From a virus: a DNA stretch of 64,000 nucleotides. Location: positions 1-64,000 of IMG/VR virus record IMGVR_UViG_3300031952_000010, one strand, 5' to 3'. Under the pieces are notes generated by a model. The model worked only from the letters and a program-made list of their open reading frames with translations. It did no database searches and was not told where the DNA came from. Each line of letters opens with the position of its first letter. Within the stretch, counting starts at the first letter, position 1. Both the position numbers and the translations under genes were made by a program. Positions 1-64,000 of the stretch are shown one piece after another.

Positions 1-670
1 CCCGATAGGGACATTTATTTGTAAAAATAGGGGTTTTCTTAAATAATTAACCCGATAGGGTATATTCCCCCCATATACATGTGGACCCCCGATTACTAAG
101 GGACATTTATCTGAGGGACATATAGTATACTCTTTATTGTGTTCATCTCTAAGGGATGTTCATTTACAATGAACAGGTAAATTAAATGAACATTCATAGA
201 GTATAAGTTTTTCCTATGGTAACTTATCATTCATATCAGTCTTGTGAGGTTTAACCTGACTACAGTGATACAAAACATAAGTTCCACTTATTCCCACTAT
301 AGTATGTCGTTATGGTATGTCAGACTTAGGGGGTGTTATATATCCCCTAACGGGTCGTTGAAGTAATAATCCTAACACATCTAATGGTAATAGGGGGTTA
401 GTTTCTAACACACTACGTGTTTCACCGCTCTATGGACCATAACGTACATTATTTGCTGGGATATATGTATACCTAAAAAACTGGTTCTGTAGGGGTCTAC
501 AGAGGGGAAAAAGTGGTCATTAGTATAGCGTAGTGACCATAAGTGGTGGTAAATTGTGGGGGAATGTGTATAGTATAATGTGGTAGAAAGTGGGTGAGGG
601 GATTATCCCCATCGACAAACGTAACTGACATTCTGACAATTCCTAATTTTTTAACACTTATTTTTCAAAA

Positions 671-747
671 AAAGTTATCAACAATCCCCCCTGACATAGT
701 GTCATGACCAATGTTAATAACTTTTAGTTAATAAAGTTATCAACAAT
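671..747. repeat. Pair of 15-bp direct repeats with DnaA-box-like core
   Basis: AAAGTTATCAACAAT is present twice (671-685, 733-747), 62 bp apart, in the intergenic region. The TTATCAACA core differs by one base from the bacterial DnaA box TTATCCACA. Confidence 0.6.
692..704. promoter_or_regulatory. Inverted repeat TGACA-TAG-TGTCA
   Basis: Perfect 5-bp arms with a 3-bp spacer lie between the two 15-bp repeats. This could be an operator half-site pair; it is too short to assign. Confidence 0.3.
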
Positions 748-775
748 TAACTGTACCATTTTGTACCATGTATTA

Positions 776-782
776 TATTTAT
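776..782 (+). promoter_or_regulatory. Late-type TATTTAT box
   Basis: TATTTAT lies 20 bp upstream of the ATG at 803. Confidence 0.4.
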
Positions 783-802
783 AAACAAAGAGTGTTAATA
801 AA

Positions 803-1105
803 ATGTATTTAGAAAAGTTTTCAACAAAGATATCCCTAACAGAACATGGGTATGATGTAATCTATAGTGAAGGAGAATTCACAGGTACGGTAAGTTACGT
901 AAGGTATGTGAGTGAAGTGGGTAGGGTGATGAAGGGGAAACCTGTATACCTTATGACCAACTCAGACATGGGGGACATTATAGAATGTGTGCATCAGAAA
1001 TCCCCACTATCAAGTGAGGACTTCACGACAATGAACATGGAGATTAGAACTCACTCAAGAACTCTCATCGATGAGGTTATTTCTCAAACGGGTCCTCAGA
1101 AATAA
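803..1105 (+). CDS. Hypothetical protein (100 aa)
   Basis: I do not recognise this protein. It is a soluble-looking mixed alpha/beta sequence with no signal peptide or membrane segment. The ATG at 803 lies 20 bp after a TATTTAT box (776-782). It is the only gene in the first 1.2 kb and follows the repeat-rich region. Confidence 0.6.
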   Translation: MYLEKFSTKISLTEHGYDVIYSEGEFTGTVSYVRYVSEVGRVMKGKPVYLMTNSDMGDIIECVHQKSPLSSEDFTTMNMEIRTHSRTLIDEVISQTGPQK

Positions 1106-1233
1106 TATGTCGTCTCCAAAATTTTAGGAACTTACTGTCCTCCTTAAGATGGGGGACAACTAAGAACTCCATAACATACACGGTCCCAAGGAATGACAGA
1201 CCAACAACAACGGTAATCAAATAATATTTCATA

Positions 1234-1665
1234 CTAACAATATTTACGTAACTCAGATAATAATCTACGGTTATGAATTATTTCATTCGCTCTAGCCTCA
1301 ATCTCAAAAGGGTGTTTGTCGTAACCATACTTGTCCAACATCTTACCGTACTTAGTACGACATGGTTGTAAGTAGTGTGTATACTCATGAACAAATACTC
1401 GGGTGAAATCCCCCAAGGTCTTAAGGTTGTCATAGTATAAACTAATCTGATTATCCACAGGACAGTAAAGACCATAGTACTTTTCCTCGAAGGGGTTCTC
1501 TTCAACAACAACACTTAACTTATACTTCTTACGGTTGTTCACCCCAAGGTTATGTACACAGTATTCCTTACACCCTTTAATGATGTGCTTCAACTCCTTC
1601 TTGTTAAACATGTGTAAAGGGGTTGACGAGTATAAACCTAATAATGAATATAGAGACTTTATCAT
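1234..1665 (-). CDS. Putative zinc metallopeptidase (HEYTH), 143 aa
   Basis: Starting at 1665, residues 93-97 read HEYTH, the HExxH zinc-binding and catalytic motif. A downstream Glu-rich stretch (HPFEIEARANE, about 119-129) could supply the third ligand, an arrangement seen in SprT/ImmA-like small metallopeptidases. A longer frame begins at 1728, but its start overlaps a TATTTAT sequence. A TATCTTTG promoter (1672-1679, minus strand) lies 6 bp before the ATG at 1665, so I prefer that start. Substrate is unknown. It is one of five HExxH proteins in the window. Confidence 0.65.
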   Translation of the reverse strand: MIKSLYSLLGLYSSTPLHMFNKKELKHIIKGCKEYCVHNLGVNNRKKYKLSVVVEENPFEEKYYGLYCPVDNQISLYYDNLKTLGDFTRVFVHEYTHYLQPCRTKYGKMLDKYGYDKHPFEIEARANEIIHNRRLLSELRKYC

Positions 1666-1671
1666 AGAATA

Positions 1672-1679
1672 CAAAGATA
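1672..1679 (-). promoter_or_regulatory. Bacteroidota-type TAnnTTTG box
   Basis: TATCTTTG on the minus strand lies 6 bp before the ATG at 1665. Confidence 0.5.
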
Positions 1680-1757
1680 CAAAATATTCCCCATTCCACC
1701 AAATAATATTGGGGTAAAATAAATACATATTCTTTTGGCAGTGTCAATTCTTTTCCG

Positions 1758-1765
1758 TACCTTTG
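1758..1765 (+). promoter_or_regulatory. Bacteroidota-type TAnnTTTG box
   Basis: TACCTTTG faces a region with no convincing gene, so its transcript may be non-coding. Confidence 0.4.
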
Positions 1766-2247
1766 TATTGTCGGTGGTTAAGTCCGAGACGGGTTCGAAG
1801 GGTACGGTCTTCGCAGAGGGTAGACTCCAGCTCGCCTTATACTTTCCCCCATGTCAAACTATAAAGCATCATGCTAAGTTACGGATAAATTCTGACACTG
1901 CCAAATTTCCCCCCACTTATTTATCAACATGACAGACTGACTGTTCATAACTTTATTTGTATATGTCATTGTTTTTACATCACCCCATTAGAGACCCTCT
2001 AAGACAAGGGGGACCGTAGGGGTCAAAACTAAAGGACTCCCCCCTGATAATACCCCCTAGACCCCCTCCATACGGGGGGTACCCCTCCCCTCCCCCGTAT
2101 CCCCCCTCCGTATATGACATAATGACAGGTCAAAAGGGGGGATAATCCCTTAAATAAAGTATTTGTTAAAAAAAATGTTTATAGAAAATTTTCCGTAAAT
2201 CTCTAAAAAAATTTTTGGAAAAAAATTCCCCATATGGAACGTGGGTA

Positions 2248-2254
2248 TATTTAT
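2248..2254 (+). promoter_or_regulatory. Late-type TATTTAT box
   Basis: The box ends 5 bp before the ATG at 2260. Confidence 0.6.
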
Positions 2255-2259
2255 TCTAT

Positions 2260-2526
2260 ATGAAAGTTATTATCGGAGAAAATAGAATGTTTGAGGTAAT
2301 GGACTCTATTTTAAAATTATCTTATAATCCTAAGACAAGAGAGTTTTATAGTAGTGGGGTTATTGATGGGGTTATTGGTTACAAACATAAAGATGGGTTT
2401 ACATATGGGGGATATGATGTTGATTATTTGGTATCTAATATATTCGGTAAAAACTCTGATGAGTTGTTACTAATTCATTTAAAAGAAAAGTTTCCTAACC
2501 TAACCATCAACAAAATCAACAATTAA
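2260..2526 (+). CDS. Class B leader protein, small paralog family (88 aa)
   Basis: The N-terminus MKVIIGENRMFEVMDSIL closely matches the leader of the gene at 9362 (MKLIITENRLYQVIDSYL). The C-terminal third (SNIFGKNSDELLLIHLKEKF) resembles the LFGxxWxxxFKxWF block of the genes at 7499, 12294 and 14251, so these look like divergent paralogs. The start at 2260 is chosen over an upstream in-frame ATG at 2215 because of the TATTTAT box and the leader alignment. Function is unknown; delivery with the virion is inferred. Confidence 0.65.
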   Translation: MKVIIGENRMFEVMDSILKLSYNPKTREFYSSGVIDGVIGYKHKDGFTYGGYDVDYLVSNIFGKNSDELLLIHLKEKFPNLTINKINN

Positions 2527-2527
2527 T

Positions 2528-2551
2528 CCCCTCCCAATAGAGGGGTTTTTT
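2528..2551 (+). terminator. Rho-independent terminator
   Basis: CCCCT/AGGGG arms are followed by TTTTTT, directly after the stop at 2526. Confidence 0.65.
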
Positions 2552-2562
2552 GTTTATCAATG

Positions 2563-2569
2563 TATTTAT
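2563..2569 (+). promoter_or_regulatory. Late-type TATTTAT box
   Basis: The box ends 4 bp before the ATG at 2574. Confidence 0.6.
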
Positions 2570-2573
2570 TCAT

Positions 2574-3104
2574 ATGTCAGAATCTCACATTATACCGCAT
2601 CTTACCAAGTTATTAAAGAGTTTAATCTTCAAGGATTTTGATTTGGACTTTAACATTACATCTAAGGAAGATTACTATGGGGAGAGTTATGTCTTAACTA
2701 TTACTCTTGACCCTGAGGTTATGTGTATGTCTGGGGATAAGTATAATCCTGAGTCTACTCCATTTTTATATGATTTAGAGGATAGTATTCATAGAGTATT
2801 ACCTTATGTTGGTTTGGATGAGTCAAATCTTATTGTAAAGTTTCAGTATATAAATGAACGGGAGTTCTCTGATAAACTTGTTGGTATGGTTAATGTAGTT
2901 CTTCCCAAGTTATACGATAGGATTGAGGGTTTACCCAAGTTGGTTAATATGCAGAAAGGTCAGCGTGGGGATGCGGCCGAGTTTAGGATTGGGTTTCAAT
3001 TTGCTGAGGTTCCAAGGATGGGTCAAATAAGTAAGTTGTATGATAACATTCACGATTTGATTCCAACGTTTGATGATGTGTATATGGACTTCGGTCTATT
3101 CTAA
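2574..3104 (+). CDS. Hypothetical protein (176 aa)
   Basis: I do not recognise this protein. It begins MSESHIIPHLTKLLKSLIF, a helical amphipathic N-terminus reminiscent of the leader proteins but without a clear (L/I)xE site. The rest is a soluble alpha/beta sequence. The start at 2574 is preferred to 2550 because it follows the TATTTAT box with the usual 4-bp gap. Confidence 0.65.
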   Translation: MSESHIIPHLTKLLKSLIFKDFDLDFNITSKEDYYGESYVLTITLDPEVMCMSGDKYNPESTPFLYDLEDSIHRVLPYVGLDESNLIVKFQYINEREFSDKLVGMVNVVLPKLYDRIEGLPKLVNMQKGQRGDAAEFRIGFQFAEVPRMGQISKLYDNIHDLIPTFDDVYMDFGLF

Positions 3105-3276
3105 TATGTCCCCGACATCAATGTCGGAGACATCCACTTTACATATTAGTAGACTTTCACTTTACATATTAGGACAAAAACCTGTAAAGGGGAAAATATA
3201 CTCAAATACTGAAAAAAAATTTCCAGAAAAATTTTGACAAATTAAGACTATTGTTTATCTTTATAAAAAAGTTAAG

Positions 3277-3663
3277 GTGAGTGATGAACTATGGTGTGAG
3301 TACAGTGGAATGCCTTCCCCCATGGCATATATGGATTGTGAAAAGTGTAAGGAATTAGTTAATAATTGTACGTGTATGATAAACGAGGAAATTGACAACT
3401 CCTACGAGGAGAGTAAAATACAGGAGTTAGAGGGTAAGATTTTTGAAATGGAATCTACTCTCAAAGACCATAGGGATAAGGAGAGAATTTATCAGGAGAT
3501 ACTATCTGATATTAACAGTTCCATTATAGACTTATTCAAGAGAGAACAAGAGAATATCCGATTCAACTTGGGGGAAGAAACTGATTACCGTCAGTGTATG
3601 ATTGGAATGAAAGAATACATGGATAACATTAAATCGGTGTATAAAGGAAAAATTAAATTTTAA
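3277..3663 (+). CDS. Hypothetical protein with Cys cluster and coiled coil (128 aa)
   Basis: The first 35 residues contain six Cys, including CEKCKELVNNCTC, which could bind zinc. Residues 45-75 are Glu/Lys-rich and probably form a coiled coil. The start is a GTG; the next in-frame ATG (Met12) would remove the first Cys. Only 3 bp separate it from the following gene. Function is unknown. Confidence 0.6.
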   Translation: MSDELWCEYSGMPSPMAYMDCEKCKELVNNCTCMINEEIDNSYEESKIQELEGKIFEMESTLKDHRDKERIYQEILSDINSSIIDLFKREQENIRFNLGEETDYRQCMIGMKEYMDNIKSVYKGKIKF

Positions 3664-3666
3664 GGT

Positions 3667-3993
3667 ATGAAAAACATTAGAGAAGAAGTTAAGATTAAAG
3701 GTAGTGGGGGTGTTTACGATTTGTTTGATAATGTAATCAAAGGTTCGTTCAATATCACCGATGAGGAGTACGACTATATTGCGGGGGAGGCCTCGGATGA
3801 GGACTTGAGTATTTTTGTAGACGGGATTGGTGGATTTAATACCCCTTCAACGTTTGGGGACAAACGTAGAGCGTTAGAAGTACGTGATAAGTACTTGAAG
3901 ATGTTCCGTGACAGTAATGTCGTTGTGTACACACCTACCTTATGTGCTTGTCACCCCGATAATGGTGGAGATGGTACTTGTCAGTGTGATTAA
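3667..3993 (+). CDS. Hypothetical protein (108 aa)
   Basis: An acidic protein ending in a Cys/His/Asp-rich tail (CACHPDNGGDGTCQCD) that could bind a metal. It directly follows the gene at 3277, whose Cys-rich region is at the opposite end, so the two may be co-expressed and act together. Not recognised. Confidence 0.6.
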   Translation: MKNIREEVKIKGSGGVYDLFDNVIKGSFNITDEEYDYIAGEASDEDLSIFVDGIGGFNTPSTFGDKRRALEVRDKYLKMFRDSNVVVYTPTLCACHPDNGGDGTCQCD

Positions 3994-4028
3994 TAACTTG
4001 TATAATTAACCAAAACAAAATATATATT

Positions 4029-4136
4029 ATGAATGAAGTAATGATGGAACAACCTATGGAAGCCGTTAACAAATACGTTGAATCTCCTTATGAGGAATCT
4101 AAACGTTGGAGAGAAATCTTTGAAAACCAAGACTAA
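4029..4136 (+). CDS. Small hypothetical protein (35 aa)
   Basis: A short frame reads MNEVMMEQPMEAVNKYVESP and ends with a charged helix (SKRWREIFENQD). It is followed immediately by a strong terminator, which supports real expression. Function is unknown. Confidence 0.45.
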   Translation: MNEVMMEQPMEAVNKYVESPYEESKRWREIFENQD

Positions 4137-4141
4137 ACTAA

Positions 4142-4176
4142 TTTCCCCCTTCTTATGTTGGGGGATTTTTGTTTTA
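4142..4176 (+). terminator. Rho-independent terminator
   Basis: CCCCC/GGGGG arms around a TTCTTATGTT loop are followed by a T-rich tail. The loop resembles that of the terminator at 5442. Confidence 0.65.
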
Positions 4177-4218
4177 AGATAATAAATTCATACTTTTGAA
4201 GGGGCAGTATAAACCGAA

Positions 4219-4241
4219 CCCGACTTCGTCGGTGTTTTTTT
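4219..4241 (+). terminator. Hairpin with T-tract
   Basis: CCGAC-TTC-GTCGG is followed by TG and seven T. No gene lies directly before it, so it may end a short untranslated RNA or act as an attenuator. Confidence 0.45.
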
Positions 4242-4275
4242 CGTCCCGCCGTCCCCGACCCTTCGGGATTTTATG

Positions 4276-4302
4276 GTTTACAGTAAACTGTCTACTGTAA
4301 AC
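4276..4302. promoter_or_regulatory. 10-bp perfect inverted repeat
   Basis: GTTTACAGTA and TACTGTAAAC are separated by 7 bp, about 60 bp upstream of the late-type box at 4361. It could be an operator for a dimeric regulator or an RNA hairpin; there is no following T-tract. Confidence 0.5.
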
Positions 4303-4360
4303 AACTTAGTGACTCTCCTAAAAAAAGACCCCACCCCGCCGCGATTTTAATTGTGTGTGG

Positions 4361-4367
4361 TATTTAT
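4361..4367 (+). promoter_or_regulatory. Late-type TATTTAT box
   Basis: The box lies 10 bp before the ATG at 4378. Confidence 0.6.
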
Positions 4368-4377
4368 AAATAAAAAT

Positions 4378-4677
4378 ATGACAATGAATAAAACAATTAA
4401 AATGAACGAGTCTGATTTAATTAGATTGGTTAAACGAGTTATAAAAGAAGAAGGCGAACCAAGTACTGATAGGTATATGTTCTTTTCTAATTTAGAACAA
4501 ATGAAAAGACAGTGTGAATTACTATTAAAAATGGACCACCAAGAAATTGAATCTATTTTGGACAATGGTCATGATTGGGCTCAAGACCATATCTCTGAAG
4601 CTAAAAATAACATGGACCAAGTTTTCGACTTTATAATGAACGAGACGGAAAATTATGACGGTGAAGAAGAAATGTAA
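4378..4677 (+). CDS. Class A leader protein (99 aa)
   Basis: The leader IKMNESDLIRLVKRVIKEE (residues 6-24) matches the genes at 6804 and 10399. A candidate prohead-protease site (IKE/E) follows residue 23, which would release a 76-residue acidic helical protein. The start at 4378 is preferred because upstream in-frame sequence overlaps the TATTTAT box; Met3 is also possible. The mature domain is not recognised. Confidence 0.65.
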   Translation: MTMNKTIKMNESDLIRLVKRVIKEEGEPSTDRYMFFSNLEQMKRQCELLLKMDHQEIESILDNGHDWAQDHISEAKNNMDQVFDFIMNETENYDGEEEM

Positions 4678-4731
4678 TTTAAATAGTTTATTTGATACAA
4701 CCTTTAACCTATATTTAAAATAAAAAAACCT

Positions 4732-5418
4732 ATGAAAAAACTATTATTATTATTTATTACGGCAACTATGTTATTTAGTTGTAACACGAGTACAAAAACT
4801 GAAACAGTAGAAGATTTTAAATCTGACACAATTGTAAAAATACACCAAGGGTCTTTCGCATTTTGTGGAGCATCGGCGGCCTTACCTACAGGAAGAAAGA
4901 TTGTGGTACAAGGGGTTGAATACTACGAAGGTTGTGCAATCTGTCCTGTATTAGAAGGTCCATCTCTTTCCAATTTAGCAATGGAAGGTGTAAGTGAAAC
5001 TTACGGAAAGTTCAATATGAATAAAAACTTCCAAACTCCTGATGGAACAAGTAATACGGTATGGTCATTATTTTGGTATTACGATTCAACTACTACTATT
5101 CCTCAGTTTAACCCTTCAACTAAAGAATGGGAAATGATGTCACCTGTGAATAGAACGTTTGTAATTAATTTAGACTCTCCAAGTACAAGTGAGAGTAATA
5201 TGTTTGCAATGCCAGGTATTGTTTTCGATACTACATCTACAGGTATTGTACTTGCTAAAGTATACGGACCACTTAATGAAGCGGCACTTCCTTTACGTAA
5301 AGCAGTTCCAGTTAAAAACGGACAGACTTCGGTAACGGCAGCTAAATTAGGATTCCCTTATCCTGTTGGAACACCAATTCCTTTTTCAGAATACAGTAAA
5401 GAACTACAGAAAAAATAA
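4732..5418 (+). CDS. Predicted lipoprotein (228 aa)
   Basis: The N-terminus MKKLLLLFITATMLFSC is a lipoprotein signal peptide with lipobox LFSC, so mature Cys17 would be lipidated. The mature protein is soluble with three further Cys near its start. It has its own terminator (5442-5473). Phage lipoproteins in Gram-negative hosts often act in superinfection exclusion or lysis, but nothing here identifies the role. Confidence 0.65.
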   Translation: MKKLLLLFITATMLFSCNTSTKTETVEDFKSDTIVKIHQGSFAFCGASAALPTGRKIVVQGVEYYEGCAICPVLEGPSLSNLAMEGVSETYGKFNMNKNFQTPDGTSNTVWSLFWYYDSTTTIPQFNPSTKEWEMMSPVNRTFVINLDSPSTSESNMFAMPGIVFDTTSTGIVLAKVYGPLNEAALPLRKAVPVKNGQTSVTAAKLGFPYPVGTPIPFSEYSKELQKK

Positions 5419-5441
5419 AAACAAAACTAAAACCTGTTAAA

Positions 5442-5473
5442 CCCCCTTCGTTATGTTGGGGGTTTTTTTTTGT
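5442..5473 (+). terminator. Rho-independent terminator
   Basis: CCCCC/GGGGG hairpin is followed by nine T, after the stop at 5418. Confidence 0.7.
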
Positions 5474-5479
5474 TTAACA

Positions 5480-5486
5480 TATTTAT
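5480..5486 (+). promoter_or_regulatory. Late-type TATTTAT box
   Basis: The box ends 4 bp before the ATG at 5491. Confidence 0.6.
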
Positions 5487-5490
5487 TACT

Positions 5491-5772
5491 ATGGAAGATT
5501 ATATTAAAAGGATTGTTAAATATGTCATCGATGAGAAATATCCTGAGTTCGAAGGCGTTGAGGTTTCTAGTGAAAGGAATCCTCAGAGTTTTTATATGGA
5601 TAAAACACGTAATATTGTGTATAATGTTTTTTTAACAATTGATAGTAATAAATTTCTTAAGAACGGTGGTGAGTATTGGGCTGGTATTAAATCTTTAATT
5701 AGGAACACAATGAAATCAATTGGTGTTGAAAACACAATTAATGTTTATATTAATTTCTCTGACGAAAAATAA
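5491..5772 (+). CDS. Hypothetical protein, leader-like N-terminus (93 aa)
   Basis: The N-terminus MEDYIKRIVKYVIDEKYPEF resembles the second half of the class A leader (RIVKRVISE), with IDE as a possible cleavage site. The remainder is a small alpha/beta domain with pattern similarity to the gene at 7849. Not recognised. Confidence 0.55.
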   Translation: MEDYIKRIVKYVIDEKYPEFEGVEVSSERNPQSFYMDKTRNIVYNVFLTIDSNKFLKNGGEYWAGIKSLIRNTMKSIGVENTINVYINFSDEK

Positions 5773-5834
5773 ATTTTAATTAGTCGGGGTTTTTTTATTC
5801 ATTTATTTTCCGTATGTTTATATAAAAAAAGTAT

Positions 5835-5939
5835 ATGAGTGATACTGAAGAAATGTTAATTGGTATTGGAGTACTTATGATGGTAGTTTTTATACCACTT
5901 ATAATTGCATTTACAACTGATTTTAGAAAGAAAAAATAA
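5835..5939 (+). CDS. Small single-pass membrane protein (34 aa)
   Basis: The sequence has a short acidic N-terminus, one hydrophobic segment (about residues 8-27) and a basic tail (FRKKK), suggesting N-out or short anchored topology. It lies 3 bp before the next gene, so it is probably translationally linked. Function is unknown. Confidence 0.5.
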   Translation: MSDTEEMLIGIGVLMMVVFIPLIIAFTTDFRKKK

Positions 5940-5942
5940 ATT

Positions 5943-6203
5943 ATGGAATATACTGTGTGTATTACCGTTGCAGATAGAGAAGACGGAAGAACTAATGTAA
6001 ATCTATCAACCCCACCTAAACAACCAACACTAACAATTAGTGAAATGGCTAAGATATTGTCAGGAGGAATCTCGTTATGCGTTGGATTGTGTGAAAAAGA
6101 AGGTCTTGTGAAGGACTATGAGTTGATGCAAGAGATAATTGACTACTTAAACAACGAATTTATATCTCTCGATTCGTTCAAGGATGCCAATATTTTAAAA
6201 TAA
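5943..6203 (+). CDS. Hypothetical protein (86 aa)
   Basis: A soluble protein with a beta-rich first 30 residues and a helical C-terminal half containing two Cys (SLCVGLCEKEG). It follows the membrane peptide at 5835 with no promoter between. Not recognised. Confidence 0.55.
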   Translation: MEYTVCITVADREDGRTNVNLSTPPKQPTLTISEMAKILSGGISLCVGLCEKEGLVKDYELMQEIIDYLNNEFISLDSFKDANILK

Positions 6204-6207
6204 TAGA

Positions 6208-6720
6208 TTATTTTTTTGAGATTAGAATATCGTCAGTATCATATTTCTGACTTAATTCTCTTGTAAACTCTATAAATCCTCTATCACTCATGTCAGTATC
6301 AACTTTTACCATAGGATACATTAATCTTTCTGACCATTCTATATCAGAATCATACCCCATGTTCTTAATCTCATCTAATAATGGTTGGTAAACATCCCTA
6401 TTACTGTGTTTATAATGTTTGTGATTAAAAGCTAATCTATCATGTGTAACATATTGAGCTAAACTATCTAATTCTTCTTCAATATCCCCATCATCTATCT
6501 TACTCATAACAAAATGGTAATAATCATTATCAAACTGTGGGGATTCTGACCAATATTTGGCTTGGTCTATAATAAAATACACATTGATATAAATTGAGTT
6601 ACCCTCCATATCAAATTTGTGTTTTGTTATTTCAATAGTAAAATCAACTATACCCTTAATATATAATGAATTATATATTTTGGTTAAACCTTTAGTTAGT
6701 ATTGAATTGTCCTCAGTCAT
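6208..6720 (-). CDS. Hypothetical protein (170 aa)
   Basis: Not recognised. The sequence is an acidic alpha/beta protein with no signal or membrane segment. The start at 6720 follows a minus-strand TATTTAT box with a 4-bp gap. It lacks the class A-D leader, although the helical start (SILTKGLTKIYNSLYIKGI) may serve a similar role. Confidence 0.6.
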   Translation of the reverse strand: MTEDNSILTKGLTKIYNSLYIKGIVDFTIEITKHKFDMEGNSIYINVYFIIDQAKYWSESPQFDNDYYHFVMSKIDDGDIEEELDSLAQYVTHDRLAFNHKHYKHSNRDVYQPLLDEIKNMGYDSDIEWSERLMYPMVKVDTDMSDRGFIEFTRELSQKYDTDDILISKK

Positions 6721-6724
6721 AGTT

Positions 6725-6731
6725 ATAAATA
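6725..6731 (-). promoter_or_regulatory. Late-type TATTTAT box
   Basis: On the minus strand, 4 bp before the ATG at 6720. Confidence 0.6.
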
Positions 6732-6783
6732 TAGTAAAATAAAAAAGGACTCCAATACCTATAGTTTTTTTATCCCCCTAAGA

Positions 6784-6790
6784 TATTTAT
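6784..6790 (+). promoter_or_regulatory. Late-type TATTTAT box
   Basis: The box lies 13 bp before the ATG at 6804. Confidence 0.6.
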
Positions 6791-6803
6791 TTATAAAACT
6801 AAT

Positions 6804-7430
6804 ATGAAGAAGATTATAAAATTAACGGAATCTGATTTATCCCGTATTGTTAAACGAGTTATTTCTGAACAGAATAGTAATGAATTAGATGAAGGTATTT
6901 TTGATTCAATACTTAAAGCCTTTAGAGGTGGTGGTAAAAAAGTAGTAAGTGCGGCATCTAAAATGTCAACAACACCTTTATTCAGTCAAATTTCTCACGA
7001 TATACGACAATTAATTACTAAAATACCTCAAAAAGTTAAAGTTGGTGCTAAATTAGAAGGTGTTTTTAAGAAAACATCATATGATATTAAAAGTTTAGAG
7101 GGTAGTATTGCTAGATATGAACGAGATATGAATGGATTTGGTATTGCTGAAATATATAGTAGAAAATTATCTAATGCGGTACGACAACCAAAAGGGTCTA
7201 TCGTTAATTTAAAAGAAGTTTATACCGACGCTCATCTATTAAAAAAAGAATTAGAAAATATTAAACACGAATTACCAAGACCAAAAGAAGGTGGAATTTT
7301 AAATAAAAATAAAAATTACCAATCCGAACTTAATAAATATCATAACTTCTTATGGAGTGAATTGGGTTCTGTCAATAAGTTCATTAGTGAAATAGATAAT
7401 TTACTTAAAGAAGTAAAAATTAAAAAATAA
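6804..7430 (+). CDS. Class A leader protein (208 aa)
   Basis: This is the clearest class A leader: IKLTESDLSRIVKRVISEQ at residues 5-23, with the candidate site ISE/Q at 20-23. The mature part is a basic, helical protein rich in Lys without recognised motifs, consistent with a nucleic-acid-associated or internal-head protein. It is monocistronic, between a TATTTAT box and a terminator. Cargo function is unknown. Confidence 0.7.
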   Translation: MKKIIKLTESDLSRIVKRVISEQNSNELDEGIFDSILKAFRGGGKKVVSAASKMSTTPLFSQISHDIRQLITKIPQKVKVGAKLEGVFKKTSYDIKSLEGSIARYERDMNGFGIAEIYSRKLSNAVRQPKGSIVNLKEVYTDAHLLKKELENIKHELPRPKEGGILNKNKNYQSELNKYHNFLWSELGSVNKFISEIDNLLKEVKIKK

Positions 7431-7445
7431 CTAATTAATAATTAA

Positions 7446-7476
7446 AAAACCCCATCTATTACAGGTGGGGTTTTTT
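7446..7476 (+). terminator. Rho-independent terminator
   Basis: ACCCCA/TGGGGT arms are followed by TTTTTT. Confidence 0.65.
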
Positions 7477-7487
7477 GTTTTATATAC

Positions 7488-7494
7488 TATTTAT
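7488..7494 (+). promoter_or_regulatory. Late-type TATTTAT box
   Basis: The box ends 4 bp before the ATG at 7499. Confidence 0.65.
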
Positions 7495-7498
7495 CATT

Positions 7499-7852
7499 AT
7501 GAAATTCATCATCACAGAATCTAAGGTTACAGATGTTATCACCAATTACTTGGATAATAACATTCATCCTGACTATAATTGGGGTCCTGATTTATTTGAT
7601 TTCTATGAACAAGATGTTAAAGAATATGGATTTCATGTTTTCTATATTAACGATACTCCCGCATACGAATATCTTGGAGAATACGATGGGTATGATTTCC
7701 TTTACCGATTGGTAATTATGGATTTTGTTTCAGATAAACTAACTTCTTTATTTGGTGACCTATGGATTCCCGTTTTTAAAAAGTGGTTCGAGAAAAACTC
7801 AAACCTTGATGTTCGTGAAATGGAATTTGACGGTGAAATTATAAGATTATGA
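7499..7852 (+). CDS. Class B leader protein, paralog family (117 aa)
   Basis: The leader MKFIITESKVTDVITNYLD is followed by an acidic, aromatic-rich domain ending in LFGDLWIPVFKKWFEKNSNL. That C-terminal block recurs in the genes at 12294 and 14251 and more weakly at 2260 and 9362. It overlaps the next gene by 4 bp (ATGA), so the genes from 7499 to 9709 form one transcription unit. Function is unknown. Confidence 0.7.
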   Translation: MKFIITESKVTDVITNYLDNNIHPDYNWGPDLFDFYEQDVKEYGFHVFYINDTPAYEYLGEYDGYDFLYRLVIMDFVSDKLTSLFGDLWIPVFKKWFEKNSNLDVREMEFDGEIIRL

Positions 7853-8163
7853 AAGTAGAAATTAACGATAAACAATTAGAGAAAATTCATAGTATAATTC
7901 AGGGATTAATTGACTCTGAATTAAACTCATTACGTGAAGAATCTGAGGAATGGGGTCTTGGTGAAATGGATGAAGTCCATGAGATTAATTCAATCAATAA
8001 AATAGTTATCGATAGAATATCACCGTTTCAAGGAATTAGTGTTTATATCGATATTTATACTAATACAGGTAGAGAAGATTATGATAATGTTAGAGGAGAA
8101 ATCCAATATCGAATATTAGAATGGTTCCCGAACATAAAACTATTTATTAACGAAATTATTTAA
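7849..8163 (+). CDS. Hypothetical protein (104 aa)
   Basis: It begins MKVEINDKQLEKIHSIIQG, a weak class B leader variant. The body is acidic with a C-terminal YRILEWFPNIKLFINEI block resembling the ends of neighbouring paralogs. Start and stop overlap the adjacent genes by a few bases, indicating translational coupling. Confidence 0.6.
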   Translation: MKVEINDKQLEKIHSIIQGLIDSELNSLREESEEWGLGEMDEVHEINSINKIVIDRISPFQGISVYIDIYTNTGREDYDNVRGEIQYRILEWFPNIKLFINEII

Positions 8164-8543
8164 TGAACGTATTAATAACTGAAAATAAACTAAAATCATT
8201 CATCAGTAAGAGATTAGGTATTGACCTATCTAACAAAATTCAGATAATAACAAGTTATAATGAATTACCTGATAAATTTAAAATTTTTCTTAGAAGAGTA
8301 GATATTAATGAATATTTGAATAGTGGTGGACCTATGTTTTTATTTAGTACTAAAAATGATAAGTATTTATATCAAAATTATAAATACGGTAGTCTGTTAA
8401 TTGATTATCGTGGTACTGAGATTAACGACTCAAAATTGTTAGAACTCTTGGGTGTTGACATGTTAGGTATTAACATTGAGGAATTGATTAAATTATATTT
8501 TGAAGAAAAAAATGAAAAAGATATTAAAAATAACCGAATCTGA
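8163..8543 (+). CDS. Class B leader protein (126 aa)
   Basis: The leader MNVLITENKLKSFISKRLG matches class B. The rest is a basic-to-neutral alpha/beta protein that I do not recognise. Its 3' end overlaps the start of the gene at 8512 by 32 bp in another frame. Confidence 0.6.
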   Translation: MNVLITENKLKSFISKRLGIDLSNKIQIITSYNELPDKFKIFLRRVDINEYLNSGGPMFLFSTKNDKYLYQNYKYGSLLIDYRGTEINDSKLLELLGVDMLGINIEELIKLYFEEKNEKDIKNNRI

Positions 8544-9360
8544 ATTAAAAAACCTCATCCCAATTTTATTGGAGGAGTTTGATATTAATGACTATTCTGA
8601 TGAGGATTTTGTTGAGGTATTTGTTAAGTATTACAGAAATTGGGTTAAGAAAAAACACGGTGATGAAATTGGTGGATACCCCATGTCTTATTTGGTTAAA
8701 AAATATGAAGAGGAATTTTTAATTGATGTTGGTCTTAAAGAAGACCGTCATTATTATTATGGTTCAGGGGCTACTAAATTCTCAAAAATTGGTAGAGATA
8801 TTATTCTAAAACAACTTGAGACTTTACCCTCATTATCCCCAAATAAAAAGTTTACGGAAAAATATAAAAAACAGTTAGACCACCTCATCAAATATTTAGA
8901 TATACCTGATTATGTTAAACTTAATATTGAAGAGGTGAGACCAAACAATGTTAATGTTGAATTTGAAATTGATTATCCAAGTATGTTAATTAGTGATGAT
9001 GATTTTAAGGCAACAAGTTCTTTTAGTGATTTAAAAAAATATTTGGAGAAATTCATGGGTATTGAGTACGGAAGTCCATCACATGGATTACTTAAACTTG
9101 ATTATCATGTTCGAACTATAGGTAGCGATGAATTTGTTAGAAAAATATTTAATAAACAAATTAAACCTGAACTTAAAAAGTTACCATCATCTAGTGCGAT
9201 ACACTCAATGAAAATTACCACAGACTCAAATAAGTTAACAATTACTCTAATCTATCGTCAATCTTCTTATTACGGAACTAGAAACTCAATTAAAGCAGAA
9301 ATCAAACGATATTTCGAAGCAAATGGGTTTAGTCCTAAAAAAATCGTAGTGACTGATTAA
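8512..9360 (+). CDS. Class A-like leader protein (282 aa)
   Basis: The leader KILKITESELKNLIPILLEE (residues 3-22) resembles class A, with LLE/E as candidate site. The mature part has an internal repeat feel: two segments with a beta-strand pair followed by an amphipathic helix (about 110-150 and 225-280). Upstream in-frame TTG codons exist, but ATG 8512 gives the conserved leader. Not recognised. Confidence 0.65.
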   Translation: MKKILKITESELKNLIPILLEEFDINDYSDEDFVEVFVKYYRNWVKKKHGDEIGGYPMSYLVKKYEEEFLIDVGLKEDRHYYYGSGATKFSKIGRDIILKQLETLPSLSPNKKFTEKYKKQLDHLIKYLDIPDYVKLNIEEVRPNNVNVEFEIDYPSMLISDDDFKATSSFSDLKKYLEKFMGIEYGSPSHGLLKLDYHVRTIGSDEFVRKIFNKQIKPELKKLPSSSAIHSMKITTDSNKLTITLIYRQSSYYGTRNSIKAEIKRYFEANGFSPKKIVVTD

Positions 9361-9361
9361 T

Positions 9362-9709
9362 ATGAAACTAATTATAACAGAAAATAGGTTATACCAAGTA
9401 ATTGATTCTTACTTAACAAAAACCATTAAAGGTTTAGAACAGACTACCAGCAAACATGGCGGTCATGGTAGAACTGATTTTAAAGATAAAGAGGGTTATT
9501 CAAAAGTGATTATCTTCTTTAACCGACATTCTCAAGGAATGGATGTCATGATGGAAGACAGTTTGTACGGTGAAATCTATAATATGTTCTCACTGAACGG
9601 GTTTGATGACATCCAACAACATTTAATCCAATGGTTTCAAGAAAATTTTGACGGGTTAGGTGATATCGGGGAGATTTCTACTTTTGATAATGAAGAATAC
9701 GTTTATTAA
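9362..9709 (+). CDS. Class B leader protein, paralog family (115 aa)
   Basis: The leader MKLIITENRLYQVIDSYL is nearly the same as that at 2260. A Gly/His-rich stretch (KHGGHGRTDF, about 31-40) and a C-terminal QWFQENFDGLGDI block follow. It is the last gene of the 7499-9709 unit and converges on the methyltransferase at 9706. Confidence 0.65.
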   Translation: MKLIITENRLYQVIDSYLTKTIKGLEQTTSKHGGHGRTDFKDKEGYSKVIIFFNRHSQGMDVMMEDSLYGEIYNMFSLNGFDDIQQHLIQWFQENFDGLGDIGEISTFDNEEYVY

Positions 9710-10308
9710 AGTTTCCACACACCAATACTCTTAATTGAGTAATGGTCATTTCTTTCCTCTATATTGTCCCAATATTGGTAAGGTTCTCCTAATAAGAACG
9801 GTTCTGATAGTAAATTAATTGGTCTCCAATGACCTGATTTGATGTCAATATTGTAAAAATCACTAAATGTTGTTGAAATTAAGTACTTTACACTTGAATT
9901 ACGTATATTTCCTATAGTTTTTAACGCGTCTTCATAGGATAAATGAAATAATACATCCTTACATATAATCAAATCCGATGTAGGAATTTCATCCTCTATC
10001 ACTGATAAACACTGAAAAGAGACCTTATTTGACCCATATTTTTCATTATTTGATTCAATTAATGGTAAAACTATATCAATTCCCGTATAAAAATCAACTT
10101 TTTCAAAGTCAAACAACCTCATCCAATTAAAATCACCACATCCACAGTCCGTAATTGTTTTAATGTCATGTGACACTACAAACTCATCTAATAATTTTAA
10201 TAATTTTTTATTTGATGACACTCTTGACCCTGGCCCCGATTTAGATTCAGACGACCCCCATGAGTTGTTAAGATAAATTTCGGTGAATACTTGTTGGTTT
10301 TGTTTCAT
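9706..10308 (-). CDS. Class I SAM-dependent methyltransferase (200 aa)
   Basis: Residues 52-61 (ITDCGCGDFN) form the glycine-rich SAM-binding motif I, and YTGIDIV (75-81) fits the acidic residue after strand beta2. The N-terminus contains a FTEIYLNNSWG...SGPGS segment seen in methyltransferases found near glycosylation genes. Substrate is unclear; a small molecule, sugar or protein is more likely than DNA because no NPPY motif is present. A minus-strand TATTTAT box precedes the start by 4 bp. Confidence 0.75.
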   Translation of the reverse strand: MKQNQQVFTEIYLNNSWGSSESKSGPGSRVSSNKKLLKLLDEFVVSHDIKTITDCGCGDFNWMRLFDFEKVDFYTGIDIVLPLIESNNEKYGSNKVSFQCLSVIEDEIPTSDLIICKDVLFHLSYEDALKTIGNIRNSSVKYLISTTFSDFYNIDIKSGHWRPINLLSEPFLLGEPYQYWDNIEERNDHYSIKSIGVWKL

Positions 10309-10312
10309 AAAA

Positions 10313-10319
10313 ATAAATA
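10313..10319 (-). promoter_or_regulatory. Late-type TATTTAT box
   Basis: On the minus strand, 4 bp before the ATG at 10308. Confidence 0.6.
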
Positions 10320-10374
10320 TAGTTTAAATGAATTTAGTCTTGTAGGACTAATTACATTTTTTACAACGTCTTGA

Positions 10375-10381
10375 TATTTAT
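10375..10381 (+). promoter_or_regulatory. Late-type TATTTAT box
   Basis: The box lies 17 bp before the ATG at 10399. Confidence 0.55.
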
Positions 10382-10398
10382 AATAAAGAAAATTAATT

Positions 10399-10770
10399 AT
10401 GAAAAAAGTTATAAAGTTAAATGAATCTGATTTAATGAGAATTGTTAAACGTGTTTTATCAGAACAAAGCCAACCTGAAGAATATTATATTGGTCGAGCA
10501 ACTGCAATATTATCTAAAGGACCACAACCTACCGAACCAGGTGCAAAATATTGTTTTACTAAAAAACATTTGGTGAATGATATTAAACAGGAGGGTGAAA
10601 GAAATATTCGTCTATATAAAATTAAAGAAGGTGACACTTTAGGTAAAGTACTTGATATGACAATGCAAGATGATGCGTTATATCTTATGAATCCTGGTTG
10701 TAATTTAAAAGACAAAAACGGATTTAAAATAAATGATGTTATCATGTACAGTTTATTACCTGATATGTAA
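10399..10770 (+). CDS. Class A leader protein with LysM-like domain (123 aa)
   Basis: The leader IKLNESDLMRIVKRVLSEQ (residues 5-23) has candidate site LSE/Q. Residues about 73-120 (LYKIKEGDTLGKVL through LMNPGCNLKDKNGFKINDVI) fit a LysM peptidoglycan-binding module. A packaged LysM protein could bind the cell wall during entry, but that is inference. Own terminator at 10791. Confidence 0.65.
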   Translation: MKKVIKLNESDLMRIVKRVLSEQSQPEEYYIGRATAILSKGPQPTEPGAKYCFTKKHLVNDIKQEGERNIRLYKIKEGDTLGKVLDMTMQDDALYLMNPGCNLKDKNGFKINDVIMYSLLPDM

Positions 10771-10790
10771 AATATGAAATACAACTTTAA

Positions 10791-10818
10791 CCCCATCTCT
10801 AACAGGTGGGGTTTTTTA
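10791..10818 (+). terminator. Rho-independent terminator
   Basis: CCCCA/TGGGG arms are followed by TTTTTT. Confidence 0.65.
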
Positions 10819-10828
10819 TTTTATTGAG

Positions 10829-10835
10829 TATTTAT
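10829..10835 (+). promoter_or_regulatory. Late-type TATTTAT box
   Basis: The box lies 26 bp before the ATG at 10862. Confidence 0.45.
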
Positions 10836-10861
10836 AGTAATAAAAACAAACAATAGAAAAC

Positions 10862-11611
10862 ATGTTAACAATAATTGAAAATCAAGACTTTAGTGCTAAT
10901 GTATTATCTGATAGTAGCTATGTCGTATTAACTATGGTATTAGTTAATAATAATACAAATGAATTAATATTTAAAACAGAATTTAGAGGGGTATTATCCA
11001 ATTTTACAAGTAAATACGGAGATTTAATACCGTCTATGACTAATGTTGAGGTTTTTTTAGATTTGTACGTTGAGGTAGAAGGTACAAAGTATCATTTTGT
11101 TACAGTATCAAGTGAAAATGAATTGTCATTACAGTTTGAAAAGTTAACTAGAAATCGTTACCCTTATTTATATGAATTAGAAAGTAATATGTTAGAAATA
11201 TCATTAATTGAAGAATCAATTATGAAAGGGATTATTTCATCAACTTGGGAAACTTACACACTTCCATATGAAGAAATTCAGATTAAAATAAATCAGTTAG
11301 ATGCGTTAATTAATTTAAATACCCAAAAATTAAAGTCTTTTAAGTCGATTGCCTCTGATTTAGTTATTAGAGGAACAAATATAAAAGATGACGAATCTAC
11401 CCTAATTAATAAAGGCACATTTTTGGAATCTATGAGTATTATTTATCAAATTATGTTAACTTATGATATATTGTCGGAAAAGATGACATTATCAACAAAT
11501 GAATTTAAAAAATATAACGCAATTAAATCTATGTATAAAAGTGGTAACCTTTATTATAAACTTATGACAGGTAATGATTTACCTGTAAAAAATGGGGATA
11601 AAGAACTTTAA
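10862..11611 (+). CDS. Hypothetical protein (249 aa)
   Basis: It begins MLTIIENQDF, which resembles a class B leader. The first 100 residues are beta-rich; residues 110-230 are helical and Ser/Leu/Lys-rich. It abuts the next gene (stop 11611, start 11612). Not recognised. Confidence 0.6.
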   Translation: MLTIIENQDFSANVLSDSSYVVLTMVLVNNNTNELIFKTEFRGVLSNFTSKYGDLIPSMTNVEVFLDLYVEVEGTKYHFVTVSSENELSLQFEKLTRNRYPYLYELESNMLEISLIEESIMKGIISSTWETYTLPYEEIQIKINQLDALINLNTQKLKSFKSIASDLVIRGTNIKDDESTLINKGTFLESMSIIYQIMLTYDILSEKMTLSTNEFKKYNAIKSMYKSGNLYYKLMTGNDLPVKNGDKEL

Positions 11612-11896
11612 ATGGATAAAATTGAATTATTAAAGAAAGTATTATTCAAATTTCATCCTGAAGTTAATTTTATTGTTAGATTTACCAAAAAAGGTTTTTA
11701 CAATATCATTATCAAAGGGGTTAGAGGTATTGAGTACGATGAGGTTCTAATGGAACGAGTTTTTGTCTTTATCCATGCAAACCCAATACAAATTAATTCT
11801 TTTTTAGATAGTATATCGTCTTTTCATCCTGAGGTTAACCGAGGGAATACAATTGTAAAATATTTAATGAACAACGGAAAAGTTGTTACTCTGTAA
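11612..11896 (+). CDS. Hypothetical protein (94 aa)
   Basis: A small basic protein containing FHPEVN twice (about 14-19 and 72-77), an internal repeat. It starts 1 bp after the preceding stop and is probably translationally coupled. Function is unknown. Confidence 0.55.
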   Translation: MDKIELLKKVLFKFHPEVNFIVRFTKKGFYNIIIKGVRGIEYDEVLMERVFVFIHANPIQINSFLDSISSFHPEVNRGNTIVKYLMNNGKVVTL

Positions 11897-11917
11897 TTTT
11901 TTTCATATCTTTACGAT

Positions 11918-12265
11918 GTGAAAGAAATAAAATTAATAGAAACTTTATTAAAAACATTTTACCCAAAATTGGAGTATCATATTCACACGCAATTTAAAAA
12001 TCACGATGATATGAATTATCCTGACAAGTGGGAATATCACATAGAATTTTTAAATATTACCTCAGTTATTTATAACCCAATATACTTTACCCCCATTTAT
12101 AAATTATCCAATGGTGAAAGTTATGATTTAGAAGGTTTGTACACAAAGGTTTATCAATTCTTTCCTAACTTATATAATAAGGTAAATTTTTTATGGGTCG
12201 CGGATAATGGTAATATTAATGGTTTACATAGAACTCGTTTTGAAGAGATGGTTGATATGGTGTGA
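11918..12265 (+). CDS. Hypothetical protein (115 aa)
   Basis: A GTG-start protein whose beginning (VKEIKLIETLLKTFYPKLEY) parallels the start of the gene at 11612 (IELLKKVLFKFHPEVNF), suggesting a shared helix and perhaps a common leader type. It is followed by a TATTTAT-driven gene. Not recognised. Confidence 0.5.
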   Translation: MKEIKLIETLLKTFYPKLEYHIHTQFKNHDDMNYPDKWEYHIEFLNITSVIYNPIYFTPIYKLSNGESYDLEGLYTKVYQFFPNLYNKVNFLWVADNGNINGLHRTRFEEMVDMV

Positions 12266-12282
12266 AAACTATACTTACCCAC

Positions 12283-12289
12283 TATTTAT
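12283..12289 (+). promoter_or_regulatory. Late-type TATTTAT box
   Basis: The box ends 4 bp before the ATG at 12294. Confidence 0.6.
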
Positions 12290-12293
12290 TTAA

Positions 12294-12671
12294 ATGGACC
12301 TAATAATTAAACCTCAACAACTTTATGATGCTTTCACATCTATGATGAAGGAGTATTCTGATTTAGAACATTACGAAAGAAGTTATGATTACTATGTTCA
12401 GGATAAAGGTGGGTATGTTGATTTAGATGTTGTTAATTACTGTGTGAGTGTTGACGATGATTATGAGGACGATAATTGGATTTTACAATATCAAGTAGAC
12501 CCTGGTGACCACGGTAAAAATTTTAAATTACCAATATTGAGATATTCGGATTATGAATATCGATTATTAATATCACTGTTAGGTGAAAGTATGTTTGAGG
12601 AATTATTGGGGAAATGGTTTACTAAAACTTATGGATGGCCAGTTAATTCAGTGACACCCGAACAAGACTAA
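12294..12671 (+). CDS. Class B-like leader protein, paralog family (125 aa)
   Basis: The start MDLIIKPQQLYDAFTSMM resembles class B but lacks the TEN core. The acidic body and C-terminal LLGESMFEELLGKWFTKTYG match the LFGxxWxxxFKxWF block of the genes at 7499 and 14251. A Tyr/Asp-rich middle region is typical of this family. Function is unknown. Confidence 0.6.
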   Translation: MDLIIKPQQLYDAFTSMMKEYSDLEHYERSYDYYVQDKGGYVDLDVVNYCVSVDDDYEDDNWILQYQVDPGDHGKNFKLPILRYSDYEYRLLISLLGESMFEELLGKWFTKTYGWPVNSVTPEQD

Positions 12672-12708
12672 TACTTTATTATTAAAATACATTACTTAAA
12701 TTTATATT

Positions 12709-12894
12709 ATGAACGAAACACAGAAAGCAGAATTTTACGGTCAATTATTAAATGACCACACAAGACTACATAATCAAATTCAAGAGATTAAAGGTCAGAA
12801 TTTAGAATTAAACCAAGAACAGATTGGTAAAGTTAGACAGTTAGAGGAAGGTCAGAGAAAAATTATGGCGGCTCTTAATAAATTAATGAGTTAA
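12709..12894 (+). CDS. Small coiled-coil protein (61 aa)
   Basis: Almost entirely helical, with Gln/Glu/Leu heptads (residues 8-58). It may be an oligomerisation partner. Its stop overlaps that of the convergent gene at 12891 by 4 bp. Not recognised. Confidence 0.55.
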   Translation: MNETQKAEFYGQLLNDHTRLHNQIQEIKGQNLELNQEQIGKVRQLEEGQRKIMAALNKLMS

Positions 12895-13223
12895 TCGACT
12901 TTACGATAACCAATAATTTCAGTATTAACATTTGATGGGAACCCAAATACAGGTAACCATGAATTCAAATCAGATTGAATCATTTTTTGAGTCGGTTGAT
13001 TTTCCCATTTAATCATAACTTTAGAGTTAACATTAAATAAAATATCAATAAACACGTGATACATACCACTAGGGTAAAGTTGATGTGATTTTGGTATTGT
13101 CTGTAATTCGTTTAACCCAAACATTATATCTTCAGAATATTTGTGAGCAATTTTTAAACCACCTTCTGATGATAAAAATTTCTCAAACATTTTTAAGGAA
13201 GTTTCTGTACCTATAATATCCAT
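12891..13223 (-). CDS. Hypothetical protein (110 aa)
   Basis: The start at 13223 gives MDIIGTETSLKMFEKFLSSE and follows a minus-strand TATTTAT box with a 4-bp gap; an in-frame ATG at 13268 would run through that box. SSE or TETS could be cleavage sites, but the match to class B is weak. Not recognised. Confidence 0.6.
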   Translation of the reverse strand: MDIIGTETSLKMFEKFLSSEGGLKIAHKYSEDIMFGLNELQTIPKSHQLYPSGMYHVFIDILFNVNSKVMIKWENQPTQKMIQSDLNSWLPVFGFPSNVNTEIIGYRKVD

Positions 13224-13227
13224 ATAG

Positions 13228-13234
13228 ATAAATA
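13228..13234 (-). promoter_or_regulatory. Late-type TATTTAT box
   Basis: On the minus strand, 4 bp before the ATG at 13223. Confidence 0.6.
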
Positions 13235-13277
13235 GTTGTATATTTATGTTTATGGTGTGATATAACAAAATTACCAG

Positions 13278-13284
13278 TATTTAT
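13278..13284 (+). promoter_or_regulatory. Late-type TATTTAT box
   Basis: The box ends 4 bp before the ATG at 13289. Confidence 0.6.
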
Positions 13285-13288
13285 TAGT

Positions 13289-14248
13289 ATGGAAGTTATT
13301 ATAACAAAAAAACAATTTGATGAGCTATGTGTCTCTGAGGTGTGTATCTCTGAGTTGAAGACTCTATTGAATAATGTTGGTACTAAAAACACTTTCCGTA
13401 AACCTATTGATTTGATGTTAGACAGACATAAAATACCATTGGACAAAGGTTCAAAACAATTCAAAAAAGATAGAACTATCTTAAAACAATACTTTAATTT
13501 TTCTGGTGAAGAAATTGATAAATTAATGGATATTAAAATGATTTATGATGCTAACGGTAAATGGACGCCAATTAACAAATTAAACACCAATTACAGTGAT
13601 TTATCGGTCCTTGTGACTGATATGTTAGTTGGGGAGGGAAAATGTATCTGTAAGATAGTTGAGGACCTTAAAAAGAAGGATAATACCGTTATTTTAGATT
13701 TGGCAAATAGAATGACAAAAGAACCTGAACATTTTTACCAAACTTATCTTAAAGGTAATTTTGACAAATATATTGAGAACAACAGGAGAAACACATTGAA
13801 GGGTAATGAAACTGAATTGTTTGTTGTTGATGAATTAGTTAAGTTAGGTTATAAAATCATTTTCATTGCTGATGAAGGTAGCCCAATCGATACCAAGTTA
13901 AGTGTTGATATTATTATGGAAAAAGATGGGAAGGCGTTTAAGTTCCAAGTTAAATCTATTGGTAGTATTACTGAAATAAATGAAACTCCTTGTGACATTT
14001 CAAATCCTGGTATAAAAGAACCAGGTGGATTTAAAGTCTTCAAAAAAAATAGAATTAATTTTAATGATTTATATATTGATTATTTAGTATTTGTTGCCCC
14101 AAAAAATAAAATGTTGGTGATGAAAAGATACCAACCTATTACTATCGACAGTATTAAACCATTGGTTTGTTCTGCAAAACCAATTAATGAATTCCCAAAA
14201 AATAATACCTATATTGACCCTGAATCTGTGGTTTATCAAAATTTTTAA
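13289..14248 (+). CDS. Putative PD-(D/E)xK-type nuclease with class B leader (319 aa)
   Basis: The leader MEVIITKKQFDEL is class B-like. Residues 170-225 show a restriction-endonuclease-fold pattern: a helix with Glu174/Glu176 (KGNETELFVVDELVKLGY), Asp207 in SVDIIM and Gln220-Val-Lys222 in FKFQVKS. Together these fit the E-xn-D-xn-(E/Q)xK core. Residues 20-150 look like a helical N-terminal domain. If packaged and injected it could attack host DNA or a competing element; both target and delivery are inferred. It is followed 2 bp later by the gene at 14251. Confidence 0.6.
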   Translation: MEVIITKKQFDELCVSEVCISELKTLLNNVGTKNTFRKPIDLMLDRHKIPLDKGSKQFKKDRTILKQYFNFSGEEIDKLMDIKMIYDANGKWTPINKLNTNYSDLSVLVTDMLVGEGKCICKIVEDLKKKDNTVILDLANRMTKEPEHFYQTYLKGNFDKYIENNRRNTLKGNETELFVVDELVKLGYKIIFIADEGSPIDTKLSVDIIMEKDGKAFKFQVKSIGSITEINETPCDISNPGIKEPGGFKVFKKNRINFNDLYIDYLVFVAPKNKMLVMKRYQPITIDSIKPLVCSAKPINEFPKNNTYIDPESVVYQNF

Positions 14249-14250
14249 TA

Positions 14251-14625
14251 ATGGAAATTAAGATACAAGAAACTAGATTGAACGATATTATTAATAAACA
14301 ATTTGACAGTATGTTTGATGTTTATAATCTCCATTGGACGATGGTAGAGGATGATTATGGTAATGAAACTGATGATGCTGCAGTATTTTACTTAGGTGAT
14401 TACGGTGATGACGAAGTTTTATTTAGGTGGTATGGTGAAAATTATTGGATTACGGATAAAATGAGGAATGTTAATCATGTTTTATTGGCAAAATCACCAA
14501 TTTTAGAATTTGAGGATTTACAAAAAAAAGAACTGTTAGATAACATGTTTGGGGATAGATGGGAAAAACCATTTAAAATTTGGTTTGATAAACATTTTGA
14601 TATTAAGATTAAAACAATAGAATAA
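14251..14625 (+). CDS. Class B-like leader protein, paralog family (124 aa)
   Basis: The leader MEIKIQETRLNDIINKQFD aligns with class B. The body is very acidic and Tyr-rich, and the end (NMFGDRWEKPFKIWFDKHFD) is the best match to the C-terminal block of the gene at 7499. It lies in an operon with the nuclease-like gene at 13289. Function is unknown. Confidence 0.65.
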   Translation: MEIKIQETRLNDIINKQFDSMFDVYNLHWTMVEDDYGNETDDAAVFYLGDYGDDEVLFRWYGENYWITDKMRNVNHVLLAKSPILEFEDLQKKELLDNMFGDRWEKPFKIWFDKHFDIKIKTIE

Positions 14626-14626
14626 T

Positions 14627-15124
14627 ATGTCACAGGCAAAAAGAGATAATAATTTTACTGAAAAACAACTTAGAGGTCTTGACATGGTTATGAATAAACT
14701 TATGAAAAAATACTCATTTATTAAAGGTTGGAAAACATCGCCAGTATATAAAAACTATGCGGTTACTTTATATATGGATTTATATGTTGATTTTTTTGAA
14801 CTTGCCAACAAACATGGTTATGGTGTTTTAAACTATTGGAAAAATGATTTATTACAAGAGCCTGAAAAAAATGCCGTTGGTGCTATATCAGCATATATAG
14901 GTAATAAAGATGGAACTTCACTTAGTTGGGATACACCCGAAAGAGAAGAATCGTTTAACACATACTATGAACTTGGTAAAGAAATTAGAGAATATGTTAA
15001 TAATTTATACATCCATTTACCTGAAGAATATATTATAAATTGGGAGTCAAGTTTTTCATCCCTTGTAGGTGATAATTTAATACCAGTTTCGATTTCCTTT
15101 GATAATTATATACAAAAGAATTAA
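14627..15124 (+). CDS. Hypothetical protein (165 aa)
   Basis: Not recognised. It has a Lys-rich N-terminus (MSQAKRDNNFTEKQLRGLD) and an alpha/beta body. It starts 1 bp after the preceding stop and ends 2 bp before the next gene, so the genes from 13289 to 15573 form one unit. Confidence 0.6.
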   Translation: MSQAKRDNNFTEKQLRGLDMVMNKLMKKYSFIKGWKTSPVYKNYAVTLYMDLYVDFFELANKHGYGVLNYWKNDLLQEPEKNAVGAISAYIGNKDGTSLSWDTPEREESFNTYYELGKEIREYVNNLYIHLPEEYIINWESSFSSLVGDNLIPVSISFDNYIQKN

Positions 15125-15126
15125 CT

Positions 15127-15573
15127 ATGAATAGAAGTTTTACAAAACAAAGAAAAATACAAGAAGCCAATATGTTATTGGAAAATAGATTCTTGATTAA
15201 AGAACGTAGAGAAGAAAGAGATAAAGACTCAAATAACTGGTATACCGCTCAAGACCCAACATCTAAAAAGTGGAAGATATTCGTACAAACATTTAGTCCT
15301 AAACAAGATAAAGACCCTTCTAAAACACCAAATGACCCATTATTTAAGGATTATACTAAATATTGGGTTGAATATAGTACGGAAGCAAACGCGGACGCGG
15401 CCTTGGTTAATTTAATGTCTGACATGAAATCAGGTAAAAAATCAGAATCTAATGTAACTACGACAACCACCACATCTTCTTCGGTAACCACAAATACGAC
15501 TACGGTAGCCCCTCAATCGGATAGTTCAAACGAAGTTAATTCTTACCTTACAAATATTTTAGGGTTAAATTAA
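15127..15573 (+). CDS. Leader-like protein with Thr/Ser-rich tail (148 aa)
   Basis: The N-terminus has two candidate cleavage sites, MLLE/N (about 19) and LIKE/R (about 26). Residues about 35-90 form a charged domain, and residues 109-135 are a low-complexity Thr/Ser/Val linker, followed by a short helix. The gene at 58112 has a similar Thr-rich tract. Probably a virion or surface-associated protein; not recognised. Confidence 0.55.
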   Translation: MNRSFTKQRKIQEANMLLENRFLIKERREERDKDSNNWYTAQDPTSKKWKIFVQTFSPKQDKDPSKTPNDPLFKDYTKYWVEYSTEANADAALVNLMSDMKSGKKSESNVTTTTTTSSSVTTNTTTVAPQSDSSNEVNSYLTNILGLN

Positions 15574-15618
15574 TTGGTTTTATCTAAGAATATTCGTATC
15601 TTATAAAAAAATTGATAT

Positions 15619-15885
15619 ATGAAGAAAATATTTTATTTATTACCCGTATTGTTTTTAACAAATTGTATTACAAAACCAAAGATTAATAAATACGATTTGG
15701 TTAAAAAATGTACCGTTGATAGTGTGGTTCGGAAACCTCAAATTTCAACTTTGGATTTTGAACCAAGTTATTACGTTTACACCAGTTGTGGGGACAAATA
15801 CACAACTAAACGTAGTGGTATTCACAAAATAGGTGACACAATAACTTGTGTTTATAAAGGTTATTATCTTAAAAATAAAGATTAA
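15619..15885 (+). CDS. Small predicted lipoprotein (88 aa)
   Basis: The N-terminus MKKIFYLLPVLFLTNC is a lipoprotein signal with Cys16 as the lipidation site. The mature 70-residue protein contains two further Cys and is beta-rich. It ends just before a bidirectional terminator. The role is unknown; superinfection exclusion or spanin-like functions are possible. Confidence 0.6.
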   Translation: MKKIFYLLPVLFLTNCITKPKINKYDLVKKCTVDSVVRKPQISTLDFEPSYYVYTSCGDKYTTKRSGIHKIGDTITCVYKGYYLKNKD

Positions 15886-15889
15886 AAAA

Positions 15890-15917
15890 AAACACCTAAT
15901 TAATAGGTGTTTTTTTG
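15890..15917. terminator. Bidirectional terminator
   Basis: AACACCTA/TAGGTGTT arms are flanked by A and T runs, between convergent genes ending at 15885 and 15918. Confidence 0.7.
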
Positions 15918-16589
15918 TTACTTCTTACTGATAACAACCTCATCAATAATACCGTACTTCAAAGCTTCCCCACTACTCAACCACAAATCTCGAGACGCGT
16001 CTTTCATAACCTGAGCAGGTTTCTTACCACAGTATTGTCCAAGTAAGTCAAATAATGTTTGGTTAATTTTTTTCCATTCAACCATATCAATTTCTGCATC
16101 TTGAATGTTACCTCTAAAACCTCCTGAGGATTGGTGTAACATTGTTCTTGAGAAACGTAATGATGAACGTTTACCTTTGGTACCTGCACCTAATAAGATT
16201 GAACCCATCGATGCTGCCATTCCTGTGTTTACAGTTCTAATATCACATTTGATATAGTCCATAACATCAACCATTGATAATCCTGACTTAACTGAACCAC
16301 CTGGTGAATCAATGTGCATTGTAATGTCAACCTTATCAACAGAATCCAAATACATTAATTGAGCTTGAACCACTGTTGACATATTATCATTAACTTCTCC
16401 AGCCACCCATAGTAATCTATCTCTCATTAATCGAGAAAAGATATCCATTTGGGTTACTCTCATCTCTCTTTCCTCCAAAATATAGGGGGTCATCGAGGAT
16501 TCTATTTGTTTCTCAACATAATGTAAATTCATTGATGAAACACCATGGTCACTCAACGCATACTTTTTAAAATCTTTTCCTAAATCCAT
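15918..16589 (-). CDS. clpP: ClpP-like serine peptidase (223 aa)
   Basis: The S14 peptidase family is recognisable: HIDSPGGS (92-99), the nucleophile Ser127 in NTGMAASMGS, His152 in MLHQ and Asp201 in SRDLWLSSGEALKYG, which complete the triad. Length is close to bacterial ClpP (about 200) with a 20-30 residue longer N-terminus. It could replace or modify the host Clp protease; an alternative is a ClpP-fold head-maturation protease, relevant because of the many leader peptides here. No Clp ATPase gene is in the window. Confidence 0.85.
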   Translation of the reverse strand: MDLGKDFKKYALSDHGVSSMNLHYVEKQIESSMTPYILEEREMRVTQMDIFSRLMRDRLLWVAGEVNDNMSTVVQAQLMYLDSVDKVDITMHIDSPGGSVKSGLSMVDVMDYIKCDIRTVNTGMAASMGSILLGAGTKGKRSSLRFSRTMLHQSSGGFRGNIQDAEIDMVEWKKINQTLFDLLGQYCGKKPAQVMKDASRDLWLSSGEALKYGIIDEVVISKK

Positions 16590-16643
16590 TCTTTAATTAG
16601 TTTTTTTAAATGATAAACAATTTTAGTTATAAATTCAAATAAA

Positions 16644-16668
16644 AAAGTCGGACTTTCACCCGACTTTA
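16644..16668 (-). terminator. Rho-independent terminator
   Basis: AAAGTCGG/CCGACTTT hairpin with an A-run on the plus strand, i.e. a T-tract for the minus-strand gene ending at 16674. Confidence 0.6.
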
Positions 16669-16673
16669 ATATT

Positions 16674-16907
16674 TTAGAGACCGTATTCTAATTGGTATTT
16701 CTCACCAAGTAATTCTTTGGCCTTAGCAACTGCTAATTCTTTAGTCTTTAACCCTTTTTCCTTTAATTTTTTTGCGTGATATAAACAATAATCTGTTGAT
16801 GTAACAGTTTGTTTAGTGTTTACAGTTTTCACTGTGTCTTTTGCATAAACATCGTAAAATCCAACTTTACAAATGTAACGCCCACGTAATCCTCCTTTTG
16901 TTGCCAT
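16674..16907 (-). CDS. Hypothetical protein (77 aa)
   Basis: A small basic protein with a Gly/Arg N-terminus, two Cys (CKVGFYD, DYCLYH) and a Lys-rich helical C-terminus. It lies between the clpP-like gene and envelope-protein genes on the same strand. Not recognised. Confidence 0.6.
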   Translation of the reverse strand: MATKGGLRGRYICKVGFYDVYAKDTVKTVNTKQTVTSTDYCLYHAKKLKEKGLKTKELAVAKAKELLGEKYQLEYGL

Positions 16908-16971
16908 TTTTTTTTCTTTTATTTTGGTTTAACTTATTTTTAACTCTACAAACTTACGTCAAAAAATCTAA

Positions 16972-17163
16972 TTAAACAACTTTTTTTCTAAAAATTTTAA
17001 ATAATTTTATCTTACGTTTCTTTTTATTTACGTTTGGTTTTTTTTGTTCAGGGGCAACCTCAACTCTATTATTAATAGTTAGTATCGGTTCTTTCTCACA
17101 CGAACTTATTAATAATGTAAATAATAAAACTAAAACGATACTACGACTTCCCACTTTAACCAC
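16972..17163 (-). CDS. Small predicted lipoprotein (63 aa)
   Basis: From the GTG at 17163 the protein has a basic start, a hydrophobic stretch and lipobox LISSC, then a short Pro/Lys-rich mature part ending in a strongly basic tail. A longer in-frame start at 17220 would overlap the upstream gene and bury the signal, so I prefer 17163. The tight 4-bp spacing to the gene at 17168 suggests an operon of envelope proteins. Confidence 0.5.
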   Translation of the reverse strand: MVKVGSRSIVLVLLFTLLISSCEKEPILTINNRVEVAPEQKKPNVNKKKRKIKLFKIFRKKVV

Positions 17164-17167
17164 CCGA

Positions 17168-17698
17168 TTATAAATTCTTAAATTGTTTAAATCTATAGTT
17201 AAGAACACCATTAAACCCAAATCCTGGATTAATTGCGTAATTGTAATTTGCCGTTAATCTAAATTGTAGATTACCACTTTTAGACAATTTAATTTTCTTA
17301 TAATAAAAAGATAATGACATTTGTGGAATAAATTCTGTTTTTGGGTAATACCCCATAAAACCAATAGGTGATATCACCATGTCAAATTTTTTAAATCTAC
17401 GACCGAAATCAAGTTGTGATGTTAGTATTGAATTAGGAGTTTGCATTACCATATCTTGACCTTGTCGTGACATAACTAAAGAATAAGAACCGTTGAAATG
17501 AATTATTAATGGGTATTTGTTATCGGTGATTTCTATCTCACCCGACATCCCTATAATGGGACTACGTAGAAAACTGTTTACTCCGCCTATACCTGACAAC
17601 CAAACTTTACGGTGTGTTGTATCTATTGGAGTGGGTTGACCACTTATTGGTAATATACTAATAAGGAATATTGTAAGTAAAAGAATTGATTGTTTCAT
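17168..17698 (-). CDS. Predicted outer-membrane beta-barrel protein (176 aa)
   Basis: The start at 17698 (MKQSILLLTIFLISILPISG) gives a clean Sec signal peptide. The mature protein alternates polar and hydrophobic residues in strands, with a terminal strand near FGFNGVLNYRFKQF, typical of a small outer-membrane barrel. A phage-encoded barrel may modify the infected cell surface, for example receptor masking. This is inference from pattern, not homology. Confidence 0.55.
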   Translation of the reverse strand: MKQSILLLTIFLISILPISGQPTPIDTTHRKVWLSGIGGVNSFLRSPIIGMSGEIEITDNKYPLIIHFNGSYSLVMSRQGQDMVMQTPNSILTSQLDFGRRFKKFDMVISPIGFMGYYPKTEFIPQMSLSFYYKKIKLSKSGNLQFRLTANYNYAINPGFGFNGVLNYRFKQFKNL

Positions 17699-17788
17699 CA
17701 ACATATATATTAACAATTGGGTTATTTAAGTATACAATAAAATTTAATTTTTTATTGATTAAACCATAAAAATCTTCTAAATTTGGTT

Positions 17789-18025
17789 ATGAAACGTGAT
17801 ATGTTTGAAAAAATGATTACCAAACTGTTTCCCGACCAAAAAATCGAGGTAGTTAGTTATGAAGTTTTATTAAAAAATAAATTGGATGAGAATGGTGAAT
17901 GGGTTTTAGATACTCCTGCAGTTTTTGTTGATATCAGATGTGAAGATTTTGACAATAAAGGTTTGTATTTAACCGACTATTTCACTAATTTTACAGGACA
18001 CGAATTTGCAATAAATAAAGTATAG
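17789..18025 (+). CDS. Hypothetical protein (78 aa)
   Basis: It begins MKRDMFEKMITKLFPDQKIE, a helical start like those of the genes at 11612 and 11918. The rest is an acidic beta-rich domain. The ATG at 17789 is preferred over a TTG two codons upstream. It is the first of four closely spaced genes leading to thymidylate synthase. Confidence 0.55.
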   Translation: MKRDMFEKMITKLFPDQKIEVVSYEVLLKNKLDENGEWVLDTPAVFVDIRCEDFDNKGLYLTDYFTNFTGHEFAINKV

Positions 18026-18027
18026 GT

Positions 18028-18213
18028 ATGAAATGGTTTTTTGAAACGTCAGGATTGGTAAAAATTAATGGTATGATATGGATTATACCATGTGTTAGTA
18101 TTTGGTATGACAGTCAAAGATTTCTTGAGACTGGTGTGTACACTAAATCATTTGGTATACAAGTATCATTTTTAAGATGGGCTTGGGGAGCTTACGCACA
18201 ACAAGGTTATTAG
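18028..18213 (+). CDS. Small Trp-rich protein (61 aa)
   Basis: Six Trp in 61 residues and a hydrophobic middle (GMIWIIPCVSIWYD) suggest membrane or interface association. It lies 2 bp downstream of the preceding gene and 1 bp before the next. Not recognised. Confidence 0.5.
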   Translation: MKWFFETSGLVKINGMIWIIPCVSIWYDSQRFLETGVYTKSFGIQVSFLRWAWGAYAQQGY

Positions 18214-18214
18214 T

Positions 18215-18610
18215 ATGAAGAAAAACCCCGATTTAATTGTTTGGTCAGAAGAAAATGGGTATGATGCTAAGTTTAAAGAATACCCAACAAATATTGGTGC
18301 CCCATCATTCCAATTACCAAACGTATCTTTAATTAGAACTCAGGCATCTAAAAAAATGATGGACGTGTTTGAAAGGGAGAAGTTAGAACTGATTGAAAGA
18401 GCGGAAAAACTCACCAACGAATTTAACGATTCTTTAATGGTGTGGGAATCTAAAATATCGTTTGACCCTATCGTAGGAAAAACCTATTATTTATACGACT
18501 TTGGTGGTGTAAAGACATTAAGTCTCATTTCACCCCAAGAATGGAGTAAAAATGACTGTTTTATAGGTAGTTTTACGTTAAATTCGGATAATAAATGGTT
18601 AAGAAATTAA
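18215..18610 (+). CDS. DUF2452-like protein (131 aa)
   Basis: The C-terminal half, VGKTYYLYDFGGVKTLSLI followed by SPQEWSKNDCFIGSF, matches the conserved core of DUF2452, a family of unknown function present in bacteria and eukaryotes (human C1orf50). A helical segment (about 50-80) precedes it, as in the family. It sits directly before thyA. Confidence 0.65.
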   Translation: MKKNPDLIVWSEENGYDAKFKEYPTNIGAPSFQLPNVSLIRTQASKKMMDVFEREKLELIERAEKLTNEFNDSLMVWESKISFDPIVGKTYYLYDFGGVKTLSLISPQEWSKNDCFIGSFTLNSDNKWLRN

Positions 18611-18614
18611 AAAT

Positions 18615-19802
18615 ATGAACAATATAGATAAAAAATACCAAGAGTTACTTCAAGACATTTTAGGTAACGGTATAAAGAAAAAAGACAGAACGGGTACAGG
18701 TACCATTTCAGTATTTGGTAGACAAATCCGTCATAAAATGAGTGAAGGGTTTCCATTACTTACAACTAAAAAAATGCCATTCAAAACAATCACAACAGAA
18801 TTGTTATGGTTCCTTCAAGGCAACACAAACATCAAATATCTTGTTGATAACAATTGTCATATTTGGGATGGTGATGCGTATAAGAATTATCTACATAAAG
18901 TTATTCGTGATAAAGACATTCTACATTATCTAAAATCATATTCAGTAGACGCCAATGGTGTGCCAACTATTGAACCTTATTCTCAAGAAGAATTCATCAA
19001 CAAAATTAAAACAGATGATAAGTTTGCTAAGAAGTGGGGTGAGTTAGGTCCAATTTATGGTAAGCAATGGAGAAGTTGGGGTAGAAAAAATGTAGTAAAT
19101 TATGATTTAGAAAATGTAAAAAGTTCTGACCAAGTTAAGGTTATGGACTTAATTCGTAATGATGGTGATTATAGTAAATATGATGTTAAAGTAACGTACC
19201 AAAATAATTCAATAGACCAAATCGCAAATCTAATCAACGAACTTAAAACAAATCCAGACTCAAGACGATTAATGGTTAATGCTTGGAATGTGGGTGATTT
19301 GGATAAAATGACTTTACCACCTTGTCATTATGGATTTCAAGTTTATACAAGAGAATTAAAGAAGTTAGAACGAATAAACATTGCTATTGAAAGAAAACTA
19401 ACACATGAAACGGCTCATTTAACCAAAGACTTTGATTACCAAAAATGGTGTGATGAACAAAATATCCCAACCAGAGCAATCTCTTTAATGTTTAATATGA
19501 GAAGTACCGACGTAGGATTGGGGTTGAGTTTCAATTTATCATCATACGGATTATTATTGATGATGATTGCTAAACAAGTTAATATGGTTCCTGACGAATT
19601 GATTTACAATGGCGGAGACGTTCATTTATATCTTAATCACATTGAACCGATTAAAGAACAATTAATAAGAGAACCATATGAATTACCTATTCTAAAATTA
19701 TCCGATAGAGTCGTTAATGATATTTCGGAATATACTTTGGATGATATTAAACTTGAAGGTTACCAGTCACATCCGACAATAAAATTACCACTTTCTAATT
19801 GA
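18615..19802 (+). CDS. thyA: Thymidylate synthase (395 aa)
   Basis: It converts dUMP to dTMP using methylenetetrahydrofolate. DRTGTGT (24-30) is the phosphate-binding loop, Cys237 in LPPCHYGFQ is the nucleophile, and FNMRSTDVGLGLSFN and NGGDVHLYLNHIEPIKEQ are conserved. At 395 aa it is much longer than the usual 264-316; extra segments lie at about 95-140, 155-200 and 246-285. These positions vary in other ThyA proteins. The catalytic residues are intact. Confidence 0.95.
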   Translation: MNNIDKKYQELLQDILGNGIKKKDRTGTGTISVFGRQIRHKMSEGFPLLTTKKMPFKTITTELLWFLQGNTNIKYLVDNNCHIWDGDAYKNYLHKVIRDKDILHYLKSYSVDANGVPTIEPYSQEEFINKIKTDDKFAKKWGELGPIYGKQWRSWGRKNVVNYDLENVKSSDQVKVMDLIRNDGDYSKYDVKVTYQNNSIDQIANLINELKTNPDSRRLMVNAWNVGDLDKMTLPPCHYGFQVYTRELKKLERINIAIERKLTHETAHLTKDFDYQKWCDEQNIPTRAISLMFNMRSTDVGLGLSFNLSSYGLLLMMIAKQVNMVPDELIYNGGDVHLYLNHIEPIKEQLIREPYELPILKLSDRVVNDISEYTLDDIKLEGYQSHPTIKLPLSN

Positions 19803-19808
19803 TTAATT

Positions 19809-20351
19809 ATGAAAAAATTAATTGACGTATTAACAGAGGCAACAGGACAAACATTTGACTATGGTTGTGTTATGTTGTATTTCTCATTTCTTGAGATAAA
19901 TAAAATTCACGATATAATCAATCCTAAAGACATTTACACCGAAGAGGGTGATAGGTCATTTGGATTAGAAGATGAACCCCATACAACCCTCCTATTTGGG
20001 TTACACGAAGGTGTCACAACTCAAGACGTTCAGAGTGTTTTGGATAAATTTAAATATGGTACTTGTACTATCGGTAACGCATCTTTATTTGAGAACAAAG
20101 ATTATGATGTTCTTAAGTTTGACGTGAGGGGTAAAAACCTACATGAAACTAATAAACTGTTGAAGGAGTTCCCATACACAAATAGTTTCCCTGACTACCA
20201 TCCACATTTAACTATCGGGTATTTAATACCAGGTACTGGTAAAAAATATACTAAAGATTTAAGTGGTGTTCAGTTTTCTTTAACTCCTGAATATGCGGTT
20301 TATTCAAAACCTGACGGAGAAAAAGTTAAAATAAAAATTAATGTAGGTTAA
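19809..20351 (+). CDS. 2H phosphoesterase family protein (180 aa)
   Basis: Two HxT motifs, His58-Thr-Thr60 (EPHTTLLFGLH) and His133-Leu-Thr135 (YHPHLTIGYL), define the 2H phosphoesterase superfamily, which includes RNA ligase/cyclic phosphodiesterases and the T4 anti-CBASS nuclease Acb1. The N-terminus MKKLIDVLTEATGQ contains LTE/A, a good prohead-protease-like site. It follows thyA by 6 bp. Substrate cannot be decided from sequence; an anti-CBASS role is a hypothesis. Confidence 0.75.
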   Translation: MKKLIDVLTEATGQTFDYGCVMLYFSFLEINKIHDIINPKDIYTEEGDRSFGLEDEPHTTLLFGLHEGVTTQDVQSVLDKFKYGTCTIGNASLFENKDYDVLKFDVRGKNLHETNKLLKEFPYTNSFPDYHPHLTIGYLIPGTGKKYTKDLSGVQFSLTPEYAVYSKPDGEKVKIKINVG

Positions 20352-20606
20352 ATGATAATACATATTTTGGTTGAGGAATTTGAAGAGGAGTTTAAGACTC
20401 CATGGAAAGCGGGATTGATTAACTCACCAGCAATAGATTATGCGACCAATGCAATACACGGATGGTTTGAAGGTAAAGATAGTATTATTTTTAAATTTAA
20501 AGATTATGGATTTATCAATGATAATCGATTTTGTACTTATAACTTATCATCAGGCGCTGCAGGAATAACAATACAAATAATTAAAACAAGAGAAGATGTT
20601 AATTAA
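20352..20606 (+). CDS. Hypothetical protein (84 aa)
   Basis: An acidic protein starting MIIHILVEEFEEEF. It begins 1 bp after the preceding stop and overlaps the next gene by 11 bp. Not recognised. Confidence 0.55.
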   Translation: MIIHILVEEFEEEFKTPWKAGLINSPAIDYATNAIHGWFEGKDSIIFKFKDYGFINDNRFCTYNLSSGAAGITIQIIKTREDVN

Positions 20607-21282
20607 AAATAAAACACCATATATTGGTAAACTTAAATTAAAATTTGAAAAATATCCTGAGTATTCGGGGAGAAGTGTTTTAAACAATGTGCACCTTAAT
20701 TTGGGGTTTACTAAGTTGGTATCTCGTATGACACCAAGACAAACTTTGGAAGGAGGTCCAAGTAATATTGACCCAAATAAAATTGAATTGATTGAGAAAT
20801 ACACTGAGGGTGTTATTGGGGTTCATAAGTTTGGACCTGACAATGAGTATGTTTTGGAGAATTCTTTTCTAACTAAAGATGGTGTATACATTGGGGATAT
20901 TAAACGAGCTTGGTGGTATTACAATAAAAATATGAAAGTATGTAATGACTACCCTCACGGTGTTGCTGAAGTATATGAAGGACAAACTTTAATAGGTTAT
21001 TATGGATATACCCATAGAGGTGGCTCTATGTTTAAAATTGGTGATAGATTGTTTGATGAATCATATGTACCAAAGGAAGATGATTATGAAGAATGGGAAT
21101 GGGAAGGTTACAAACAAAAGTTTATGGAATCTTATAAAAAATCAGATGATTTTGACCAAGAGTGGTTGTTTAATGATGGAGTTGCATCGGTTGTACCGTT
21201 CAAAAAAAGAGGATGTAAAATAATTGAGAATTGGTCGGAAGTTAAAGAGGCCGCAATAAATATGTCTAAATACCTCTCTTAA
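20596..21282 (+). CDS. Hypothetical protein (228 aa)
   Basis: Not recognised. It is a soluble protein rich in Tyr, Trp and Gly with a very acidic segment at 156-166 (PKEDDYEEWEWEG). It is the last gene of the thyA unit and converges on the gene at 21284 with a 1-bp gap. Confidence 0.55.
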   Translation: MLIKNKTPYIGKLKLKFEKYPEYSGRSVLNNVHLNLGFTKLVSRMTPRQTLEGGPSNIDPNKIELIEKYTEGVIGVHKFGPDNEYVLENSFLTKDGVYIGDIKRAWWYYNKNMKVCNDYPHGVAEVYEGQTLIGYYGYTHRGGSMFKIGDRLFDESYVPKEDDYEEWEWEGYKQKFMESYKKSDDFDQEWLFNDGVASVVPFKKRGCKIIENWSEVKEAAINMSKYLS

Positions 21283-21283
21283 A

Positions 21284-22078
21284 TTACGCTAAATTTAAGT
21301 CACTACTTGTCATGACTGAAGCTACTTTATCTTGATTTAATAATGAAGTGTTTTTCCTATCAGCAATTGCTTGTCTAATTAATTCGTTATCTGATTTACC
21401 TTCCTTAACTTTATCATTTAAACTTTTAGCGAATTTTTGGAAAAACCCTGAACCATTCCAACTAGCGTATGAGAAGTGCATTAATAATCTATCATTAGAT
21501 TCAACACGTTTTTTAAGTTCAGTTGAAAAATAATTTCCTGAATTTCTATCATAACTATGTTTCATTATTTTGGCGGCCAAAGTTTTTAAAGTATTTTCTA
21601 ATTCACCACCTTTATAATTCCATTTCCATTTTTTACAAAATTGGTCCATACCCATGTCAGATTTTTGTTTGTCAATAATCCTAAAAAATTCTTTACCATC
21701 AGAGGTTTTTTCGATGTCACCGTTATATCTATCAAGTCCAAACATAGTTTCTGTTGACTTACCCATACCACTACTTGGGTGCCCGCACTTTGGATTCCAA
21801 TAACCACCTTCAAATTTATCAATAACTTTTTTAGTAACCTTTAACCATTTAGAATCCACAGAACCTGAGGTTTTATCGTTTAAGTATGAATCATCGCCTG
21901 ATGTAGTATCGTCAGTCTCAATTGAGTCGTCTGACGAAGGTGAAGATTTAAGTTTACCCTCAACACCCGCTAACGCGGCTTTAATCATTCTTGTTACAAA
22001 ATTATCCTCTTGTTCAGATAAGTTATATAAAGACCTGATTTCCTTTTTTTCGGATTCGTTAATAATTAATTTCTTCAT
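21284..22078 (-). CDS. Class C leader protein, putative muramidase-like hydrolase (264 aa)
   Basis: The leader LIINESEKKEIRSLYNLSEQ (residues 4-23) matches the gene at 58112 and ends with candidate site LSE/Q. A low-complexity Ser/Asp linker (about 42-72) follows. The C-terminal domain (about 75-255) starts with KKVIDKFEGGYWNPKCGH and has STETMFGLDR and ASWNGSGFFQKF. These resemble the E-G-G-Y/W and YGI/FGL elements of GH108-like phage lysozymes. Wall degradation during entry is plausible but not proven. Confidence 0.6.
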   Translation of the reverse strand: MKKLIINESEKKEIRSLYNLSEQEDNFVTRMIKAALAGVEGKLKSSPSSDDSIETDDTTSGDDSYLNDKTSGSVDSKWLKVTKKVIDKFEGGYWNPKCGHPSSGMGKSTETMFGLDRYNGDIEKTSDGKEFFRIIDKQKSDMGMDQFCKKWKWNYKGGELENTLKTLAAKIMKHSYDRNSGNYFSTELKKRVESNDRLLMHFSYASWNGSGFFQKFAKSLNDKVKEGKSDNELIRQAIADRKNTSLLNQDKVASVMTSSDLNLA

Positions 22079-22095
22079 TTGATAAAAATATATCT

Positions 22096-22102
22096 ATAAA
22101 TA
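22096..22102 (-). promoter_or_regulatory. Late-type TATTTAT box
   Basis: On the minus strand, 17 bp before the ATG at 22078. Confidence 0.5.
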
Positions 22103-22139
22103 CTTTGTTATCAAGAATAAGTTATTATCACTTATTGAA

Positions 22140-22146
22140 TATTTAT
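22140..22146 (+). promoter_or_regulatory. Late-type TATTTAT box
   Basis: The box ends 5 bp before the ATG at 22152. Confidence 0.6.
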
Positions 22147-22151
22147 AATCA

Positions 22152-22541
22152 ATGAAAGTAACTATAAAACATATTAATTCTGAGATACCTAAAGACGAGT
22201 ATATATTATTTGATGATTTTATGAAATTTCTACAGAAAGAATTTCCATTAAAGAATAATATAACAGTAATATTTTTAGGTGAACGAAAAGGTGATATGAC
22301 TACAGGTAGTAGAACTAAGGATAACGAATTGAAAATACTTTCTAAAGGTAGAATGAATCGTGATATCTTAAGAACTTTGGCTCATGAATGGATTCATGAA
22401 CACCAAAGAACTATTCTTAAGAGAGGTCAAGGACCTAATATTGGTGGTAGAAACGAAAACGAAGCTAATTCTGGCGCGGGTATCCTGATGAAAAAATTTG
22501 AAAAATCATTTCCTGATACTGAAGAACAAATCTATCAGTAA
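22152..22541 (+). CDS. Putative zinc metallopeptidase (HEWIH), 129 aa
   Basis: His78-Glu79-Trp-Ile-His82 is an HExxH zinc motif, with Glu102/Glu104 (GGRNENEANSG) as candidate third ligand. The N-terminal 75 residues form a small alpha/beta domain. It lacks a class A-D leader but has a TATTTAT box at the usual spacing. Substrate is unknown. Confidence 0.65.
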   Translation: MKVTIKHINSEIPKDEYILFDDFMKFLQKEFPLKNNITVIFLGERKGDMTTGSRTKDNELKILSKGRMNRDILRTLAHEWIHEHQRTILKRGQGPNIGGRNENEANSGAGILMKKFEKSFPDTEEQIYQ

Positions 22542-23105
22542 TTAAATTTCAGATAAATAACTCCAATTTTTTTGATAATCTTTGTTGGTCGAACAAAATT
22601 CTGCATAACCATTAATAATTGGTCGACCAGTATTATAACAACCACAGACAATTGCCCAATTTGAATACTTGTTGTGTAATCTACGTAATAACTTCATACT
22701 AATTTCAATATTTAATTCCATGTCGTTACGTAATTTTCTTACAGGAACAGAACTTTTATTAATCAGTTTAGCGGTTGACGGCATAATCTGCATTGGACCT
22801 TCGGCACCTACAGTGGAAGTTTGACTTGGGTTATAGTTCCAATGAAACGGTCCTTGATATCGTGTCTCCAAAAATGCAATGTTATATGCAATATATTTTG
22901 GAATTTCATAAATAACCGAATACTTCTCAATCAATTCATACATTTTAAGGGAAGTGGGTGATGTTTTCACACCACTCGACTTGCCTAATTCAATACGAGA
23001 TTCTAAAATAGAATCAGTTGAGGAATTAAGACTTGATAATGATGATAGAATCACCAAACAAGAAATTGCCGCTATTGAAAATAGTAAGATTGCTCGTAAA
23101 TTCAT
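22542..23105 (-). CDS. SLT-type lytic transglycosylase (187 aa)
   Basis: An N-terminal hydrophobic anchor or signal (residues 5-25) is followed by an SLT fold: catalytic Glu80 in AFLETRY, GAEGPMQIMPSTA (100-112) and CGCYNTG (154-160). These enzymes cleave peptidoglycan to 1,6-anhydromuramic products. Probably used in lysis or local wall opening. It lies 2 bp downstream of the membrane-protein gene at 23108. Confidence 0.85.
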   Translation of the reverse strand: MNLRAILLFSIAAISCLVILSSLSSLNSSTDSILESRIELGKSSGVKTSPTSLKMYELIEKYSVIYEIPKYIAYNIAFLETRYQGPFHWNYNPSQTSTVGAEGPMQIMPSTAKLINKSSVPVRKLRNDMELNIEISMKLLRRLHNKYSNWAIVCGCYNTGRPIINGYAEFCSTNKDYQKNWSYLSEI

Positions 23106-23107
23106 AA

Positions 23108-23446
23108 TTATTGTGTTACCTTAGTTAATGATGTGTGTTGACCCCAAACATTTTTAGCGTACAATTTAAAAATTGTTGTTCCGATTGAGTCCTGATAAAC
23201 AGTGTAGTTACCCGTTTTATTGTCGATAACAATTAGGTTGTTACTTTCATCAATCGCCAAGTTAACGTCAGTTTTTAAAACTTTTGTTACTTGATAGGTT
23301 GGTTTTTCTTTTTTAGTTGTGGATTTATTGTAATAAATACCTACAAAAAAAGACGCCACTGCGGCACATACGATAATCACATAAATAACCGCATTTTTTA
23401 GAACTTTTTTTACTGACTCAACTAATACTTTGATTTTTTCTTTCAT
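23108..23446 (-). CDS. Single-pass membrane protein (112 aa)
   Basis: A basic N-terminus, one membrane helix (about 19-38) and a soluble beta-rich C-terminal domain suggest an inner-membrane protein with a periplasmic domain. Operon position with the lytic transglycosylase suggests a role in lysis or wall processing. Not recognised. Confidence 0.6.
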   Translation of the reverse strand: MKEKIKVLVESVKKVLKNAVIYVIIVCAAVASFFVGIYYNKSTTKKEKPTYQVTKVLKTDVNLAIDESNNLIVIDNKTGNYTVYQDSIGTTIFKLYAKNVWGQHTSLTKVTQ

Positions 23447-23531
23447 AATTTAAAATTTAAAGGTTTCTGTAAATGTTAGGTGTTTTTTAGTTATTAACAA
23501 ACTTATTAACAAAAAAATAGTTAGTACCTCC

Positions 23532-23957
23532 TTAAGAGATACCAACTACTTGTAAGTCAAAAATTAATTTTTTACCTGCCAAAGGGTGGTTAGCATCAAG
23601 AACGACCATGTCTTCCTTAACTTCGGTTACCTTTACATTAACAGGTCCCATAGGCCCCATACCTTGTAACATTTCGCCTTCTTTAACACCTTCAGGTACA
23701 TTTACTCTTGGAACTTCAGTAACCATTTCAGGGTTAACGTCTCCATAAGCATCTGCAGATTCAATCTCGATGGTTTTAGTCTCTCCTTCAGACATGTCGA
23801 TTAATCCAGCCTCAAAACCTTTAATTAGTTGTCCCTGTCCTAATACAGTTTCCAACGGTTCTCGACCTTCTACCAAGGAAGAATCAAATATTGTTCCATC
23901 CTCTAACTTTCCTGTGTAGTGAACTTTTACAGTATCACCATTTTGAATTTTTCTCAT
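23532..23957 (-). CDS. slyD: SlyD-like FKBP peptidyl-prolyl isomerase (141 aa)
   Basis: FKBP motifs are clear: GDTVKVHYTGKLEDGTIFDSS (split across 7-27), GQGQLIKGFEAGL (40-52) and DAYGDVNPEMV (69-79), followed by an insert-in-flap chaperone segment and the return of the FKBP strands (HPLAGKKLIFDLQV). The His-rich tail of E. coli SlyD is missing. It catalyses proline isomerisation and assists folding; with dnaK and clpP it forms a protein-quality-control set. Confidence 0.88.
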   Translation of the reverse strand: MRKIQNGDTVKVHYTGKLEDGTIFDSSLVEGREPLETVLGQGQLIKGFEAGLIDMSEGETKTIEIESADAYGDVNPEMVTEVPRVNVPEGVKEGEMLQGMGPMGPVNVKVTEVKEDMVVLDANHPLAGKKLIFDLQVVGIS

Positions 23958-24075
23958 AGTTTATCTTATTTTTAATAAATGTAGGACTAACTAGTTGAAT
24001 AATCAAATATTTTTTTGATTTAAAAAAAGTTATAGGTTATACTTATCATTAATAACCCTCTAAAACCCCCTTATT

Positions 24076-24270
24076 ATGTTAAATGAAGAATTTATTGAAG
24101 AAATGTATTGGTCGGCATATAGTTCAAACGTAATTGAAGAATTTAGGTCTTCAGTATCGGAAGAGTCACTTAAAAACCCAAAAACAACAAGATATGATAT
24201 TGTTGAAAAAGTATTTTTTAAGTTTGTTAAGGAAGGTAAGATTGAGTTTATAACTTCAGACCTTATATAA
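24076..24270 (+). CDS. Small hypothetical protein (64 aa)
   Basis: An acidic helical protein (MLNEEFIEEMYWSAYSSN...). It converges on the gene at 24263 with an 8-bp overlap. Not recognised. Confidence 0.5.
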   Translation: MLNEEFIEEMYWSAYSSNVIEEFRSSVSEESLKNPKTTRYDIVEKVFFKFVKEGKIEFITSDLI

Positions 24271-24532
24271 TATCAATCGAGGTTACTATTGCGATTTTCT
24301 GACTAATCCCCATAAATTTCCAAGATTCCTCAATTAATAAATTAATTCCTGTTGGATAAACATCTTCGGTTAATTCGATACTGTTAATATATAATTTACA
24401 ATCAACAACAAAAGTTCCGCTATTGGTTGAGTACTTTACGTAATTTACCACAACATAACTGCCCAAACCAAAAAGTAGTTCCAAATCAGATTTGAAAATC
24501 TTATTTAATAGAATTTCGAGACATTTTTTCAT
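24263..24532 (-). CDS. Hypothetical protein (89 aa)
   Basis: A small alpha/beta protein starting MKKCLEILLNKIFKSDLELL, again the amphipathic helical start common in this region. Its start codon lies inside a 9-bp inverted repeat (24530-24551), so initiation may be regulated. Not recognised. Confidence 0.5.
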   Translation of the reverse strand: MKKCLEILLNKIFKSDLELLFGLGSYVVVNYVKYSTNSGTFVVDCKLYINSIELTEDVYPTGINLLIEESWKFMGISQKIAIVTSIDII

Positions 24533-24551
24533 AACCTAATAATAGGTTATG
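24530..24551. promoter_or_regulatory. 9-bp inverted repeat over a start codon
   Basis: CATAACCTA and TAGGTTATG are separated by 4 bp; the first three bases are the complement of the ATG at 24532. It could be an operator or an mRNA hairpin occluding initiation. Confidence 0.45.
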
Positions 24552-24616
24552 CGGGTAATAAATCAATTTATGATTTGACATATAATTTCAAATCATATAT
24601 ACTTAAAGAAAAAAAT

Positions 24617-24862
24617 ATGTTTTTAAATGTTATACTAACAATCTTAGTTATCGTCTTAATTGTTATTTCGACGGGAGTTTACTTATGGTGGAAGAGATAC
24701 GGTTCCAACCTATTTAAAATGATGAACACCTTTAAACAAGGAGTTCCTAATATACCAAAAATGTCTGACATGCCAGATATGCCTGTCATGCCTAACCTAA
24801 AAAATTCGATTGAGGAGTTTAGAAAGGCAATGGATATGTTAAATAAAATGAATAAAAAGTAA
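24617..24862 (+). CDS. Small membrane protein (81 aa)
   Basis: One N-terminal membrane helix (MFLNVILTILVIVLIVIS) is followed by a Met/Pro repeat (MSDMPDMPVMPN) and a charged helix. The ATG at 24617 is preferred to an upstream TTG. Topology suggests an anchor with a cytoplasmic tail. Function is unknown. Confidence 0.55.
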   Translation: MFLNVILTILVIVLIVISTGVYLWWKRYGSNLFKMMNTFKQGVPNIPKMSDMPDMPVMPNLKNSIEEFRKAMDMLNKMNKK

Positions 24863-24903
24863 TTATTAAATTATTTATTATATCTTTACCAAAAAAAAAT
24901 AAT

Positions 24904-25125
24904 ATGGAAGCTTTAAAAATTGAAGGAGAGTACGGTTGGGTTATTAAAGTCCTTGAGTCTTGTGAGACAGTAGACCAAATACGTGTTAGTCAGACTGTAT
25001 TTGAAACTTTTATTAAGAAATGGGATAAAACTCTTTCTTTAGAAAGAAAACTGCGTCTACAGAACAATTTTGATAAGTTGAGGTGGGTCCAAAGTAGAAA
25101 AATTAAAAAAAACTTGATTAAATAG
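24904..25125 (+). CDS. Hypothetical protein (73 aa)
   Basis: A helical, charged small protein with a basic C-terminus (WVQSRKIKKNLIK). Not recognised. Confidence 0.5.
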   Translation: MEALKIEGEYGWVIKVLESCETVDQIRVSQTVFETFIKKWDKTLSLERKLRLQNNFDKLRWVQSRKIKKNLIK

Positions 25126-25210
25126 GGTTGTACGATTGATTTTTTTTAAAATAATGTGTATTTATTAAACACTATCACTCTCATCACGAGAGCCTCTATA
25201 TATACAAAAG

Positions 25211-25236
25211 AAGGGTCCCAATGGGACCCTTTTTTA
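25211..25236 (+). terminator. Rho-independent terminator
   Basis: AAGGGTCCC/GGGACCCTT arms are followed by TTTTTT. Confidence 0.7.
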
Positions 25237-25250
25237 TTTCAAATAAGTAA

Positions 25251-25257
25251 TATTTAT
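25251..25257 (+). promoter_or_regulatory. Late-type TATTTAT box
   Basis: The box lies 34 bp before the ATG at 25292. Confidence 0.45.
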
Positions 25258-25291
25258 AAATGACTAATAAACAAATTAATATTTAAATGAA

Positions 25292-25420
25292 ATGGCTAAA
25301 GCGAAAGTATCTACAGGTTCAATTAAACAAACTTTTGGTAAAAAAAAGAGTGGTAAACACAAAAGTAAATTTGGACCTAAAGAGGAAAAACCAAAGTCTT
25401 ACAAAGGACAAGGTCGTTAA
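25292..25420 (+). CDS. Small basic protein (42 aa)
   Basis: The sequence is MAKAKVSTGSIKQTFGKKKS followed by another Lys/Gly-rich stretch (GKHKSKFGPKEEK), with about one third basic residues. It lies between a TATTTAT box and another TATTTAT-driven gene. It could bind nucleic acid or be an internal head peptide; not recognised. Confidence 0.6.
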   Translation: MAKAKVSTGSIKQTFGKKKSGKHKSKFGPKEEKPKSYKGQGR

Positions 25421-25447
25421 TTGTAGGAACAAAACAAAAAATGTAAA

Positions 25448-25454
25448 TATTTAT
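25448..25454 (+). promoter_or_regulatory. Late-type TATTTAT box
   Basis: The box lies 13 bp before the ATG at 25468. Confidence 0.55.
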
Positions 25455-25467
25455 ATATAAAAACACT

Positions 25468-25731
25468 ATGAAAAAAATTATTGATTGGATTTCGGGGTTA
25501 TTTAAAGATGAATCAGGTTCACCATCATCAAAGAGATTTGTTGGTATTATAGCTGGATTATCTTTATGTATTACATTATATGTAAATAGCTACTCTCATG
25601 GAGATATTAAACCATCTGACACGTTAGTTAATGCGGTTGCGTTATTAGCATTTGGTTGTCTTGGTTTATCATCTGTAGATAAATTTACTGCACTTAAGAA
25701 GGACATTAAAGAAGCGAATAAAGAAGAGTAA
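25468..25731 (+). CDS. Small two-helix membrane protein, possible holin (87 aa)
   Basis: After a charged N-terminus (SSKRFVG) there are two hydrophobic segments (about 27-43 and 55-69) and a charged, Lys-rich C-terminus. This layout and the preceding TATTTAT box fit a class II-type holin, but the family cannot be named. A separate holin candidate is at 56213. Confidence 0.5.
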   Translation: MKKIIDWISGLFKDESGSPSSKRFVGIIAGLSLCITLYVNSYSHGDIKPSDTLVNAVALLAFGCLGLSSVDKFTALKKDIKEANKEE

Positions 25732-25749
25732 ATTTGTTTTTAATTTAAA

Positions 25750-25776
25750 AACCCCCTTTACAGGGGGTTTTTTTAT
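25750..25776. terminator. Bidirectional terminator
   Basis: CCCCC/GGGGG hairpin with flanking A and T runs lies between convergent genes ending at 25731 and 25773. Confidence 0.7.
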
Positions 25777-26357
25777 TTTAGGTAGGTTAAGATTTTTTCT
25801 TTCATACCTGATTGTTTAATACCTTCATTCCCTTTAGGGGTTAATACGAAGTTTTCTAATCCCCAATCATGAACCCACTTAACTGAGTATGACATTCCTG
25901 TCTTACCCATATCAAGGTCATCAATTGCAACCCATTCAGTTACCTCAGGATGGTCCTGTAGGTATTGTTTAATCTCCAGTGAACGAGTTTGTTCTAAATC
26001 CCACTGACGTACCCAAGGGAAGTCTTCACCGTAGTTATTACACTCACTTAGATTTGGGGTAAATGAAATTGGTTTTTTAACAATTCCCTGAGACTCGTAA
26101 TACTCACCCATTTCCTCAACGTTACACCATCGTTTCCAATCTGAGGAAACTACAACTTCAGCTCCTGTTTCTTCTAAGATTTCATTAAGAACTTTGATTG
26201 CTTTCTTATTGAAATTGTCAAAGCGACAGTCCATAGGGATTTCATTCGTACCCATAGACAGTTTACGTCCTCCCCATTTTTTTTGTTTCGTATAACGACC
26301 ACCCCACTCTGTGGATAAACAGATTACTCCGTCATGGTCTAAAAATATTACTTTCAT
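25773..26357 (-). CDS. HAD-superfamily phosphatase-like protein (194 aa)
   Basis: MKVIFLDHDGV gives motif I with Asp7 and Asp9, VVVSSDWKR (about 73-81) gives motif II, and WVAIDDLDM gives motif IV acidic residues. The fold suits phosphatases, including those that process RNA or nucleotide 5'/3' phosphates. The ATG at 26357 lies 1 bp after the upstream stop, so it is the third gene of a minus-strand operon (26801 to 25773). Confidence 0.75.
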   Translation of the reverse strand: MKVIFLDHDGVICLSTEWGGRYTKQKKWGGRKLSMGTNEIPMDCRFDNFNKKAIKVLNEILEETGAEVVVSSDWKRWCNVEEMGEYYESQGIVKKPISFTPNLSECNNYGEDFPWVRQWDLEQTRSLEIKQYLQDHPEVTEWVAIDDLDMGKTGMSYSVKWVHDWGLENFVLTPKGNEGIKQSGMKEKILTYLK

Positions 26358-26358
26358 A

Positions 26359-26625
26359 TTATTCAATTTCTTTCATTATCATGGAATACCATCTATCTTT
26401 GGGTTTATTTTTTTTAAGTACTTCGTTTACAAATACCTCAGCCTTTTCAAGGTTTTTAAATGTTAAGATTGTTTTATAACACCCACTTTCATAACATTCT
26501 TTGTATTTGATGTACGACCACCACTTAAACCATAGGAATTTCCTAAAACGTTTAATGGTAAAATATACTTTTGTTGATTCACCTCTCTCATTAAAATAAT
26601 CTTCACGATTTATACGATATGCCAT
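26359..26625 (-). CDS. Hypothetical protein (88 aa)
   Basis: A basic, aromatic-rich protein (RFRKFLWFKWWSYIKYKE) with a C-terminal helix. The ATG at 26625 is preferred to an upstream GTG/TTG start that overlaps the preceding gene. It is the middle gene of the 26801-25773 operon. Not recognised. Confidence 0.55.
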   Translation of the reverse strand: MAYRINREDYFNERGESTKVYFTIKRFRKFLWFKWWSYIKYKECYESGCYKTILTFKNLEKAEVFVNEVLKKNKPKDRWYSMIMKEIE

Positions 26626-26627
26626 AA

Positions 26628-26801
26628 TTAGATTACTGAGTTTAATTTTAACCAATATAGAATTGGTAATAAAACACCTAGTAAACCAATAAGTCTAACA
26701 ACAAACGTTAAGATTATAATTGTTTTAGTAACTTTAATAATTAAAAAAAATGATGAACCGATAAAACATACGATACTCATCAGTAAGATTAATTTTTCCA
26801 T
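26628..26801 (-). CDS. Small membrane protein (57 aa)
   Basis: The frame MEKLILLMSIVCFIGSSFFL continues through a second hydrophobic stretch (about 28-50), giving two probable membrane helices. It starts 4 bp after a TATCTTTG promoter box and ends 2 bp before the next gene, which supports expression. Function is unknown. Confidence 0.55.
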   Translation of the reverse strand: MEKLILLMSIVCFIGSSFFLIIKVTKTIIILTFVVRLIGLLGVLLPILYWLKLNSVI

Positions 26802-26805
26802 ACCA

Positions 26806-26813
26806 CAAAGATA
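26806..26813 (-). promoter_or_regulatory. Bacteroidota-type TAnnTTTG box
   Basis: TATCTTTG on the minus strand lies 4 bp before the ATG at 26801. Confidence 0.6.
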
Positions 26814-26819
26814 ACAAAA

Positions 26820-26844
26820 AAATCCCGACTTTCAATCGGGATTT
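26820..26844. terminator. Bidirectional terminator-like hairpin
   Basis: AAATCCCGA/TCGGGATTT arms lie downstream of the dnaK stop on the minus strand. Confidence 0.65.
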
Positions 26845-26869
26845 CAATTTTTTAAATAAATTTGGTTAT

Positions 26870-28738
26870 TTAGGAACCAACTTCCTCGAATTCAACATCA
26901 GATGCGTCCATCCCACCGTCATTACTTTCTTGATTTACACTTTCATATAAATCTTGACTAATCTTTTGGAACTTCTGTGTTAACTCTTCCATGATTCGTT
27001 TAACTGAATCAATTTCTTTTTTACCGTGAGCTTCTTTTAATTCAGTAATACTTGCGGTAATTTCAGTTTTATCTTCCTCAGATATTTTATCACCTAAATC
27101 TTCTAATGATTTATTCATTTGGAAAATCATGTTGTCAGCTGAATTTAAAGTATCAACATCTTCTTTAATTTTCTTATCAGATTCGGCATTTTGTTCTGCC
27201 TCAAATTTCATCTTCTCTATTTCTTCCTTAGATAGACCTGAAGATGACTCAATTCTGATAGATTGTTTTTTACTTGTAGCTTTATCAACCGCAGATACGT
27301 TAATAATACCATTAGCGTCAATATCAAAGATAACCTCAATTTGAGGAATACCTCTCATTGCTGGTGGTAAACCATCTAAATGGAATCTACCAATAGTTCT
27401 ATTGTCTTTCGCCATTGCGCGTTCACCTTGTAATACATGAATCTCCACAGTTGGTTGGTTGTCTACCGCCGTTGAGAATACCTGTGATTTTTTGGTTGGG
27501 ATGGTTGTATTAGACTCAATTAATTTTGTTAAAATTCCACCCATGGTTTCAATACCTAATGACAATGGTGTTACATCTAATAGTAATACATCCTTAACAT
27601 CTCCCGCCAATACACCACCTTGAATTGCCGCTCCTAAAGCAACAACCTCATCAGGATTAACACCTTTTGATGGTTCTTTACCAAAGAATTCTTTAACCGC
27701 GTTTTGGATTGCTGGAATACGAGTAGTACCACCAACTAAAATAATTTCATCAATTTCACCGATAGTAATATTCGCATTTGACATTGCGGTTATACAAGGT
27801 TTAATTGTTCGTTTAATTAATGAATCTGCCAATTGTTCAAATTTGGCACGAGATAAAGAAGTTACTAAGTGTTTAGGTCCTGTTGAGTCGGCACTTAAAT
27901 ACGGTAAGTTAATTTCTGTTTGAAGTGATGATGATAACTCAACTTTCGCCTTTTCTGCCGCCTCACGTAAACGTTGTAACGCCATTGAGTCTTTAGTAAC
28001 ATCAAGACCGCCTGTTGATTTTTTAAATTCATCAACCATGAAATCAACAATCACTTGGTCAAAGTCATCCCCACCTAAGTGAGTGTCTCCGTCAGTTGAT
28101 AAAACCTCAAATACACCATCCCCTAAGTCAAGAACAGATACATCGTGAGTTCCACCACCACAGTCAAATACAACAATTTTCATATCTTTAGACATTTTGT
28201 CTAAACCATAAGCTAATGCCGCTGCGGTAGGTTCGTTAATAATACGTTTAACAGTTAGACCTGCAATTTCTCCAGCTTCTTTGGTTGCTTGACGTTGTGC
28301 GTCATTAAAATATGCTGGTACAGTAATAACCGCTTCTGTAACACTCTCCCCTAAATAATCTTCAGCGGTTTGTTTCATTTTTTGTAAAACAACTGCGGAA
28401 ATTTCTTGTGGTGAGTAATGTCTATCATCAATACTTACTCTTGGAACGTTCCCATCTCCTTTTACAACTGAGTATGGAACTTTAGACGTTTCGTTTTTAA
28501 CCTCATCATAACTTGCACCCATGAAACGTTTAATTGATGAAATTGTTTTGGTTGGGTTTGTAACCGCTTGTCTTTTTGCTGGGTCACCAATTTTTCTTTC
28601 CCCACCATTAATAAATGCCACGATTGAGGGTGTGGTTCTTTTCCCTTCACTGTTCGTAATGACAACAGGTTCACTTCCTTCCATGACTGCCACACATGAA
28701 TTTGTTGTACCTAAGTCGATACCAATAATTTTTCCCAT
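26870..28738 (-). CDS. dnaK: Chaperone DnaK, Hsp70 (622 aa)
   Basis: A full-length Hsp70. The start at 28738 gives [15 protein letters not shown], the phosphate-1 loop; [36 protein letters not shown] and VGGTTRIPA complete the ATPase domain. The linker [19 protein letters not shown] leads into the substrate-binding domain. The C-terminus ends DVEFEEVGS rather than EEVD, so the co-chaperone tail is altered. GGGTHD has His where DnaK usually has Phe. No dnaJ or grpE is in the window, so it probably uses host partners. Full DnaK is rare in phages. Confidence 0.95.
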
Positions 28739-28828
28739 AGTTAAATAATATTTTGTGTAATTATATAGAATAAAATTTATGGAGTCAAGCTCCAAAGTAG
28801 AATACTATATAATTGTACCAAAACAAAA

Positions 28829-28849
28829 AAACTGACAAATTGTCAGTTT
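28829..28849 (-). terminator. Terminator-like hairpin
   Basis: AAACTGACA/TGTCAGTTT palindrome lies downstream of the minus-strand gene ending at 28855, flanked by A/T runs. Confidence 0.6.
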
Positions 28850-28854
28850 TATAA

Positions 28855-29892
28855 CTATTCAGGTGACAAAGTATACAGTCTGGAATAATTTCTTTGTAAT
28901 TTTCTACCCGCCAACCTAATTCTTGGTTGGAATCTGACCATTAGGTCGAGTAAATGTTTTGAATTTGCGATGTATTTTTGTGGTTCATTACCAAAAGATT
29001 TAACACCTGCGTAATAGTCTCGTAAAAACCACTTATATAAACGATTCATTATTGGTACCAAATATTCGGGGTTGTGTTGTTTAATTCTTTCCATTAAAGT
29101 ATCAAATAATTTGTTGGCATCAAAATTTTCCATCATTTTAGCCGATTTCCAATACTTAGTTTCTTTAAATTCGTCAAATGTCATTCTTAAACGTTTACTG
29201 TAGGCTTCTTGAGACATGGCTCTTATCTCATATGGTTCAGAATAATACACAAAATATAAAAAAGTACTCCAAACTTTAAATATTTCTTTAGGTACATTAT
29301 AATTTGTACTACCAGCATAACTTAATGTTGTATCAACTAACCCCGCCTTGTTTAAATTTCTATTATAAAATTCATAAACATGATTAAACTCGTGCATAAT
29401 AGTGTCTCTTAAATCTAAAGACAATTCATTTTTCATATCATATTCAAAGTCCTGATTAATATATCCACTGAAGTCAAATTTAGCAACAATAGTCTTATTT
29501 ACATCGTCTAATAAATATTTTGGTAAACTATCGCTTGGTTTTTTAAGATATGACCCATCATCTTTTTTAAATAAAATTTGTTCTGCGGCACCACCCGAAG
29601 AATATTTAAATTCAAATCTATCTCGTCTAAGTTTATCCATGGTAAAATTAATCCTTATCTCCTCAACAGGAAACTCTAAGAAATCATCAACACTATCTCT
29701 ATAGATGTATTTAATGTCCTTGAATTGTATAACAATATCTTCAGATATTTTTTTATCGTTACCTTTTAAAAATTTATCAACTTTTGGTAATAACACAGAA
29801 TAAACCAAATTAACAAATGGTATTGTTGCTCTTGCAACTCCAAGGTCTTCTGATAATAACGACATTTGATTTTCTGTTAGTATAATTTCCAT
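28855..29892 (-). CDS. Putative zinc metalloprotease (HEFNH) with class B leader (345 aa)
   Basis: The leader MEIILTENQMSLLSEDLG is class B, with LSE/D at residues 13-16. His167-Glu168-Phe-Asn-His171 is the zinc motif (TIMHEFNHVYEFY), with Glu222 in EPYEIRAMS about 50 residues later as third ligand. The C-terminal 120 residues are helical and basic. The start at 29892 is preferred because Met two codons upstream overlaps the TATTTAT box. Packaging with the virion is inferred from leader and promoter. Confidence 0.7.
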   Translation of the reverse strand: MEIILTENQMSLLSEDLGVARATIPFVNLVYSVLLPKVDKFLKGNDKKISEDIVIQFKDIKYIYRDSVDDFLEFPVEEIRINFTMDKLRRDRFEFKYSSGGAAEQILFKKDDGSYLKKPSDSLPKYLLDDVNKTIVAKFDFSGYINQDFEYDMKNELSLDLRDTIMHEFNHVYEFYNRNLNKAGLVDTTLSYAGSTNYNVPKEIFKVWSTFLYFVYYSEPYEIRAMSQEAYSKRLRMTFDEFKETKYWKSAKMMENFDANKLFDTLMERIKQHNPEYLVPIMNRLYKWFLRDYYAGVKSFGNEPQKYIANSKHLLDLMVRFQPRIRLAGRKLQRNYSRLYTLSPE

Positions 29893-29896
29893 AAAC

Positions 29897-29903
29897 ATAA
29901 ATA
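29897..29903 (-). promoter_or_regulatory. Late-type TATTTAT box
   Basis: On the minus strand, 4 bp before the ATG at 29892. Confidence 0.6.
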
Positions 29904-29947
29904 CGCAAAAAAATAGTAATTATTTGACTTTTACTATTTTAAGAATA

Positions 29948-29954
29948 TATTTAT
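29948..29954 (+). promoter_or_regulatory. Late-type TATTTAT box
   Basis: The box ends 5 bp before the ATG at 29960. Confidence 0.5.
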
Positions 29955-29959
29955 TTCCA

Positions 29960-30040
29960 ATGATACGAAACAGAAAAAAACGAAACTATGAAAACATTAT
30001 AATAAACGGTATTACCGTTAACAATCCCATCATTAATTGA
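29960..30040 (+). CDS. Possible small basic peptide (26 aa)
   Basis: The frame MIRNRKKRNYENIIINGITV lies at the usual distance from a TATTTAT box, but its 3' end runs into the terminator at 30023. It could be a small internal-head peptide or a chance frame. Confidence 0.3.
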   Translation: MIRNRKKRNYENIIINGITVNNPIIN

Positions 30041-30053
30041 TGGGATTTTTTTT
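30023..30053 (+). terminator. Rho-independent terminator
   Basis: AATCCCATCA/TGATGGGATT arms are followed by TTTTTT. Confidence 0.7.
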
Positions 30054-30094
30054 GCCCATACGTTAACAATAAATAAACATAAATAAAACAAAAA

Positions 30095-30922
30095 ATGAAG
30101 AACACAAAAAGTTACAATGAATTAGTACAAAAGATGAGAGGATTTTTCCTTGATAAAGGTTTTATAGAGGTACCAACCCAATCTAGATTATCAATATTAG
30201 CGGCATGTGAGAACCCACATTCAATCGCTACTTTCAACTATAATGGGGAGATTTGGCCTTTACCACAGACAGGTCAGATGTGGTTGGAGTATGAGTTACT
30301 TAAGAACCCTGAATGGGAAGGAGTATTCTGTATTTCAACATCTTATAGACAAGAAAAGAACCCAATCCATGGTAGACATGAATTAATATTCCCAATGTTT
30401 GAATTTGAATCTAAAGGTACGATGAAAGATATGGTGGAACTTGAATCAGAACTTTTGAATCACTTGGGATTTAACAAACCTGTTGAGGTAAAATATGATG
30501 ATGTTTGTGAGGAATATGGAAATGTTTCAATTTTAGAGGACGAGCATGAATCGAGAATGTGGGAAGAAAAAGGTTCGGTGATATCACTTCAAAATTTTCC
30601 ATTAAGAACAAACCCATTTTGGAACATGAAACATAATGAAAATAGTGTCTTTAATAAAGTGGATGTAATTCTTTACGGGCAAGAAACAATTGGAAGTGCG
30701 GAAAGAAGTTGTGACCCTGAAGAGATGAAACATAATTTCTACACGATTGAAGGTGGCGGTTATTCCGCCAAGTTGTTTGAACTATTTGGTAAAGATAGAG
30801 TTGAGAAAGAACTTGAAGAATTCTTATCTTTGGATTTCTTCCCAAGATTTGGTGCGGGTATTGGTTTAACAAGATTGTCAAGGGCTTGGAATTTAAATCA
30901 AGTTGAATTGGAATTTATTTAA
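30095..30922 (+). CDS. Class II aminoacyl-tRNA synthetase-like catalytic domain (275 aa)
   Basis: Motif 2 is visible at 83-105 (SYRQEK, then HELIFPMFEFE) and motif 3 at 253-261 (GAGIGLTRL), with an aspartate/asparagine-type insert between (YGQETIGSAERS). There is no anticodon-binding domain, so it is either a stand-alone paralog or an enzyme making asparagine or another aminoacyl adduct, as in archaeal AsnRS-like asparagine synthetase. A role in charging the phage tRNAs is unlikely without an anticodon domain but not excluded. Confidence 0.75.
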   Translation: MKNTKSYNELVQKMRGFFLDKGFIEVPTQSRLSILAACENPHSIATFNYNGEIWPLPQTGQMWLEYELLKNPEWEGVFCISTSYRQEKNPIHGRHELIFPMFEFESKGTMKDMVELESELLNHLGFNKPVEVKYDDVCEEYGNVSILEDEHESRMWEEKGSVISLQNFPLRTNPFWNMKHNENSVFNKVDVILYGQETIGSAERSCDPEEMKHNFYTIEGGGYSAKLFELFGKDRVEKELEEFLSLDFFPRFGAGIGLTRLSRAWNLNQVELEFI

Positions 30923-30930
30923 TTTTTTTG

Positions 30931-30938
30931 TACCTTTG
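30931..30938 (+). promoter_or_regulatory. Bacteroidota-type TAnnTTTG box
   Basis: TACCTTTG ends 4 bp before the ATG at 30943. Confidence 0.6.
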
Positions 30939-30942
30939 TATT

Positions 30943-31137
30943 ATGAATAAGAAACCAATCAGTAAAAACGACATTGAACCTAAAAAGTGGGAACGTATCT
31001 ACGAAGATGAAGATACGATTAGTATTTGGAAATACAATTCAAAAATAAGTATGATTAACCCTTATGAGGTTGAGATAAAATATAAAAAACAGCCAGTTAC
31101 TGGTGGTGTTAAGAGAACAAAATTAAGTGGGTCGTAA
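30943..31137 (+). CDS. Small hypothetical protein (64 aa)
   Basis: A Lys-rich soluble protein starting MNKKPISKNDIEPKKWERIY. The start at 30943 is chosen because it follows the TACCTTTG box; an upstream in-frame codon would lie inside it. The stop overlaps the terminator stem. Not recognised. Confidence 0.6.
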   Translation: MNKKPISKNDIEPKKWERIYEDEDTISIWKYNSKISMINPYEVEIKYKKQPVTGGVKRTKLSGS

Positions 31138-31154
31138 AATTACCCACTTTTTTT
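31125..31154 (+). terminator. Rho-independent terminator
   Basis: AAGTGGGT/ACCCACTT arms with a T-tract; the left arm overlaps the end of the preceding gene. Confidence 0.65.
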
Positions 31155-31155
31155 A

Positions 31156-31162
31156 TATTTAT
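31156..31162 (+). promoter_or_regulatory. Late-type TATTTAT box
   Basis: The box ends 4 bp before the ATG at 31167. Confidence 0.65.
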
Positions 31163-31166
31163 TAAT

Positions 31167-31592
31167 ATGAGATTACTTAACATTCTTAAAGAAAGTATTA
31201 ATAAAAAACTAATGTTAAACTCCTTAAAGGACATGGGGTTTAATAATGAAGACTCTCAATTTGAGTTGCAAAGTTTAGTTAGTTATGTTGAGAATTTACC
31301 TAATCCTGTAAAATTATATAGAATAGTCGTAATTGACGATAAGAACGATATTAACACGACTTACCCTGGTTCCCATTACTCAACAAGCCAAAAAGATTTA
31401 GAATACTCACATTCTTATTTAACAGGATATGGTGACAAATATTTTTTAATGGTAGTAAGTGCCGATAAGAAATTAATTGATGTTAATAGTACGATTCATA
31501 ACAATATTCTTTATCCTAATGAGAATGAAGTAACTTTAAAAAATAGAGGTAAAGGTGTTGAGATATTAAGTATTAAAAAAATAAAATTTTAA
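31167..31592 (+). CDS. Putative ADP-ribosyltransferase-like protein (141 aa)
   Basis: Three blocks fit the R-S-E class of ADP-ribosyltransferases in the right order: Arg52 (VKLYRIVV), Ser72-Thr-Ser74 (SHYSTSQ) and Glu119-Asn-Glu121 (YPNENEVTL), the ExE motif. The N-terminus MRLLNILKES has an LKE/S site. T4 carries a virion ART (Alt) with an N-terminal capsid-targeting sequence, so the combination is suggestive. The domain is short for an ART and the call needs a profile or structure match. Confidence 0.5.
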   Translation: MRLLNILKESINKKLMLNSLKDMGFNNEDSQFELQSLVSYVENLPNPVKLYRIVVIDDKNDINTTYPGSHYSTSQKDLEYSHSYLTGYGDKYFLMVVSADKKLIDVNSTIHNNILYPNENEVTLKNRGKGVEILSIKKIKF

Positions 31593-31617
31593 AATAAACT
31601 AAATTAAATTAAAAAAA

Positions 31618-32439
31618 ATGTTATTAAAAAAAGGGTCTAAAGGTGAAGACGTTAAAAAACTACAATCAAAATTAGGTCTAGTGGCTGACGGTGATTTCGG
31701 TTCTGGAACTGAAACTAAAGTAAAAGAATGGCAATCCTCAAACGGATTAACCGCCGATGGTGTCGTTGGAGACGGTACTTGGGGTAAAATGTTTGGTGGT
31801 GAAGTGATAAAAAAAGATGTGGTTATCCCAACAGGAGGACCATTAAAATTGGAAAAATTAAAAGGTCACGTTCCTGATGCGGTTATCTCACAAATTCCTG
31901 AAACTGCTGCGAAGTTTAATATAACTAACCCATTAAGATTAGCTCACTTCTTGGCACAATGTGGTCATGAAAGTGGTGGATTTAAAGCGGTTAGTGAAAA
32001 TGTTAATTATTCTGCTGATGGTCTTAAAAAGATTTTTGGGAAATACTTTCCTGGTAACTTAAATGAGTCTTACGCTCGTCAACCTGAAAAAATTGCTGCA
32101 AGAGTGTACGCTGACCGTATGGGTAATGGTAATGAAGCGTCAAAAGAAGGGTTTAAATTTCGTGGAAGAGGGTATATCCAATTAACTGGAAAATCAAACT
32201 ACACAAACTTTGCCAAATTTATTGGTGAAGATACGGTAACAAATCCTGATTTAGTTGCTACAAAATATCCATTAGCTTCCGCAGCATTTTTCTTTGATTC
32301 AAACAAACTTTGGTCAATATGTGATAAAGGAGCTGACGTTACCACGGTAACTGCGGTCACAAAAAGAGTTAACGGTGGTACTATCGGATTAGAAGATAGA
32401 ATCAAACACTTTAAAGAATATTATTCATTATTATCATAA
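31618..32439 (+). CDS. Endolysin: peptidoglycan-binding domain plus GH19 (273 aa)
   Basis: Residues 3-58 form a PG_binding_1 repeat (LLKKGSKGEDVKKLQSKLG, DGDFGSGTETKVKEWQ, DGVVGDGTW). Residues about 78-273 are a glycoside hydrolase 19 (chitinase-like lysozyme) domain: Glu118 in CGHESGGF is the likely catalytic acid, and FRGRGYIQLTGKSNY (181-195) and TKRVNGGTIGLEDR are family signatures. There is no signal peptide, so it needs a holin. It has its own terminator. Confidence 0.9.
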   Translation: MLLKKGSKGEDVKKLQSKLGLVADGDFGSGTETKVKEWQSSNGLTADGVVGDGTWGKMFGGEVIKKDVVIPTGGPLKLEKLKGHVPDAVISQIPETAAKFNITNPLRLAHFLAQCGHESGGFKAVSENVNYSADGLKKIFGKYFPGNLNESYARQPEKIAARVYADRMGNGNEASKEGFKFRGRGYIQLTGKSNYTNFAKFIGEDTVTNPDLVATKYPLASAAFFFDSNKLWSICDKGADVTTVTAVTKRVNGGTIGLEDRIKHFKEYYSLLS

Positions 32440-32446
32440 AAATAAA

Positions 32447-32471
32447 AACCCCCTTAATTGGGGGTTTTTTG
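32447..32471. terminator. Bidirectional terminator
   Basis: AACCCCC/GGGGGTT hairpin lies between convergent genes ending at 32439 and 32472. Confidence 0.7.
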
Positions 32472-33161
32472 TTAAAGAAACTTCACCTGATTAGTGATTG
32501 GGTCCCAATCAATATTCCAAGGTAAGTGAGAGTAAAGGTATCTTTCATCTAATACTGCCGCGTTGAAATAATGAGTGTGTCCGTCAAAGTAGTGTCCATA
32601 TCCTGTGTGGATGTGACCACAAATGTGAATCTTCGGTTTGATAGTTTTAATTCTTTCCGCCAATAATTCACAACCTAAATGGTCTCCTCTGCGACCTTCA
32701 ACGTCATCCAAGAATCCCCACGCAGGTCCGTGAGTAACTAAGATGTCAGTGTCCTCAGGAATTGCATTCCATTTTTCTTGTAACTCAGGTCCGTTTTTTT
32801 GTAGGTTGAACGCCCATTGATAAAATTCAGGTTGCCAAGGACTACCATAAACTTTAACCATTTGATTGTCATCCCCAACTTTCGCCCAATCATCTTGCAA
32901 GTAATTAACGGTTTTGTAAGAGTTAACAATTTGCATCGCTTTCTCGGCGTTGTTTTGGAAACCCCAATCGTGATTACCCGCAATGAATATTTTGTGGTCA
33001 TAGTTATCGATTTTATCGAACCATTTAGTGAATTCAGTAATCTCGTGCTCATAACCCATAGAAGATATATCTCCTGCGTGGATTAACAAATCACCACCAG
33101 GTAAATCCTGGGTTATGTGTTTGTGTTTTGTGTGTGTATCTGATATAATTGTGATTTTCAT
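32472..33161 (-). CDS. Calcineurin-like metallophosphoesterase (229 aa)
   Basis: The five signature blocks are present: SDTH (8-11), HAGDIS (28-33), AGNHDWG (61-67), VTHGPAWG (about 142-149) and CGHIHTGYG (about 181-189). These coordinate two metal ions for phosphoester hydrolysis. Substrate is not predictable; single-domain members act on nucleotides or nucleic acids. A TATATTTG promoter precedes the start by 4 bp. Confidence 0.9.
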   Translation of the reverse strand: MKITIISDTHTKHKHITQDLPGGDLLIHAGDISSMGYEHEITEFTKWFDKIDNYDHKIFIAGNHDWGFQNNAEKAMQIVNSYKTVNYLQDDWAKVGDDNQMVKVYGSPWQPEFYQWAFNLQKNGPELQEKWNAIPEDTDILVTHGPAWGFLDDVEGRRGDHLGCELLAERIKTIKPKIHICGHIHTGYGHYFDGHTHYFNAAVLDERYLYSHLPWNIDWDPITNQVKFL

Positions 33162-33165
33162 AGTA

Positions 33166-33173
33166 CAAATATA
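33166..33173 (-). promoter_or_regulatory. Bacteroidota-type TAnnTTTG box
   Basis: TATATTTG on the minus strand lies 4 bp before the ATG at 33161. Confidence 0.6.
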
Positions 33174-33183
33174 ATAATAATTT

Positions 33184-33783
33184 TTAATCCCACCAACCTT
33201 TTATTCCAGAACCGTCAAATTGTTCATCCCAATCAACGTCTTTATCAAATTTGGTATAATCTTGACCTTTTAAAATAGTAAAAAGTTCATCCCATTCTTG
33301 TCGTTCAATTTCACGAGCTCTATCAAACACTTTACGATTGTGAATTTTTTCTTCGTCAGTGTCTTTATCAACTAAACGACTGTATCCTGGTTTATCCTCA
33401 ACTGGTTCAAACTCCCAATCGTGATGTACTATTTCGCCAAGTTCTTTTTCCGACATTTCAATGTAGTTATCCTGATTGTAGTTTTTAATTAACTCAATGG
33501 CTCTACGCATTGCGGCCACTTTCTTTAAACGAGGTCCATCAACCTCATTACCATATTTTTCAATAGTGTCAGAAGTATTGGTTAACCCAATTTCAAGAAA
33601 CTTTAAAGTTCCGTGATGGTCAAACCAATAATGGCTCCATAAAGCTTTTCTAAATGTCCAAACATTCTTAAAGAATCTTGGTAAGTCATATCTAAATAAT
33701 TCATATGTTTTATACCACCAAGTTTGGTGTCGTATTAATGTTTTAAGGCTATCCCCAAAACTATCTGCAAATCCTACTTTCAT
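33184..33783 (-). CDS. Hypothetical protein (199 aa)
   Basis: A charged soluble protein, aromatic and His/Trp-rich in its first 70 residues (RHQTWWYKTYELFRYDLP) and acidic at the end. It has no signal or leader. Not recognised. Confidence 0.6.
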   Translation of the reverse strand: MKVGFADSFGDSLKTLIRHQTWWYKTYELFRYDLPRFFKNVWTFRKALWSHYWFDHHGTLKFLEIGLTNTSDTIEKYGNEVDGPRLKKVAAMRRAIELIKNYNQDNYIEMSEKELGEIVHHDWEFEPVEDKPGYSRLVDKDTDEEKIHNRKVFDRAREIERQEWDELFTILKGQDYTKFDKDVDWDEQFDGSGIKGWWD

Positions 33784-33826
33784 AACTTTAATTTTTTACA
33801 AAGGTAGGTAATTTTTTCCAAATAAA

Positions 33827-33856
33827 AAAGGGGATAGTAGCGAACTTCCCCTTTAA
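33827..33856. terminator. Terminator-like hairpin
   Basis: AAAGGGG/CCCCTTT arms lie about 50 bp downstream of the minus-strand gene ending at 33903, with an A-run on the plus strand. Confidence 0.5.
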
Positions 33857-33902
33857 TTTGTTACCACAACAGTAACGGTCCTAAAAGTCCCCAACTTGGG
33901 GA

Positions 33903-34409
33903 TTATTTTTCTTTAACTAAAACTAAACACCTTTTAAGATATTCTTTAGCTCTAGGTGTTGGGTCAGGATGACCAAGTACTTTCTCAATGTCTTTAACTA
34001 ATTCTTCACCGTGTTCGTTTTCTTTATAAAGTTCAATAACTTTATCCATTGCTTGGATACACCCGTTATTAGTCTCGTCAAAATAATTCTTTTTTCTAAA
34101 ACCATTAATATGATTCATTAAGTTAAATGCCAAATGTTCACCACCATCATTAATTGTTTCAGGGTGTAATCTTAAAGTCCTTAGCATATCTAATGTATCA
34201 ACCATTCCGTTAATACCACCTTCTCTTTTGTAGATTTTATTTGAATAGTTTTGGAAACTTTTAGACGGACCAACAATGTTATCTAAAGGAATTATATTTC
34301 CTGCAACACATCTTGGCTTTTGTTCTTTAGACTCAATTTCAGTTTGTTCTAAAATATGTTGTCTAATTGTCATACGAAGTTTTTTTTCGTCAATTGTAAT
34401 TTTTCCCAT
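33903..34409 (-). CDS. Class A-like leader protein (168 aa)
   Basis: The leader ITIDEKKLRMTIRQHILEQ (residues 4-22) follows the class A layout and ends with ILE/Q. The mature domain is helical with two Cys and contains HLAFNLMNHINGFRKKN. A minus-strand TATTTAT box lies 17 bp upstream. Function is unknown. Confidence 0.65.
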   Translation of the reverse strand: MGKITIDEKKLRMTIRQHILEQTEIESKEQKPRCVAGNIIPLDNIVGPSKSFQNYSNKIYKREGGINGMVDTLDMLRTLRLHPETINDGGEHLAFNLMNHINGFRKKNYFDETNNGCIQAMDKVIELYKENEHGEELVKDIEKVLGHPDPTPRAKEYLKRCLVLVKEK

Positions 34410-34426
34410 TTTGTTTTCTTTATACT

Positions 34427-34433
34427 ATAAATA
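34427..34433 (-). promoter_or_regulatory. Late-type TATTTAT box
   Basis: On the minus strand, 17 bp before the ATG at 34409. Confidence 0.5.
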
Positions 34434-34518
34434 TTAGAAGAAATGTAATTATTTGTGAAGTCATATATTTATAGTAAAATAAGTCCGAGAGACATAAATT
34501 TTAAATACAATACTATGG

Positions 34519-34740
34519 ATGATGAGAGTTCCTATAAAAACATGGAGAAAGATATTTTTAGAAAATCTTTCAGTAAAATTTTTAATGTTAGCAATGTTCT
34601 TCAACCCATTTGGGTTCGATGCCATCCAATACTATCTTATTACAGTAACAGGGAGTATCTGGTACGCCAATTTAATTATGTACTTCATCTCGGGATTCTT
34701 CTTTGGTCTATACTTTTATTTTCGAAAATTATCTAAATGA
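34519..34740 (+). CDS. Small membrane protein (73 aa)
   Basis: A basic start (MMRVPIKTWRK) is followed by two hydrophobic segments (about 19-42 and 48-66) and a basic tail. It overlaps the PPK2 gene by 4 bp (ATGA). A competing frame from 34455 is less protein-like. Function is unknown; coupling to PPK2 may be only transcriptional. Confidence 0.5.
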   Translation: MMRVPIKTWRKIFLENLSVKFLMLAMFFNPFGFDAIQYYLITVTGSIWYANLIMYFISGFFFGLYFYFRKLSK

Positions 34741-35855
34741 AACTAATTGAATCCCACATATATAGAATAACTAACTTAATGGGGTTTACCCCTAATAATA
34801 TTATTATTGAATCTGAAAATGATAATAAAGACGAATATTATTTAAAAAGAATTGTTAATTTATTACAGTTCAACCGATTATATAATAGTGAAAATAAAAT
34901 AAATTTAAATAAAATTCAACAATTTGCCAAAGAAAATTTAATAGATTTTGGATTATTGGAAAGGGGCATGATTAAATTATTAAAGTTAAAGGGTAATCGA
35001 AAATTAAATTTATCCGAATTTTTTAGTGAATTAATTAAATCTTTAGAAAAAAGACATTCTCATAATTACATCGGTAACCTTGAAACTAACGACGAATTTT
35101 CATTTGAACCACAAGAACCATCAGTCGTACCTAAAAAAGTATATAAAGAAGAGTTATATTATTTACAAATTGAATTATTAAAACTTCAAGAGTGGTTAAA
35201 TAAAACTGGAAAAACAGTAATTATTGTTTTTGAGGGTAGAGATTCTGCGGGTAAAGGGTCAACTATTAAAAAATTTACTGAAAACATGAACCCAAGAAAT
35301 TATAATGTAATTGCTCTTGGAGTACCAACACCTGAAGAAAGAAAAAATTGGTGGGACAGGTACAGAAGTCAAATTCAAAAAGGTAAAATAAATTTATTTG
35401 ATAGAAGTTGGTATAACAGAGGTCTTATTGAGCCAGTTATGGGTTATGGTAATCCTGAAGAATATGAAAATTTTATGAATAATGTTGAGGGGTTTGAGGA
35501 AGATTTGGTTAAAGACGGTAATTTTTTATTTAAATTGTGGTTCTCAATAGAAAAAGAAACTCAACAAAATAGATTTGATATGAGACAAAAATCTCAACTC
35601 AAGTATTGGAAGTATTCCCCTAATGATGAAAAAATGCAAGACCTTTGGGATAGATTTACAGAATTTAAAGAAAAATTATTTGATAAAACATCAACAGTTA
35701 ATAATCCTTGGGTTGTCATTGATTCAAACGATAAAAAAATTTCAGGATTAAATTCAATCAGGTATATACTCCAAAATATACCTTATGAAGATAAAAATAA
35801 AAAAATATTAAATCAATATTATCCTGAAGCTCTTTCAGTTTTAAACCCTAAGTAA
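34737..35855 (+). CDS. ppk2: Polyphosphate kinase 2 with class D leader (372 aa)
   Basis: The PPK2 catalytic domain is at about 135-365: Walker A GRDSAGKGS (167-175), Walker B/lid INLFDRSWYNRG (218-229), then KLWFSIEKETQQNRF and YWKYSPND. These enzymes transfer phosphate between polyphosphate and nucleotides. The N-terminal 135 residues are an extension. Its start (IESHIYRITNLMGFTPNNI, ending IIIESE) aligns with the leader of the gene at 45043. A virion-delivered PPK2 could adjust host nucleotide pools; that is inference. Confidence 0.85.
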   Translation: MKLIESHIYRITNLMGFTPNNIIIESENDNKDEYYLKRIVNLLQFNRLYNSENKINLNKIQQFAKENLIDFGLLERGMIKLLKLKGNRKLNLSEFFSELIKSLEKRHSHNYIGNLETNDEFSFEPQEPSVVPKKVYKEELYYLQIELLKLQEWLNKTGKTVIIVFEGRDSAGKGSTIKKFTENMNPRNYNVIALGVPTPEERKNWWDRYRSQIQKGKINLFDRSWYNRGLIEPVMGYGNPEEYENFMNNVEGFEEDLVKDGNFLFKLWFSIEKETQQNRFDMRQKSQLKYWKYSPNDEKMQDLWDRFTEFKEKLFDKTSTVNNPWVVIDSNDKKISGLNSIRYILQNIPYEDKNKKILNQYYPEALSVLNPK

Positions 35856-36059
35856 TTACTCCACCAATTTATCATCATCTGGCGATTTTGGTAGGATAAG
35901 TTGTAACCAAATATCAAACACTAAAAAGTAAATCCACCAAGTTAAGTCTGATATTGGATGACGGTCAGAATTTAAATTAGTTAGATATAATAAAACAAGT
36001 ATGTTTGTTGCAATATATATTCTGACAACTATAACTAAAAATATTAAAAATTTTTTCAT
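35856..36059 (-). CDS. Small membrane protein (67 aa)
   Basis: The start at 36059 gives MKKFLIFLVIVVRIYIATNI, one membrane helix, and a second hydrophobic segment lies at about 41-56, followed by an acidic tail. It begins 1 bp after the stop of the kinase gene at 36061 and is translationally linked to it. Function is unknown. Confidence 0.55.
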   Translation of the reverse strand: MKKFLIFLVIVVRIYIATNILVLLYLTNLNSDRHPISDLTWWIYFLVFDIWLQLILPKSPDDDKLVE

Positions 36060-36060
36060 A

Positions 36061-36483
36061 TTATAATTTAATCTCAAAACGGTTTTTCATAATCTCCAAT
36101 TTGTCTTCAGGAACTCCGTGAGTATTGACCCCTCCGTGACGGTTTTCAACAATAACTGTAAAAACGGTATAACCATATTTTTTAGCCAATTTAAAATATT
36201 CGTCCATCTCCCACTCTTGTGTGAATGTATTTGATACGGCGATTTCTCGATAATATTGGTCATTTAATAATGAGTCTTTCATATAAGTTTCCACAGTATC
36301 CTGACAGAATTTATGAGCGTCTTTGATTTTTGAAACATCAAATTTATATTCACCAGTTTCTTTATCAATAAAATATTTGTCGGCTTCACAGACTAAAAAG
36401 TCCTCACCAACTAATTTTTCGGCAAAAGTAGATTTACCCGAACCAGGTAATCCTCTAACAATAAAAAGTATTTTTTTTTCCAT
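36061..36483 (-). CDS. P-loop kinase (AAA_33 type), 140 aa
   Basis: Walker A GLPGSGKST (11-19) is followed by ADKYF (about 35-39) and a C-terminal NRHGGVNTHGVPEDKLEIMKNRFE lid segment, typical of the small polynucleotide-kinase-like P-loop family. It may phosphorylate a nucleic-acid end or small molecule. A TATCTTTG promoter precedes it by 4 bp. Confidence 0.8.
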   Translation of the reverse strand: MEKKILFIVRGLPGSGKSTFAEKLVGEDFLVCEADKYFIDKETGEYKFDVSKIKDAHKFCQDTVETYMKDSLLNDQYYREIAVSNTFTQEWEMDEYFKLAKKYGYTVFTVIVENRHGGVNTHGVPEDKLEIMKNRFEIKL

Positions 36484-36487
36484 ACCA

Positions 36488-36495
36488 CAAAGATA
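36488..36495 (-). promoter_or_regulatory. Bacteroidota-type TAnnTTTG box
   Basis: TATCTTTG on the minus strand lies 4 bp before the ATG at 36483. Confidence 0.6.
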
Positions 36496-36523
36496 GTGGT
36501 TTTATTATTGAAAACAAGCTGTA

Positions 36524-36643
36524 TTATAGAAATATTTTAGCAAACTCACACACTCTAATTGCGGTGTTAATTGTTTTATAATATAGGTTGTAGAATGTTT
36601 TTTGGTAATTTTTCACAACATTAAATATCATGTTTTTCTTCAT
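36524..36643 (-). CDS. Small hypothetical protein (39 aa)
   Basis: The frame MKKNMIFNVVKNYQKTFYNL continues to a hydrophobic end (RVCEFAKIFL). It overlaps the 3' end of the upstream small gene in another frame. The base composition is plausible, but this call rests only on the open frame. Confidence 0.35.
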   Translation of the reverse strand: MKKNMIFNVVKNYQKTFYNLYYKTINTAIRVCEFAKIFL

Positions 36644-36779
36644 TAACTAATATTTCTATTTGTCTTTTAACCATTTCTAATGTTGTGTAAGCGTAAACTT
36701 GAGAATCTTCTAAATTTTCTTCAGGAAATTGGATTTGTTGCAACTCAATCCAATCAATAATTTTCTTACAGTCACACAT
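36621..36779 (-). CDS. Small hypothetical protein (52 aa)
   Basis: The frame MCDCKKIIDWIELQQIQFPE is acidic and helical, with a CxC at the start. It begins 1 bp after the thioesterase stop and is probably co-translated. Function is unknown. Confidence 0.5.
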   Translation of the reverse strand: MCDCKKIIDWIELQQIQFPEENLEDSQVYAYTTLEMVKRQIEILVNEEKHDI

Positions 36780-36780
36780 A

Positions 36781-37197
36781 TTACTCTGTTTCTTTGGGTA
36801 ATGTCAAAACCATCTTTTCAATCTTACATCTTCCTCTCTCACCGATTGGGATTGGGTTACCATACTCACTTATCTGAACAAATCTGATATTAGTTTTAAG
36901 TACAAGAATTTGATTTCCCGTGTAAACGTCATGAGCTCTTGCCTCCATATATAATGTTACTGAAGTATTACCAAGTTTAGAAGGATATCCATAAATTTTA
37001 AGTAATTGGCCTTCCTTCGCTGGCTTTTCAAAATTACACTTATCAATTGACACTGTAACCATTCTTGGCGAGTCACATAATTGCATTGAGTACCCTGCTG
37101 CGGCTGAGTCAATCCATGCTAATAGTTTACCACCGAAAAGATTTCCATGGAACCCTAAATCGGATTTTTTAATCGGGTGAGTGTTCAATAATTCCAT
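36781..37197 (-). CDS. Hotdog-fold acyl-CoA thioesterase (138 aa)
   Basis: GFHGNLFGGKLLAWIDSAA (15-33) is the conserved active-site segment of YciA/acyl-CoA thioester hydrolases, with Asn, Gly-Gly and Asp in place; a second conserved region is VSIDKCNFEKPAKEGQ. It hydrolyses acyl-CoA to free fatty acid and CoA. A lipid-metabolism gene is unusual in a phage and may be an auxiliary metabolic gene. Confidence 0.85.
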   Translation of the reverse strand: MELLNTHPIKKSDLGFHGNLFGGKLLAWIDSAAAGYSMQLCDSPRMVTVSIDKCNFEKPAKEGQLLKIYGYPSKLGNTSVTLYMEARAHDVYTGNQILVLKTNIRFVQISEYGNPIPIGERGRCKIEKMVLTLPKETE

Positions 37198-37238
37198 AGG
37201 TAAATTATAATAAAAAAAACATTAAACGTAAATAAAAG

Positions 37239-37245
37239 TATTTAT
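37239..37245 (+). promoter_or_regulatory. Late-type TATTTAT box
   Basis: The box ends 5 bp before the ATG at 37251. Confidence 0.6.
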
Positions 37246-37250
37246 ATCAT

Positions 37251-38225
37251 ATGTTAAGTAATCAACAAATAGAAAAAATAAATACGACCATTTCCAACAA
37301 GGCATTCAATTACCAAGGGGAGATACTCAATGGTGTTGATACAAAAGTGAATATTGACTTTAAGATTGAGTTTTTAGGGTACAAAGAAATGATTAGTGTT
37401 GGTGAATATTACAATTACTTAAAAGTGGGTATTACTATTGTTGAGTTAAATGACCCATTATCAAAATTAATTTTTTCAGGGGATAAAAATGATAACTTAA
37501 TGGATTGGAAGGTTTTCTTTAAGGCCAGTTTATATTATTTTTATTCTAGTTTAGAATCTTATATTTCTTCAGTTATTAAAATGTTTGATAGTGAAGATAG
37601 TAGAATTACTATTTGGGATATTAAATTAGATTTAGAAAAAGAAAAACCAAAAATGAATGAAGGTAGAATGAGTAGAGTTGCTTTAAAAACAGTAGTTAGA
37701 GATATTATATATAAAGTTAAAGAAGGTAAGAAAGGTTTCTTTTATTTACCTAAAGAAGATGATTCATATGAATTCACCAATTTACCATTTTCTTTTGATG
37801 TGGAGTTAACATTAAAAACTAGTGGTAACATTAAAGATTATCAAATGAATGGTTATTACTCACCTGAGGATGAAGTAGTTGAGATTATTATAATATTTAA
37901 CCCTAAAAGATTTAAAGAATATGCTTATAATTTAATTGGTGAATTAAATGAGGTGTTGGCTCACGAATTGGAACATGGTCATCAGAATTATAGAGGTGAA
38001 TTTGAGAATAGAAACGATGCCGACACTAAAGAGTCTTTAGTTTATTACACCCAAGAACATGAAATACCCGCACAATATGCAGGATTTAAAAGACTTGCTA
38101 AATTAAGGAAAGAACCACTTAGTTCTATTGTTAATGATTGGTTTAGAACTCACAAAGATATTCACGGTTTAACCGATGATGAAGAAAAAATAGTAATAGA
38201 TAAGATTTTAAATTTTAAAAGATAA
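37251..38225 (+). CDS. Putative zinc metalloprotease (HELEH), 324 aa
   Basis: His238-Glu239-Leu-Glu-His242 (VLAHELEHGHQNY) is the zinc motif; Glu271 in EHEIPAQYAGFKR about 30 residues later is the probable third ligand. Two segments precede it: an N-terminal alpha/beta part and a central part (MNEGRMSRVALKTVVRDIIY, about 135-154) that resembles a leader placed internally, with NEGR as a possible processing region. TATTTAT box present. Substrate is unknown. Confidence 0.65.
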   Translation: MLSNQQIEKINTTISNKAFNYQGEILNGVDTKVNIDFKIEFLGYKEMISVGEYYNYLKVGITIVELNDPLSKLIFSGDKNDNLMDWKVFFKASLYYFYSSLESYISSVIKMFDSEDSRITIWDIKLDLEKEKPKMNEGRMSRVALKTVVRDIIYKVKEGKKGFFYLPKEDDSYEFTNLPFSFDVELTLKTSGNIKDYQMNGYYSPEDEVVEIIIIFNPKRFKEYAYNLIGELNEVLAHELEHGHQNYRGEFENRNDADTKESLVYYTQEHEIPAQYAGFKRLAKLRKEPLSSIVNDWFRTHKDIHGLTDDEEKIVIDKILNFKR

Positions 38226-38231
38226 TTATCT

Positions 38232-38867
38232 TTAGTTTTTTTCCTTAAAAACTCTAATTAATTTAGAGAACAACTCTTTCACAACAATACCTGATACAGT
38301 TAAAACACCAAAAGAGGATAATCTAATTGCGATTTCTTTAGCGTCACCTGTTTTAAATGCCCCTGAAATAACTGCACTATAAACAATAGGTATTAATGGG
38401 ATAATGAATGCGTAACTCATTATATTAGTGACTGAATGTAATGTGATGTTTAACCCATCCATAAAATCAACAAAAGTACTTTTTAATTGATTTGCTTTAT
38501 TTAAACTTGTTTTAAATTCTTCAGACAATCCCTCAGATTTAATTCTCTCTAATATTTTTCGAATCATTTCTTTATTGTTCATATAGAACGTCGCAATAAT
38601 TCCTGTTAATATTAGACTCATTTCCACATCAGAAACATTAGGGAATCTACCAGATATAAACTCATTTAAAGGGCCAATAAACCCCCCGATACTTGCCCCC
38701 CATGTAAATAAGAATTCAAAATTCATACCCATTTGTTGTGACGACATTTTCAAAACGTCTTTAACAAATTTATAGTTTTGTTTAACCATATCACCGAATT
38801 CGTCATTAACGGATTCTCGTAATATAATTCTTTTTTGATTTTCGTTTATTAATAAAGTAGCACTCAT
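38232..38867 (-). CDS. Leader-bearing membrane protein (211 aa)
   Basis: The start LLINENQKRIILRESVNDEF (residues 5-24) resembles class C, with LRE/S or NDE/F as candidate sites. Later there are hydrophobic segments at about 50-70, 82-95, 145-165 and 185-200, so the mature protein is probably polytopic. Packaging of a membrane protein would be unusual; alternatively the leader serves another purpose. TATTTAT box 6 bp upstream. Confidence 0.6.
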   Translation of the reverse strand: MSATLLINENQKRIILRESVNDEFGDMVKQNYKFVKDVLKMSSQQMGMNFEFLFTWGASIGGFIGPLNEFISGRFPNVSDVEMSLILTGIIATFYMNNKEMIRKILERIKSEGLSEEFKTSLNKANQLKSTFVDFMDGLNITLHSVTNIMSYAFIIPLIPIVYSAVISGAFKTGDAKEIAIRLSSFGVLTVSGIVVKELFSKLIRVFKEKN

Positions 38868-38873
38868 ACAACA

Positions 38874-38880
38874 ATAAATA
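38874..38880 (-). promoter_or_regulatory. Late-type TATTTAT box
   Basis: On the minus strand, 6 bp before the ATG at 38867. Confidence 0.55.
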
Positions 38881-38889
38881 CTTTGATTA

Positions 38890-38896
38890 TATTTAT
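38890..38896 (+). promoter_or_regulatory. Late-type TATTTAT box
   Basis: The box lies 23 bp before the ATG at 38920. Confidence 0.45.
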
Positions 38897-38919
38897 TATT
38901 AAATTGAATTATAAATTTT

Positions 38920-39528
38920 ATGATTAATCCTGAGTTATATGCTGGTGATAGAGTAGTTGTCCTACATATGGATGATGAATTTTCTGCGGTACCTATTGGA
39001 ACTGCTGGAACGGTTAAATCTCATACTAAGGTATTTGGAGGTGACCTATATTATGTGAAATGGGATAATGGTAGTTCTTTAGCTTTGCTTGGTGATGTTG
39101 ATATTTGGGATACTGAAGAAAGTATGATTGCCAAGAGGACAATTAAAAAGAAGGTTGTTGAAGGCGAGTATGAAAGAAATATTAATTTATTAAAAAATAT
39201 TGATGTATTTAAGAACTTTAATATGAAATTCTTACAAAAGTACTTGTTGGCCGTTAGGGAATCCAGTATTGTTAATATGTTTGCGGCATCCGATTACCTA
39301 TGGTTAGGTCGAGAAAGAATTGAACATGAATTCAAATACAAAGACATACACAACGAAGACGCATTTGAACAAGTATTAGAAATGGCCGACAAAGCACAAT
39401 CAGAAATGGTACAAGGTGTTATGAAAATTCTTGAAAACGAAGGTAAGGAAGTTAGTTTAGAAAATGTTAACCGAAATATTAAAAGGTACGCATCTAAAGT
39501 TCTTCAGAATTACATGATGTTATTTTAA
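38920..39528 (+). CDS. DUF4314-containing protein (202 aa)
   Basis: Residues 6-62 (GDRVVVLHMDDEFSAVPIGT, then YYVKWDNGSSLALLGDVD) match DUF4314, a small SH3-like beta domain common in phage and plasmid proteins. Residues 75-202 are helical and unrecognised. The 3' end overlaps the convergent gene at 39520. Confidence 0.7.
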   Translation: MINPELYAGDRVVVLHMDDEFSAVPIGTAGTVKSHTKVFGGDLYYVKWDNGSSLALLGDVDIWDTEESMIAKRTIKKKVVEGEYERNINLLKNIDVFKNFNMKFLQKYLLAVRESSIVNMFAASDYLWLGRERIEHEFKYKDIHNEDAFEQVLEMADKAQSEMVQGVMKILENEGKEVSLENVNRNIKRYASKVLQNYMMLF

Positions 39529-39810
39529 TTCAAATTCCCAAACATCATCTTTCATAACAGGGTTAACAAACAAATCTAAAAAAACTGCGTTTTGTTCACC
39601 AGCGTGTAAACCTATTATATTGTAATCATAAAATTCTTCAGCTTCACCCATAGTCATTAAGTCTCTCTCTTGGAGTATATCTAAGATTATTTGTTTTGAA
39701 TAAAGAATTCTTCTACCGTTACCAAATTCCTCAACAATTCCAATTATTGCACTCTCTAAACCATCTAAAAGGATGGCACCTTCTGCGTATTCGTCTATAT
39801 CTACTATCAT
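39520..39810 (-). CDS. Hypothetical protein (96 aa)
   Basis: An acidic alpha/beta protein with GLESAIIGIVEEFGNGRRIL and EAEEFYDYNIIGLHAGE. It resembles small conserved proteins of large phages, but I cannot assign a function. Confidence 0.6.
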   Translation of the reverse strand: MIVDIDEYAEGAILLDGLESAIIGIVEEFGNGRRILYSKQIILDILQERDLMTMGEAEEFYDYNIIGLHAGEQNAVFLDLFVNPVMKDDVWEFELK

Positions 39811-39847
39811 ATTATAATGATACTAAAAATATTTACTCCAATCAATA

Positions 39848-39854
39848 TATTTAT
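39848..39854 (+). promoter_or_regulatory. Late-type TATTTAT box
   Basis: The box lies 16 bp before the ATG at 39871. Confidence 0.5.
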
Positions 39855-39870
39855 AAGGAAAACAATAACT

Positions 39871-40452
39871 ATGAACGCATATTTTTTTAAAATGACAAAC
39901 GAAGAGAAAACTAACATTCTTGACCAACATAAAGAAGTTTATGATGGGTATGTTACAAACTACTCTCAACCAAATACTCAACCTTTATATGTACAAGATT
40001 TTGCTAACGATAAAGAAGGTATAACGGTTAACAATAAAGGCGTTGTTAGTACTTACAAAAACATGGGTATTAATGAACAATCTCATATATCCCCAGGTTC
40101 TGCTTACGAAGGTGAAGATACTTTTGAAAGTGAAGAAGAGGAAGAAGGATACATGGTAAGTGTTGGAGAACAGTTAGATATGATTGGTGACGGAGAAGAT
40201 GATTTATCTCAGGGTACTTTCGATATTGATGATGAAGAGGAAACTCAATTTTTAGTTAGCCCTGAAGATGATATTGAACTTGATGATTATAAAGACAGAA
40301 GTATGTATGACCCATATTATGGTGATGAGGATGAAAGTGATTTTGAAGAAGATTTATTCGGTGAAGACTTTGATGATGAAGAAAAAGGTGACATAGCCTT
40401 TAAGATTCACGAATCATTAGATATGTTTAATAGAATAAAAAAATATAACTAA
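39871..40452 (+). CDS. Acidic protein with class C-like leader (193 aa)
   Basis: The start FKMTNEEKTNILDQHKEVYD (residues 6-25) parallels class C (NESEKKxIRxxY). The remainder is extremely Asp/Glu-rich (blocks at about 80-95, 105-140 and 150-180), with HESLDMFNRIKKYN at the end. A charged scaffold or a DNA-mimic/core protein is possible. Not recognised. Confidence 0.6.
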   Translation: MNAYFFKMTNEEKTNILDQHKEVYDGYVTNYSQPNTQPLYVQDFANDKEGITVNNKGVVSTYKNMGINEQSHISPGSAYEGEDTFESEEEEEGYMVSVGEQLDMIGDGEDDLSQGTFDIDDEEETQFLVSPEDDIELDDYKDRSMYDPYYGDEDESDFEEDLFGEDFDDEEKGDIAFKIHESLDMFNRIKKYN

Positions 40453-40513
40453 TTTTGTCTTTTCATAAAAAATAAGATATTTCTTTGTTATAAACTAAAT
40501 TAAACATTAGAAC

Positions 40514-40843
40514 ATGGAAATTAAAGAATTGGTTTCGTTTTTTATAAATGAATCATCGGAAACTTTAGAAATTACTTTTAGGTTGACGATTGACAGTGAA
40601 GACGAGATTAGAACAGACCAAATACAAATAAGTGAGACTCAATCATTTGGGTATAACTTTGAAAAATTTAAAATAAGTCCTTTAAGAGATTTATTCGAAG
40701 AGGATGAAGATGAGGACGGATTTGAAAGTTTATTCGATGACGATGATTTTGAAGACCCATTAGATGAAGATGAGATTATGTCTTTTTTGAATGAATATTA
40801 CTTAATCTACCCAAAGAAATTACCTACCGCAGAATTTTTTTAA
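40514..40843 (+). CDS. Acidic hypothetical protein (109 aa)
   Basis: A beta-rich first half is followed by an almost uninterrupted acidic stretch (about 64-90). It pairs with the acidic protein at 39871 and precedes a terminator. Function is unknown. Confidence 0.55.
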   Translation: MEIKELVSFFINESSETLEITFRLTIDSEDEIRTDQIQISETQSFGYNFEKFKISPLRDLFEEDEDEDGFESLFDDDDFEDPLDEDEIMSFLNEYYLIYPKKLPTAEFF

Positions 40844-40851
40844 AATAACTA

Positions 40852-40878
40852 CCCCCTTAATTGGGGGTTTTTTGTTTT
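40852..40878 (+). terminator. Rho-independent terminator
   Basis: CCCCC/GGGGG hairpin is followed by TTTTTT. Confidence 0.7.
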
Positions 40879-40883
40879 AGAAG

Positions 40884-40890
40884 TATTTAT
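40884..40890 (+). promoter_or_regulatory. Late-type TATTTAT box
   Basis: The box lies 16 bp before the ATG at 40907 and may drive the unit 40907-43523. Confidence 0.55.
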
Positions 40891-40906
40891 AATTAAAATA
40901 AAAATT

Positions 40907-41191
40907 ATGTCGGAAAATACAACTCCAGTTTCAGGATTCGCTGACACATTCTTATCTAAACTAAAAGAACAATCATTTACCATTATAGTTATGGTGGGTA
41001 TTATTTGGTATCAAGGTAAAATGATGGAAGAACGAGTTTCTTATTGGCAAAAATTATATGAAGAAAAAGAAGCATATATAGAACAAACCACAAAGGAGGA
41101 CAGGGAAGATTTATTAGAAAGAATTAAATATCTTCAAGACCAACGAGACAAGTATGTTGAGGACGCAATTAATGAATTAAAAGAAAAATGA
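40907..41191 (+). CDS. Membrane-anchored coiled-coil protein (94 aa)
   Basis: One membrane helix (about 25-40, FTIIVMVGIIWY) is followed by a long charged coiled coil (45-92). It overlaps the PAS gene by 4 bp (ATGA), so the two products are made together and may interact at the membrane. The layout also fits an inner-membrane spanin-like or holin-associated protein. Confidence 0.6.
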   Translation: MSENTTPVSGFADTFLSKLKEQSFTIIVMVGIIWYQGKMMEERVSYWQKLYEEKEAYIEQTTKEDREDLLERIKYLQDQRDKYVEDAINELKEK

Positions 41192-42297
41192 AAAATCTAC
41201 CTAAAGAAGAGCTACTAAGCAGACTTGAAGCAATTAATAGAAGTAACGCTATTATCTACTTTGACCTTAACGGAATTATATTAGGGGTTAATGATATTTT
41301 TTTAGAAGCAATGGGCTATGGTAAAGGTAACCATGAAGATTTAGTTGGAAAGCACCATAGTATTTTTGTATGTGATGACTATGCAAGAACACTTGAGTAT
41401 GAAAAGTTTTGGGATATCTTAAGAAGCGGTAGGTACTATCAAGGCGAGTTTGAAAGAAGAAAAAAGGATGGTACTCTTATTAATCTTCAAGCAACTTACA
41501 ATCCTATTTTTGATGAAGAGGGTAAGATTACTAAAATAATGAAGATTGCCACTGATATTAGTTTAATTGTTAATAGCCAAAAACAAATAGAGGCAATCAA
41601 TAGAAGTACTGCTCTCATAAGTTTTAACCTTGATGGGTTCATAACAGAAGTTAATTCTATATTTTTAGAAACTATGGGATATACTGCTAATGAAAAATCT
41701 AAAGTCATCGGCAAACATCACAGTGTTTTTGTGAGTTATGAGTATTCAAAGTCTGATGATTATACTAAGTTTTGGGAAAGCTTGAAAAAAGGTAAATACT
41801 TTGATGGGATTTTTGAAAGAAAAAAAGTAGATGGCTCTACTGTTTATCTTCAAGCATCTTACAATCCTGTGTTAGATAGTAAAGGAAATATCACTGATGT
41901 AGTTAAAATTGCAACTGATGTTACTGAGTCTGTAAACAATAAGAAAAAAATAGATGACTTAACAAAGAATTTGACAATTGAGCTAAATAATTCAGAAAAA
42001 CTTAAGAACTCAATAGAGATAGAAAAGAACGCAGCATTGAATGACTTAGACATAGTGATGAAAAAAAGTCAATCTGAGCTAATAAAAACAATTGTAAAGG
42101 TTGCATTGTCCGTTATCATTGGTGTAGGTGTTGTAACAACTATGTTATATTGGATGGCTATGGTTACAGGTAAAGACACACAAATTATAGGTTCTACTTG
42201 GAGTAATATGTTTAGTGTACTACTAACAAACGCGTTTTCAATAGTCGGTACAATTATGGGTATTAAGTATGCAACGCAAGATGGAAAAAAACAATAA
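41188..42297 (+). CDS. Tandem-PAS membrane protein (369 aa)
   Basis: Two PAS-PAC units are plain at about 12-126 and 134-248. Each has the pattern INRSxAxIxFxLxGxIxxVN, then GKHHSxFV, FWxxLxxGxYxxGxFER and LQAxYNPxxDxxGxIxxxxKIATD, as in sensory PAS domains of chemotaxis receptors. A coiled coil (250-300) leads to two membrane segments (about 303-325 and 343-362). There is no kinase, methyl-accepting or GGDEF output domain. It may sense redox or ligand and act through the membrane region, perhaps on lysis timing; this is inferred. Confidence 0.8.
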   Translation: MKNLPKEELLSRLEAINRSNAIIYFDLNGIILGVNDIFLEAMGYGKGNHEDLVGKHHSIFVCDDYARTLEYEKFWDILRSGRYYQGEFERRKKDGTLINLQATYNPIFDEEGKITKIMKIATDISLIVNSQKQIEAINRSTALISFNLDGFITEVNSIFLETMGYTANEKSKVIGKHHSVFVSYEYSKSDDYTKFWESLKKGKYFDGIFERKKVDGSTVYLQASYNPVLDSKGNITDVVKIATDVTESVNNKKKIDDLTKNLTIELNNSEKLKNSIEIEKNAALNDLDIVMKKSQSELIKTIVKVALSVIIGVGVVTTMLYWMAMVTGKDTQIIGSTWSNMFSVLLTNAFSIVGTIMGIKYATQDGKKQ

Positions 42298-42320
42298 ATG
42301 AATTAAAAGATAAATAAATT

Positions 42321-43265
42321 ATGAAAAAACACGCACACATTAAACACAACGAAACCGCAGAAACACATTCAGATGAAACTTCTGGCGGAGCATCAATTGA
42401 TAACACAACTACTGCATCCGCAGGTGTATCAACGGGAGATGAAAACGCATCAATAGGTATTGAGGCGTCAGTTAAAAGTGGAACCGAGGCATCTGTAGAA
42501 GGAGGATTAGACGGTAATAATGTTTATGTAGAAGCAAACTACTCAGATACAACTGAGGCTCATGTAACAGTAGAAGGTCAAGCCAATGCGGAAGGATTTG
42601 GAGTTAGTGGTACTGTTGACGCTTATGTTAAAACAGGAAATGAAGCGAGTTTAGAAGTAAGAGCTGGTGATGAAGGAGTCGTTGCGAACGGGGAACTATC
42701 TTCAGGAAGTTCAGTTGGTGTAGATGGTGAAGGAACATTAGATTTGAGAGAAGGTTCTGTAACCGCAGGTGCAGGGGTATCAGTTGGAGAACAAGTTGGT
42801 ATCGGTGGTGGTGGTGAAGCTACTTTGGTAGATGGAGTTGCAACCGTAGGAGTTAGTGGTGAAGTGGCGGTTTTACTTGGTGTTGATGTTGATTTAAGTG
42901 TTAGTATTGATACAAACCAAATTGCAGAAGACGCTAAATTAGCCGCGGAACAATCAGAACGTGCGGCGGCAGAAGCTCAAGAATTGGCTGAATTAACACG
43001 AAAAGAAACTGAACGACTTGCGGCAATCGCCCAAGAAGAAACTGAAAGAAAAGCGAAAGAGGCTCAGGAAGAATTTGATAGACAAGCGAAAGCGGCTAAA
43101 GAAGAAAGTGATAGATTGGCGAGAATTGCACAGGAAGAACTTGACAGACAGGCGAGAGCGGCACAGGAAGAACTTGACAGACAAGCGAGAGCGGCACAAG
43201 ACGCACTTAATAACGCGGCAAGAGAAGCTGAAAAATCAAAATGGAATCCTAAAAATTGGTTTTAA
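42321..43265 (+). CDS. Glycine/valine-rich beta-repeat protein with hendecad coiled coil (314 aa)
   Basis: Residues 20-200 are low-complexity Gly/Val/Ser/Glu with alternating pattern, suggesting a repetitive beta structure. Residues about 205-305 repeat every 11 residues (for example RQARAAQEELD), a hendecad typical of right-handed or straight coiled coils. It ends with KSKWNPKNWF. A fibrous or membrane-adjacent structural protein is likely. It follows the PAS gene by 23 bp. Confidence 0.65.
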   Translation: MKKHAHIKHNETAETHSDETSGGASIDNTTTASAGVSTGDENASIGIEASVKSGTEASVEGGLDGNNVYVEANYSDTTEAHVTVEGQANAEGFGVSGTVDAYVKTGNEASLEVRAGDEGVVANGELSSGSSVGVDGEGTLDLREGSVTAGAGVSVGEQVGIGGGGEATLVDGVATVGVSGEVAVLLGVDVDLSVSIDTNQIAEDAKLAAEQSERAAAEAQELAELTRKETERLAAIAQEETERKAKEAQEEFDRQAKAAKEESDRLARIAQEELDRQARAAQEELDRQARAAQDALNNAAREAEKSKWNPKNWF

Positions 43266-43271
43266 AAAAAT

Positions 43272-43523
43272 ATGAGAACAGACGTTGATTATATAATTTC
43301 TTTAATGAAAGAATTCACCCCTAATAGTTCTAAGAATGAAATAGGGGAACAGGACGCTGCCCCCGCAGCGGGGGCAACTTCTTCAGGTGGGGGTAATTCA
43401 CCATCCACTTGGTCTGACATTGTTGGGTCAAAACTTACCCGAGGTAAGGCAAATAAGTTAGGTAGGTCAGGTGAAAAATGGGAATCAGGTTTAACCCGAG
43501 GTCCTGCTAATCAATTGAAGTAA
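43272..43523 (+). CDS. Small leader-like protein (83 aa)
   Basis: The start MRTDVDYIISLMKEFTPNSS, then KNEIGEQ, carries LMKE/F and EIGE/Q candidate sites. After an Ala/Gly/Ser linker, two similar units occur: SKLTRGKANKL and SGLTRGPANQL. It lies 6 bp after the coiled-coil gene. Not recognised. Confidence 0.55.
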   Translation: MRTDVDYIISLMKEFTPNSSKNEIGEQDAAPAAGATSSGGGNSPSTWSDIVGSKLTRGKANKLGRSGEKWESGLTRGPANQLK

Positions 43524-43562
43524 TACTTTATTGTAATAATAAACTATTTATCATTAATAAGA

Positions 43563-43569
43563 TATTTAT
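43563..43569 (+). promoter_or_regulatory. Late-type TATTTAT box
   Basis: The box lies 13 bp before the ATG at 43583; a second TATTTAT is at 43545-43551. Confidence 0.55.
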
Positions 43570-43582
43570 AGAAAAATAAAAA

Positions 43583-45028
43583 ATGGAAAAATTAGTCTTT
43601 GAAGGGATTTCCCACAACCTACAATATGTTTTTACTAACAGAGGGGTTTCAAGAATTTCGGAACAATTAAACGATTTAAACGGTAAGAATTATGTTTCTT
43701 ATACCCATAACAACTTAAATGTTGCTATAGATATAATGAAAGAGAATACCGAATTTAAATTTAAAACAGGTAAGTTAGACCTTGTAGAATATGCCGCAGC
43801 CCCGAGAAGATTCCTAAATAATATTATTGAAATATTTCAACCTGAGAATTCCATATCTTTAATTAAAGAGTGGGAAACTATTTTTGGTGGTGATTTATTA
43901 TTAATTAACGAATCTGTTGATAGTTTAATAGTTGAATCAAGAATTAACGAATCATGGGAGTCATTCAAGATTCTTTTAGAACAATGGTATAATCCTGCCG
44001 ATTGGGCTAGAGGAATTGCTAAAGGTGCTGAGAACGTTTATAATTACGGTAAAGAAAAAGTACAACAATTTAAAAAATGGGGTGGAGAACAAGTAAAACA
44101 AATACAACAAAAAGGTATTTGGAATTACGCTAAAGAAAAAGGTGCCGCTCTTTGGGACACCGTTAAAAATGCCGTTAAATCCGCATATAAATGTTTATCA
44201 AATAATTTTGTTGAGTGTTTAATGGAGGGTATTAGAGGAGCGGTTATGTCAGCTGGTGGAGTTGCGGTATTAACAGGTATATCTATGATTCCCGCTATTG
44301 GTCAAATACCGACAGTTATTATTTTTGGGGCATTACTTCTTTGGGATTTATATAAAATGATGAGTGGTAAATATGAATCGGGGGAATATCAATGGTCTGT
44401 TATGGATATTGTAATTGACGCTATTTCATTATTATTACCTGCCTTGGGTAAAGTTGTTAAAGCAGCAACCATGGGGATTAAAAGTTTTGCTAGTTTAGGT
44501 AAAGCTGCGGTTTCTAAAGGAGGAGTATTATTAAAAGTATTTAACGCCATTAAAGGTGGAATAGTTAAATTGGGTGGTTATATAACACAAGCAGCTACTT
44601 GGTTAGGTGAGAAATTAGGAATGACCACATTAAAAAGTTGGGGGTCAAGAGCTACCTCTCAATTAAGTAAAATAACTGATGATATGGTTGCAGGTAGTGG
44701 AGGTAAAATCGCCACAAAAGCTTCAACCAAAATTAAACCTGTTAGTGTAGGCCAAAAAGTTAAAAGTGGTTTAAACAAAGCGTATAGACCTGATTTAGGT
44801 AAGGCAATTCCTGCTAAAGGTGTTATTGTTAAATCAGCAGGTAACGCATTTTTAGTTACAACGGCAATTTGTGCGGCGTTAGGATTAAATGGGGCAACAT
44901 GTACCGAAAAAATAGAAAATGGTGAAGTTACACCTGAACAATACGAGGCGGCAAAAAAACAAGCGGATATTGACATGTCTAATGCGATGGCTGCGGATGA
45001 CAGTGGACTTGACTTAATGGCACTTTAA
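43583..45028 (+). CDS. Large putative internal virion protein (481 aa)
   Basis: Residues 1-130 contain several (L/I)xE sites (SRISEQ, LINESV, VESRINES, ILLEQW near 132). The mature region is basic and helical, with a hydrophobic stretch at about 212-258 that could insert in membranes. A second hydrophobic patch lies near 415-432. It heads a three-gene unit with the genes at 45043 and 46457. A DNA-ejection or pilot-protein role is suggested by size, charge and context only. Confidence 0.55.
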   Translation: MEKLVFEGISHNLQYVFTNRGVSRISEQLNDLNGKNYVSYTHNNLNVAIDIMKENTEFKFKTGKLDLVEYAAAPRRFLNNIIEIFQPENSISLIKEWETIFGGDLLLINESVDSLIVESRINESWESFKILLEQWYNPADWARGIAKGAENVYNYGKEKVQQFKKWGGEQVKQIQQKGIWNYAKEKGAALWDTVKNAVKSAYKCLSNNFVECLMEGIRGAVMSAGGVAVLTGISMIPAIGQIPTVIIFGALLLWDLYKMMSGKYESGEYQWSVMDIVIDAISLLLPALGKVVKAATMGIKSFASLGKAAVSKGGVLLKVFNAIKGGIVKLGGYITQAATWLGEKLGMTTLKSWGSRATSQLSKITDDMVAGSGGKIATKASTKIKPVSVGQKVKSGLNKAYRPDLGKAIPAKGVIVKSAGNAFLVTTAICAALGLNGATCTEKIENGEVTPEQYEAAKKQADIDMSNAMAADDSGLDLMAL

Positions 45029-45042
45029 ATTAAATAAAAAAA

Positions 45043-46443
45043 ATGAAAATTATGAACAAAAATGAACAAATAATTGAATCTTTACATAGAGTTAAATTGT
45101 TAATGGGGTATAAATCCACAATGACGTTAACTGAAAATGTTGAAAACCTAAAAGACTCTTTTATTAATGAGTCAATTATTATCACAGAAGGTGCAGGTAA
45201 ACCTTTACTTACGGCTTTATTTGGTGGTGTGGATGATGCGGTAAGAGCAGCCTCTATTTTGGCAAAAGACGCCAAATACGTTGCGGCAACAAAGTCTATT
45301 GACGATGCAATTGCCGTTACAGGTAAAATAGCTCAAACTGATGGTAGGATACTAACAAAATCAAAGGATATTATCACGGCTATGGAGAAAGGGACTTTAA
45401 GTACTGCTGGGGTTAACCAATTAAAGGCAGGATTTTTAAAAAGTGGTAATCTTGGACCTGAACTTAGAAACACATTAGTTAATCAAGCCTCAGTTGACGC
45501 TAGAAATATTAAAGCTTTCCAAGGGATGACTCAGCAAGAAATAAAAGACGTATTAGTTAAAAAGGGGTTTAACACAGGAATTGCCGATGACATAGCAACA
45601 CAAATACATCCTAAAGTTGGTGGTAAATTACCTGTCAAAGGTAATACAACAACTAAAGGTAAAACAAATGCTAAGGGTAAAAATACTACACCAGCAAGAA
45701 AAACTAGAGTAAAACCTGGCTCAAGAACTTACAAACCAGACCCAAGTAAAGTTACTGTTTGGGAAACTATCAAAGGTAGAATCGTGGGATTGACAAGAGG
45801 AAAAATATTTAAATATTTATTAATCGCTGGTGGTTTATACTTAGTATACAAATGGTGGACAGATGAAGGTTCTGCTCCGTTCCCTGATTGTATTTCAAAA
45901 AACATTCCTCAGGAAGATTTTGAAAAAATGGTTAGTGACGGTTTAGATTATGTCTTAATTACTGACACAGGAAATACAACTATTGACCAAAATGGTGGTG
46001 GTAGATTCTTTGATGATAAAAAATTCACAACAGGTAACGGTAAATATAGTGGAACTTGGAGTGAAAAAGATGGTGGTATAGTAATCTCTGTTAGTGGAAC
46101 TGATTATTCTATATCGTGTGAAGGTATGAGTGATAGTGATGACGATAATGATAATGGTGATGGTGGTGGTGATTCAGTAACTACTTATAGAGTATGTGAC
46201 AGTTTCCCATTAACTAAAGGTTGTAAAGGTGGTAAAGTAAGTGAATTCCAAAAATGTATTGGAGTTAGTGCTGACGGTAAATTTGGACCTAAAACAGAAC
46301 AAGGATTAAAAGATAAAGGACACGACATTATAGTAACTCAAGAGGTATACGATAAGATTCTTAAGAATTGTGGAAAAAGTAATAGTGACATCAATCCAAA
46401 CGCACCTAAACCTGATGCAGGTTCACCTGATGACGATAAATAA
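45043..46443 (+). CDS. Class D leader protein with peptidoglycan-binding-like domain (466 aa)
   Basis: The leader IIESLHRVKLLMGYKSTMTL (residues 9-28) ends TLTE/N and recurs at the start of the PPK2. A second site, IIITE/G, lies near residue 50. There follow an Ala/Lys-rich helical part, a basic Thr/Lys linker (about 200-230), one membrane helix (about 258-270) and a Cys-containing domain. A C-terminal unit (VSEFQKCIGVSADGKFGPKT) resembles PG_binding_1. Likely an internal virion protein that contacts the wall; inferred. Confidence 0.6.
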   Translation: MKIMNKNEQIIESLHRVKLLMGYKSTMTLTENVENLKDSFINESIIITEGAGKPLLTALFGGVDDAVRAASILAKDAKYVAATKSIDDAIAVTGKIAQTDGRILTKSKDIITAMEKGTLSTAGVNQLKAGFLKSGNLGPELRNTLVNQASVDARNIKAFQGMTQQEIKDVLVKKGFNTGIADDIATQIHPKVGGKLPVKGNTTTKGKTNAKGKNTTPARKTRVKPGSRTYKPDPSKVTVWETIKGRIVGLTRGKIFKYLLIAGGLYLVYKWWTDEGSAPFPDCISKNIPQEDFEKMVSDGLDYVLITDTGNTTIDQNGGGRFFDDKKFTTGNGKYSGTWSEKDGGIVISVSGTDYSISCEGMSDSDDDNDNGDGGGDSVTTYRVCDSFPLTKGCKGGKVSEFQKCIGVSADGKFGPKTEQGLKDKGHDIIVTQEVYDKILKNCGKSNSDINPNAPKPDAGSPDDDK

Positions 46444-46456
46444 AACAAATACTATA

Positions 46457-48199
46457 ATGAAAAATAAAAATTTAATAAGAGAACAAGTTGAGGTGGCATG
46501 TTTACAAGCTTTCCCAAATAATAAAAATCTATTTACCGCGTGTGCAGCAGGATGTTTTACGGATAAAGCGTCAGGAACATTGTTTGCAAAACAAACAACA
46601 ATTAAAGACGGCCCAAACGCAGGTGTTTACGCATATAAAGAATCGGTACAAAGTCCTGGAACATATTATTTCTATAAAGACAATATTGATATCACAACAG
46701 GTCTTGGTGGAACTAAGTTAAAGGGTAATATGGATAAACAAGAACCTGCTGGTCAATGGCCATGTAGTTTGTTGACCAATATTATGGCGGCAACATTAAG
46801 TCCTAAAATTAAATTGGCGGTTGACGCATTAAAGGCGGCGACTAAATCTGAAATAGTTCCTTATCAAGACGTAACAGGTGCTGACACTATGAGTGGTAAA
46901 TACAAGTTAATGAAATTACAAGATGTACCACAAATTAAAGAAAGAAGTTTAGATTTATCTCCTGACTTGGCGGCAAGACAAGGTGATATCTTTGTATGGG
47001 TTTTACAACAAGGAAAGGTTCAATATCAAGGTAATAGAGCTGAAGAAATTATTTCAGGAATGACAAAAAATGGATGGACTGAAGGTAGATTACCCGCAGA
47101 ACAAGCTGGAACCGAAATTAACTTACAAACATCACCAATTGACACTGCTACAAAAGAACCTAAATACGCAGCAGAATTTAAATCACCATTTTACATGTAT
47201 AAATTATACAGTGAAATGAAACCATCTGAGGTTTTAACTAGTATGAAAACTCAAGTTAAAAAAGCGGGAACAGACTATAGTAAAAGTAGTTGTAGAAAAA
47301 CAATCAACAACTATTATGACATTTATGATAAAGGTGGATTGAACATGTCTCAACAAGAGATTAACATATTCAAACCAATTGTTGCAACATGTATTAATAA
47401 TAACCGTACATCGTTTGGTGGTAATATGACGGATAAAATGAATACTGTTTGGAACGCAACACCTAAGAACGGTTTAACGTTTGAAGTAAAAAGTTCTATC
47501 CAACAAAAAGCTCAAAACGAATCTAACGAAATTAAATTGAAAAATATGATTAGAGAGAATTTAGTTAGTCTTTCTGAATCTAAACAAAAAACATTATTAG
47601 GTGAACAAAATATTATCACAACAAGATTTGGTATTATTAAAGAAAGTGGTAAACCTAAAAATAGAAGTCAAAGACTAAAATTAACAGATGAGTTAATTTC
47701 AGAAACATTTTATTTAAATTCTCAAGGATTTAATAATGAATTAATTAATGAAGAATTTTTAGATGTTATTAAAGGTTTATTTGGTAATGCTGGTGAAGGA
47801 GTATTTAATTATATTAAAGAAAGATTTGCAAGTTTTATTGTTACTAAGTTAACACCGATGGACCCTGATGGATGGGCAGCAAACATACTTATCACTGCAG
47901 TCGGTAACATTCCAATCGGAGATTATATGACAGGTAAAGTATTCAGTTGTGATTACATAAGTGATGTTTTATCTAAGTCTGTCGCTGAAGGAGCATTAAG
48001 AAAAGTACAACACGATAAAGGAATGGGTGGACCATTATATGACATATTAAGAAACGCGATTGTTGAATCGTTAGAAGACACCAAATTTGGTTCGGCTATT
48101 GAAAACGCAATCGGTGATTTGGTTTGTCCTTTATTAGGGGGAATTCAGAGTAAAATGAATTTAGCGGGTGACGCTATGAAAGAGAAAGCACTAAGTTAA
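46457..48199 (+). CDS. Large putative internal virion protein, multiple cleavage sites (580 aa)
   Basis: The start MKNKNLIREQVEVACLQAF has IRE/Q. Further (L/I)xE sites cluster at about 355-425 (MIRENL, SLSESK, LLGEQN, IIKESG, LISETF), as if a second leader-like array separates an N-terminal Cys-rich domain from a C-terminal domain (about 430-580). ATG 46457 is preferred over upstream in-frame Met codons overlapping the previous gene. No family recognised. Confidence 0.55.
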   Translation: MKNKNLIREQVEVACLQAFPNNKNLFTACAAGCFTDKASGTLFAKQTTIKDGPNAGVYAYKESVQSPGTYYFYKDNIDITTGLGGTKLKGNMDKQEPAGQWPCSLLTNIMAATLSPKIKLAVDALKAATKSEIVPYQDVTGADTMSGKYKLMKLQDVPQIKERSLDLSPDLAARQGDIFVWVLQQGKVQYQGNRAEEIISGMTKNGWTEGRLPAEQAGTEINLQTSPIDTATKEPKYAAEFKSPFYMYKLYSEMKPSEVLTSMKTQVKKAGTDYSKSSCRKTINNYYDIYDKGGLNMSQQEINIFKPIVATCINNNRTSFGGNMTDKMNTVWNATPKNGLTFEVKSSIQQKAQNESNEIKLKNMIRENLVSLSESKQKTLLGEQNIITTRFGIIKESGKPKNRSQRLKLTDELISETFYLNSQGFNNELINEEFLDVIKGLFGNAGEGVFNYIKERFASFIVTKLTPMDPDGWAANILITAVGNIPIGDYMTGKVFSCDYISDVLSKSVAEGALRKVQHDKGMGGPLYDILRNAIVESLEDTKFGSAIENAIGDLVCPLLGGIQSKMNLAGDAMKEKALS

Positions 48200-48283
48200 T
48201 TAGTGTTTAACTAACCTTCGGAGTAGAATCCGAAAGGGATAAACCATCTAAAAGAAAGGGGGGTATTCCAAATCTAGCAAAGA

Positions 48284-48306
48284 GGTGTCGTAAGACACCT
48301 TTTTGT
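48284..48306 (+). terminator. Rho-independent terminator
   Basis: AGGTGTC/GACACCT arms are followed by TTTTTG; it closes the 43583-48199 unit. Confidence 0.65.
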
Positions 48307-48308
48307 TT

Positions 48309-48800
48309 TTACTTAAATGTCAATTTAAATTCTTCCCAAATACCTGTAATAGAGGGATTAATTACTTCAGAAAATAATGAAGGTTCAAAAGGTCTATAAG
48401 GTAATCTCAAGTTGGCTTCTTCAGGAGTTCTATTACCTTTATGTTTATTACAATTAGAACAACAAGTAACTAAATTAGTCCATAGATTATTACCACCACG
48501 TGATTTTGGTATTACGTGGTCAATAGTTAAATTTTTTTTAACACCACAATATACACACGAATAATTATCTCTCTTAAACAATCTTTGACGATTAATTCTA
48601 AGATTTCTTACCCTGTATTTAACGTAGTTTAATAAACGAATAATTAACGGTCTAACGTGTGTTTCATATCCTGATAGTATTGGTATCTCAGATGACTTTA
48701 AAACCTCTGCCTTACCTTTACTAACGAGTATAAACCCTCGAATAACTGTAGTTACGTTAATCGGGGTATAATCAGAATTTAAAACTAATACTTTATCCAT
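48309..48800 (-). CDS. HNH endonuclease (163 aa)
   Basis: The HNH core is CVYCG, then LTIDHVIPKSRGG, NLVTCCSNCNKHKG and RTPEEANLRL, with two CxxC zinc pairs and the catalytic His. The N-terminal 60 residues (VLNSDYTPINVTT) match a common bacterial and phage HNH family. It may be a free-standing homing endonuclease or nick host or phage DNA. Confidence 0.9.
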   Translation of the reverse strand: MDKVLVLNSDYTPINVTTVIRGFILVSKGKAEVLKSSEIPILSGYETHVRPLIIRLLNYVKYRVRNLRINRQRLFKRDNYSCVYCGVKKNLTIDHVIPKSRGGNNLWTNLVTCCSNCNKHKGNRTPEEANLRLPYRPFEPSLFSEVINPSITGIWEEFKLTFK

Positions 48801-48837
48801 AATAACGTAAGTTTAGTGTATTTTTTCGATAAAACAA

Positions 48838-48868
48838 AAAAAGGGTACAATTTCTTACACCCTTTTTT
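48838..48868. terminator. Terminator-like hairpin
   Basis: AAGGGT/ACCCTT arms with A and T runs lie downstream of the minus-strand gene ending at 48913. Confidence 0.55.
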
Positions 48869-48912
48869 ATAAGTTTTTATAATTTATGATTTTATTTGTT
48901 ATAAAGAGGTTA

Positions 48913-49737
48913 TTAATCTGAAACCGCCCGACCCTTTAAAGATTTCCAATCTTGTTCAGGTCTAACCTCTAAATTAGTTTTCCAAGTTGCTTCAAGAATA
49001 TTCATTGAGCAACCCACTTCATTTGCCATAGTAATCAATGCGTTAATGTCTTTAGGAAAACAAGTTCCTCCAAACCCTAATTTACCATCAGGGCCTGGAA
49101 CGTGTAAATGAGAATCCCCAATCCTTCCATCGGAAGCAAACCCATATAATGCTTTATCCCAATTAATCCCAATATTGGTCGCCAATCTATAATATTCGTT
49201 CATAAGACCAACTTTAGCCGCAAAAAAAGTGTTGTTCATATATTTTACAAACTCAGCGGTTTTTGAATCCATATGAATGATGTGTCTATTCATAAACCTA
49301 TCATTAAATAATACTTCAACTTTTTTAGTCAATTTTTCATCTCCACCAAAAATAATTCTTGCTTGAGTTAACATATCTAATTTTGCAGTTCTCTCAGTTA
49401 AGAACTCAGGTGAGAATATTATGTTATAACTGTATTTCTCAATTAGTTGGTTTGTTGTTCCTGGTAATACAGTTGACTTAATGATGAAAATAGTATCTTC
49501 TTTTGGAGAAACCGATTCAAAAAAGTTTTCAATGAATGATAAATCTTGAGACCCGTCAGTCGACATTGGGGTTGGTAAACATATAAAAATGAATTCCTGT
49601 TCCATCACTTCATTCAAAGTATTAGTCGTTTTTAATGGGTTGATATCATAGACTTTAACTTCAGATGTTGGACTAAACGCGAATGCAATAGTTTCTCCAA
49701 CAAAACCATTACCTATAACTCCTACTGTTTTTTTCAT
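48913..49737 (-). CDS. UDP-glucose/GDP-mannose dehydrogenase family protein, short form (274 aa)
   Basis: The NAD-binding start VGVIGNGFVGET, the central KSTVLPGTT and SPEFLTERTA blocks, and the catalytic Cys226 in GFGGTCFPKD are present. The family is usually 390-450 aa; this protein stops about 45 residues after Cys226, so the C-terminal UDP-binding domain is missing. It may be a reduced active form or act on another sugar nucleotide. It heads a sugar/glycosyltransferase module. Confidence 0.85.
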   Translation of the reverse strand: MKKTVGVIGNGFVGETIAFAFSPTSEVKVYDINPLKTTNTLNEVMEQEFIFICLPTPMSTDGSQDLSFIENFFESVSPKEDTIFIIKSTVLPGTTNQLIEKYSYNIIFSPEFLTERTAKLDMLTQARIIFGGDEKLTKKVEVLFNDRFMNRHIIHMDSKTAEFVKYMNNTFFAAKVGLMNEYYRLATNIGINWDKALYGFASDGRIGDSHLHVPGPDGKLGFGGTCFPKDINALITMANEVGCSMNILEATWKTNLEVRPEQDWKSLKGRAVSD

Positions 49738-49808
49738 ATTTATAATTTAAAAATGATTATATGTATATATAATTATAGTAATAATAGTTAAATGGAAATC
49801 AACATAAA

Positions 49809-50495
49809 TTACGATTCTTTAGACCACTTTTTGTTGTGTTTAACTTTAGTGAATAAAAATTTATTGGAATAAACATTACCAAAACCTTTTATAGTATTAA
49901 TAGGTAATCCTACTTTCCATGATGAGTAAACTTGGGATAACTGGTCCCTACCACTATGATTTTTAATTTCATTCCACCAAACATCATTAAAGTCATTAAC
50001 TATCTTATTATTTTTTCTAAACATAAATCCTGATTGAAATAACCCAAAATTTTCAGGATACCCTTCATTCCTATATTTTAACATTTGGGTATCAACAACC
50101 TCAGGGAGTTCTAAATTTAGTTTAGAAACTTTCGCACCTTCTTTGTAAATACAATTTCTTTCATCATGTTGGTATAACATAAGGTCTTTATCTGTAAACC
50201 CAATTGTTTTAATCATTTCATTAACATCCTTAAATTTATAATCAAAACAATGGTCAATCCATATACTAATATCATGTTTAGGTAATACTTTATGAGGATT
50301 GGTTTTAAGGTACCTGGCTTTAAGTCGAGAATCGAAACTATCGTCAATAAAATCTATATGGTTAACTTCCCATATATCTGATTTGAAATATTTGTTATCT
50401 GTGAATAAAATATATCTTACATTTGGGTCATAATTTTTGGGGTTCTTAAACATATCGTATCCCCCAATATTTACACTATAAATTATTATTTTCAT
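49809..50495 (-). CDS. DUF616-like glycosyltransferase (228 aa)
   Basis: The start IIYSVNIGGYDMFKNP, then ILFTDN and RLKARYLKTNPHK, and SIWIDHCFDYK follow the DUF616 glycosyltransferase pattern (GxYD, FTD, R-x-x-K, WiD). It overlaps the next upstream gene by 4 bp. The acceptor is unknown. Confidence 0.7.
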   Translation of the reverse strand: MKIIIYSVNIGGYDMFKNPKNYDPNVRYILFTDNKYFKSDIWEVNHIDFIDDSFDSRLKARYLKTNPHKVLPKHDISIWIDHCFDYKFKDVNEMIKTIGFTDKDLMLYQHDERNCIYKEGAKVSKLNLELPEVVDTQMLKYRNEGYPENFGLFQSGFMFRKNNKIVNDFNDVWWNEIKNHSGRDQLSQVYSSWKVGLPINTIKGFGNVYSNKFLFTKVKHNKKWSKES

Positions 50496-51265
50496 TTATA
50501 AGAGTCGTTAATTATTTTTATTATGTTTTTAATCGGGTCTGAAAAGGTTGGTTCTATTCTTTTAAAATATTTTGAGTTACTGAATTCATCCCATTGATTT
50601 TTCCAATCGGATAAATCCCACCCTAATTTATCATTTGGGTTCCTATTTAATGAAGTATGAATCCCATGAACTGGCCTATAGGTTAATTCTTCATTAAAAT
50701 TAGGGTATTTTTTACCAATCAATTTATGTAGAAACACCTCATCTAAAGATAAATACCCTTGTTTAATCAAATCAGTAAAATCGGGTATTGGGTAATAGTT
50801 CTCGTAAGGGGTAAAATGTAAACCTGATAATTTTTTTTGATTGGTCTTTTTATCTTTAATTTTTCTCACCATATTTGAATACGGTTGATTATTATTAGAC
50901 ATATTTTGAATATGTATTTCATGAAATTTTGGTTCCATTACTATTATGTCAATATCTGAAATATAAACATATTTTGATTTAACAATTGGTTCCGAATAAA
51001 ATCTAACCGTATTTGGGATGGTTTCATAATATCTACCATCTAAAGTTTTTCCATCAAAATCAACTTCTCTAATTAAAAATCGATTTGGGTACTTTTGTTT
51101 TAACATACAGATAGAAGTTTGTATTGGTTTGTAGTTGACAATGTCAACCCCAATCTCAACAAAACATTCGTCGTTATAGTATAAGTTTGAAAGTATAAAT
51201 AAAGGGATAAAATCTTTATAAATTCCGTTACAACAAGTGAATACATTAACTATTACATTTTCCAT
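50492..51265 (-). CDS. Putative GT-A glycosyltransferase (257 aa)
   Basis: A Rossmann-like N-terminus (VIVNVFTCCNGIYKDFIPLF) is followed by YISDIDIIVM, a DxD-type sugar-nucleotide/metal site. The start at 51265 is chosen because the longer frame overlaps the upstream gene. It lies 1 bp downstream of the gene at 51267, in one operon. Not assigned to a family. Confidence 0.6.
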   Translation of the reverse strand: MENVIVNVFTCCNGIYKDFIPLFILSNLYYNDECFVEIGVDIVNYKPIQTSICMLKQKYPNRFLIREVDFDGKTLDGRYYETIPNTVRFYSEPIVKSKYVYISDIDIIVMEPKFHEIHIQNMSNNNQPYSNMVRKIKDKKTNQKKLSGLHFTPYENYYPIPDFTDLIKQGYLSLDEVFLHKLIGKKYPNFNEELTYRPVHGIHTSLNRNPNDKLGWDLSDWKNQWDEFSNSKYFKRIEPTFSDPIKNIIKIINDSYK

Positions 51266-51266
51266 A

Positions 51267-51836
51267 TTATAATAAGTGGGATTTATTATTTTGATTACCA
51301 CCACGATACCAATGTTGTACGTAGATTCCCTTCATTAATCCAACTTTTAATTTCGCATGAATTGCTTTGATATGTATGTCGTTATCTATTGATAACATTT
51401 TATCTTCTTTAAAACCCCCAAGACGTTCCCAAACAGATTTTTTAATTAAAATAATAACACCGCTAAATAATTGTTTATTTGTAATATCCGTAACTTCGGT
51501 ACTATATGTTTCCCACATTTTTTTACCAAATTCTCTGTGGTATGTTTGGTTATCATTTTTTTGGTCAATACCTGGTGCAATTTGATGAGGGCACCCAATC
51601 CTATTTGTTACACAAGTGAAAATAGAATATTGTGGATTTTTTTCAATAACCAACTCAATATATTTACCAAAAAAATGAGTAGTATGTACCGCATCACCAT
51701 CAATAAAACAAACCCAATCATTGGTTCTTACTAATGACATAGTTTCGTTATAAGACTTACCAATATTTTTATTGGAGTTCCAAGGTATGGAATGAAAAAC
51801 TCTTGGTTTTGGTGGTACGAATGTATTTTCTGTCAT
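51267..51836 (-). CDS. Glycosyltransferase family 2-like protein (189 aa)
   Basis: KNIGKSYNETMSLVRTNDWV, then CFIDGDAVHT carry the GT2 nucleotide-sugar region and a DGD motif; FSGVIILIKKSVWERLGGF and SIDNDIHIKA match the acceptor-side elements. It is short, so it may act with the neighbouring transferases. First gene of the 51836-49809 operon. Confidence 0.75.
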   Translation of the reverse strand: MTENTFVPPKPRVFHSIPWNSNKNIGKSYNETMSLVRTNDWVCFIDGDAVHTTHFFGKYIELVIEKNPQYSIFTCVTNRIGCPHQIAPGIDQKNDNQTYHREFGKKMWETYSTEVTDITNKQLFSGVIILIKKSVWERLGGFKEDKMLSIDNDIHIKAIHAKLKVGLMKGIYVQHWYRGGNQNNKSHLL

Positions 51837-51876
51837 ATTATCTTATATTACTACAAGTAAATTAAACAATCACTTG

Positions 51877-51883
51877 TATTTAT
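51877..51883 (+). promoter_or_regulatory. Late-type TATTTAT box
   Basis: The box lies 21 bp before the ATG at 51905. Confidence 0.45.
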
Positions 51884-51904
51884 AAATATAGATACCCCCT
51901 GTTT

Positions 51905-52960
51905 ATGAAATTAGTAATCGTATCAACGTTTTGGAATTCCGAAAAATTTGTTTCGGATTGTATTAAATCTTTAAAAAACCAATATTACACAAATTTTGTG
52001 TCATATATGATTGATGATATGTCAACCGACAAATCATACGATGTTGCCAAAAAAGAAATTGGTGATGATGAACGTTTTATTCTTATTAAAAACACTGAAA
52101 AAAAATATAAAACTAAAAACTTTATAGATGTTATTCGTAATAACGTAAATATTGATTGGGATGATGTCATTATTGAATTGGATGGGGATGACCAATTAAA
52201 TGATAATTTTGTGTTAGGTTTAATTAATAAAACTTATACTGACCCTAATATTTGGATTTGTGGTTCTAAATGGAAAGACAAAAAAGGTGGGACTATGAAG
52301 TATGGTCGTGCAAATGCAGATAAACCTAGAAGTACATCTTGGAACTTTTCTCATATGAGAACTTATCGAGCATTTTTATTCAGAATGATAAAAGACGAAC
52401 ATTTAAGGTATAACGGGCAATATTTTAAAGCTGCGGTAGATTTAGGTATTGGGATACCTATGTTAGAAATGTCAGGTAATGAACATTATTATTTCTTAGA
52501 TGAGGTAACCTATCTTTACACATGGCACGACCATCAATCTTATTCTAAAAATAGTTCTTTTGGGGATTCTAAATTACAAGGTCTTACCGCAAAACATATA
52601 TACCAATTACCTGTTTATAAAAAATTGGTTATTGGTGACAGTGATGTTAAAACGAATGTAGTTGTTGAAAATTCTCCGACTTCTATGGACTTAATAAATA
52701 ATATATTAACGGATAAACCGTTTAACCCAAAACCATCATCACTTAATTATGATTTAATTAATCAAATTAAGAATAACAAAAATGTTTATAACCCCAAAGA
52801 AAACATTAAACCTATTAGAGAGAATACCCCGTTAGATAGGAATAAATTAGTTGAAATTAAAAAAGGTTCAATTGCTGACCAAGCAAAAAGGGCCTTCATA
52901 GAAAAACCTAGTAGACTAAATCAGACACCAAATATTTTTGGTGGTAGAAAAAGAATGTAA
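51905..52960 (+). CDS. Glycosyltransferase family 2 with C-terminal extension (351 aa)
   Basis: VIVSTFWNSEKFVSDCIKSL, IDDMSTD (38-44) and IIELDGDDQL (about 88-97) are GT2 hallmarks. The catalytic domain covers about 1-225; the last 120 residues are a charged, low-complexity extension (INQIKNNKNVYNPKENIKP) ending GGRKRM, which may bind a partner. It is transcribed opposite to the other transferases. Confidence 0.85.
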   Translation: MKLVIVSTFWNSEKFVSDCIKSLKNQYYTNFVSYMIDDMSTDKSYDVAKKEIGDDERFILIKNTEKKYKTKNFIDVIRNNVNIDWDDVIIELDGDDQLNDNFVLGLINKTYTDPNIWICGSKWKDKKGGTMKYGRANADKPRSTSWNFSHMRTYRAFLFRMIKDEHLRYNGQYFKAAVDLGIGIPMLEMSGNEHYYFLDEVTYLYTWHDHQSYSKNSSFGDSKLQGLTAKHIYQLPVYKKLVIGDSDVKTNVVVENSPTSMDLINNILTDKPFNPKPSSLNYDLINQIKNNKNVYNPKENIKPIRENTPLDRNKLVEIKKGSIADQAKRAFIEKPSRLNQTPNIFGGRKRM

Positions 52961-52989
52961 CCCCACTTTGATTATTTCATAATTTATAT

Positions 52990-52997
52990 TATCTTTG
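52990..52997 (+). promoter_or_regulatory. Bacteroidota-type TAnnTTTG box
   Basis: TATCTTTG lies 19 bp before the ATG at 53017. Confidence 0.55.
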
Positions 52998-53016
52998 TAT
53001 CATAATTAAAAAAAAT

Positions 53017-53193
53017 ATGTGGGTAATTGTAAAAATGATGAGAAATCTTAATGGGATTATGATACCTGTTATTATTTTAAATGGACAATCTGAAATTTGG
53101 GAATTTAAAACTGAATCCGAGGCAAATGAGATGAAAAATATTTTTTCAAAAAATTCTGACTCAGGTTACGAGTACTTAATTAAGAAGATTTAA
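53017..53193 (+). CDS. Small hypothetical protein (58 aa)
   Basis: The frame MWVIVKMMRNLNGIMIPVII is followed by a charged C-terminal half (KTESEANEMKNIF). It is driven by a TATCTTTG box and ends 5 bp before tRNA-Arg, so tRNA-Arg is probably co-transcribed. Function is unknown. Confidence 0.55.
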   Translation: MWVIVKMMRNLNGIMIPVIILNGQSEIWEFKTESEANEMKNIFSKNSDSGYEYLIKKI

Positions 53194-53198
53194 CTTAC

Positions 53199-53272
53199 GG
53201 CTCCGTAGCTCAATTGGACAGAGCAACACACTTCTAATGTGTAGGTTACTGGTTCGAGTCCAGTCGGGGTCA
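53199..53272 (+). tRNA. tRNA-Arg (TCT)
   Basis: Acceptor GGCTCCG pairs with CGGGGTC (with wobbles); the ACACA/TGTGT anticodon stem carries loop CTTCTAA; the T-arm is canonical. CCA is not encoded. It reads AGA/AGG. Confidence 0.9.
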
Positions 53273-53286
53273 CTAAAATTTATAAT

Positions 53287-53538
53287 ATGGGAAGTTATGA
53301 CAATATATTAGAACAAGAACATAATGAGTTTGTTGAAAGCGACTTGTTTTGTTTTTACGTTCGTGAAAAAATAGAAAACTCACATTTTCATAAATACGAT
53401 GGAATTGCCCCTGAGGGATTTATATTAATTCCAGAACAAACCTTAGAAAGATTAAAAGACTTCGAAACTTGGAAGGAATGGAAGAATAATCCATCTATTT
53501 TGAAAGAAATGATGATTTATGACCTAAAAAATGAATAA
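53287..53538 (+). CDS. Hypothetical protein (83 aa)
   Basis: An acidic helical protein with aromatic residues (MGSYDNILEQEHNEFVESDL). It lies between tRNA-Arg and the archaemetzincin-like gene. Not recognised. Confidence 0.55.
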   Translation: MGSYDNILEQEHNEFVESDLFCFYVREKIENSHFHKYDGIAPEGFILIPEQTLERLKDFETWKEWKNNPSILKEMMIYDLKNE

Positions 53539-53565
53539 TTGTTTTGTGGATTAGAATATAATTAG

Positions 53566-53573
53566 TATATTTG
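53566..53573 (+). promoter_or_regulatory. Bacteroidota-type TAnnTTTG box
   Basis: TATATTTG ends 4 bp before the ATG at 53578. Confidence 0.6.
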
Positions 53574-53577
53574 TGGT

Positions 53578-54294
53578 ATGAAATATTCAGCACTTAAAGA
53601 CATCGTTTATATTGGTTTGATGGTTTTAGCTATCGGAGGAACCAACGAGTATTTGGACAAATACGACTACAGTTATGACAAAGTAATGGCGTCTATCGGG
53701 TCTGAAGCAAAAAGACTTGATAAAGTTTACGGTTATGACAAGAACTACTCAAAAGAAGATGTTGTTGAGGTAACTCCTGACGTAGAACAACCATCTTCAA
53801 CTGAAGTTACTTCTGACCAAGTAATCTACATCCACGGTTTTGGTAACTACACTCAAAGTGACCTTTATACAATAAAAGAAGGTGTTGAAAACTTCTACGG
53901 TATCCGTTGTGTAATTTCTGAAAGTGTTGAGTCTGATGATTTCTACTATAACAATAACACTAACGTATTGTTAGCTTACAAAGTATTGTCATTATCTGTT
54001 GGTAAATCAAACATGAATATGTACGTAACTGACGAACCATTATGTGAAGAAAATTCTAATAATTTAATCAGTGGTCACGCAAGAATTAATTGTGATGGTT
54101 CTGTTATCAGTACTAAAGAAATGAGAAATAACAACCACTACAATAATAATAGTTTAGTTCACACTGCGGTACACGAGTTAGGTCATAACTTTGGGTTGTC
54201 TCACTGTAATAACCAATCTTGTATCATGAAATCTCACGGTTTAGATACTAAAGAGTTCTGTGATGAGTGTAAATCAAAAATTAACAAACATTAA
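53578..54294 (+). CDS. Archaemetzincin-like zinc metalloprotease (238 aa)
   Basis: The C-terminus contains HELGHNFGLSHC (199-210) with C215, Met217 (the Met-turn) and a final CxxC at 228-231. This matches the archaemetzincin (peptidase M54) signature, including its structural four-Cys zinc site. A hydrophobic segment at 9-21 may anchor it, followed by a linker (60-80). Codons are C-ending more often than in neighbours, suggesting high expression. Substrate is unknown. Confidence 0.85.
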   Translation: MKYSALKDIVYIGLMVLAIGGTNEYLDKYDYSYDKVMASIGSEAKRLDKVYGYDKNYSKEDVVEVTPDVEQPSSTEVTSDQVIYIHGFGNYTQSDLYTIKEGVENFYGIRCVISESVESDDFYYNNNTNVLLAYKVLSLSVGKSNMNMYVTDEPLCEENSNNLISGHARINCDGSVISTKEMRNNNHYNNNSLVHTAVHELGHNFGLSHCNNQSCIMKSHGLDTKEFCDECKSKINKH

Positions 54295-54305
54295 AATAAA
54301 TAGAT

Positions 54306-54569
54306 ATGCCTGATTTTAGTGCAGAAATTGACATCGAACCATATGAATATGTTTCGGCGTGTAGTAAACGTGAAATAGTAGAACTTCTTGAGTCTTTAGT
54401 TGAGGAGGGTTACATTAGTAGAAGTGCAATCTCAGCAATTGATGCTGATAGGGATAAGAACCTTTTAGATGAAGAATGGGATGTGATAACTGATAAGTTG
54501 AATCAAAATCGACTTATGTTATCTAATGAAGAAGAAGAACTAATTAGGAAAATATCAAAAAGATTTTAA
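54306..54569 (+). CDS. Hypothetical protein (87 aa)
   Basis: An acidic helical protein with a Ser/Ala-rich middle (ISRSAISAIDADRDKNLLDE) that has an EF-hand-like acidic run but no complete loop. It follows the metalloprotease by 11 bp and is probably co-expressed. Not recognised. Confidence 0.5.
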   Translation: MPDFSAEIDIEPYEYVSACSKREIVELLESLVEEGYISRSAISAIDADRDKNLLDEEWDVITDKLNQNRLMLSNEEEELIRKISKRF

Positions 54570-54574
54570 AAAAG

Positions 54575-54605
54575 TTTGACAATTGCAGAATTTTTCATAA
54601 CTTTG
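54575..54605 (+). promoter_or_regulatory. Bacteroidota-type promoter of tRNA cluster 1
   Basis: TTTG (54575-54578) and TAACTTTG (54598-54605) are separated by 19 bp, matching the -33/-7 layout of Bacteroidota promoters. The transcript would run through the leader ORF and terminator into tRNA cluster 1. Confidence 0.65.
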
Positions 54606-54651
54606 TAATAATTATAGAAACAGGTAGAAATACCACAACAAAAAAAAAACA

Positions 54652-54771
54652 ATGAAAACTAATAAACAACATATGGTCATTAACGTGAAATCGCAATTTA
54701 GTAATTGCTGGTATCCGCGTATTTCGCATACAAGTTCAGTTAGTTTATTAAGTGATATAATTTTTGAATAA
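54652..54771 (+). CDS. Leader peptide upstream of tRNA cluster 1 (39 aa), putative attenuator
   Basis: The frame begins MKTNKQHMVINVKSQFSNCW and continues YPRISHTSS. Its first 24 residues contain all ten amino acids whose tRNAs lie in cluster 1 (Pro, Ile, Lys, Cys, Trp, Asn, Tyr, Gln, Met, Val), with Asn-Cys-Trp-Tyr-Pro-Arg-Ile consecutive. AGTTCAG at 54733-54739, just downstream of these codons, can pair with CTGAACT of the terminator's 5' arm (54801-54807), giving an antiterminator. A ribosome waiting for one of these tRNAs would favour read-through. Coding status is inferred. Confidence 0.5.
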   Translation: MKTNKQHMVINVKSQFSNCWYPRISHTSSVSLLSDIIFE

Positions 54772-54796
54772 AAGATTAATCACACAAGATAACACG

Positions 54797-54831
54797 AATC
54801 CTGAACTCAAAAAGTTCAGGATTTTTTTTTT
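54797..54831 (+). terminator. Rho-independent terminator / attenuator before tRNA cluster 1
   Basis: Eleven-bp arms AATCCTGAACT/AGTTCAGGATT with a 5-nt loop are followed by a long T-run. It lies between the leader ORF and the tRNAs, so transcription must read through it. Confidence 0.8.
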
Positions 54832-54841
54832 GTTATAAAGT

Positions 54842-54853
54842 GTTCTTTGACAT
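54842..54853 (+). promoter_or_regulatory. boxA-like antitermination element
   Basis: GTTCTTTGACAT followed by ATTGGT lies 16 bp before tRNA-Pro. It resembles rrn-leader boxA (TGCTCTTTAACA in E. coli). Copies occur at 56811 and 60773. Confidence 0.55.
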
Positions 54854-54869
54854 ATTGGTAAAAAGTAAA

Positions 54870-54941
54870 CGGGGTGTAGTCTCGAGGAGAGACGCGTGTT
54901 TTGGGAACACGAGGCGGCAGGTTCGACTCCTGTCACCCCGA
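54870..54941 (+). tRNA. tRNA-Pro (TGG)
   Basis: CGGGGTG/CACCCCG acceptor, CGTGT/ACACG anticodon stem with loop TTTGGGA, discriminator A. Confidence 0.92.
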
Positions 54942-54947
54942 CTACAT

Positions 54948-55021
54948 TGTCACATAGCTCAGTTGGTTAGAGCGTTCGCCTGATACGCGAAAGGTCGATG
55001 GTTCGAGCCCATCTGTGACAA
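54948..55021 (+). tRNA. tRNA-Ile (GAT)
   Basis: TGTCACA/TGTGACA acceptor, TTCGC/GCGAA stem with loop CTGATAC, discriminator A. Confidence 0.92.
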
Positions 55022-55027
55022 CTTAAT

Positions 55028-55101
55028 GACTTCGTAGCTCAGTTGGCTAGAGCACCTCACTTTTAATGAGGGAGTCCCGAGTTCGAGTCTCGGCGGGGTC
55101 A
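55028..55101 (+). tRNA. tRNA-Lys (TTT)
   Basis: GACTTCG/CGGGGTC acceptor with G-T pairs, CCTCA/TGAGG stem with loop CTTTTAA. Confidence 0.9.
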
Positions 55102-55107
55102 CAATAA

Positions 55108-55179
55108 GGTCGGTTGGCCGAGTGGTTTAGGCGATAGTCTGCAAAACTATCAACACAGGTTCGACTCCTGTACCGACCT
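55108..55179 (+). tRNA. tRNA-Cys (GCA)
   Basis: GGTCGGT/ACCGACC acceptor with discriminator T as expected for Cys; loop CTGCAAA. Confidence 0.9.
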
Positions 55180-55184
55180 CAAAT

Positions 55185-55257
55185 ACGTCTGTAGCTCAGT
55201 TGGTAGAGCATTGGTCTCCAAAACCAAGTGTCGGTGGTTCGAATCCATCCAGGCGTG
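55185..55257 (+). tRNA. tRNA-Trp (CCA)
   Basis: ACGTCTG/CAGGCGT acceptor, TTGGT/ACCAA stem with loop CTCCAAA, discriminator G as expected for Trp. Confidence 0.92.
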
Positions 55258-55264
55258 CTAAAAT

Positions 55265-55350
55265 TGACGGGTTCGCGTAGTTGGCCGAACGCACCAGACT
55301 GTTAATCTGGCGAGACTTCTCCACCGTGGGTTCGAATCCCACCCCGTCAG
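55265..55350 (+). tRNA. tRNA-Asn (GTT)
   Basis: TGACGGG/CCCGTCA acceptor, CCAGA/TCTGG stem with loop CTGTTAA, discriminator G. The variable region (about 15 nt) and total length (86 nt) are greater than usual for Asn. Confidence 0.88.
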
Positions 55351-55372
55351 CAAACATTTACGAACTTTCTAA

Positions 55373-55379
55373 TATTTAT
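55373..55379 (+). promoter_or_regulatory. Late-type TATTTAT box
   Basis: The box lies 20 bp before the ATG at 55400. Confidence 0.5.
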
Positions 55380-55399
55380 TAATATAAAATGTTAATATT

Positions 55400-55957
55400 A
55401 TGGAAAGGTATTCGGAAAAAATAATTACCTTAAGGAAAGAAGGTAAAACCTATAAAGAAATTAAAAACATTATAGGGTGTGCAATGTCAACAATATCGTA
55501 TCATTGTACATTAAATGGTTTAGGGGATAATAACCAAAAGGTAACTGAGAACGAAATCATCGAACTTCAAAAAATGTATGACGAATTTGGTTCACTTAAA
55601 AAAGTTGCTAAAATAACGGGAAGGGCTTTTGATACCGTTCAAAAATATGTTAAGACAAAACAAAAAGTTAAAACTGTAACATCTTCTGAATCAGTTATTT
55701 TATGGAGAAAAAGGACTAAAATTAAATTGATTGAATATAAAGGAGGTAAATGTGAAATTTGTGGATATGATAAATGTAATAGAGCCTTACAATTTCATCA
55801 TAAAAATCCATTAGAAAAGGATTTTTCAATATCGGGTAGAAGTTTATCATTTGACAGATTAAAAGACGAGGTTGATAAATGTATGTTAGTTTGTTCTAAT
55901 TGTCATTGTGAAATACACGATAATTTAATAACGATAAATAGGTTGATTAGGGAATGA
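55400..55957 (+). CDS. HNH homing-type endonuclease with HTH repeats (185 aa)
   Basis: Residues 1-85 contain two helix-turn-helix-like units (TYKEIKNIIGCAMSTISYH and LKKVAKITGRAFDTVQKYV). Residues about 115-178 form an HNH domain with CEICG, LQFHHKNP and CSNCHCEIH. It sits inside the tRNA array with its own late-type box, typical of a mobile free-standing homing endonuclease. Confidence 0.85.
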   Translation: MERYSEKIITLRKEGKTYKEIKNIIGCAMSTISYHCTLNGLGDNNQKVTENEIIELQKMYDEFGSLKKVAKITGRAFDTVQKYVKTKQKVKTVTSSESVILWRKRTKIKLIEYKGGKCEICGYDKCNRALQFHHKNPLEKDFSISGRSLSFDRLKDEVDKCMLVCSNCHCEIHDNLITINRLIRE

Positions 55958-56077
55958 TTGAACTGATAGTTCGAGAGTGAATACTGACTAGTACAATCGG
56001 AGTTTGCAGGTATTCACCCGAGTAATGCTAATCGTAAAAACAGATGTCCACTGAACCATCTTCTGTTTTCCTAAATT
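55958..56077 (+). other. Structured spacer before tRNA-Tyr
   Basis: GTGAATAC and GTATTCAC form an 8-bp pairing around a 28-nt loop, and ACAGATG...CATCTTCTGT can form a second hairpin near 56040-56070. No gene is seen; this may be a decayed tRNA or a processing signal. Confidence 0.35.
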
Positions 56078-56158
56078 GGGAGTATTGAGCAACGGTTGCT
56101 CAGCGGTCTGTAAAACCGTCGCCATTTGGCATTGCAGGTTCGAATCCCGCTACTCCCA
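56078..56158 (+). tRNA. tRNA-Tyr (GTA)
   Basis: GGGAGTA/TACTCCC acceptor, loop CTGTAAA, and a long variable arm as expected for bacterial tRNA-Tyr; discriminator A. Confidence 0.9.
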
Positions 56159-56166
56159 CAATAAAA

Positions 56167-56192
56167 AAAGGGGAATAACTTCCCCTCTTTTC
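56167..56192. terminator. Bidirectional terminator
   Basis: AAGGGGAA/TTCCCCT hairpin with A and T runs lies downstream of tRNA-Tyr and of the minus-strand holin-like gene. Confidence 0.65.
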
Positions 56193-56212
56193 TTTAATTT
56201 GGTTGTTATTAA

Positions 56213-56377
56213 TTATTTTTTTTTAGAAACAATTGACCACACACCACCTGCAAGTGTAACCGCTGCTCCGATAAGTTCTTGTACTGATGAATCAGTTGCA
56301 AGACCTTTCATAATCAGGATACCACCTACGAAAGTAAGTGTGTGTCTAACGATACCTAGGATTTGTTCTTTAGTCAT
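56213..56377 (-). CDS. Small holin-like membrane protein (54 aa)
   Basis: The frame MTKEQILGIVRHTLTFVGGI has a Gly-rich middle and ends GAAVTLAGGVWSIVSKKK. Two hydrophobic segments are joined by a short polar turn, a layout like Pam3 gp28-type small phage holins. It lies on the minus strand inside the plus-strand tRNA array. Confidence 0.65.
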   Translation of the reverse strand: MTKEQILGIVRHTLTFVGGILIMKGLATDSSVQELIGAAVTLAGGVWSIVSKKK

Positions 56378-56433
56378 TTTAATGTTGATTAAAGGTTTAT
56401 GCCAGTCTATAAGTATCGGAGAAATAGGTAAAC

Positions 56434-56504
56434 TGTCCTTTGGTCTAATGGCAGGACACGTGGTTTTGGTCCACGCGGTGGAGGTTCGAATCCTTCAGGG
56501 ACAA
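56434..56504 (+). tRNA. tRNA-Gln (TTG)
   Basis: TGTCCTT/AGGGACA acceptor, CGTGG/CCACG stem with loop TTTTGGT, discriminator A. Confidence 0.9.
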
Positions 56505-56557
56505 CAAGGGGTTCGGGGGAAACCCAATAGTGGGTGATGAGCCCACATCCTCCAAAT

Positions 56558-56626
56558 ACCGAATGGTCTGGTGACCGAAAATGGCTCATATCCGTTTTTA
56601 GAGTGGTTCGAAACCATTATTCGGTA
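56558..56626 (+). tRNA. tRNA (CAT anticodon), short D-arm
   Basis: ACCGAAT/ATTCGGT acceptor, loop CTCATAT, T-arm TGG-TTCGAAA-CCA. Total length is only about 69 nt and the D-arm is GGTC-TGGT-GACC with a 4-nt loop, which is unusual. Met or lysidine-modified Ile (AUA) cannot be distinguished. Confidence 0.6.
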
Positions 56627-56634
56627 CTTTAAAC

Positions 56635-56707
56635 AGTTCCTTAGCTCAGTTGGGAGAGCGCTTGTTTTACATGCAAGATGTCGTAGGTTCGAATCCTACA
56701 GGAACTA
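56635..56707 (+). tRNA. tRNA-Val (TAC)
   Basis: AGTTCCT/AGGAACT acceptor, CTTGT/GCAAG stem with loop TTTACAT, discriminator A. Confidence 0.92.
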
Positions 56708-56716
56708 CAAAAAATG

Positions 56717-56748
56717 TTTGGAGAATTAAATAATTTGCCGTACATTTG
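56717..56748 (+). promoter_or_regulatory. Bacteroidota-type promoter of tRNA cluster 2
   Basis: TTTG (56717-56720) and TACATTTG (56741-56748) are separated by 20 bp. Confidence 0.6.
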
Positions 56749-56762
56749 TAATATAGAAGTAA

Positions 56763-56800
56763 GGGGGGTAGGTAGTTAGTGGGTTGGTGACCTACTCCCC
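56763..56800 (+). promoter_or_regulatory. 10-bp hairpin upstream of boxA
   Basis: GGGGGGTAGG/CCTACTCCCC pair over ten positions (one G-T). Hairpin followed by boxA is the order found in bacterial rrn leaders (boxB-boxA). Confidence 0.5.
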
Positions 56801-56810
56801 TGACGAAAGA

Positions 56811-56822
56811 GTTCTTTGAATA
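56811..56822 (+). promoter_or_regulatory. boxA-like antitermination element
   Basis: GTTCTTTGAATA, a near copy of the elements at 54842 and 60773, lies upstream of cluster 2. Confidence 0.45.
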
Positions 56823-57069
56823 AAATGTTGGTGGATGGTAAGAAACGGTAAACTCGTAAAGTGCATTAACCTGTTGATATGAAATGGTGAAACGAGAGTC
56901 CATATCAGCTACTCATCACAATAAAAATATTGATAATGGTTTTCCCCATTCAACGAAGGTCGACTCTTCAGAATGGAATCGGAATTCATCACCCTTTGCT
57001 GAGGCCTCATTAAAACTCAGGAAGCAATTAAGATTGGAGCGAGACGGGTACTCCATCATTATTATACTT
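56823..57069 (+). other. Leader region of tRNA cluster 2
   Basis: About 250 bp between boxA and tRNA-Phe. An open frame from 56884 (MVKRESISATHHNKNIDNGF...) is rich in Ser, His, Phe and Arg, the amino acids of cluster 2, but it runs into the tRNA without a stop, so its coding status is doubtful. A CTGAG/CTCAG hairpin lies near 56999-57021. Confidence 0.35.
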
Positions 57070-57142
57070 GGAACGGTAGCTCAGTTGGTAGAGCACTTGA
57101 TTGAAGCTCAAGGTGTCGGCGGTTCGAACCCGTCTCGTTCCA
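57070..57142 (+). tRNA. tRNA-Phe (GAA)
   Basis: GGAACGG/TCGTTCC acceptor, CTTGA/TCAAG stem with loop TTGAAGC, discriminator A. Confidence 0.92.
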
Positions 57143-57216
57143 CGGAGTCCTGAAATAACAGGATGCCCCCACTCCCATATGGCAGCCAGTCCATTAAGCT
57201 GGTGAAGGGGGTAAAT

Positions 57217-57321
57217 AGTCAAGTGGACGTAATGCGGGATGGTCCCAAGTCCCCAACTCTAACGAGGTAAGGTAGTCTAATCCGTCTTGAACGGTATTCG
57301 GTTCGAGTCCGACCTTGATTA
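57217..57321 (+). ncRNA. tRNA-like structure, unassigned
   Basis: AGTCAAG/CTTGATT form an acceptor-like stem, GGAC/GTCC a D-like arm, and CGG-TTCGAGT-CCG a T-arm, but no canonical anticodon arm fits the 105-nt span. A class II-like arm CCGT/ACGG precedes the T-arm. It may be a degenerate, intron-containing or non-decoding tRNA. The preceding 57143-57216 has TCCTG/CAGGA and CCCCC/GGGGG hairpins. Confidence 0.4.
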
Positions 57322-57326
57322 CAAAT

Positions 57327-57405
57327 TGCGATAATGGTGTAGGGTCGTTCTCATGAGACGATTTGGTAGATATACCCCTGTGAGGTTCGAGTCCTCAAAT
57401 CGCAA
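57327..57405 (+). tRNA. tRNA (CAT anticodon) with long variable arm
   Basis: TGCGAT/ATCGCA acceptor, TCGTT/GACGA stem with loop CTCATGA, T-arm TGAGG-TTCGAGT-CCTCA. The variable region contains a GGTA/TACC hairpin and the D-arm is very short; both are unusual for a CAT tRNA. Confidence 0.55.
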
Positions 57406-57415
57406 CAAATTATAT

Positions 57416-57489
57416 GGTGACTATAGCTCAGTTGGCAGAGCAAAGGTTTGTGGTACCTTGTGCCATGGGTTCGATTCCCATTAGTCACC
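57416..57489 (+). tRNA. tRNA-His (GTG)
   Basis: An extra 5' G (position -1) pairs with discriminator C, the His identity pair. GTGACTA/TAGTCAC acceptor, AAGGT/ACCTT stem with loop TTGTGGT. Confidence 0.93.
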
Positions 57490-57589
57490 CAAATAGGTTG
57501 GGGTCCCTTGTAGTAACGGATTGAACTATAGTAAGTAAACTACAAGTATCTAGTAAGAAGTCACAGATGGGTTCGTGACGACCTAAATT
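57490..57589 (+). other. Structured spacer
   Basis: TTGTAGT/ACTACAA and GTCAC/GTGAC pairings, with TAGGT/ACCTA bracketing about 57494-57585, suggest a folded RNA or a decayed tRNA. No gene is seen. Confidence 0.35.
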
Positions 57590-57674
57590 GGAGGAATGGC
57601 AGAGTGGTCTATCGCACTTGTCTTGAAAACAAGCGTACCGAAAGGTACCGTAGGTTCGAATCCTACTTCCTCCG
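57590..57674 (+). tRNA. tRNA-Ser (TGA)
   Basis: GGAGGAA/TTCCTCC acceptor, CTTGT/ACAAG stem with loop CTTGAAA, long variable arm (GTACC/GGTAC), discriminator G. Confidence 0.93.
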
Positions 57675-57697
57675 CAAAACAATTAGAAAAAAAACAT

Positions 57698-57901
57698 ATG
57701 ACAGACAAGTTAAAAGAGTTGTTAGAGACATCTCAAATTGGGGAACCTGAAATCGTTGATTTAATTCATTCGTATTATAAATTAGTGACCGCTGAATTAT
57801 TCACACAAGAAGAATTTGATACCGTATTAGAAAGATTAGGTATTACACAAAACGGGAACGTTTTTATTTTCAACGAGAACATAACTTATACTTTTAACTA
57901 A
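57698..57901 (+). CDS. Small hypothetical protein (67 aa)
   Basis: An acidic helical protein ([20 protein letters not shown]...). Start ATG 57698 is chosen; longer frames run through tRNA-Ser. It is co-transcribed with tRNAs on both sides. Not recognised. Confidence 0.55.
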
Positions 57902-57904
57902 AAT

Positions 57905-57976
57905 AGTTCCTTGGTGTAATGGATAGCACTAAACACTACGGATGTTTCAGTGAGGGTTCGAGTCCTTCAGGGACTA
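57905..57976 (+). tRNA. tRNA-Arg (ACG)
   Basis: AGTTCCT/AGGGACT acceptor, AAACA/TGTTT stem with loop CTACGGA. A34 is normally converted to inosine, reading CGT/CGC/CGA; the host deaminase would be needed. Confidence 0.88.
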
Positions 57977-57981
57977 CTATT

Positions 57982-58066
57982 GGAAGATTGGCAGAGTGGT
58001 AATGCGGCGGTTTGCTAAACCGTAGACCTCGAAAGGGGTCCACAGGTTCGAATCCTGTATCTTCCG
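57982..58066 (+). tRNA. tRNA-Ser (GCT)
   Basis: GGAAGAT/ATCTTCC acceptor, GCGGT/ACCGT stem with loop TTGCTAA, long variable arm, discriminator G. Confidence 0.92.
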
Positions 58067-58085
58067 CTTATTTATAATTTTATAC

Positions 58086-58092
58086 TATTTAT
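58086..58092 (+). promoter_or_regulatory. Late-type TATTTAT box
   Basis: The box lies 19 bp before the ATG at 58112. Confidence 0.5.
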
Positions 58093-58111
58093 TATCGAAT
58101 AATATGATATC

Positions 58112-59506
58112 ATGAGTTACAAAAAATTTTTAATAGCGGAATCCGAGAAAAAGAACATTAGAGAAATGTACGGTTTACTAACCGAACAGTATTTCAAACC
58201 ACCAAACGGTGGTGAAGGTCAAGTGGTAAATAAATATCCTGCGGGTTACTACTCCTTAAGTGGAACTGATAAGGCGGGTAACGTATATGACAATACAATC
58301 AATTTACAAAAAATTATTGACAATGCCAAAGAGTTTTTAACAACCAATAAAGGTTTTATTCCAAGAGTTGTAATAAACGCGGGAGAATCAATTATCCCTA
58401 ACTACGACACTGAAGGGGGTACTGGTGTTAAAAACTCAGGATGGTTATCTGAAAAAAGAAAAAATAAGATTTCTGAATATGTCAAAAATCAATTAAAAGA
58501 TTTAGTTAGTAAAAAATTAATATCAAAAGAACCTGAGGTTATTCTATATTTTGATGAAGCTAAAACATTAACGGTACCGTCAGGTGGTTGGGAGGGTTAT
58601 CGAACATGGAAAAGAAGTTCTGAAGCTGAAAAGGTTAATAACCCTAATAATGCCGAGTACACCAAATTAAAAACAGGATACGATAATGACCAATTCACCA
58701 AAATAAATTTTAAAATTGTTCCTGATTTAGGCCCAAACCAATGTTCATTTAATGTCAAAATTGGTGTGCATTACGATGATTTAGATATTGGTCATAGATG
58801 TAATAAGGCGAGATTCCAAATATTGGCTAATGGTGTTCCGTTAACAACTGGTGCGGGCTCAACCTGTGGAAATGGTTTATCGTATGCGGACATGAATAAC
58901 GGTGGTGGTAGTTTAGATTGTAAATCAGGCGACATTGGTGGTAAAAGAATGAATTACTTCCAACTAAATAGTAAGTCTATTGTGGACAAAATAATGGCGG
59001 CGTCTCCCGACAAAAACTCAATAAAAATATCCATGAAATGTACATCAACAGGATTTGATGATGCTTCAGGTAGATGTCACCAAGATGTACCACATATTAC
59101 GATTCATAACACTGATGGTAAACAAACGGTTAACACCTACCCTAAAGTTAACGATAAAGATTTAATTACAATTGACAAGTGCGGTAATTTAATTACAGGT
59201 GGTGGTGGTGTCGCAACAAAAAGTAAAGATGCTGGTGGTACTGCAACAACTACAGTTACTACAACAAAACCTACAGGTCAAAAATTAAATTTTGCGTCAC
59301 CAGCAACAGGAACGTTAACTTCTGACCAAGCGATTCTTAATAAAATTAGTGATGGCTCAATTAAGAAAAACGCGGATAATACTTATTCAGTATTAAAAAC
59401 ATTTAATTATAATGGTGTGTCTTATAGAATTAATGATACAATTGTTAAAATATTACCTAAAGGTAGTGTAGTAACTACGACAACGACAACTATTAAACCA
59501 AAATAA
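58112..59506 (+). CDS. Class C leader protein (464 aa)
   Basis: The leader FLIAESEKKNIREMYGLLTE (residues 6-25, then Q) closely matches that of the muramidase-like gene at 21284, ending in LLTE/Q. The mature part (about 27-345) is beta-rich with five Cys and may be a carbohydrate- or wall-associated domain. A Thr-rich linker (about 370-390), a short C-terminal domain and a second Thr run follow. Function is unknown; a virion cargo is inferred. Confidence 0.65.
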   Translation: MSYKKFLIAESEKKNIREMYGLLTEQYFKPPNGGEGQVVNKYPAGYYSLSGTDKAGNVYDNTINLQKIIDNAKEFLTTNKGFIPRVVINAGESIIPNYDTEGGTGVKNSGWLSEKRKNKISEYVKNQLKDLVSKKLISKEPEVILYFDEAKTLTVPSGGWEGYRTWKRSSEAEKVNNPNNAEYTKLKTGYDNDQFTKINFKIVPDLGPNQCSFNVKIGVHYDDLDIGHRCNKARFQILANGVPLTTGAGSTCGNGLSYADMNNGGGSLDCKSGDIGGKRMNYFQLNSKSIVDKIMAASPDKNSIKISMKCTSTGFDDASGRCHQDVPHITIHNTDGKQTVNTYPKVNDKDLITIDKCGNLITGGGGVATKSKDAGGTATTTVTTTKPTGQKLNFASPATGTLTSDQAILNKISDGSIKKNADNTYSVLKTFNYNGVSYRINDTIVKILPKGSVVTTTTTTIKPK

Positions 59507-59510
59507 AAAT

Positions 59511-59530
59511 GGGGGTCAGTGACCCCCAAT
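59511..59530 (-). terminator. Terminator hairpin
   Basis: GGGGGTC-AGT-GACCCCC lies just past the minus-strand gene ending at 59532, with an A-rich plus-strand flank giving a T-tract. Confidence 0.65.
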
Positions 59531-59531
59531 T

Positions 59532-59927
59532 CTATTCGATATTACCGTAGTAGTGGTAAGAATTTTTACCATCATCAACAATAACTGTCATTGATGTGTT
59601 ATCAACACATTGTGATGTGAAATAAGTCACAACACAGGTTTTGTTAGATTTCAATTCCACAGAGTAAAAAGAATTTACCCCAGGATTTGATTCTTTTGTA
59701 CCTGAGAATTTGTATACCATCTCAGTACCTTCACTTTTAATTACTAAAGAATCTTTACCAATTAAAACGGTTGGTGAACTTAACAATACTGAATCAACCC
59801 ATGTTGATGTACTATCAGTGATTGCGTAACCAATCTCTAAAGATTTAACTTTTACTTTATAGATGTCTTGTGATAAACAAACTAATGTTGTTAAAGACAA
59901 TAACGATGTTAGGATTAATTTTTTCAT
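59532..59927 (-). CDS. Small secreted/periplasmic protein (131 aa)
   Basis: The N-terminus MKKLILTSLLSLTTLVCLSQ is a Sec signal peptide; the mature protein is beta-rich with two Cys (CVVTYFTSQC) that could form a disulphide. A minus-strand TATATTTG box precedes it by 4 bp, suggesting early or host-type expression. Not recognised. Confidence 0.6.
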   Translation of the reverse strand: MKKLILTSLLSLTTLVCLSQDIYKVKVKSLEIGYAITDSTSTWVDSVLLSSPTVLIGKDSLVIKSEGTEMVYKFSGTKESNPGVNSFYSVELKSNKTCVVTYFTSQCVDNTSMTVIVDDGKNSYHYYGNIE

Positions 59928-59931
59928 ACAA

Positions 59932-59939
59932 CAAATATA
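59932..59939 (-). promoter_or_regulatory. Bacteroidota-type TAnnTTTG box
   Basis: TATATTTG on the minus strand lies 4 bp before the ATG at 59927. Confidence 0.6.
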
Positions 59940-60003
59940 ACGCTCTTATTTGACTAAAACAAATTTTTTTATTATTTTCTTTCTAAAAATATTTTTTAAA
60001 AAG

Positions 60004-60035
60004 TTTTGGCAGTCTCAAAATTTATTGTATCTTTG
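60004..60035 (+). promoter_or_regulatory. Bacteroidota-type promoter
   Basis: TTTG (60004-60007) and TATCTTTG (60028-60035) are separated by 20 bp, 22 bp before the ATG at 60058. Confidence 0.65.
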
Positions 60036-60057
60036 TATTCACAAAAACGATATAACT

Positions 60058-60507
60058 ATGACAACTACCAACACAATCATCGACGTAACAACAGGAACAT
60101 TAGCAGGTGACGTATTCTACGGAAACTTTAAAACTCGTGTTAAAAATAAAGTAATTAATGTTATGGTTTCAAACCACTTGAAAGACATTAACAAAGAATA
60201 TGAATTCCGTATCGCAGGGAAATGTCAAGCAGGATTCATCAGTATCCACGATACTAAAGGAACCGCTGGTGAAGTTATCCGTGGATACCAAAAAAACTCT
60301 TTGGTTAATATCCAAGCAAAAAATGAGTTCGGTCATTGGATGAATGTTTACACAACTAAAGGTGGTAAATGGTACTCAATCGACAAAGGTTTCTTGGAAA
60401 CTATTACAGTTGGTACTATGAGAGAATCTTTCCCTGATATGTGCGATATGCAAATTTGGGAAAGAATGGGAGCTAAGACTTGGGCTGATAAGGCTTTCAC
60501 AAAATAA
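60058..60507 (+). CDS. Hypothetical protein, probably highly expressed (149 aa)
   Basis: Starting at ATG 60058, the protein is a basic alpha/beta sequence with FRIAGKCQAGFISIHDTKG and NEFGHWMNVYTTKGGKW. Codons ending in C (ATC, GAC, TTC, AAC) are more frequent than in neighbours, as expected for a highly expressed gene, and the promoter is the best -33/-7 match in the window. Not recognised. Confidence 0.65.
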   Translation: MTTTNTIIDVTTGTLAGDVFYGNFKTRVKNKVINVMVSNHLKDINKEYEFRIAGKCQAGFISIHDTKGTAGEVIRGYQKNSLVNIQAKNEFGHWMNVYTTKGGKWYSIDKGFLETITVGTMRESFPDMCDMQIWERMGAKTWADKAFTK

Positions 60508-60523
60508 GAAGTTTTTACCAATA

Positions 60524-60553
60524 TTTGACTTTTTATGAAAGTCGTATATATTT
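60524..60553 (+). promoter_or_regulatory. Putative promoter of leader ORF 60578
   Basis: TTTG near 60524 and TATATTTA (60546-60553) give a near-consensus -33/-7 pair about 25 bp before the leader ORF. Confidence 0.4.
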
Positions 60554-60577
60554 AATAGAAAATACATAATACTGCAA

Positions 60578-60649
60578 ATGAAAAATTTAAATATCATACT
60601 ATTAGGCGGGACTGAGGCGGATACGTTAACTCGGACGGCGATGGTATGA
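60578..60649 (+). CDS. Leader peptide upstream of tRNA cluster 3 (23 aa), putative attenuator
   Basis: The frame is MKNLNIILLGGTEADTLTRT then AMV. It contains all seven amino acids of cluster 3 (Asp, Ala, Met, Gly, Leu, Thr, Glu), and 14 of the 15 residues from Leu8 to Met22 belong to that set. CTA and TTA codons test both Leu isoacceptors in the cluster. Codons GGG, GAG, GCG and ACG are rare in this AT-rich DNA. A terminator follows at 60674. Coding status is inferred. Confidence 0.5.
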   Translation: MKNLNIILLGGTEADTLTRTAMV

Positions 60650-60673
60650 TGTTTTGTCAACAATAACAATCAG

Positions 60674-60704
60674 AACCCATCTCCAAAAAAGATGGGTTTT
60701 TTTA
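60674..60704 (+). terminator. Rho-independent terminator / attenuator before tRNA cluster 3
   Basis: AACCCATCT/AGATGGGTT arms with a T-tract. GATGG at the end of the leader ORF (60640-60644) could pair with CCATC of its 5' arm, a weak 5-bp antiterminator. Confidence 0.75.
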
Positions 60705-60736
60705 TGTCTAAAAGTTGGTAATTAAATAAATTGTTG

Positions 60737-60744
60737 TATCTTTG
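60737..60744 (+). promoter_or_regulatory. Bacteroidota-type TAnnTTTG box of tRNA cluster 3
   Basis: TATCTTTG is followed by a GGGG-ATGAAA-CCCC hairpin (60757-60770) and boxA, then tRNA-Asp. Confidence 0.6.
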
Positions 60745-60772
60745 TGAAACAATAAAGGGGATGAAACCCCGA

Positions 60773-60784
60773 GTTCTTTGACAT
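60773..60784 (+). promoter_or_regulatory. boxA-like antitermination element
   Basis: GTTCTTTGACAT followed by GTTGGT is identical over 12 bp to the element at 54842. Confidence 0.55.
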
Positions 60785-60806
60785 GTTGGTTTGAAAAAAA
60801 AATTAA

Positions 60807-60878
60807 GGTCTATTCGTTCATCGGCTAGGATGCTACCCTGTCACGGTAGTGAGGAGGGTTCGATTCCCTCATGGACCG
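60807..60878 (+). tRNA. tRNA-Asp (GTC)
   Basis: GGTCTAT/ATGGACC acceptor, CTACC/GGTAG stem with loop CTGTCAC, discriminator G. Confidence 0.92.
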
Positions 60879-60889
60879 CAAACAATAAG

Positions 60890-60965
60890 GGGGGTGCATG
60901 TACCAAGGCATTGGCGATGTCGATTTGCAATCAACGTGAGGTGGGTTCGATTCCCATCATCTCCA
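60890..60965 (+). tRNA. tRNA-Ala (TGC)
   Basis: GGGGGTG/CATCTCC acceptor and loop TTTGCAA give TGC; the anticodon stem GTCGA/TCAAC has one mismatch and the D-arm is irregular. T-arm canonical, discriminator A. Confidence 0.75.
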
Positions 60966-60978
60966 CACAAAAATATAT

Positions 60979-61050
60979 CGTGGGATAGAGCAGTGGTAGC
61001 TCGCAAGGCTCATAACCTTGAGGTCGGGGGTTCGAATCCCTCTCCCGCAA
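60979..61050 (+). tRNA. tRNA-Met (CAT), initiator-like
   Basis: CGTGGGA/TCCCGCA acceptor with a C1-A72 mismatch, the bacterial initiator hallmark; CAAGG/CCTTG stem with loop CTCATAA. The three G-C pairs of the initiator anticodon stem are not fully present. Confidence 0.85.
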
Positions 61051-61059
61051 CTAATACAT

Positions 61060-61133
61060 CGTGGGTTAGACTGGAGGTGGTTCCAGCTTGGTCTCATAAG
61101 CCAAAGACGGGGGTTCGAGTCCCTCACCCGCAA
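61060..61133 (+). tRNA. tRNA-Met (CAT), second initiator-like copy
   Basis: CGTGGGT/ACCCGCA acceptor again with C1-A72 mismatch; TTGGT/GCCAA stem with loop CTCATAA. The D-arm differs from the neighbouring copy. Confidence 0.8.
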
Positions 61134-61211
61134 CAAATGTGTCTCAATTCCCTGAAGAAATTCAAAGTTGAGGTCTCGGTAGACAGAACGCGTCTGATTC
61201 TACCCAAATAC
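61134..61211 (+). other. Structured spacer
   Basis: GGTAGA/TCTACC with internal CAGA/TCTG forms a stable hairpin at about 61177-61206. No gene is seen. Confidence 0.35.
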
Positions 61212-61284
61212 GCGAATATCGTATAGTGGTTTATTACTCCATCCTTCCAAGTTGGAGACGACAGTTCGATTCTGTCTATTCGCT
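61212..61284 (+). tRNA. tRNA-Gly (TCC)
   Basis: GCGAATA/TATTCGC acceptor, loop CTTCCAA with one mismatch in the stem, discriminator T as expected for many Gly tRNAs. Confidence 0.85.
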
Positions 61285-61291
61285 CAAAAAT

Positions 61292-61372
61292 GCTTAAGTG
61301 GTGGAATGGTATACACGTATGTCTTAGGAACATATGTCTTATGACGTGAGGGTTCGAGTCCCTCCTTAAGTA
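61292..61372 (+). tRNA. tRNA-Leu (TAG)
   Basis: GCTTAAG/CTTAAGT acceptor, TATGT/ACATA stem with loop CTTAGGA, class II variable arm, discriminator A. Confidence 0.92.
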
Positions 61373-61939
61373 CAAAACCAAGGTAATGTCAGTAGGATGA
61401 GGCCGCAATCGGATTCCTTTGAACAACGCGTGAGGGGCGGCTTTCACGATGTGGCTGATAACCCGAGGTTTTAAGACCCCACGAGTAACGGAGATATCCG
61501 ACCGTTATGGAGTGTGAACCTGACTTGAAGGCTTCAAGGCTATGGGGGAGGCAACACAAACAAACACGGATTCCCCATTATGGATTAAGGGGGTAAGGGG
61601 CTTTAATTAGTCGTAATACAATCCACAAGTTGTAAGAACACTGAACAATCTTACAATACACACTCTGACTTCCGAGTGAGACTCACCACGTAACTTTGGG
61701 GGTAGGGTGAAGATGTTCTGAGGATAACACTGAACGCTGAACAGTAAAAACCATGACGCATTTGATTGGTAGAATAGGTTAAGACGGAGTGTGAAAGTAG
61801 AAACCCCCGATGGATGGTTACTAAGCTCTTTAACTCAAAAGGGATAGTCGGGAGGGATATATAAGCTTAAGGGAAACTATAAGTAAAAACTAGGTCAGTT
61901 CCGATTTAACCCCTATCGGTACGAGTGTCTGACCTTAAT
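61373..61939 (+). ncRNA. Candidate large structured non-coding RNA (about 565 nt)
   Basis: A gene-free, relatively GC-rich segment between tRNA-Leu and tRNA-Thr contains many strong local pairings: TAACGG/CCGTTA (61486/61502), TTGTAAGA/TCTTACAA (61630/61649) and GGTCAG/CTGACC enclosing CCGAT/ATCGG (61893-61934). Length and position next to phage tRNAs recall the ROOL and GOLLD ornate RNA classes, though I cannot confirm membership. Motifs of RNase P RNA and tmRNA were not found. Confidence 0.5.
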
Positions 61940-62012
61940 GCCTCCTTAGCTCAGTTGGCAGAGCACTTGTTTTGTAAACAAGATGTCGTTGGTTCGAATC
62001 CGACAGGAGGCT
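61940..62012 (+). tRNA. tRNA-Thr (TGT)
   Basis: GCCTCCT/AGGAGGC acceptor, CTTGT/ACAAG stem with loop TTTGTAA, discriminator T. Confidence 0.92.
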
Positions 62013-62038
62013 CAATGAGTAAGAGATACTCATCAAAT

Positions 62039-62124
62039 GCTCGGGTGGTGTAATTGGTAGCCACGCAAGACTTAAAATCTTGTGGACTGTAAGGTCCGTG
62101 CGGGTTCGATTCCCGCCCCGAGTA
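62039..62124 (+). tRNA. tRNA-Leu (TAA)
   Basis: GCTCGGG/CCCGAGT acceptor, CAAGA/TCTTG stem with loop CTTAAAA, long variable arm (GGAC/GTCC), discriminator A. Confidence 0.93.
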
Positions 62125-62130
62125 CTAAAA

Positions 62131-62325
62131 CAAATCTTACATAAGACGGATTAGCACCGTTGAAAGGAACCTTGGCTTCACCGCGGAGTAATTACCGTAA
62201 CAGAAGTTCTAAATGCCCCAAGGTACTATGTAATGGACCCTGCTCTGATGTGCACGTCAACAGGTGATGGGGAACAAACCATCGGTCAAATCTAAACCTA
62301 CGGTGAGCGTAGAAGATTTGTTTTT
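62131..62325 (+). ncRNA. Candidate structured RNA (about 190 nt)
   Basis: CAAATCTT (62131-62138) and AAGATTTG (62313-62320) form a closing helix followed by TTTTT; inside, ACCTTGG/CCAAGGT (62169/62218) pair. The segment is discrete between tRNA-Leu and tRNA-Glu with no coding frame. Family unknown. Confidence 0.45.
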
Positions 62326-62329
62326 ATTT

Positions 62330-62401
62330 GGTCCCATCGTCTAACGGTTAGGACATCAGGTTTTCATCCTGAAAATCGGGGTTCGATTCCCCGTGGGACT
62401 A
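62330..62401 (+). tRNA. tRNA-Glu (TTC)
   Basis: GGTCCCA/TGGGACT acceptor, TCAGG/CCTGA stem with loop TTTTCAT, discriminator A. Confidence 0.92.
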
Positions 62402-62425
62402 CCAAATATTCTTCATTTATATAAA

Positions 62426-62499
62426 GGACTTGTAGCTCAGTTGGTTAGAGCACCGCACTCATAATGCGTAGGTCCATGGTTCGAGTCCATGCTGGTCCA
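62426..62499 (+). tRNA. tRNA-Met (CAT), elongator-like
   Basis: GGACTTG/CTGGTCC acceptor (one mismatch, no C1-A72), CGCA/TGCG stem with loop CTCATAA, discriminator A. Elongator Met or Ile2; not distinguishable here. Confidence 0.85.
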
Positions 62500-62539
62500 C
62501 TTTTTTCAAATTATACATTGCCAGTCCAAATTTTTTTTG

Positions 62540-62547
62540 TATATTTG
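62540..62547 (+). promoter_or_regulatory. Bacteroidota-type TAnnTTTG box
   Basis: TATATTTG ends 4 bp before the ATG at 62552. Confidence 0.6.
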
Positions 62548-62551
62548 TTAT

Positions 62552-63052
62552 ATGAAAAATCAACTACCATATTGTAACACATCTGAAGCGATTAAAGGAT
62601 ATGATAATTCTCCTATTGCAAAATCCGAAACAAATGATTGTGTTGTTCGTGCGATAGCATCAGCATTTGACCTTGAATACGATAGAGCTCATAAATTTGT
62701 TGCCGACACATTTGGTCGTAAACCAAGACAAGGTACTTTTGGATTTGGTCCTGGTATGAATAAGATTGCCGAAGAAAGAACTCGTATTGGTAGAAAATGT
62801 GTCAAACCTATGGGTACTAAAGCAGAACACAGTTCTTTCCGTTCACTATCTTACGATGTTAAAGTTAAAGGAGTTAAAACTTCACGACAAATGACTGTGG
62901 GTACTTTCATTTCAAAATACCCTTTAGGTACTTATGTAGTTACAGTTAAACGTCACGCCTTCACTATTAAAGATGGTGTGGTTATCGGTAATCGTGAAGA
63001 TGCTATTCAGAAAAGAAAAATCATGTTATTGGCTTGGAGAGTTGGTTCATAA
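62552..63052 (+). CDS. Putative cysteine peptidase-like protein (166 aa)
   Basis: Cys30 in ETNDCVVRAIASAF opens a helix, as the nucleophile of papain/C39-like peptidases does. His135 in VKRHAFTIKDGVVIGN fits the catalytic His with a following Asp/Asn. TVGTFISKYPLGTYVV (115-130) is typical of this phage family. Substrate is unknown; self-cleavage or host-protein cleavage is possible. Confidence 0.6.
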   Translation: MKNQLPYCNTSEAIKGYDNSPIAKSETNDCVVRAIASAFDLEYDRAHKFVADTFGRKPRQGTFGFGPGMNKIAEERTRIGRKCVKPMGTKAEHSSFRSLSYDVKVKGVKTSRQMTVGTFISKYPLGTYVVTVKRHAFTIKDGVVIGNREDAIQKRKIMLLAWRVGS

Positions 63053-63065
63053 TATATAACCCATA

Positions 63066-63072
63066 TATTTAT
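63066..63072 (+). promoter_or_regulatory. Late-type TATTTAT box
   Basis: The box ends 4 bp before the ATG at 63077. Confidence 0.6.
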
Positions 63073-63076
63073 CAGT

Positions 63077-63664
63077 ATGTCAGATAGTATTATAAATTTC
63101 TTAAAGAAACAGGGAGATATTTTTAGTTCCGCTAAATATTTTGGTGGTATAGATAAATTACGTGAGATTGGTAAGACTAATCCTAAAATTATGGATATGA
63201 TAACTAAATCATCTTATGGTTATCTGGAATTTCAGGCGGGTGATAGGCCAAGACAAACTAAGACCTATAAATTTAATTTCTATGTATTAGATTATGATAT
63301 GGAGGACGATATGGGTGGTGGTGATTACAACCACGCTTATTTAGCAATTGACTTAATTGTTGATTACCCAAATTTAACAGATGAAGAAATTTTAAGAATT
63401 GGTCAATGGGCTGCTGAGTATTGTGAGGATGGTCGTTGTGACTATAACATTTCAAACAAAATCTTTGAAGATTCTTTGATTATGTCAGACGTTAAAAAAA
63501 TTAACGGTAAAGATGTCCCATGGGTATCAGGTTCTTTATTAAACAACCAATCAGATATCGTTCCCGATGAAGAAGTTGAAGAATTAATTAAGAAAAGCGA
63601 GAATGGTGGTACTGTTAAAGAATCCGTTATACGAATAAAAAAATTACTTAAAGTTGATTTATAG
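63077..63664 (+). CDS. Hypothetical protein (195 aa)
   Basis: It begins MSDSIINFLKKQGDIFSSAK, an amphipathic helical start without a clear leader site. The middle is acidic with a DDMGGGDYNHAY segment, and the C-terminus (TVKESVIRIKKLLKVDL) is basic. Not recognised. Confidence 0.6.
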   Translation: MSDSIINFLKKQGDIFSSAKYFGGIDKLREIGKTNPKIMDMITKSSYGYLEFQAGDRPRQTKTYKFNFYVLDYDMEDDMGGGDYNHAYLAIDLIVDYPNLTDEEILRIGQWAAEYCEDGRCDYNISNKIFEDSLIMSDVKKINGKDVPWVSGSLLNNQSDIVPDEEVEELIKKSENGGTVKESVIRIKKLLKVDL

Positions 63665-63709
63665 ATTTATTTTTTATTTTATATTGTTTATTTTTATAAA
63701 AAAACAAAT

Positions 63710-64000
63710 ATGGGTAATAAAGTAAATGTTTTTGGGTTAGACAAATTAATTCAAAAACAATCGGCGGTAACTAAAAGTAAGATTTTAAGTCAAACCATTA
63801 TTGATGGTGTTAAAACAAAATTCATTAGACCTGTTCCTCATGAAGATGGGACATTATGTGAGATTGCCAGAGCAGATTGGGATGAAATTACTGACCCTAT
63901 TGTTCATACTCATGTAACAACAACTCAAGTAGGTAGAATTCGTGCTTGGGGATTACATCAAAATAGTACAGATAGATTATTCGTTGTTAAGGGACTTGTT
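63710..64000 (+). CDS. dTDP-sugar 3,5-epimerase-like protein (RmlC family), partial
   Basis: The gene runs off the window; 97 residues are visible. From about residue 31, IDGVKTKFIRPVPHEDGTLC, then EIARADWDEI, TTTQVGRIRAWGLHQNSTDR and LFVVKGLV follow the RmlC cupin pattern, including the catalytic-His region near GLHQ. RmlC makes dTDP-L-rhamnose precursors. It fits with the sugar dehydrogenase and glycosyltransferases at 48.9-53 kb. Confidence 0.8.
   Translation, partial: MGNKVNVFGLDKLIQKQSAVTKSKILSQTIIDGVKTKFIRPVPHEDGTLCEIARADWDEITDPIVHTHVTTTQVGRIRAWGLHQNSTDRLFVVKGLV

Follow-up and report, generated by a model that had tools for sequence, protein, structure and literature searches.

ORF P0001, encoded in the IMG/VR virus record IMGVR_UViG_3300031952_000010, harbors in residues 161-281 a PD-(D/E)xK nuclease of the PDDEXK_5/I-Ssp6803I kind, an assignment for which the evidence is strong and which is accompanied by an invariant active site. 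The encoded protein may be a late-made, metal-dependent DNA endonuclease that is packaged in the phage head by means of its leader, injected into the next host and directed against non-self DNA. This is a tentative reading on which we are close to evenly divided, with moderate support for the packaging in the head. The DNA analyzed here, referred to as the window, comprises bases 1-64000 of the 91,511-base record; the features of interest are the following.

13278..13284, + strand: TATTTAT box resembling a late promoter, situated 4 nt ahead of the P0001 ATG (position 13278, its first base, is where the sequence-only reading had let the feature start)
13289..14248, + strand: ORF P0001, 319 aa, free of internal stops; dN/dS 0.12-0.13 versus three relatives
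13289..13327, + strand: leader, residues 1-13 (MEVIITKKQFDEL); matrix score 10.2, low pLDDT in residues 1-10
13328..13768, + strand: N-terminal helical domain, residues 14-160; pLDDT 82-97 in most blocks
13574-13600, + strand: NKLNTN..D motif, residues 96-104; N96, K97, L98, N99, N101 and D104 present in 41/41 representatives
13769..14131, + strand: PD-(D/E)xK nuclease domain, residues 161-281, placed by profile matches, conservation and predicted fold
13814 (E176), 13907 (D207), 13946-13954 (Q220-V-K222) and 14078 (D264), + strand: residues of the nuclease domain
14132..14245, + strand: C-terminal tail, residues 282-319; predicted to be disordered, pLDDT <50
14251..14625, + strand: next gene, 124 aa, acidic (pI 4.6) and leader-bearing; likely on the same transcript as P0001, for which it might act as a partner

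The ORF is real and under strong purifying selection. Close relatives are found on three other IMG/VR contigs with 83-85% identity and the same neighborhood, and dN/dS is lowest in the nuclease part (0.083, three relatives compared). A scan of the genome contig collection with P0001 revealed no close relatives.

The nuclease domain and its family

In Pfam, P0001 matches PDDEXK_5 (PF11645) with an E value of 0.013 and 15.9 bits, which is below the curated cut-off of 26.1, while the match to phrog_5018 of the PHROGs, a group of unknown annotated function, reaches E 2.8e-6. A search of INPHARED for the nuclease domain returned a single weak row (E 0.9), and this weak phage match opened the route to 13 small phage proteins, all of which match both PF11645 and phrog_5018. 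The profile of these 13 PDDEXK_5 proteins identifies I-Ssp6803I (2ost) in the PDB with E 8.6e-17, and in a profile-profile comparison the core of P0001 matches it with a probability of 94.9 and E 4.1e-8, aligning G172-x3-E176, D207, Q220-V-K222 and D264. Judged by these matches, the P0001 family appears to be a relative of PF11645 that is located outside its curated limits. Two further hits, BrxF in PADLOC (E 0.007) and ChpT in NCBIfam (E 0.04), were judged to be due to chance.

To delineate the family, the P0001 alignment was run against 45 leader-bearing phage records, and the joint alignment of the distant relatives thus obtained was then used to query IMG/VR. At least 102 loci were recovered, the best 80 of which were taken; 79 of these gave an ORF (L195 did not). 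After omission of duplicates, the incomplete L205 and proteins shorter than 240 aa, 58 proteins including P0001 were left, which fall into 41 clusters at 85% identity. Among the 41 representatives, N96, K97, L98, N99, N101, D104, G172, E176, D201, D207, Q220 and K222 are invariant, while D264 is found in 40 and E174 in 8. Residues 14-160 represent a family-specific domain of 147 residues that carries the invariant NKLN(T/S)N..D motif. From the sequence alone, a PD-(D/E)xK fold had been proposed with D207...QVK222 as its core and E174/E176 as additional residues. All of these residues are present at the positions given, and the fold as well as the D207/E176/QVK222 core are borne out by the predicted structure and by invariance in 41/41 members. 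The role of E174 as a catalytic residue has to be given up, as it is not conserved (8/41), in contrast to E176 (41/41). The predicted catalytic set is E176-D207-Q220-K222, with E174 outside it.

Weak Pfam matches (E ≤0.1) among the 41 include several PD-(D/E)xK families, namely PDDEXK_5 (5/41), AHJR-like (3), Mrr_cat (2) as well as UPF0102, NgoPII and YqaJ (one each), along with unrelated single ones. A profile of the whole family produced merely marginal, unrelated rows against PDB sequences (best E 0.017, a DNA polymerase), PF11645 gave one weak match under the cut-off across 44 leader-phage records, and no match came from two degenerate DNA patterns or from querying with one metagenomic relative. 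When the family alignment was compared with GTDB genomes in a single pattern-based scan, which divergent members could escape, 52 stretches fit one pattern and none was confirmed.

The AlphaFold2 prediction of P0001, built with the 41 family sequences, has a pLDDT of 79.4 and a pTM of 0.75, with residues 282-319 unstructured; an earlier prediction from 4 sequences was poor (pLDDT 40.7) and was set aside. Foldseek with the final model placed 2ost in rows 1-3 (E 2.5e-3 to 2.5e-2), followed by Hjc, with no rows below 1e-3. In VIA, I-Ssp6803I (2ost) ranked highest with Z 8.6 over 107 residues, ahead of archaeal Hjc (Z 7.9), SPARDA nucleases (Z ~7; 9qcc 7.1) and then splicing and restriction endonucleases, with most rows spanning residues 167-316 of P0001 only. 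A Z of ~8 is middling according to the tool's own note; the fold is nevertheless taken as firm because it is backed by the match at sequence level and by the invariant residues. The structure search that the sequence-only reading had called for thus found a PD-(D/E)xK fold both in the prediction and in the fold comparison, and the claim does not fail for want of such a fold.

A comparison with predicted structures of viral proteins yielded two long proteins of uncultured phages that match P0001 over most of its length (E 9e-6), one of which, 501 aa long and named superoxide dismutase, is perhaps a fusion. Another superoxide dismutase, of the Mn/Fe type, is encoded at L130:605-1279 (PDB match E 2e-59, residues 25-219) with an N-terminal extension of ~24 residues, immediately 5' of a family nuclease gene (L130:1279), with which it overlaps.

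The TATTTAT box and the leaders

P0001 is preceded by a second TATTTAT box at 13241. In the 91.5 kb record, the motif occurs ≤60 nt upstream of 38 out of 123 genes, compared with 5.6 ± 2.2 in shuffles, on the coding strand and often 4 nt before the ATG. The box on which the sequence-only reading had relied is therefore real. It is present in front of 11/16 leader genes versus 27/107 other genes of the record (p 0.001), ≤40 nt upstream of 73/124 leader genes of other phages, and ≤45 nt upstream of 22/41 nuclease-family members (P0001 was entered by hand as positive). As it stands before leader-type genes, the box probably functions as a late promoter; a literature search yielded no paper on it.

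At least 13 other proteins of the record display the N-terminal pattern MK-hydrophobic-(T/N)E-x-x-L. On a matrix built from the N-termini of 13 other proteins of the record, with P0001 excluded, the P0001 leader scores 10.2. Scores this high occur in 1/1849 internal blocks and, among 30,400 shuffled N-termini, in 0.14%; the 13 seeds were picked by eye, and 3/13 score below P0001 upon leave-one-out. One leader of the record led to 129 relatives in IMG/VR on very different bodies, 80 of which (79 loci) were kept. In 62 of the 79 loci, the leader is common to non-homologous bodies, and 124 distinct leader ORFs were collected at a score ≥12, of which 123 entered the family scans (one minus-strand ORF was left out). 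At the loci in question (L045-L123), no fewer than 124 distinct ORFs bear KKIIKLTESDLxRIVKRVIxE or a shorter kind of this leader, and their bodies include ArdA antirestriction, lysozyme, LysM, SLT and peptidoglycan-binding domains. In class A leaders (88/124), hxE occupies one fixed place in 86/88 cases and conservation ends after that E. The strings LTESDL, KIIKLTE, IIITENQ and IRLTESD were not found in the literature searched, and of two leader searches in INPHARED one gave no row and the other 3 chance-level rows.

The leader of P0001 belongs to class B, the shorter kind, and has K as residue 7, i.e. it is devoid of hxE at the place where most of its relatives carry it. In the AlphaFold2 model, VSE15-17 and ISE20-22 lie within the helices with which the folded body begins, and the leader's score against other N-termini is 43, below the 95th percentile of internal controls (45). 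The proposal of a virion-type leader thus finds support in family and context (shared leader, hxE in relatives, S77 protease, box), and does not extend to an hxE cleavage site at the relatives' place in P0001 itself. Across the box genes of the record, a general N-terminal enrichment of [ILVM]xE was not found (19/38 vs 0.41 of internal blocks), while [ILVM]xEQ is enriched (7/38 vs 1/196).

Within the nuclease family, several leader kinds are found on one body. [ILV]xE is present in the first ~32 residues of 35/41 members versus 175/349 internal blocks, and the best leader scores have a median of 45 versus 37 for internal controls. For L138 and L141, the leaders score 94 and 81, respectively, against N-termini of non-homologous proteins (control maximum 53). 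Those of L150 (MIKKYNEFIKEG) and L151 (MKKYSDLISEA) resemble MKTYQEFIAEA of T4 ipII/ipIII, and a T4-leader regex, written after the sequences had been seen, matches 2/41 family members and 1/726 other proteins. In T4, the internal-protein leader directs proteins into the head (PMC7411985, PMC12373910), and Ip1-3 have only such a packaging leader in common (PMC12373910); the prohead proteases of T4 and of giant phages cleave behind a glutamate (PMC5694885). Elsewhere in the window (15127-15573), the N-terminus MNRSFTKQRKIQEANMLLENRF resembles by eye the leader of the L138 nuclease (MNRSYSKIRHIQESNKILENRL), with bodies that look unrelated.

Phage context and neighboring genes

The terminase and portal of the phage are T4-type, their best rows being phrog_2 and phrog_213, which we take to be the T4 gp17 and gp20 groups. 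A Peptidase_S77 prohead protease is encoded at the record end (90812-91252; E 5e-24, 80.4 bits vs a cut-off of 27). S77 was likewise detected in 7/38 family records, many of which are fragments; among the 9 of these records >140 kb, 6 have it. As to the acidic gene downstream of P0001, same-strand next genes in the family have a pI <4.5 in 15/32 cases and preceding genes in 17/34, vs 19% of 726. Since preceding genes are equally acidic, a function as nuclease inhibitor is not claimed.

Several other genes were noted in passing. The gene at 18615-19802 of the window, presumably thymidylate-synthase-like, is strongly different in the counterparts of L002 and L003, and a base-modification role is possible. 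An endolysin-like protein with PG_binding_1 and Glyco_hydro_19 is encoded at 31618-32439. A freshwater-1 RNA (RF02979, 84 bits) is located at 62229-62290 within a region of 27 tRNA genes, and the phage that carries P0001 is freshwater-type. In L139, the gene after the nuclease is on the minus strand and DNA-polymerase-like with an apparent intein end; L150 and L151 share this neighbor, from which the intein end appears to be missing (all by eye).

Proposed role, rival explanations and known systems

In the preferred reading, P0001 would be synthesized late and its leader would most likely dock the protein to the T4-type prohead core, so that it would be packed with the genome and ejected at the next infection. 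We infer that the injected enzyme would then cut DNA other than the phage's own, be it that of the host, of plasmids or of a competing phage. The packed genome could be spared if the head is short of free metal, if the N-terminal domain locks the enzyme or if the DNA is modified. Dormancy of a nuclease in the head seems feasible, because a foreign nuclease packaged in T4 acts once calcium is added (PMC3012670). By extension, there may be a widespread family of capsid-packaged, injected PD-(D/E)xK nucleases with T4-type and other leaders exchanged on one body that destroy host, plasmid or rival DNA at entry, which we consider possible, if rather doubtful. The injected proteins known from T4-type phages act by blocking restriction or by modifying RNA polymerase; if true, a packaged nuclease would be cargo of an offensive kind, and one would have to ask how the phage's own genome persists alongside it in one capsid. 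Moreover, the leader offers a way to recognize from sequence the proteins that many uncultured phages, a large group, would inject, and with at least 102 loci (41 clusters at 85% identity in the retained set) the nuclease family is large enough for the idea to be put to the test.

Given that, among solved structures, the homing endonuclease I-Ssp6803I comes nearest and that family members occupy several different gene neighborhoods, P0001 could instead be a free-standing homing endonuclease, i.e. a selfish element that cleaves a target in related phages and propagates through repair. The leader with the upstream TATTTAT box, the extra 147-residue domain conserved across the family, the strong purifying selection on P0001 and the absence of group I introns from the 64-kb window (Rfam, gathering score) argue against such an element, which is therefore unlikely. 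The box would also suit a late Holliday-junction or branch resolvase of the phage's own cycle that prepares concatemers for packaging, with a leader for docking to the prohead but no post-injection role. Archaeal Hjc as second-best fold (Z 7.9) and the depositors' names of some PDDEXK_5 relatives, annotated as Holliday junction resolvases, point in this direction. Yet, both sequence and fold of P0001 are nearer to I-Ssp6803I, and the conserved N-terminal domain would be left unexplained. T4 gp49-type resolvases are not known to carry such leaders, which further speaks against this role, and we regard it as improbable.

A different objection concerns the packaging itself: P0001 might act within the infected cell that produces it, with the 'leader' being a common N-terminal strand-helix start and no packaging signal. 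The moderate evidence from P0001's own leader and its lack of a clear cleavage site are in line with this. Against a common start stand a leader on non-homologous bodies in 62/79 loci, the fixed hxE end of class A leaders, the leader-box association and the leader exchange in L138 and L141, and we regard action solely in the producing cell as unlikely. The packaged and injected nuclease remains the preferred reading.

A family combining the leader, the conserved extra domain and an I-Ssp6803I-type nuclease was not found in the libraries and literature searched, nor did the literature searched contain an injected or packaged nuclease family of this type; the fold and the leader principle are already known. 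The T4 proteins IPI, IPII, IPIII and Alt likewise carry a short N-terminal leader on unrelated bodies in a phage with a T4-type prohead protease, and the hxE in most nuclease-family members as well as the L150 and L151 leaders, close to those of ipII/ipIII, extend this likeness. In contrast to P0001, IPI-III and Alt are restriction inhibitors and an ADP-ribosyltransferase and include no nucleases, and the P0001 leader is of another class without a clear hxE end. I-Ssp6803I, PDDEXK_5 (PF11645) and phrog_5018 share the G-x3-E, D, QVK and late D of the core and offer the best fold match. PDDEXK_5 and phrog_5018 proteins are mostly small and single-domain, whereas P0001 possesses the extra 147-residue N-terminal domain and the leader and scores below the Pfam cut-off. 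The core fold also resembles that of archaeal Hjc Holliday junction resolvases (Z 7.9), which follow an E..D..x-x-K pattern with E in ExK; P0001 differs by Q in place of this E, the extra domain and the leader. A similar core fold is found in the SPARDA effector nuclease (9qcc, Z 7.1), which is part of a bacterial defense complex, while no such partner is seen beside P0001. Finally, the concept of injected DNases that act against rival DNA or for host arrest is shared with the phage polyvalent proteins, which are virion-packaged multi-domain effectors (PMC5512222); these are large and combine ParB-like and other domains, whereas members of the nuclease family are small and some bear a T4-type leader.
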